Below, piece by piece: positions 1 to 17,768 of a DNA stretch of 17,768 nucleotides. The stretch comes from Thermoproteota archaeon (GTDB lineage: Archaea > Korarchaeota > JAOZGF01), in contig JAOZGF010000269.1 of the NCBI GenBank assembly GCA_027491845.1, forward strand, positions 1 to 17,768, in the 5' to 3' direction. The notes beneath the pieces are model-generated. The model was not told the origin of the DNA. It saw only the letters and a program-made list of their open reading frames with translations, and did not search any database. The position numbers were made by a program, and so were the translations under genes. The stretch's first letter is position 1. Each line of letters begins with the position of its first letter.

Positions 1-792
1 TTAAAGAAAATCTTCATATCCCATTTTCATGCAGACCACGTTTATGGTTTACCAGGTCTATTGCAGACAATGAACCTTTTAGGCAGGGAAAAACCGCTGG
101 AAATCTATGGACCAAAAAAAATAGCTGAAGCTGTTGAGAAAATGAACGAGATAAGTGGTTTTAAACCAAATTTTCAAATAAATGTTTTCGAGGTAGATGC
201 AGGGGACATCTTCAACTTCCCAGAATATCAACTCCATTTCTTTGGATTGAAACACTCTGTTCCATGTCTGGGTTTAACGTTAAAGGAGTTTGACAGGCCA
301 GGGAGGTTCAATGTAGAACTAGCCCAAAAACTCGGAATACCAGGATACTTGAGGGCTGAACTAGTGAAAGGAAAAGAAATAACTTTAAATAACGGAAAAA
401 AAGTTAAGCCCAACGAGATAATGGGTCCTCCAAGGAAAGGAAGAAAGATAGTTTACGTGCCTGACACAAGCCCTTTCCAGCAACTTATTTCAGAATGCGC
501 TGATGCAACGGTCTTAATATTTGAGTCAACGTTCATGGAGAAAGACTCTGGTAAAGCAAGGGAAACACTGCATTCAACGGCTAAGGACGCAGCTGAAATA
601 GCCTTAAAGGCCGGCGTAAAACTACTTGTTTTGACCCACATTAGTCCGAGATATGAAAAATCAATAAGGAACGTTTTGGAGGAAGCTAAAACAACCTTTA
701 AAAACACCGTTGTTGCAGAAGATTTCCTTGAAATAGAAGTGCCCCTCTACCCGGATGAAAACTCTGAATTCAGATTTCGTCAACTAGTTTAA
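1..792 (+). CDS. rnz: tRNase Z (tRNA 3'-processing endoribonuclease), 5'-truncated by window edge
   Basis: Metallo-beta-lactamase-fold endonuclease that removes 3' trailers from pre-tRNAs in the cytoplasm. The frame is open from base 1, so the gene starts outside the window; the TTG at 61 is internal. The first visible residues hold the zinc motif HFHADH (H8, H10, D12, H13 counted from base 1), followed by YGLPGL, typical of RNase Z. Other likely metal ligands are H85 (in KHSVPCLG), D155 (in VPDTSPF) and H213 (in LTHISPRY). There are 263 codons here; full-length short-form tRNase Z is about 300, so roughly 40 N-terminal residues are missing. Its 3' end overlaps the convergent UPF0201 gene by 23 bases. 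The family call is strong; the sequence gives no direct evidence of cleavage site. Confidence 0.93.
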   Translation, partial: LKKIFISHFHADHVYGLPGLLQTMNLLGREKPLEIYGPKKIAEAVEKMNEISGFKPNFQINVFEVDAGDIFNFPEYQLHFFGLKHSVPCLGLTLKEFDRPGRFNVELAQKLGIPGYLRAELVKGKEITLNNGKKVKPNEIMGPPRKGRKIVYVPDTSPFQQLISECADATVLIFESTFMEKDSGKARETLHSTAKDAAEIALKAGVKLLVLTHISPRYEKSIRNVLEEAKTTFKNTVVAEDFLEIEVPLYPDENSEFRFRQLV

Positions 793-1195
793 GTGGCTTG
801 CCCTCCACTGTTGGCGGGGAAAGCCAGTCAATAACTCTATCTATCTCTTCACTTTCAATTTCAACGTAAATAGACCCTAGAGGGCTTTCATCCCAGTCAT
901 CGGTTAACGAAACAGCGCCCACATAGGCAGCCTGCTTGTGTAAGAAAAGAAAGGTTTTGTTTCCATGCCTGTTCCTCTTAAGGGTCTTCCTAACAGCGTC
1001 AAGGATTCTTTTCTCCCTAACCCTGTAATACAGGGGCCTAAGAACCGTTGAATCATCACCAACCCCAACCAGGTAAGTTTCATCGCCCTCGAAAACCTTA
1101 CTAAGTTTTTCAAGGGAAACAATGTTTCTTACTGCGCTTAAAACCTTCTCTTCATCTTCGGTAGGATAAAGCAAAGCTTTCACGGTTATTTTCAT
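770..1195 (-). CDS. UPF0201 family protein (PF01877 RNA-binding family)
   Basis: A 141-residue archaeal protein of the UPF0201/PF01877 group, usually annotated as RNA-binding or exosome-related; its exact role is not established. Seen in the sequence: PTEDEEKV near residue 11, REKRILDAVRKTL in the middle, then LHKQAAYVG and ESPLGSIYVEIE, which are the landmarks I recall for this family. The length is normal. The ATG at 1195 has a Shine-Dalgarno GAGGT (1203-1207) seven bases upstream and a TATA-like CTTTAAATAA at 1241-1250 on this strand. It is convergent with tRNase Z (23-base overlap of the stop ends) and divergent from the CCA-adding enzyme, so it sits between two tRNA 3'-end enzymes. That position hints at an RNA-processing role, which is inference. 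Confidence 0.82.
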   Translation of the reverse strand: MKITVKALLYPTEDEEKVLSAVRNIVSLEKLSKVFEGDETYLVGVGDDSTVLRPLYYRVREKRILDAVRKTLKRNRHGNKTFLFLHKQAAYVGAVSLTDDWDESPLGSIYVEIESEEIDRVIDWLSPPTVEGKPLKLVDEI

Positions 1196-1240
1196 GAAAC
1201 AGACCTCAAGAACAGAACACTCTAAAAAAAGAAAAAGTCC

Positions 1241-1250
1241 TTATTTAAAG
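1241..1250 (-). promoter_or_regulatory. TATA-like element for the UPF0201 gene
   Basis: On the minus strand this reads CTTTAAATAA, about 46 bases before the ATG. Transcription starting about 25 bases downstream would give a leader of about 20 bases that contains the GAGGT ribosome-binding site. It lies back to back with the promoter of the CCA-adding enzyme. Confidence 0.45.
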
Positions 1251-1273
1251 TAAACTAAAATTAACCTATAAAC
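1251..1273 (+). promoter_or_regulatory. Promoter of the CCA-adding enzyme; first copy of a 23-base repeat
   Basis: It contains TATAAA at 1267-1272, about 36 bases before the TTG start at 1308, the right distance for a short-leader archaeal transcript. The whole 23-base block recurs at 7561-7583 with one mismatch. Confidence 0.55.
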
Positions 1274-1307
1274 AAGATACGTAAGGGAGCCAGGGGCTGA
1301 TAAAAAC

Positions 1308-2750
1308 TTGCAGGAAAAGAAGGAGACAAGAAAGCTTGGAAAAGTGATAGAAGAGGCAAAAAAAAGAATAGTGCCAGATAAAGAGGAAACAAGGAAAGTA
1401 AACGATTTCGTTCAAACAATACTGAGCAGGATAAAAGAGAAAATAGCTGAAGAAGAACCCATAAAGCCATTGCTCGTTGGATCAATAGCTAAGAACACGT
1501 GGATAAGGGGAGACAGGGACATAGACATATTCCTACTTTTCCCGCCTGAAACTAAAAGGGAAGATTTAAAGGCAAAAACCCTTGCCATTGGAAGAAAAAT
1601 AACAAGAAACGTAATGGAGAGGTTTGCTGAGCACCCGTATGTCAGGATGTTCATAAATGAGTTTCAAGTTGACCTGGTTCCATGTTACAAGGTTAATTCA
1701 AGCCTGGAGATAAAGTCTTCAGTTGACAGGACACCATTTCATGTGGAATACGTGAAAAAAAAGACAAATGAAGAAGTGAAAAACGAGATAAGGCTTCTTA
1801 AGCAATTCATGAAAGGAATAAACGTGTATGGTGCAGAAGCGAAGGTAGGAGGATTTTCAGGGTACCTATGCGAGCTCCTAATAATCCATGCAGGCTCATT
1901 CATAGATCTACTTAGAAAAGCTACAAGATGGAGGAGAAAACAAGTGATAGACATAGAAGGATACTACAGGGGCAAGGATCCGACAAAGATTTTTCAGGAA
2001 CCACTGATAGTGGTGGATCCCGTCGATCCACTTCGCAATGCTGCAGCAGCTGTAACAACCCAAAAAATGTATGAATTCATTTCAGCATCCAGTTTCTTTC
2101 TTGAAAACCCATCAATAAACTTTTTCTTTCCTCCAAAAGAGAAAACGCCAACAACAAATACGGTGATTGACCTCATGAAAAACAGGGAAACATCCTTCAT
2201 CTTCATAGTTTACAAGTCACATTTCAATGTTTCCCCCGAAATACTCCACCCTCAATTGAAAAAAACAACTGAAGCAATGGCAAAGCTACTTACATCACAT
2301 GATTTCGAAATTCTAGACAAAACATACTGGACCAATGAGTTAGACACGGCGATATTCATTATTGAACTACAAACAAAGAGAGTTCCCTTAATAAAAAAGC
2401 ATGTAGGCCCGAAGATAGGAATGAAAAACCAAGAGAATTTCCTAAAAAAATACTTAGTCGAGAAGAGAGAAGAAGTTATTTCAGGGCCCTACATAGAGAA
2501 TGAAAGGTGGATTGTATGTTTAAAGAGAAAATTTACAGAGGCAACAGAACTCCTAAACCATTACTTAACCCTCGAAAAACAAGAACTAGGGCTTCCTCCC
2601 TTAATTAAGAAAGCAGAATCCTTCAAAGTCCTTTTAAATACGGAAATAAAAGAACTCATGGACCAGTTCAACGGGTTCAGGCTCTCACTAACGAGATACC
2701 TTAAAAGAAAACCTTCATGGTTGCAATACATTCACGAAAGTAGTTTCTAA
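1308..2750 (+). CDS. cca: CCA-adding enzyme (tRNA nucleotidyltransferase, archaeal class I)
   Basis: Adds or repairs the 3'-terminal CCA of tRNAs from CTP and ATP without a nucleic-acid template. The 480 residues are slightly longer than the usual archaeal length of about 440-460. The polymerase-beta-type catalytic core is plain: VGSIAKNTWIRGDRDIDIF with G58-S59 and metal-binding D71 and D73, and the third carboxylate D122 in FQVDLVPCY. The VGGFSGYLCELLI segment (about residues 181-193) and VVDPVDPLRNAAAAV (about 236-250) belong to the central and tail regions of this family. The TTG start is chosen because GGGGCTGAT (1293-1301), close to the archaeal Shine-Dalgarno GGAGGTGAT, lies six bases before it and a TATA box lies at 1267. 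The first 20 residues are extra relative to the core, so an internal start is possible. Together with tRNase Z it forms a tRNA 3'-maturation neighbourhood. Confidence 0.95.
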   Translation: MQEKKETRKLGKVIEEAKKRIVPDKEETRKVNDFVQTILSRIKEKIAEEEPIKPLLVGSIAKNTWIRGDRDIDIFLLFPPETKREDLKAKTLAIGRKITRNVMERFAEHPYVRMFINEFQVDLVPCYKVNSSLEIKSSVDRTPFHVEYVKKKTNEEVKNEIRLLKQFMKGINVYGAEAKVGGFSGYLCELLIIHAGSFIDLLRKATRWRRKQVIDIEGYYRGKDPTKIFQEPLIVVDPVDPLRNAAAAVTTQKMYEFISASSFFLENPSINFFFPPKEKTPTTNTVIDLMKNRETSFIFIVYKSHFNVSPEILHPQLKKTTEAMAKLLTSHDFEILDKTYWTNELDTAIFIIELQTKRVPLIKKHVGPKIGMKNQENFLKKYLVEKREEVISGPYIENERWIVCLKRKFTEATELLNHYLTLEKQELGLPPLIKKAESFKVLLNTEIKELMDQFNGFRLSLTRYLKRKPSWLQYIHESSF

Positions 2751-2809
2751 ACATTGTTCCACGCTACGTTCAAATGTTGTGTAAAAAGGCTGGAGGAAAG
2801 GTTAAAACT

Positions 2810-2848
2810 ACTTAGTCATGTTTCATGAACTAAGTTTCATGAATTAAA
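2810..2848. repeat. Hairpin plus tandem 14-base repeat between convergent genes
   Basis: ACTTAGT (2810-2816) pairs with ACTAAGT (2829-2835), and inside it CATG pairs with CATG around a TTT loop, with one bulged A. Overlapping this, TTTCATGAACTAAG (2821-2834) is followed directly by TTTCATGAATTAAA (2835-2848), 12 of 14 identical, each holding the palindrome TTCATGAA. The block lies downstream of the CCA-adding enzyme and runs into the stop of the minus-strand gene, so it may end transcription from both sides. It is not followed by a clear T-run, so termination is inference. Confidence 0.5.
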
Positions 2849-3044
2849 GCACGACAAGGACGTTAGCTTTCCTCATTATCTCTCTGAAATCTTCAATGTC
2901 AAGACCAGATAGCTTCAAACATGTCCTTATGTCTCCTTTCTCTATATGGTATTTTAGTGCCGCCCTTATTTTTGTAGGTTGTTTTTCGATGAACTCCCAG
3001 TCAGCCTTTCCACGCCTAATCCTTCTTGCCTCCTCCTCAGCCAA
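2844..3044 (-). CDS. Small helical protein of unknown function
   Basis: A 66-residue basic/acidic protein, probably all helical, with a central motif ADWEFIEKQPTKIRAALKYH and a tail LDIEDFREIMRKANV. I believe this resembles short archaeal proteins sometimes found beside toxin genes, but I cannot name a family. No toxin partner is adjacent. The start is uncertain: the TTG at 3044 has no ribosome-binding site, and the frame stays open upstream for 12 codons (including KLDSLK) to a stop at 3081-3083, with no ATG, GTG or TTG. An ATG at 3084 lies in another frame and would join this frame if one base were lost at the AAGGGG run. A TATA-like TTTAATAAA (3114-3122, minus strand) lies upstream. The purine-rich coding strand and coherent amphipathic pattern argue that it is real. 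Confidence 0.55.
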   Translation of the reverse strand: MAEEEARRIRRGKADWEFIEKQPTKIRAALKYHIEKGDIRTCLKLSGLDIEDFREIMRKANVLVVL

Positions 3045-3331
3045 CTTGAGGCTATCTAACTTAAGGTTATCCCCTTGCGTTCATTCCAATCATTCAGAGT
3101 AAAGGAAAACTGGTTTATTAAAGTTTTTCTACATGTCCAGCGAGATCAAACAATTTAATCCTTAAGGCAAGCTAAAAAAGGGAAAAGAGCAACAAATATC
3201 ACAGGAAACCACTGATCAAGAAGCAGGAAATTCATTGTCAAAATCCAAAATAATTTAAACAATCCAAGCCCAATTACTTAACAATGCTTTAGCCGTCCGC
3301 CACGAAAACAAAGGGAAAAGGTAAGGATTAG
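3045..3331. other. Intergenic region with divergent promoter candidates
   Basis: No gene is seen apart from the possible upstream extension of the small minus-strand ORF (3045-3080). TTTAATAAA on the minus strand (3114-3122) may serve that ORF. On the plus strand, TAATTTAAA (3251-3259) is a TATA candidate for the deacetylase-like gene, which would imply a leader of about 50 bases. Confidence 0.35.
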
Positions 3332-4414
3332 ATGAAGAACATGACGACGACAGGTATAATATACAGTGAAAAATACCTCCATCATGATACAGGCCCATTC
3401 CACCCTGAGTCACCTCAAAGACTTACCCAGGCAATGAGGGCCCTACAAGAAAACAAGTTGGTAAACGAAAAATGCAGAATAATAGAGCCAAGGAAAGCAA
3501 GCACGGAAGAAATCAAACTGATACATCGCGAAAACTACATAAACCAAATAAAGAAGATAAGTGAACGAGGAGGAGGACACCTTGATTCAGACACGGTTTT
3601 ATCTAGGGAGAGCTATGAAGTGGCATTGTTAGCGGCTGGAGGACTGCTAAAGGCATGTGAAAAAATACTGGAGAAAGAAATAGTTAATGCTTTCGCCTTG
3701 GTGAGGCCCCCGGGACACCATGCAGGAAGGAATGGGAGAGCGCTCTCAGCAACCTCAACAGGCTTCTGCCTATTCAACAACATAGCCATAGCAGCCCAAA
3801 ACCTCATCAAAAAACAAGGAATCAAAAAAATCCTGATACTAGACATAGACTGCCACCACGGCAACGGAACACAAGAAATATTCTACAAAACACCCCAAGT
3901 ACTATTCATAAGCCTACACCAACACCCATACACACTCTACCCTGGAACAGGATACATAGAAGAAATAGGTGAAGGAGAAGGAAAAGGATACAACATAAAC
4001 ATACCGTTACCGCCCCAAACAAGCGACGACACCTACCAAAAATGCATAAACGAAATAGTAACACCAATAACAGAACAATACAAACCACAATTCATACTAG
4101 TCTCAGCAGGATACGACGCATACAAGGGAGACCCAATAACAAACATGAACCTAACAACACACACCTACCGACACATTTTCAAACAAACATTAAAACTAGC
4201 GGAAAAACACGCAAACAAAAAAATAGCAGTAACACTAGAGGGAGGATACGGAGAAGGCCTCAAAAAAGCACTATGCACAACAATAGCAACACTATCAAGC
4301 CAAAAATACGAGGCAAAGGAAGAAAAAACAAAATCCACACAGGCAGTTGCACAAAAAACAACGGAAACAATACAAAAAATAAAAGAAACACTAAAACCAT
4401 ACTGGCAAATCTAA
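3332..4414 (+). CDS. Histone deacetylase-like amidohydrolase (class II HDAC / acetoin-utilization AcuC superfamily)
   Basis: Zinc-dependent deacetylase fold. In prokaryotes such enzymes act on acetylated small amines (for example polyamines) or acetyl-lysine; the substrate here is unknown. All catalytic landmarks are present: RPPGHHAG with H129-H130, the zinc ligands D173 and H175 in DIDCHHGNGTQ, the third ligand D262 in SAGYDAY, and the transition-state tyrosine Y306 in LEGGYG. The length of 360 is normal to slightly long; the last 35 residues form a Lys/Thr/Gln-rich tail. GGTAAGGATT just upstream may be the ribosome-binding site for the ATG at 3332; ATG 3341 is an alternative. Composition changes within the gene: from about 3780 the coding strand becomes very poor in T and G, so Thr, Asn, Lys, Gln and Pro codons dominate although the motifs remain intact. 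It is transcribed towards the tRNA. Confidence 0.92.
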   Translation: MKNMTTTGIIYSEKYLHHDTGPFHPESPQRLTQAMRALQENKLVNEKCRIIEPRKASTEEIKLIHRENYINQIKKISERGGGHLDSDTVLSRESYEVALLAAGGLLKACEKILEKEIVNAFALVRPPGHHAGRNGRALSATSTGFCLFNNIAIAAQNLIKKQGIKKILILDIDCHHGNGTQEIFYKTPQVLFISLHQHPYTLYPGTGYIEEIGEGEGKGYNINIPLPPQTSDDTYQKCINEIVTPITEQYKPQFILVSAGYDAYKGDPITNMNLTTHTYRHIFKQTLKLAEKHANKKIAVTLEGGYGEGLKKALCTTIATLSSQKYEAKEEKTKSTQAVAQKTTETIQKIKETLKPYWQI

Positions 4415-4539
4415 AACAAAACAAGGAAAAAACCACTAAAAAAATTTAAAAAAACTAAAAGCAAATCAATAACAGAGGAAAACAAAAACCAACTAAAAAA
4501 CAAAAGAGGAAAGAGTGGGGGAGTGGTCGAGTTTGACAC

Positions 4540-4571
4540 TAGCGTTGGGCTAGGCCAATTGTTAGGTTAGA
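4540..4571 (+). other. Putative D-arm tRNA intron (22/23 position)
   Basis: A 32-base insertion. The four bases TGAC (4534-4537) can pair with GTTA (4566-4569), flanked by ACT (4538-4540) and GAG (4570-4572), which resembles the central helix and two 3-base bulges of a splicing-endonuclease site. Much of the insertion can also fold as one hairpin (4539-4548 with 4555-4565), which competes with the bulge on the left side. The exact boundaries are therefore uncertain. Confidence 0.45.
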
Positions 4572-4586
4572 GATGCCTGCCTGGGG

Positions 4587-4597
4587 TGTTAACAGTT
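4587..4597 (+). other. Canonical 37/38 tRNA intron of 11 bases
   Basis: TGTTAACAGTT lies after G37. CTG (4581-4583) pairs with CAG (4593-4595) as the central helix with a fourth, mismatched G-A step; the bulges are GG^T and TT^C. This is a minimal bulge-helix-bulge site, and the intron is near the lower size limit known for archaeal tRNA introns. Confidence 0.65.
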
Positions 4598-4633
4598 CGC
4601 AGGTGGTCGAGGGTTCAAATCCCTCCTCCCCCA

Positions 4634-4650
4634 TTTTGTTTAGTTTTTTT
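4634..4650 (+). terminator. T-rich terminator of the tRNA gene
   Basis: A four-T run starts at the base after the discriminator (4634-4637) and a seven-T run follows (4644-4650), as expected for archaeal termination at oligo-T. The whole following region is also unusually T-rich, so the signal is not isolated. Confidence 0.5.
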
Positions 4651-4881
4651 CTCAGTGGTTTTATGAGGTTGTTTGGTTAGCTTTTGGTTTTGTTTTTTAT
4701 TTTGTTTTTGTTGATTGGTTTTCTGGTGTTTTTCTGGTTTTTTGAGCGTTTTTGGCGGCGTCTTTTCTTTGAGGTCTTTTTCTTTGGCTGTTTTTGTTTT
4801 CCAAATTTTTTTAAGAGTTCATGAGGGAGAGTTCTGAGAGGTCTTGTTTTCTTTTGAGGGTGTTAGGCTTAATATGCTTGC
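4651..4881. other. G+T-rich stretch without a recognisable gene
   Basis: The plus strand is almost only G and T (55 of 60 bases at 4681-4740; 50 of 60 at 4741-4800). No intact frame is supported. It may hold the eroded 5' part of the ATPase pseudogene that becomes readable from 4882. Confidence 0.5.
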
Positions 4882-5697
4882 ACTGGCTCCGCAGGCTCTG
4901 GTGAGACTAATTTTATTATTGATGGTCTTGTTAGGAAGTGTTGCAGCGATTTTTTTAGGGTTTTTGAGCTTAAGGATGAGTATGTTTGTTTAAGGGATTT
5001 GATTTTGGAGTAAATGTTTTCGTTGCTGGTGATGGTTTGAGGATTAATTTTTTGGAGAACCCTGCCCATGTTAATGATGATTTATGGATTCCTGCTTTGG
5101 CTGAGGCTTTTTGTCATGCTTATAATCTTAGGGAGTCTTCTAGGAATATTTTGCAGAAGGCTGTTAAGTTTGTTAAGTCGGATTTGATTGATGAGGTTAA
5201 GAGGTTTAGGGCTAGGTCTGAGGGAGAGGGGGCTTAGAGGAGTACTTTGAGCAGGCCTGAGCTTCTTGTTTTCGGGAGGATGGGTAAGGTTTTCAATGTG
5301 AGCAAGGGTCTAGGAATTGAGGATTTGATTAATGGAGTAACTGTCTTTGATTTGTCCTGTGTAGGCAGCGTTGAAGACAGGAGGTTTATCGTTGAAGTTC
5401 TTATTAACGCCTTATTTGAATTTTAAAAAGGAACAGTTAAAAAGGAACAGGCTGAAAAAGCACTCGAAAATTATTCCTGAGGAAGCTCATAACTATCTGC
5501 CTGAGGAGAGACCTCCTGAGCGGAGGAAGATTTACTCCAGGACGAAGACTGTTTTCGCAGAGCTGAGGGAGTACAATGCTTCCTTTATAGCTGTAGACCA
5601 GCAGCCTTCCATACTAAGCAACTTCGTCCTTGCAAACACTCCTGCAAAAGTGTTCTTCAGGCTTGAAAGGGATGAAGACGTTGAAATGGTTTATTAA
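4882..5697 (+). pseudogene. HerA/FtsK-like (DUF87/COG0433-type) ATPase, decayed
   Basis: Four pieces in different frames line up in the order of a HerA-like DNA-translocase ATPase. First, 4882-5015 reads TGSAGSGETNFIIDGL, a Walker A motif whose lysine is Glu. Second, 4986-5237 contains DGLRINFLENP, then WIPALAEAFCHAYNLRESSR. Third, 5280-5426 contains GVTVFDLSCVG and RRFIVEVLINALFEF. Fourth, 5371-5697 contains KIIPEEAHNYLPEERPP (Walker B region), then FIAVDQQPSILSNFVLANT and VFFRLERDEDVEMV. Such ATPases pump or unwind DNA in chromosome repair, conjugation or integrative elements. Several frameshifts and the K-to-E change mean it is dead. The N-terminal domain is not recognisable. Lying just downstream of a tRNA gene, it could be what remains of an integrated element; that is inference. 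Confidence 0.75.
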
Positions 5698-6100
5698 AAA
5701 AGATTAATCCCAAAACGAAATATCAGAAGCACTAAAAACCTCAAAACCAACATAAAATATATAAGGAATTAAAAGAAGCAGAACTAATTTAAGAAGAGCG
5801 ATACTAAGAGACAGGAAACCGGTTAAAACCTACAAACTAAGCATAAGAGAACTAGAAAGAATAATTGACCTAGCCAGACCATGTAAACGAAAAAGAAGGA
5901 AAAAGCTTTTTACAGAAAAATAAAATAACCACAAAGAGAAAACAAAAATGTGAAAAACAAAGGAAACCGATAATTAAGTAAAGGTCGTCAATTGTTTGGA
6001 GTTACACAGAGAAAAAAATTAGCTGTAAGTTGCACGGAAAACCTATGTTCATTAGCCTGCCAATCGTTTCACTAAGTTATCACCTGTTTGAATGAGTTTT
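5698..6100. other. A-rich gene-poor stretch with a 46-codon fragment
   Basis: No intact gene. A 46-codon open stretch on the plus strand (5783-5923) ends KTYKLSIRELERIIDLA then a Lys/Arg-rich tail and TAA. It could be the far 3' end of the ATPase pseudogene or another eroded gene. The plus strand is poor in G and T (14 of 60 at 5701-5760). Confidence 0.4.
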
Positions 6101-7405
6101 TTAGAAGGGGAGTATGTATTTTGTGTTTTTTCCTTTTCCTTCCTTTATTATGAGGCCTTTTTTCTGCATTTTTCCCAGTATTTTTCTTACTGTGCTTTCT
6201 TTGAGTTTCAGTTTTTTTTCGAGTTCCCTTCTTGTTATCTTTCTTTTTTCTAGGAGGTAATTTAGGATTTTTCTTTCATTTTCCGCTGTTTCTTGGGTGT
6301 ACCTGCTTTTTATTGTTGCCTTGAAGTAATGGTTTGAGTTAAAGATGGGTTCGCCGTTTCCGTTTATTAAGCATTTTTTTAGAACTTGTAGGGTTCCTAT
6401 TCCCCACTTTTCTATGTAGCCTCTGTTGTAGAGAATGTTTGCTATTTTTGGGTTTCTTAGTATTGATCTGTGGGGTTTTTTTAGGTCTTCTATAGTTATG
6501 CCTGGCGGAAGTCCTCCAGGGTTTTCTATTTCGATTTTGTCGTTGAATATTTTTATGTAGATTGGGCTTTGTATTGAGTAGTCTCTGTGAGCTACAGCAT
6601 TTATAATGATTTCTCTCAGTGCTTCAGGGGGGTATTCATATATTTCTTCTCTTTTCAGTTTTCCAACTTTTATCTCTTTTCTTATAAATGAGATTGTTTC
6701 AACATAGCTCTTCTCTATCTGTTCAAAGAGGTCGCCGCCTATTTCTTTTTCCATTGCAGGGGCTGTTTCCTCCAGGAATCTACCTATTTTCACCGTGGCC
6801 CATGGCACTTTCGCCTGCGGGTTTCCGCCGAATGCTAAGAGAGCTGCCAACTTCACTCTTTCATTCTTCATCAGGCCAAGGCTTTTCAGGACGGATACTT
6901 CATCCTCCGGAATTGAGGTTAACCTTCGGCTTTTCGTTTCTGCGGCGAACTTTTTTATTTTGCCAAGGTCAATGTCCTCAATAGTTGAAACTTCCACGTC
7001 TTCATAGGATAACTGGTATGTTTTCCTGAGGAGATTCACTATTTCGTCTCTATCCATTTTGACGTTGCTCTTGCCAACACGTTTGTAAGCAATTCCTTTC
7101 GCGAAAACAGGCTTATCGCTCCTTTCAGAAACCCTGATCTCTATAACCGGTTTGCCGAAAATTCTTTCAACCTTTATTTCAGGGTAAACCTTTGGGTCTG
7201 TGTTTTGAACAATCTGGTGTGCAAGGTTTTCAAGGGACCCCCTACCCACATCAACGCCCACCACATTGCCATCGTCATCTACGCCCACAAATATGACTCC
7301 CCCCCTAGTGTTGGAGAAAGCCGAAACAGTAACCAGTATATCGCTGAATTCAGACAAAGACCTCTTGAATTCTGTTGTAGTGTCCTCTTTCCTGTTCAGG
7401 TGCAT
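6101..7405 (-). CDS. AlbA_2 (Schlafen-type) / HATPase_c / winged-helix transcriptional regulator (COG2865 type)
   Basis: A predicted DNA-binding regulator of about 434 residues. The N-terminal AlbA_2 domain shows EFKRSLSEFSDILVTVSAFS and GGVIFVGVDDDGNVVG (residues about 12-52). A middle region leads into the GHKL-like domain with EALREIIINAVAHRDYS (about 258-275), then IEIENPGGLPPGI and IEKWGIGTLQVLKKC. The C-terminal winged helix runs from ERKILNYLLEKRKITRREL to KKGLIIKEGKG. Family members are often labelled as transcriptional regulators or, loosely, as RecG-like; the ligand is unknown. The ATG at 7405 is preferred over the TTG at 7414 because the TATA box at 7436-7443 places transcription start almost on it, giving a nearly leaderless mRNA. 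An operator-like palindrome just upstream suggests autoregulation. The 3' half of the coding strand is poor in G and T. Confidence 0.85.
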   Translation of the reverse strand: MHLNRKEDTTTEFKRSLSEFSDILVTVSAFSNTRGGVIFVGVDDDGNVVGVDVGRGSLENLAHQIVQNTDPKVYPEIKVERIFGKPVIEIRVSERSDKPVFAKGIAYKRVGKSNVKMDRDEIVNLLRKTYQLSYEDVEVSTIEDIDLGKIKKFAAETKSRRLTSIPEDEVSVLKSLGLMKNERVKLAALLAFGGNPQAKVPWATVKIGRFLEETAPAMEKEIGGDLFEQIEKSYVETISFIRKEIKVGKLKREEIYEYPPEALREIIINAVAHRDYSIQSPIYIKIFNDKIEIENPGGLPPGITIEDLKKPHRSILRNPKIANILYNRGYIEKWGIGTLQVLKKCLINGNGEPIFNSNHYFKATIKSRYTQETAENERKILNYLLEKRKITRRELEKKLKLKESTVRKILGKMQKKGLIIKEGKGKNTKYILPF

Positions 7406-7435
7406 TTTAATCAATAAGAAAGTTTGTTTGAAAAC

Positions 7436-7443
7436 CTTATAAG
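7436..7443 (-). promoter_or_regulatory. TATA box of the AlbA_2 regulator
   Basis: It reads ACTTATAAGG on the minus strand, about 35 bases before the ATG at 7405, giving a leader of a few bases only. Confidence 0.55.
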
Positions 7444-7475
7444 TTTACCGTTAAGTAACGGTAAAGAACGGTAAA
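7444..7475. promoter_or_regulatory. Operator-like array: palindrome plus third half-site
   Basis: TTTACCGTTA (7444-7453) and TAACGGTAAA (7456-7465) are perfect 10-base inverted arms separated by AG. A further direct copy AACGGTAAA follows at 7467-7475, one helical turn away. The array touches the upstream edge of the TATA box of the winged-helix regulator, where an activator or repressor would act. The most likely binder is the regulator itself; that is inference. Confidence 0.6.
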
Positions 7476-7823
7476 TTACAATGAACATTTATCCATTGTT
7501 AAGCAATATGTTTTTAAAAGGAGAGTTTTCAATAGGGAATTTGACAATGTAGTGAACTACTAAACTACAATTAACCTATAAACCCATACCTAAACCGAAG
7601 ATAAAGGCACATCTGTACTTGATGCAGACCCTTTAATAGCTACAGCGTAGTTTCAACTTGTATGACCCTGAATTTCCAAAATAAACCTTGTAATTAGAAC
7701 TGTCTTTACAAGCGGAGAGTAAAGCCCTTTCAACAAAAATGTTTTTTCATTTAAAGTCTGAAAATCTTTGGTTAAATTATTTATTAGCAGGCTTATACTT
7801 TATCATTGAGTAGGTTGTGGCTC
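7476..7823. other. Intergenic region with an orphan promoter-like repeat
   Basis: No gene is seen. It holds the second copy of the 23-base promoter-like repeat (7561-7583). Near the MNT gene, CTTATACTT (7792-7800) is a TATA candidate that would start transcription close to the ATG at 7824. Confidence 0.4.
7561..7583 (+). promoter_or_regulatory. Second copy of the 23-base promoter-like repeat
   Basis: Identical to 1251-1273 at 22 of 23 positions, including ATTAACCTATAAAC with its TATAAA box (7577-7582). No ORF starts in the 220 bases downstream, so it may drive a non-coding RNA, act as a distal promoter for the MNT-HEPN pair, or be a leftover of a duplication. Confidence 0.5.
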
Positions 7824-8267
7824 ATGTGCTTGGATTTATGCGTTAAGAAATTGCGTGAGAGATTTGGCGACAAAATCGCTGGAGTGGTTTTTTTTGGCAG
7901 TAGGGCTAGGGGAAATCACAGTGTTAAGAGTGATTACGACTTCCTTGTTGTTGTTAGGGACTGGCCTGAGGAAATAGAGAGGAAAAAACAGATTTACCTA
8001 GCTTTAAAAGAGTTGATTCCAGTTGACGTGACAGTCATGGATATAGATGAAAAAAAACTTTTCAAGGAAAACATGGAGGTAGACTATTTCCTCCTAAACA
8101 TTGTTGAGGAAGGAAAGATTCTGTTTGATCCATCAAAGAGGCTTTCATTGCTTTTCAAGAAGGTGAAGGAGTTAATTGGGAAAGCAGGACTGGAACGATA
8201 CAGGGTTCCTACAGGGGAATACGGGTGGAAAACTAAAGATAACAATTTGAAGACGGTTTCCGTATGA
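7824..8267 (+). CDS. MNT-domain nucleotidyltransferase (antitoxin of an MNT-HEPN pair)
   Basis: A minimal nucleotidyltransferase of 148 residues. The motif GSX10DXD is exact: G25-S26 in FFGSRARG and D37/D39 in SDYDFLVVV, with the third carboxylate D68 in IPVDVTVMD. Known MntA proteins silence HEPN toxins by adding AMP groups to them. The ATG at 7824 is chosen because it begins the segment shared with the decayed copy at 8947 and a TATA candidate at 7792-7800 would start transcription there; a TTG at 7806 would add six residues. The stop overlaps the HEPN start as ATGA, so the two are translationally coupled. The order, antitoxin first, is common for toxin-antitoxin pairs. Confidence 0.85.
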   Translation: MCLDLCVKKLRERFGDKIAGVVFFGSRARGNHSVKSDYDFLVVVRDWPEEIERKKQIYLALKELIPVDVTVMDIDEKKLFKENMEVDYFLLNIVEEGKILFDPSKRLSLLFKKVKELIGKAGLERYRVPTGEYGWKTKDNNLKTVSV

Positions 8268-8695
8268 AGCTTAACCCTAAACGCGAGATAATTTACAGAG
8301 TTAAACTTGCAAAAAAATTTTTGGAAGAAGCTGAAAAACATTTTAAGAATGGAATGTATAGAAACGCGGCCTCAGCCTCGCAGCTCTCAGTTGAGAACGC
8401 GGTTAAGGCAGTTATTGCAACTAAAAGGATTCCAAGCTGGGCTCATGATCCCTCAAACGAATTATTGGAACTAATGGAATATTTTTCACCCTACTTAAAA
8501 GAGAAAATAAAAGAACTTGCACTTATAGCGAGGGAAACAGCGCCTGTACACAGCGAATCAACGTATGGAAAACCCTTAGAGGGCCTAACTCCCTGGGACA
8601 TCTTTACAAAGAAAAGAACGAAAGCCATCCTAGAAAATGCGGGGAAAGCCGTGAAACTAATGGAAGAAATACTCTCAAGAACAAATCACTATTGA
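8264..8695 (+). CDS. HEPN-domain protein (toxin of an MNT-HEPN pair)
   Basis: A helical protein of 143 residues of the HEPN type (COG1895/COG2250-like). Seen: LAKKFLEEAEKHFKNGMYRNAA and LSVENAVKAVIATKRIP in helices 1-2, then a candidate RNase motif R90-ETAPV-H96 (R-x5-H, within the R-x4-6-H range), followed by SESTYG and TPWDIFTKKRTKAI. HEPN toxins cut RNA, typically as dimers. In the classical HepT the motif is R-x4-H-x-Y; here no Tyr follows at +2, and the nearest is Y101 at +5. It overlaps the MNT gene by four bases. An active RNase toxin neutralised by the neighbour is likely but not shown. Confidence 0.8.
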   Translation: MKLNPKREIIYRVKLAKKFLEEAEKHFKNGMYRNAASASQLSVENAVKAVIATKRIPSWAHDPSNELLELMEYFSPYLKEKIKELALIARETAPVHSESTYGKPLEGLTPWDIFTKKRTKAILENAGKAVKLMEEILSRTNHY

Positions 8696-8943
8696 TTCTT
8701 GGTTAACTCCCTTTAAACGAGCCTCCACCTGAAAGCTTGTGAGCTCAAAAATACTACATCAGCCCCTCTATAGGTGTATCTGTACTCTGTTCTAGCACAA
8801 GGTTTTCATCCTCATTTTGTTCTAGCCCTCATGGGGCATTCTAAAAAAAATTTTCGGCCATTGGTTCTTCTTATTTTTAGAATTTTCCAAATTTCCAAAA
8901 TCTTCACGCTTGTTTTTTCTCTTTGAATTTAACTTAGCTGTAA
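8696..8943. other. Intergenic, nothing recognisable
   Basis: AT-rich stretch with short direct repeats of GTTCTAGC (near 8791 and 8819) and T-runs. No coding pattern is supported on either strand. Confidence 0.5.
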
Positions 8944-9143
8944 CTCATGTGCTTGGATTTATGCGTTAAAAGATTTGAGGAAAGGAATGGGTGACAAAGG
9001 TGCAGGGCGTTTTTCGGTAGTTGGGGCTAAGGAAACTAAGAGGTTGAAAGGCAATTAATGATTTCTTTGTTATCGTCAGGAACTAGCTTAAAGGCTTAAG
9101 AGAAGAAAGGTTTCATCTAATTTTAAAAGAACTAAAATAATCA
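8944..9143 (+). pseudogene. Decayed second copy of the MNT nucleotidyltransferase gene
   Basis: CTCATGTGCTTGGATTTATG at 8944 onward is identical to the start of the MNT gene at 7821 and the identity runs six bases further. After this the match fades but can be followed (GATTTCTTTGTTATCGTCAGG against the SDYDFLVVV region; TTTTAAAAGAACTAAAATAA against the AlaLeuLysGlu region). TGA and TAA stops and small indels break the frame from the sixteenth codon. No HEPN copy follows; the next gene is the isomerase-like one. It is a relic of a tandem duplication. Confidence 0.8.
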
Positions 9144-9175
9144 GTAAGGAATATGTTTAATTTGTTGTGTTGATT

Positions 9176-9943
9176 ATGCAAATAGGTTTTCCTACTAATC
9201 CGAGGAAAAACATTGTTGAAGAAATTGAATGGATAGGGAAAAATAATTTTGACTTCGTTGATTTGTTTCTGGAGGAAGATAAGGCTGTTCCAAGTAGAAT
9301 AAGGATAGAAGAAATAAAATCAGTCATTGAAAAATACGGTCTAGGAACAATAGGACACACGGCCTGGTATCTTCCATTAGGGTCTCCCATAAGCTCCATA
9401 AGAGAAGCAGCGGTAAAAGAAACAATAAAATACTTCAAGGTTTTCAGCAATCTAGGAGTGAAGTATGTCACGATCCATGCAAACTGGCCTGGAGGATTGT
9501 TCTCAGCTGAAGAAGGGATAAAGTTTCAAACAGAGTCACTAAAAAAACTTGTAAGGGAAGCAGAATTCTATGGCTTAGAACTAATGTATGAACCCATCGA
9601 CTCTCCCTATGACACTGTTGAAAACGTTTCAGCCATCCTAAAAAGAGTTCCAGAGTTGTTCTTACATCTTGATATCGGGCATGCCAATTTATTTGGGAGA
9701 AAGCCGCAGGAATTCATTGAAAGGCTTCATGAAAAGTTAAGGCACGTTCATTTGCATGACAATGCACGAAATAAAGATTTGCACTTACCTCCTGGTTGTG
9801 GAAATATAAAATGGGAGGAAACCCTTAGGACTTTAAAGAAATATTATGATGGAACCATTACACTTGAAGTTTTTTCACAGGATAAGGACTACGTCCTGCT
9901 TGCAAAAAATAAGTTGAGAAGATTATGGGATTCAATAATGTAG
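9176..9943 (+). CDS. Sugar phosphate isomerase/epimerase-like TIM-barrel protein (AP endonuclease 2 / xylose isomerase superfamily)
   Basis: A protein of 255 residues with the metal-site pattern of this superfamily (numbers from ATG 9176): H61 in GHTAWYLPLGSP, H101 in IHANWPGG, E139 in MYEPID, D166 and H169 in HLDIGHANLFG, H192/H194 in RHVHLHDN, and E231 in TLEVF. Members include sugar isomerases, epimerases and endonuclease IV; the substrate cannot be read from sequence. The first residues MQIGFPTNPRKNIVEEIEWIG fit the family start, so ATG 9176 is preferred to GTG 9167. A TATA-like ATGTTTAATTT (9153-9163) gives a nearly leaderless mRNA. It stands alone among decayed genes and appears intact. 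Confidence 0.85.
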   Translation: MQIGFPTNPRKNIVEEIEWIGKNNFDFVDLFLEEDKAVPSRIRIEEIKSVIEKYGLGTIGHTAWYLPLGSPISSIREAAVKETIKYFKVFSNLGVKYVTIHANWPGGLFSAEEGIKFQTESLKKLVREAEFYGLELMYEPIDSPYDTVENVSAILKRVPELFLHLDIGHANLFGRKPQEFIERLHEKLRHVHLHDNARNKDLHLPPGCGNIKWEETLRTLKKYYDGTITLEVFSQDKDYVLLAKNKLRRLWDSIM

Positions 9944-9984
9944 CAGCTTTCAAAGCAAGGTTAAAGGGTTAAGTTCTTTAAACA

Positions 9985-10140
9985 CTTGAAATACTTAGGA
10001 AGAATCAAAGTTATTGAAAATGCAGGTCTTAAAGGATCCCGCAGGTCCACGTCGCATTTGGGGCAAATATTTCAGGAGGAAGAGACACATACTACCAAAC
10101 AACGCGAAGCCTCTGTTTAAATTTAGGGAACATTGAAACA
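9985..10140 (+). pseudogene. Possible tyrosine-recombinase (integrase) scrap
   Basis: One frame reads IKVIENAGLKGS, like the segment before the HxLRH box of integrases. Another frame reads VHVAFGANISGGRDTYYQTT and ends LGNIETC, which resembles the FGxN...GRDxYYIQ...LGHxNIETT tail of such enzymes. No catalytic Arg/His/Tyr set is intact and the frames shift around 10030-10050. The resemblance is short, so this is a tentative call. Confidence 0.28.
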
Positions 10141-10144
10141 TGTT

Positions 10145-10163
10145 AAGTGAACACGTTTCACTT
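10145..10163. terminator. Hairpin at the 3' end of the minus-strand ORF
   Basis: AAGTGAA (10145-10151) and TTCACTT (10157-10163) are perfect inverted arms around CACGT. It overlaps the stop of the minus-strand ORF at 10158 and has no strong T-run, so a terminator role is only possible. Confidence 0.35.
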
Positions 10164-10457
10164 GTCTTGATTTCTATGTAGCTTCATGTTAAGCTGTTCC
10201 ATTAGACAGATTTTATCCAAATTTTTCATTAGTATGTCGGAGCATTCCTTAAAGTTCTTGCAATCGTATAAACCCTTAAGGTTTTCCAGCTTCACAATTT
10301 TTCCGATAACTGAACAGTAAATTTCTTTTATCATTAGCCCTCTGTAGGTTTGTTTAAACATGCTTATAAGTTTTGCCTTCCTTACCCCACATATATTTCC
10401 ATGTTTCCTTTCTTCTAGCAGGTGAAGGTAAAAACGTTTTAAAGCCTTAGGGAACAC
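10158..10457 (-). CDS. Hypothetical protein, about 99 residues
   Basis: Basic, probably helical protein with KALKRFYLHLLEERKHG near the start and a Cys-rich middle (C-x..-C in GLYDCKNFKEC). I recognise no family. The GTG at 10457 is the only usual start near the 5' end, but the frame stays open about 16 codons upstream (including LATLPLGLKKV) to a stop at about 10508, so it may be longer or be the 3' remainder of a bigger gene. No clear ribosome-binding site. It lies in a gene-poor, decaying stretch, so it may not be functional. Confidence 0.35.
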   Translation of the reverse strand: MFPKALKRFYLHLLEERKHGNICGVRKAKLISMFKQTYRGLMIKEIYCSVIGKIVKLENLKGLYDCKNFKECSDILMKNLDKICLMEQLNMKLHRNQDK

Positions 10458-10843
10458 TTTTTTGAGACCTAACGGCAGTGTTGCTAGCGTTAGTTTGTTT
10501 AGTGGTTAAAAAAGCAATGTGGCGAAAATTCAACTAAACCGCAGGGTTAAACGTCGGAGTTGAAAAACCGAGTAAATGGAGGGTTTTTTCTTGGACTGTG
10601 AAAAACAAAAATTAGGAAGGCCTGCAGTCCTAGTTTAGATCTAACCCGCAAAGTGTCTTTGTTGAGGATGCAGCTTATCTAACCATGATAGTGTATTGTT
10701 AAGGTTTCAGAACGATTTTGAACTTCTGACAGAAGAGCAAATGCCCCCTTACTGAAAATTTTTTTAGTCTTTGGCATTTGGTAAGCAAAAATTAACGGAC
10801 AATGTTTTGTACTAAATAAATGGTAATACAATTTGGCGTGTAA
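10458..10843. other. Intergenic, nothing recognisable
   Basis: No frame with a coding pattern was found on either strand. The end of the stretch (10801-10843) is AT-rich and may hold the old promoter of the VapB relic. Confidence 0.5.
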
Positions 10844-11035
10844 ATGATTAAGTACGTAAAGGTATCAGCTAAAATAGACGTGGAACTTAGGAAGAGGTTG
10901 CTGAACTAGGCATAAAACCATCGGGGGTCATTAGGAAATCTCTTGAGGAAGAGGTGGAGAAGGATGAGACAAAAGCTTCATGAGAAGGTTGGGGAAGCAA
11001 GATAATTTTAAGTGTTGGTAAGGACGCTGGTTAAA
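10844..11035 (+). pseudogene. VapB-type antitoxin, decayed
   Basis: From ATG 10844 the sequence reads MIKYVKVSAKIDVELRKRLL, then a frameshift and stop. Another frame continues ELGIKPSGVIRKSLEEEVEK, and a third gives KLHEKVGEAR. Joined together they match the usual archaeal VapB layout: an N-terminal ribbon-helix-helix type strand and helices, then a charged helical tail that holds the toxin. At least two frameshifts and several stops kill it. It lies directly upstream of the PIN remnant, the normal vapBC order. Confidence 0.72.
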
Positions 11036-11049
11036 AGCTGTTAGGGAGG

Positions 11050-11199
11050 ATGGGGGCGAAGACGAACCTTTTTGATTCATCAGCGATAATAAGCTTGTGC
11101 GGGGAAGATAAATTGGATAGACTGCTTAAGGGGTGGACTGTGAACCTTAAAAATAGCTGTAAAGGAAGGTATAACCTATTATGATGAATCTTACGTTTA
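11050..11199 (+). pseudogene. VapC (PIN-domain) toxin with large in-frame internal deletion, 49 codons
   Basis: The frame from ATG 11050 is open to TAG 11197-11199. It starts NLFDSSAIISLCGEDKLDRL, the first strand and first catalytic Asp of a PIN RNase, and ends EGITYYDESYV, the C-terminal active-site strand of the same fold. The 60-80 residues normally between them are missing. Bases after the stop (up to about 11270) give traces of further tail sequence. Without the central helices and acidic residues it should not act as an RNase. GGGAGG (11044-11049) upstream is an intact ribosome-binding site. Confidence 0.65.
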
Positions 11200-11348
11200 G
11201 CCCTGGGAAACAGTTGATAGACCAAAACCCACCAACGCCTACAAAAGTCTATCAACCGTGAACCCCTAAATAGTTTATAGCTTTTTAAAGGGGGTTGAGC
11301 TTCGCGAAACTTTAAAAGCCTTAACATTTAGTTCATAGAAAGGTGGAC

Positions 11349-11840
11349 ATGAGGGAAGATGTTAAGAGTGTAGCTGTAATTTTGATGTTTCTAATAATTC
11401 TCTCATTAACCCATGGTGTCGTAGGGTTAATCCTAGGAATTTCCCTTGTATTTTTCTTATTTTTCCTAAGAATCTTGTGTGGCAGTATTAAGAGGAAAAA
11501 AGAAAGAAGCAAATTTTTTTTGAGGGTTTCCTGTGTGTTTTTATTGGTTTTTGTTTTTGCTTGGGCTCCTTGGTTAGACGATCAAGCTATCCATGACAAA
11601 GTGTTAAAGGAGAAGGGCTGGAAGGACGGAACAATTGTTACTGTGGAACATTTCAAAAATCATTTCAAAAACCTGCCTGAAGAAATTTTACAGGAACTAT
11701 TGCGGGAAAGTAGGGAAAAAGGAATAAAGAACGGGGTTCTCATCTGTGACTATAAGGTCCATTGGTTTCCATTTGGAAGAGTGGTTGTAAGTTGTGAAGG
11801 AGCATACTACGTCACATTCTGGGGTCAAATAATTCCTTAG
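11349..11840 (+). CDS. Small membrane protein of unknown function
   Basis: About 163 residues. Two membrane segments lie close together near the N-terminus (VAVILMFLIILSL, GLILGISLVFFLFFLRIL), a basic loop SIKRKKERSK follows, then a third segment (VSCVFLLVFVFAWAPW). The C-terminal 90 residues, starting LDDQAIHDKVLKEKGW, are soluble and end in short strands rich in aromatic residues (YKVHWFPFGRVVVSC). No family recognised. The ATG at 11349 is preferred over GTG 11343 because AGGTGG precedes it and TTTAAAA (11312-11318) is a TATA box that places transcription start just before it. It stands upstream of two envelope genes but has its own promoter and a 140-base gap. Confidence 0.72.
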   Translation: MREDVKSVAVILMFLIILSLTHGVVGLILGISLVFFLFFLRILCGSIKRKKERSKFFLRVSCVFLLVFVFAWAPWLDDQAIHDKVLKEKGWKDGTIVTVEHFKNHFKNLPEEILQELLRESREKGIKNGVLICDYKVHWFPFGRVVVSCEGAYYVTFWGQIIP

Positions 11841-11949
11841 GAGGAAATGAAAAGTTCCTAGCCCCCTTTTTCAAACAACAGTGTACCTAAGGTCTACCCA
11901 ACCAGCTAAAGGTTAACGGTTGAACATGAACTCTTCGTTCACAAAACAT

Positions 11950-11956
11950 TTAAAGT
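11950..11956 (+). promoter_or_regulatory. TATA-like element of the envelope gene pair
   Basis: TTTAAAG lies about 27 bases before the GTG at 11980 and 36 before the ATG at 11989, so the mRNA would be leaderless or nearly so. Confidence 0.4.
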
Positions 11957-11988
11957 GGAAAGCTTTTTTCCTAGGTTGAGTGGCGGAA

Positions 11989-13434
11989 ATGGCCAGGAAA
12001 ACTCTGGTTGCAATAATAATCATTGCAGTACTAATTTCTTCCATCTCTCTTGTTTTTAAGTTCTTCAAGGGAAAACGTGTGTCAGGTTTAATCCCTGAAC
12101 AACTAAAAAACTATGAGGAAAAAAGATGGGAAGGTTATGATGTTTTCCTGGCAGAATATTTTCTTAAGCAAGCGAAGTACTTTAAAGGAAAGGAGGAAAG
12201 TCAAAAAGCGAAGAAAATTTATGAAAAAGCTTTTTCAGTCCTAAGAGAAGCTAAGGTTTTGCCTTCTGTTGAAAAAAGAAAATGGAACATAACTGATAGT
12301 AACATACATATAGAGAAGACACCAACTGAATGGGATTTCCTGCCTATAGGAACAGTTTTTGTTGAAAGTGAGAACGGCTACCTAACGTATCCTTCAAACG
12401 ACCTAGGGTGGAAGCTCAGCTGCTTTATATTCGTTGGGTATGGAGAAACAAAGGATAGGGAACACGTTTTTGCTTATCAGGGGAGGCTGCCTTTTACAGG
12501 GGAAAAAAGACATGTCCCAGTTATATATCTTGATGGGAAGTGGATAAAACCATTCCCTGCTTTCCTCAGCCCCCTGTACATAGATAAAACTCACAAGTAT
12601 TCTCCCTACAATTACTTGACCGTTTACAACTACGACATCTCAAGTAGCTATGTACAAATACTGGGGTACAATGAAAAAGAAAGGACATGGATCCATAAAA
12701 TAGAGCCTGTTAACGGAACAGGCGCAAAACTCGAAATCCTTGCAAGGGCAAAAGGAGTTCCCTTTTGGATTGGCGAATGGGACAAAGACTTCATAATTCA
12801 CGGAGTTACCTTCAACAAAAAAGACCTAGACATATGGGGTGGTTTCTGGGATTCAGGGGAAATGAAAGTCAACCTAACAATTCAAGGTGAAAAATACGAA
12901 TTTGAGGGATGGTTCCTGTTTGATAGAGCTAGCCACAGAACATATTATTTTGAGTCGAAAAGAGAAGGTGGAGCAGGCGCCCCACTGGCTTTCTCCTGCA
13001 CAATAATTTATCAGGAAAACCTGAATATCATGCTTTGCTCAACAGAAAATCCTTCACCCTTAAAGACACACGTTAACTTCCAGCACCAAGCAAGGATAAA
13101 CTTGTTTGACAAGAATGAATCCTACGTACTTACCAGCTTTAACTTCACTGACAATAAGGCGAACAACGGTCTACAGCCCACAGAGTTCTATCTTAACGGA
13201 GCATATGGGAAGGGAAAGATAAGCGTAAGAGGGGAAGTCATCAGTTTTTGGCCTGCTAAATGGGGAATTAACAAAGGAACTTGGTGGAATCCCAACGGAT
13301 TAAGGGATTGGGGGAGAGCACTGGTTCACTGGCAAGGAAAAATCACATACGAAAACGAGACAATAAAAGTTGACGCAGTCGGAATAGGAGAATTCACAAG
13401 ATATGCTTCATTGACCCAATCTATTTCGAATTAG
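11989..13434 (+). CDS. Membrane-anchored extracytoplasmic protein, beta-rich (possibly AttH/CrtC lipocalin-like)
   Basis: About 481 residues. An N-terminal membrane anchor (TLVAIIIIAVLISSISLVF) is followed by a helical stretch like a single TPR pair (FLAEYFLKQAKYF, AKKIYEKAFSVLREA), then about 380 residues rich in Trp, Tyr and Gly with a beta pattern. The segments YYFESKREGGAGAPL and GRALVHWQGKITYENETI followed by GIGEFTRYA remind me of the AttH/CrtC lipocalin-like fold, but this is a weak resemblance. Several N-x-S/T sites occur, consistent with exposure outside the cell. GTG 11980 is an alternative start. The lipoprotein gene follows after 21 bases with its own GAGGAGAG ribosome-binding site, so the two form an operon. 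Function unknown. Confidence 0.8.
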   Translation: MARKTLVAIIIIAVLISSISLVFKFFKGKRVSGLIPEQLKNYEEKRWEGYDVFLAEYFLKQAKYFKGKEESQKAKKIYEKAFSVLREAKVLPSVEKRKWNITDSNIHIEKTPTEWDFLPIGTVFVESENGYLTYPSNDLGWKLSCFIFVGYGETKDREHVFAYQGRLPFTGEKRHVPVIYLDGKWIKPFPAFLSPLYIDKTHKYSPYNYLTVYNYDISSSYVQILGYNEKERTWIHKIEPVNGTGAKLEILARAKGVPFWIGEWDKDFIIHGVTFNKKDLDIWGGFWDSGEMKVNLTIQGEKYEFEGWFLFDRASHRTYYFESKREGGAGAPLAFSCTIIYQENLNIMLCSTENPSPLKTHVNFQHQARINLFDKNESYVLTSFNFTDNKANNGLQPTEFYLNGAYGKGKISVRGEVISFWPAKWGINKGTWWNPNGLRDWGRALVHWQGKITYENETIKVDAVGIGEFTRYASLTQSISN

Positions 13435-13455
13435 TTGCAGAGGAGAGAATAAGCG

Positions 13456-14967
13456 ATGAAAAACAAGGTTTTAGTTGCAACTTACATCTTACCTATACTC
13501 CTGCTTCCGGGATGCATAGGCTTTCAAGAAAAGCAAAACATCATTGAGGGTAGAGGCACAATAAAATACATTTCATTGGAGGGAGGCTTCTATGGAATTA
13601 TAGGTGACAGAGGAGACAAATATTTCCCTTTAAACCTGCCTGAAGAATTTAGACAAGACTGTTTAAGGGTTGAATTCAAGGCTAAGATAAGGAAGGACGT
13701 AGCGACAATCCAAATGTGGGGGGTCCCGGTTGAATTAATAGAAATTAAGAAAGCAGAAACCCAAAAAACAAATCTATCCCAAGTGAAGGTTGCCGTTCTT
13801 TATGAAAGCGTTACACACCCAATAAGAGGAATAGATGAGGTTATTTATCTTCTAAAAGAAACAAGAGCAGACTTCATTTTCAGAGGTTTCTGGAGATGGA
13901 ATCCCTGCCCAAACAAATGTGAAGATTTAAGGGTAAGGGAAAAAGAAAAATGCAAACTGAGAAATTACAGCTATTTTCACCTTGAAAAGGCAATTCTAGA
14001 AATAAAAAAAGAGATCCCTCAAATAATCTTCTGCGGAGCAATTCCTGCACAGGTAATTCATAGGGAAGCTGTTTTCAATCCTTTAACTAAGGAAGTAATA
14101 AGGTATCCTAAAACATGGAACCTCGCTTTAAATCCTGAAAAATGGGGGATAAAAATATCTAAAGAGCAATTTCAATGCATGTTTGCAAAAACTCATTTCT
14201 GGGTTCCAGAGGATTTAAACTGCAGCGAATACTCGCCTCAAACAGCTTCAGCATACTTTCCAGACTTGACAAATCCAGAGTTTAAAGAACTTCTTCTAAG
14301 CTGGGCTGAAAGACAAATAGATGCAGGGGCAGATTGTATCTGGATTGACATGCTTTTTAAACAGGCGGCAATGCTCTACAAGCTTACGAAGAACTTCAAC
14401 CATCCAGCCGTAAAAGAAAGCTATGAAGCAGCTTGTGAAATCGTTGACAAGATTCATGAATATGCTCAAAGAAAAGGGAAACGAGTTTGGGTGGGAAGCT
14501 GGCTAACCCCTATCTTCTTCCCTTACACTCCGCCAAAACTTGACTTCGTAACCATTTCCCCTTCAAGCAAAGAAGTAAGGAAGATGAAAATGGATGAAAA
14601 GAAGTGGAATGAAAAAGTGAAGCTTGCCAGGGAAAAACTTGGAGATATACCTATTTTCGCCTTTATAGATTGGGCATCAACAACACGAACTCCCCTTGGC
14701 ACATTCAGCCAAACCTTAACGAAGGAGGAACAAATAAAATTTCTGAAAATAGCTGATGAATTCTTCACGGAAAGAGGAATCCTTTTTGTTTATCCATTAC
14801 ACGGGGGATGGATGGGGAACGATGCAGAAATCCTTTCCTATGGGAAATCTAGGGTTTACGATGCATTGGCCCCAGAATTTCAAACATATAATGCTATAAA
14901 AGAATTAGCGAAAAAAAGGGCAGACAACAGCGAAATCATGGATGAAACTGCAGAAATGATTAAATGA
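13456..14967 (+). CDS. Lipoprotein with N-terminal small beta domain and TIM-barrel glycosidase-like domain
   Basis: A protein of 503 residues. A signal peptide ends in a lipobox LPGC (C20). Residues about 32-98 form a small beta domain with GGFYGIIGDRGDKYFPLNLP and IQMWGVPVELIEI, a module I recall from other archaeal secreted proteins. Residues about 108-490 look like a TIM barrel: VKVAVLYESVTHP as first strand, FRGFWRWNPCP, IIFCGAIPAQ, GADCIWIDMLFKQ with D298 as a candidate catalytic acid, VWVGSWLTPI, IFAFIDWAS and ILFVYPLHGG. The layout suggests a surface glycoside hydrolase, but no known GH family is identified and substrate is unknown. Multiple Cys residues (for example NPCPNKCEDL) may form disulfides. 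It is cotranscribed with the preceding membrane-anchored gene. Confidence 0.8.
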   Translation: MKNKVLVATYILPILLLPGCIGFQEKQNIIEGRGTIKYISLEGGFYGIIGDRGDKYFPLNLPEEFRQDCLRVEFKAKIRKDVATIQMWGVPVELIEIKKAETQKTNLSQVKVAVLYESVTHPIRGIDEVIYLLKETRADFIFRGFWRWNPCPNKCEDLRVREKEKCKLRNYSYFHLEKAILEIKKEIPQIIFCGAIPAQVIHREAVFNPLTKEVIRYPKTWNLALNPEKWGIKISKEQFQCMFAKTHFWVPEDLNCSEYSPQTASAYFPDLTNPEFKELLLSWAERQIDAGADCIWIDMLFKQAAMLYKLTKNFNHPAVKESYEAACEIVDKIHEYAQRKGKRVWVGSWLTPIFFPYTPPKLDFVTISPSSKEVRKMKMDEKKWNEKVKLAREKLGDIPIFAFIDWASTTRTPLGTFSQTLTKEEQIKFLKIADEFFTERGILFVYPLHGGWMGNDAEILSYGKSRVYDALAPEFQTYNAIKELAKKRADNSEIMDETAEMIK

Positions 14968-15381
14968 GGAGGAATGGAAAATTGAAACCTAAAATCTAGA
15001 ACCATAAACCCTAAAAATTGCTTATCATGTAAGTTTAGTGTTCCTTGTTGGTATTTAGTATTTAAGCGAACTAATTGTGTTCTTCTTTAATAACCGTTAA
15101 AATTATTTTAATGTAGAGGCAGCTATTCAGCAAATATCGCGTTAATAATCTACGTTAAGCAAATGCTTTTTGCCGCTTTAGGAACTAAACATAAGGGTAG
15201 ATGTACTTTTCTCTTCAACCTTTATCCAAAACTATTATAATAAAATAAAAAAGCGGTAAATTGCAGGATAGTATGATAACTATACTGCTTTACACTCATT
15301 TAAGTTTCAACAGAAGCTGAGTTTCATGTAAGTCGTCGAACAAGAAGAGATTTAATTAATAGTAGTTAAAGGTGGAATTCT
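14968..15381. other. Intergenic region with the ABC operon promoter
   Basis: No gene is seen. TTTAATTAAT (15350-15359) is a TATA candidate for the ABC operon, and GGTGGA (15371-15376) is the ribosome-binding site of the TTG start at 15382. A short inverted repeat ATAGT...ACTAT lies near 15268-15283. The word CGGTAAATTGCA near 15253 recalls the operator half-site at 7469 but may be chance. Confidence 0.45.
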
Positions 15382-16146
15382 TTGGATGTTGTGAGGGTTA
15401 AATCAGTGAATAAGTCCTTTGGACCAGTGAAAGCTGTTTCAAACCTTAACCTTACGGTTAAAACAGGAGAGATCATGGGTTTACTTGGCCCAAATGGATC
15501 AGGTAAAACGACAACTATGAAAATAATCCTTGGCATCTTGAAACCTGACTCAGGCTTCGTTGACGTTTGCGGTATAAATGTTCTAGAAAAACCTGTTGAG
15601 GCGAGAAAAATAATGGGATATGTTCCAGAAACACCTCATCTCTACGAGTACTTAACACCTGCTGAGTACCTTGATTTTGTCTCTGCTGCATATAACATTA
15701 AACCCGATGTTGGAAAGCAAAGAATCAACGAGTTGCTTCAAGCTTTAGAGATGAAAGAACACCTAAACAAGCTGATGAGCGGTTTTTCTCAAGGAATGAA
15801 ACAAAAGATCGCCATTACAGCAGCTCTTTTTCATAAACCCCGAGTGCTTATCCTAGACGAGCCTTTGAACGGGTTAGACCCTAGGTCTGCAAGGATAGTT
15901 AAGGACATTCTGCACCGTCTCACAAGCGAAGGCGTAGCCATATTGTTCAGCACTCATGTCCTTGAGATAGCTGAAGCAATCTGCCATCGTGTGGCAATAA
16001 TGGACAAGGGCAGTGTGTTGGCGGAGGGATCCGTTAAAGAGATTAAGTCGTTAGCTGGCTTACCGGGATCAAGCTTGGAGGAAGTGTTTTTGAAATTAAC
16101 TGGAGGCGAAGACACCGCTAAGATCGTGGAGGCCCTTACATTATGA
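15382..16146 (+). CDS. ABC transporter ATP-binding protein (ABC-2 type exporter)
   Basis: A nucleotide-binding subunit of 254 residues. Walker A GPNGSGKTT (36-44), signature SGFSQGMKQK (133-142), Walker B VLILDEP with E160, D-loop NGLD (163-166) and switch H192 in STHVLE are all present, so it should hydrolyse ATP. The Q-loop position reads VPE (E83), common in ABC-2 exporters. The TTG start is supported by GGTGGA seven bases upstream. The stop overlaps the permease start as ATGA, so the two subunits are made together. The substrate cannot be inferred. Confidence 0.95.
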   Translation: MDVVRVKSVNKSFGPVKAVSNLNLTVKTGEIMGLLGPNGSGKTTTMKIILGILKPDSGFVDVCGINVLEKPVEARKIMGYVPETPHLYEYLTPAEYLDFVSAAYNIKPDVGKQRINELLQALEMKEHLNKLMSGFSQGMKQKIAITAALFHKPRVLILDEPLNGLDPRSARIVKDILHRLTSEGVAILFSTHVLEIAEAICHRVAIMDKGSVLAEGSVKEIKSLAGLPGSSLEEVFLKLTGGEDTAKIVEALTL

Positions 16147-17768
16147 GGGTAAATGTATTGTGCAAGCTTTCCTTTGTTCTTTTAAAGTCATATTTAAGGG
16201 CTAGAAAAAGCAGTAAAGTAAGCCTTGTGTTTTCTCAACCTAAAATGATTTTTTTAATTGATTGCACAGCTGCAGCTGTGCCCATAGCCCTTTTTTACTG
16301 TGTTCGGCAGATGCTTTCCAGTCAATTAACTGTTTTGTTAAAAGAAGTTTTGCATCGAGTTTTCATAGGGCTACCACTTATAACAGCATCAGCTGTAATC
16401 ATTGCAGGAATAGTGTTCGAGCTTGGTCAAGATGCAGGATTATCAACTACAGAGACAGTGAATTGGCTTCCCATCTCTCCACGAGAGTACGCAGTTGCTT
16501 CTTCAATTTCTATTGTCTTAATGTATTCTTTCTTTCTTTTTGTCAGCGCAGGCGCAACTTTGCCTTTGGCTCTGGAGTTTAACTTGGTGTATGGGTGGTT
16601 AGCCGCAGTTATTCTTTCAGCCATAGCTCTTTTAATTGGGGCTTTTATGGTTGAAGTTCTTCGATCAACTGTGAACAAGGTCTCATCCCTTGTTTACAGA
16701 AAAACAGGTAGAATAGGTATTTTTTTAAGATTAATTCTTCTTCTGGTGCTTTTTATGGTAGCTCAGATGGCATTTAATCCCGTGATACTCTACCATGCCC
16801 TAGGAATAATAGTTACAGGCGTAAGCATTGGTTGGTTTATACCGATGACCTGGCCATCTTTAACTTTAATAAAACTCCTTGCACAGGAAACATGGCTTGC
16901 CGCAGTTTTTCTAGTCTTATCTATAGTTTTCGCCCTAGTGATGTTTGAGGCAGCTTCAAGACTTAGGTCAAAGTACTGGTCCGCCGTACCTGTTTCAATA
17001 GAAATCAAAGAAACGAAAACATATATTCCTCATCTTTCACCCCTGTCAAAAATAGGTTTCAGCGCCTTAGAAGCAGCTATAGCCCTAAAAGACTTGAGAG
17101 CTCTCTTGAGACGAAAAGATTTGTCAAGGTTCATTGCAGTCCCTATCATCATAACAGCATCGCTCATGATTTCAAGTTTCTTTTCCTCGTCAAATTCATC
17201 TCAGGGCCAGTGGTTTTCCACGATCTTTTATTTGCCCTATATAATTCCCCTCATGCTTTCAATGATAAGTGTTGGTCAGGAAGGAGAGGCTATTGTTAAT
17301 CTTTACATGTTGCCTGTCACCGTAAAAGAATTCGTTAAAGGAAAACTTCTTCCTATATGGATAATATCTCTGATCGCAACCATTGGAGCAATAATAATTT
17401 TTCAAACAGTTTCTCCAATGGAAATATCCTTCCTTTCACCTGCGATCTTAGCAAGCTTATTTGTAATCATAAGTGAGGGTTTCATAGGTTTAAGCATAGG
17501 TGCAAGGTTCCCGGATTTTAGCATAGGGCCTAGGAGTAGGTATGTGACGTTCACGGGATTTATAGTAGGTTTCCTAGCTGGAGGAGTAATAGCCCTCATT
17601 AATTTCGCACCTATTACGTTATACATGTTTTCAATAGGGGCAGGTCAATTCATTTTTTCTCAAACAGGCTTAGTTGAAGTTTTTCTATCCACTTTTACCT
17701 TTGGTTTAATTCTCTCTTATTTCTCCTATAAGTATTGCATGAAAAGTATAGCTAGTTTTTTGTCAAGC
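16143..17768 (+). CDS. ABC-2 type permease, 3'-truncated by window edge
   Basis: The frame from ATG 16143 stays open to the last base (542 codons). The protein is strongly hydrophobic with about a dozen membrane segments, for example VFIGLPLITASAVIIAGIVF and FLVLSIVFALVMFEA. It has two similar halves: WLPISPREYAVAS (from W108) and MLPVTVKEFVKGK (from M389) sit at equivalent points, each a short cytoplasmic LP-x2-x-REY/KEF motif after a coupling region, as in fused exporters. It partners with the upstream ATPase through a four-base overlap. The length suggests one large polypeptide doing the work of two permease subunits. Confidence 0.85.
   Translation, partial: MRVNVLCKLSFVLLKSYLRARKSSKVSLVFSQPKMIFLIDCTAAAVPIALFYCVRQMLSSQLTVLLKEVLHRVFIGLPLITASAVIIAGIVFELGQDAGLSTTETVNWLPISPREYAVASSISIVLMYSFFLFVSAGATLPLALEFNLVYGWLAAVILSAIALLIGAFMVEVLRSTVNKVSSLVYRKTGRIGIFLRLILLLVLFMVAQMAFNPVILYHALGIIVTGVSIGWFIPMTWPSLTLIKLLAQETWLAAVFLVLSIVFALVMFEAASRLRSKYWSAVPVSIEIKETKTYIPHLSPLSKIGFSALEAAIALKDLRALLRRKDLSRFIAVPIIITASLMISSFFSSSNSSQGQWFSTIFYLPYIIPLMLSMISVGQEGEAIVNLYMLPVTVKEFVKGKLLPIWIISLIATIGAIIIFQTVSPMEISFLSPAILASLFVIISEGFIGLSIGARFPDFSIGPRSRYVTFTGFIVGFLAGGVIALINFAPITLYMFSIGAGQFIFSQTGLVEVFLSTFTFGLILSYFSYKYCMKSIASFLSS

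Follow-up and report, generated by a model that had tools for sequence, protein, structure and literature searches.

A sharp strand-composition reversal at an archaeal tRNA gene and its possible link to transcription

Introduction

Why should the two strands of an archaeal chromosome exchange their composition at a tRNA gene? The question is raised by a contig of 17,768 bases (C27, here called the window) from a korarchaeotal draft genome of 1.36 Mb, which comprises 293 contigs and is 71% complete. A sequence-only reading of this DNA had noted that A+C dominates the plus strand to the left of a tRNA gene and G+T dominates it to the right. That reading proposed either a bidirectional origin of replication or stable R-loops at a highly transcribed gene, with strand-biased deamination. 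Here we describe the size and shape of the reversal, its imprint on silent sites, and its occurrence at other RNA genes. The same-order genomes nearest to the host among those compared are designated G001 and G002.

Results

The compositional reversal is real, and the counts behind it proved exact when repeated. G or T (keto bases) occupies 33 of 120 plus-strand positions at 4021–4140 and 22 of 120 at 4381–4500, then 55 of 60 at 4681–4740, 50 of 60 at 4741–4800 and 43 of 60 at 5161–5220. Measured over 300 bp, the keto step at 4512 is 0.517. The next-largest step in the sampled host genome is 0.183; the sample comprises 60 unmasked stretches totalling 299,539 bases with overlaps counted (39 contigs that were unmasked out of 60 selected, together with 20 tRNA loci and the window). 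The largest N-free steps in the fetched relatives are 0.307 in G001, 0.287 in G002 and 0.243 in L082, high values in L232, L240 and L241 being runs of N that were left out. In sixty windows simulated under a second-order Markov null, the maximum step averaged 0.14 and did not exceed 0.19.

The bias had been described as fading slowly over about 800 bases on each side. Segmentation instead resolves four blocks with abrupt edges. Block 1 (3775–4514) has an A+C-rich plus strand, a keto fraction of 0.25 and a sharp left edge, and is followed by the G+T-rich block 2 (4515–5424, keto 0.70). Block 3 (5425–6084) is again A+C-rich at 0.40, and block 4 (6085–6699) is G+T-rich at 0.69; beyond it keto is 0.51. 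A second reversal of the same polarity, absent from the sequence-only reading, therefore begins near 6085, where a search of 5700–6300 for an RNA gene gave no Rfam match at E values up to 1.

Three protein-coding genes lie in or across these blocks. A histone deacetylase family gene (3332–4414, plus strand; PF00850, 1.1e-99) has near-ordinary codons from 1 to 137 and almost exclusively A- or C-ending codons from 138 onward. Third positions in codons 119–137 include eleven G/T, and those in codons 138–167 include none. Named relatives by deacetylase sequence include Thermoprotei and Bathyarchaeota drafts at 36–50% identity. Apart from the window itself, neither a GTDB-220 scan nor the best 120 of 8000 scored candidates in a protein search yielded anything above about 59% identity to the deacetylase, and hence no same-genus DNA with which to polarise recent changes. 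To the right of the tRNA gene lies a broken ATPase gene (4885–5697, plus strand), presumably HerA-like, whose three pieces were delineated by tblastn with an open, unbroken homologue from G002. The pieces have no Pfam match; a stop codon interrupts the frame near 5235, and a tandem duplication of 14 bp occupies 5423–5450, at the edge between blocks 2 and 3. A Schlafen AlbA_2/RecG C-terminal-like gene (6101–7414, minus strand; PF04326, PF13749) follows, and its 3′ part (codons 236–437) is mostly A/C-ending on its own coding strand.

The tRNA gene itself (4517–4633, plus strand) matches RF00005 at 46.3 bits. Rfam assigns 38 additional nucleotides to the D loop and 14 to the anticodon loop, perhaps introns, and the fold of 4510–4640 has a z-score of −3.98. 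ARAGORN missed the gene at default settings; with introns allowed it reports Gly(gcc) in a layout that differs from that of Rfam. The list of 20 tRNA matches in the host genome lacks this gene, and further tRNAs may be absent from it too. Inverted repeats flanking the tRNA gene were considered as homology and rejected, since they look like an effect of composition.

Silent sites in deacetylase codons 141–360 are near saturation. Four-fold sites there are A.74, C.17, G.06 and T.03, against a baseline of A.30, C.20, G.17 and T.34 in 175 ORFs of the host genome. Two-fold sites carry T at 0 of 46 pyrimidine positions and G at 5 of 54 purine positions, where the baseline is 46% T and 38% G. The HerA-like piece at 5010–5400 is the mirror image, with four-fold T.69, G.08, A.14 and C.08, G at 15 of 17 two-fold purine sites and T at 25 of 30 pyrimidine sites. 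Nine 60-codon windows of the deacetylase gene have third-position keto values of 0.02 to 0.12; across 2,501 such windows in the sampled genome the mean is 0.474 (sd 0.088), and only two, both in L163, reach 0.12 or less. The deacetylase reading frame is open throughout despite the loss of plus-strand T and G from its silent sites, and the amino-acid composition encoded by codons 141–360 is raised in T, K, Q and I and lowered in V, R, S, A and F.

A selective cause, acting through codon usage or RNA structure in place of mutation, is the least probable of the explanations that we weighed. In its favour, the A- or C-ending codons left of the tRNA gene could be read by exact-match anticodons. The change nevertheless sets in midway through a gene and is reversed in another plus-strand gene to the right, and non-coding stretches are biased as well.

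Comparison with homologues bears out the predicted opposite polarity on the two sides of the tRNA gene, in pairwise differences rather than polarised substitutions. In codons 141–360, two-fold silent differences from the orthologs in G002, G001, L072 and L073 run 25:0, 18:1, 12:0 and 17:1 in the predicted direction, or 72 of 74 when summed. In codons 1–139 the same comparisons give 13:6, 9:5, 5:4 and 4:5, a weak bias or none. The HerA-like pieces, for which G002 supplies the only homologue, differ from it in the mirror direction at 26:4 (the piece at 5010–5400) and 14:3. Amino-acid changes at conserved columns of codons 141–360 (63 rows, two of them misread on the wrong strand) divide into 5 predicted, 2 reverse, 6 transversions and 5 other, and are too sparse to decide the matter. 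Right-side four-fold sites are few, and their T excess is partly common to both genomes, at 19 of 28 here and 16 of 28 in the G002 homologue.

The spectrum itself departs from the C-to-T and A-to-G transitions that had been proposed. At four-fold sites left of the tRNA gene, T>A differences from the four orthologs number 12, 10, 12 and 8, and T>C differences 5, 7, 1 and 4, so transitions alone are no explanation. This result bears on a model in which the tRNA gene repeatedly suffers double-strand breaks or collapsed forks, followed by error-prone resynthesis of the plus strand rightward and of the minus strand leftward. Refilled strands would have the right polarity, and the 14-bp duplication in the broken gene sits at a block edge. 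A polymerase prone to G·T mispairing would produce only transitions, however, in conflict with the strong transversion to A, and resection predicts a gradient rather than sharp edges. We regard this explanation as very unlikely.

The two halves of the deacetylase have different closest relatives, which raises the question of one origin or two. The N half (codons 1–139) is clearly nearest to G002, at 66% identity with the next relative at 58%. The C half (codons 141–310) is 61% identical to G002 and 62–63% identical to several others. When G001 is compared with G002, conservation is higher in the C half, at 67% against 57% for the N half. From these identities, either change has been faster in the C half here, an outcome expected of extra mutation, or that half has come from a foreign source. 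The blocks would then be recombined or imported DNA from a strongly strand-biased donor, with crossovers in conserved stretches such as the tRNA gene and a deacetylase motif. The position of the left edge, just ahead of codons 144–150 (the GFCLFNN motif), suits such an import, as does a reversal in G001 at the WWDYG codons of an aglB-like gene described below. The lack of special closeness of the C half to G002 also weakens the case against it. A C half that changed faster would look no different, though, and the nearest-protein lists of the two halves, compared without G002, share 4 of 10 entries. Polarity flips within the region would still require a cause in the donor. We judge import to be improbable.

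We next consider whether tRNA genes in general carry such a step. Centring on the tRNA gene is supported in G001, G002 and G038 but not at the other tRNAs of the host genome, where 12 other clusters average only +0.013 (19 of 20 tRNAs used; L046, at a contig end, was left out). A tRNA gene is thus not sufficient. In the same-order genomes the mean step at tRNA clusters is +0.060 in G001 (n=25) and +0.088 in G002 (n=13), and none of 20,000 draws of random positions reached either mean. At 200–600 bp the values are +0.045 (p 5e-5) and +0.064 (p 1.5e-4). For G001, 32 of 35 tRNAs were used, the three lowest scores being dropped, and 29 entered part of the analyses; for G002, 15 of 21 were used, one lying beyond the fetched stretch and five having the lowest scores. 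Along the first 400 kb of G001 contig C9, tRNA genes lie within 100 bp of five of the ten largest up-steps, and across the 666 kb of that contig tRNA-adjacent positions make up 4 of the top 20 up-steps and 0 of the top 20 down-steps.

Farther afield the pattern is uneven. G038, a single contig from a distant archaeal lineage, averages +0.043 over 30 unclustered tRNAs (of 32) against a background of −0.004. Its extreme case is a gene abutting a tRNA, presumably ValS-like from its sequence, with third-position keto down to 0.00–0.04. G017 gives a mean of +0.038 at nine tRNA loci (of its 28 tRNAs, 10 loci were cut out for analysis, one of them at a contig end). The mean is only +0.006 at 21 tRNA loci (of 26) from other families of the phylum, and 12 other archaeal genomes average +0.015 at 26 loci of 30, three of which lie at 0.13–0.24, one being the G038 case.

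Other RNA genes were compared in the same way. Steps at signal recognition particle (SRP) RNA genes (five used of six found in seven genomes) are +0.22 in G030, +0.17 in G001, +0.20 in G002, +0.07 in G038 and −0.02 in G017, so that the reversal occurs in three of the five genomes, is weak in G038 and is absent from G017. The SRP RNA gene of G001 lies about 7 bp from a tRNA. No reversal is seen at two RNase P RNA loci (G001 and G002) or at the rRNA operon of G001, and 330 protein-gene starts in G001 deviate by just −0.008 and +0.002. Gene orientation was rejected as a cause: 330 non-tRNA junctions in G001 average 0.001–0.014 by class, with a maximum of 0.137. Junctions in G001 that contain a tRNA average just −0.001 to 0.029 when centred on the midpoint of the gap rather than on the tRNA.

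The skew also occurs in a relative away from any tRNA, an outcome that the sequence-only reading had set against itself and that is found in part. The largest step in G001, 0.307, lies inside a gene that we take to be aglB-like, at the codons of a WWDYG motif. Across the surrounding 20 kb Rfam matches nothing but a tRNA some 11 kb distant, so a tRNA gene is not necessary either.

A replication origin makes specific predictions of its own. The chromosomal bidirectional origin suggested earlier was not borne out. We looked at five of the 13 orc1/cdc6 matches, and none has a comparable step (0.107 for the two on host contig C25, 0.113 and 0.147 in G001, 0.107 in G002). No orc1/cdc6 gene lies beside the site; both host matches are on C25 rather than on the window contig, in a genome that is 71% complete. 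Positions 1–400000 of G001 contig C9 have no strong long-range skew, with 10-kb keto bias between −0.117 and +0.079. A chromosomal origin at the site is unlikely.

Local initiation or restart of replication at the tRNA gene is a narrower form of the same idea. Leading strands would depart both ways, and lagging-strand templates (minus to the left, plus to the right) would be bare in an abortive bubble of about 750 bp resembling a mitochondrial D-loop. In the mitochondrial D-loop, C>T and A>G changes accumulate on a displaced strand with defined ends; that system is driven by replication, and it differs from the window in involving one strand and acting at the scale of the whole genome. The strand geometry of such a bubble is identical to that observed, and the extent of the blocks is sharp and nearly symmetric. 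Blocks 1–4 also resemble a miniature of the factory-roof skew, and one G038 tRNA with a raised step (609201, 0.117) has an orc1/cdc6 match some 2.4 kb away. For a comparable switch at mammalian promoters, origins are named as an alternative (PMC2927911). The absence of a comparable step at the five orc1/cdc6 matches examined and of strong long-range skew in 400 kb of G001 argues against local replication too, as do the greater effect upstream of tRNA genes close to the gene and its sharing by some SRP RNA genes. We think local replication unlikely, if less so than import.

The distance profile of the effect bears on the direction of transcription. Averaged across 77 tRNAs from three genomes, the keto fraction of the nearest 100 bp is 0.458 upstream and 0.513 downstream; the upstream value rises to about 0.48 by 700–800 bp and holds close to that level as far as 1500 bp. 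Within 300 bp, without clustering, the upstream deviation (−0.041) exceeds the downstream one (+0.016) in size, with a p value of 0.017 for the asymmetry. Farther out the orientation asymmetry has p 0.07 at 100–500 bp and p 0.40 at 300–900 bp.

Discussion

The explanation that we favour, at a little under even confidence, is a domain of strand-asymmetric mutation tied to transcription of the tRNA gene, perhaps through divergent transcription or R-loops. We prefer transcription-linked exposure because of the stronger deviation close upstream of tRNA genes, the involvement of some SRP RNA genes, the lack of a comparable step at the five orc1/cdc6 matches examined, and the divergent promoters and mammalian switch already on record.

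Strong transcription from the tRNA promoter would proceed in both directions, rightward through the tRNA with read-through and leftward as a putative antisense transcript beneath the deacetylase gene. A candidate TATA-like element, AAATTTAAA, composed only of A and T, was picked out by inspection at 4442–4450. The non-template strand of each transcript (plus to the right, minus to the left) would be single-stranded and might be kept so in R-loops. Damage to the bare strand would then include loss or oxidation of purines (A>T, G>T) besides deamination of C (C>T) and of A (A>G). In the long term free sites would become T, or G where only a purine is allowed, and the drift of the putatively bare strand toward T, or toward G where a purine is required, fits several kinds of single-strand damage. 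The sharp block edges would mark the ends of transcripts or R-loops, and a second bidirectional start, which may lie near 6085, would account for blocks 3 and 4.

Several observations speak for transcription. Polarity is opposite at silent sites and between genes on the left and right of the tRNA gene. The left spectrum (A.74, with T>A exceeding T>C) suits several kinds of damage better than wobble errors alone. Extra mutation would also predict the lower-than-expected identity of the deacetylase C half to G002 (61% as compared with 66% for the N half).

Other observations speak against it. A decaying process should not leave silent sites almost saturated all the way to a sharp edge at 750 bp; the edges could come from an abortive bubble of fixed length or from recombination with a normal allele. 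Twelve other tRNA clusters of the host genome, two RNase P RNA loci and the G001 rRNA operon lack the reversal, and the reversals at 6085 and in the aglB-like gene have no known RNA gene. The orientation asymmetry weakens with distance, and the four-fold T excess on the right is partly shared with the G002 homologue. By analogy with mammals, the A>T component would also count against transcription, as it does not switch upstream there (PMC2927911).

Eukaryotic tRNA genes have been linked to raised mutation before. Thornlow et al. 2018 reportedly described tRNA transcription as a mutagen, with effects that stay near the gene and are not known to include a keto reversal across hundreds of bases.

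The closest published parallel comes from mammalian CpG-island promoters, where an asymmetry of A>G over T>C switches at the start site and antisense transcription or replication is proposed as the cause (PMC2927911). As here, A>G and A>T changes are in excess downstream of the start on its non-template strand, and the A>G/T>C bias is opposite upstream (PMC2927911). The mammalian case, as set out there, concerns Pol II genes, weak rate ratios, no upstream switch in A>T and upstream skews near zero (PMC2927911), whereas the window has near-saturated composition, an archaeal tRNA gene and sharp edges. A germline hotspot at human transcription starts, where excess mutation extends several hundred bases both ways, is tied in its report to divergent transcription and R-loops (PMC12658150). 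As described there, it is a hotspot of population rate at protein-coding genes (PMC12658150), whereas the window records an equilibrium composition.

Archaea have a known means of divergent transcription. Within BRE-TATA-BRE promoters a single TATA element can fire both ways (PMC6640164). Such promoters would supply the proposed antisense transcript, and the portion of that work bearing on them describes no mutational consequence (PMC6640164). Nucleotide skews in archaeal genomes have been treated as whole-genome GC skew (PMC12999951). Local archaeal skew is a subject of that paper likewise, and its main text, in which the word tRNA does not occur, describes no tRNA-centred keto reversal (PMC12999951). 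Among the titles and abstract openings listed from mostly open literature (at most 15 of up to 104 papers per search), none reported a keto reversal at archaeal tRNA genes.

A stronger proposal, which we consider doubtful but worth stating, is that some archaeal tRNA and SRP RNA genes keep a standing displaced single strand of about 750 bp on each side, on opposite strands, as a stable feature of chromosome architecture, with silent sites at full strand-asymmetric equilibrium. Were this the case, such sites could be recognised directly in raw sequence.

If transcription-linked exposure is right, composition alone would mark where an uncultured archaeon keeps its DNA single-stranded. Transcription of a tRNA gene would then be linked to local mutation strong enough to rewrite codons and to alter the amino-acid use of neighbouring genes. 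On that reading, too, a jump in codon usage within a gene need not signify gene transfer.

Composition reversals and gene remnants

The tRNA gene at 4517-4633 of the window, which lies at the main composition reversal, carries extra sequence in both its D loop and its anticodon loop. A second abrupt switch from A+C to G+T occurs at 6085, and Rfam gives no matches in the window between 5700 and 6300. G001, a 1.9-Mb draft genome of the same order, has a strong reversal with no tRNA nearby (C9:293655, equivalent to L196:13655), located within an open, aglB-like gene at the codons for its WWDYG motif. All 35 tRNA matches listed for G001 (150 of 188 candidates scored) fall on this single 666-kb contig, C9. 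In the archaeon's own draft assembly, a further ORF of this kind, at L163:4880-5452 (G000:C45), has a third-position G+T fraction of only 0.08-0.20, and ARAGORN found no tRNA there.

Paired nucleotidyltransferase and HEPN genes occupy 7806-8695 of the window, in the usual MNT-HEPN toxin-antitoxin layout. Inside the broken HerA-like gene, a 14-bp tandem duplication (5423-5450) coincides exactly with a composition block edge. A further broken HerA-like gene, in the same-order genome G002 (C119:10243-10466 and 10869-10976), lies near a tRNA with a raised step in G+T fraction (0.18), and such broken genes are perhaps remnants of integrating elements.
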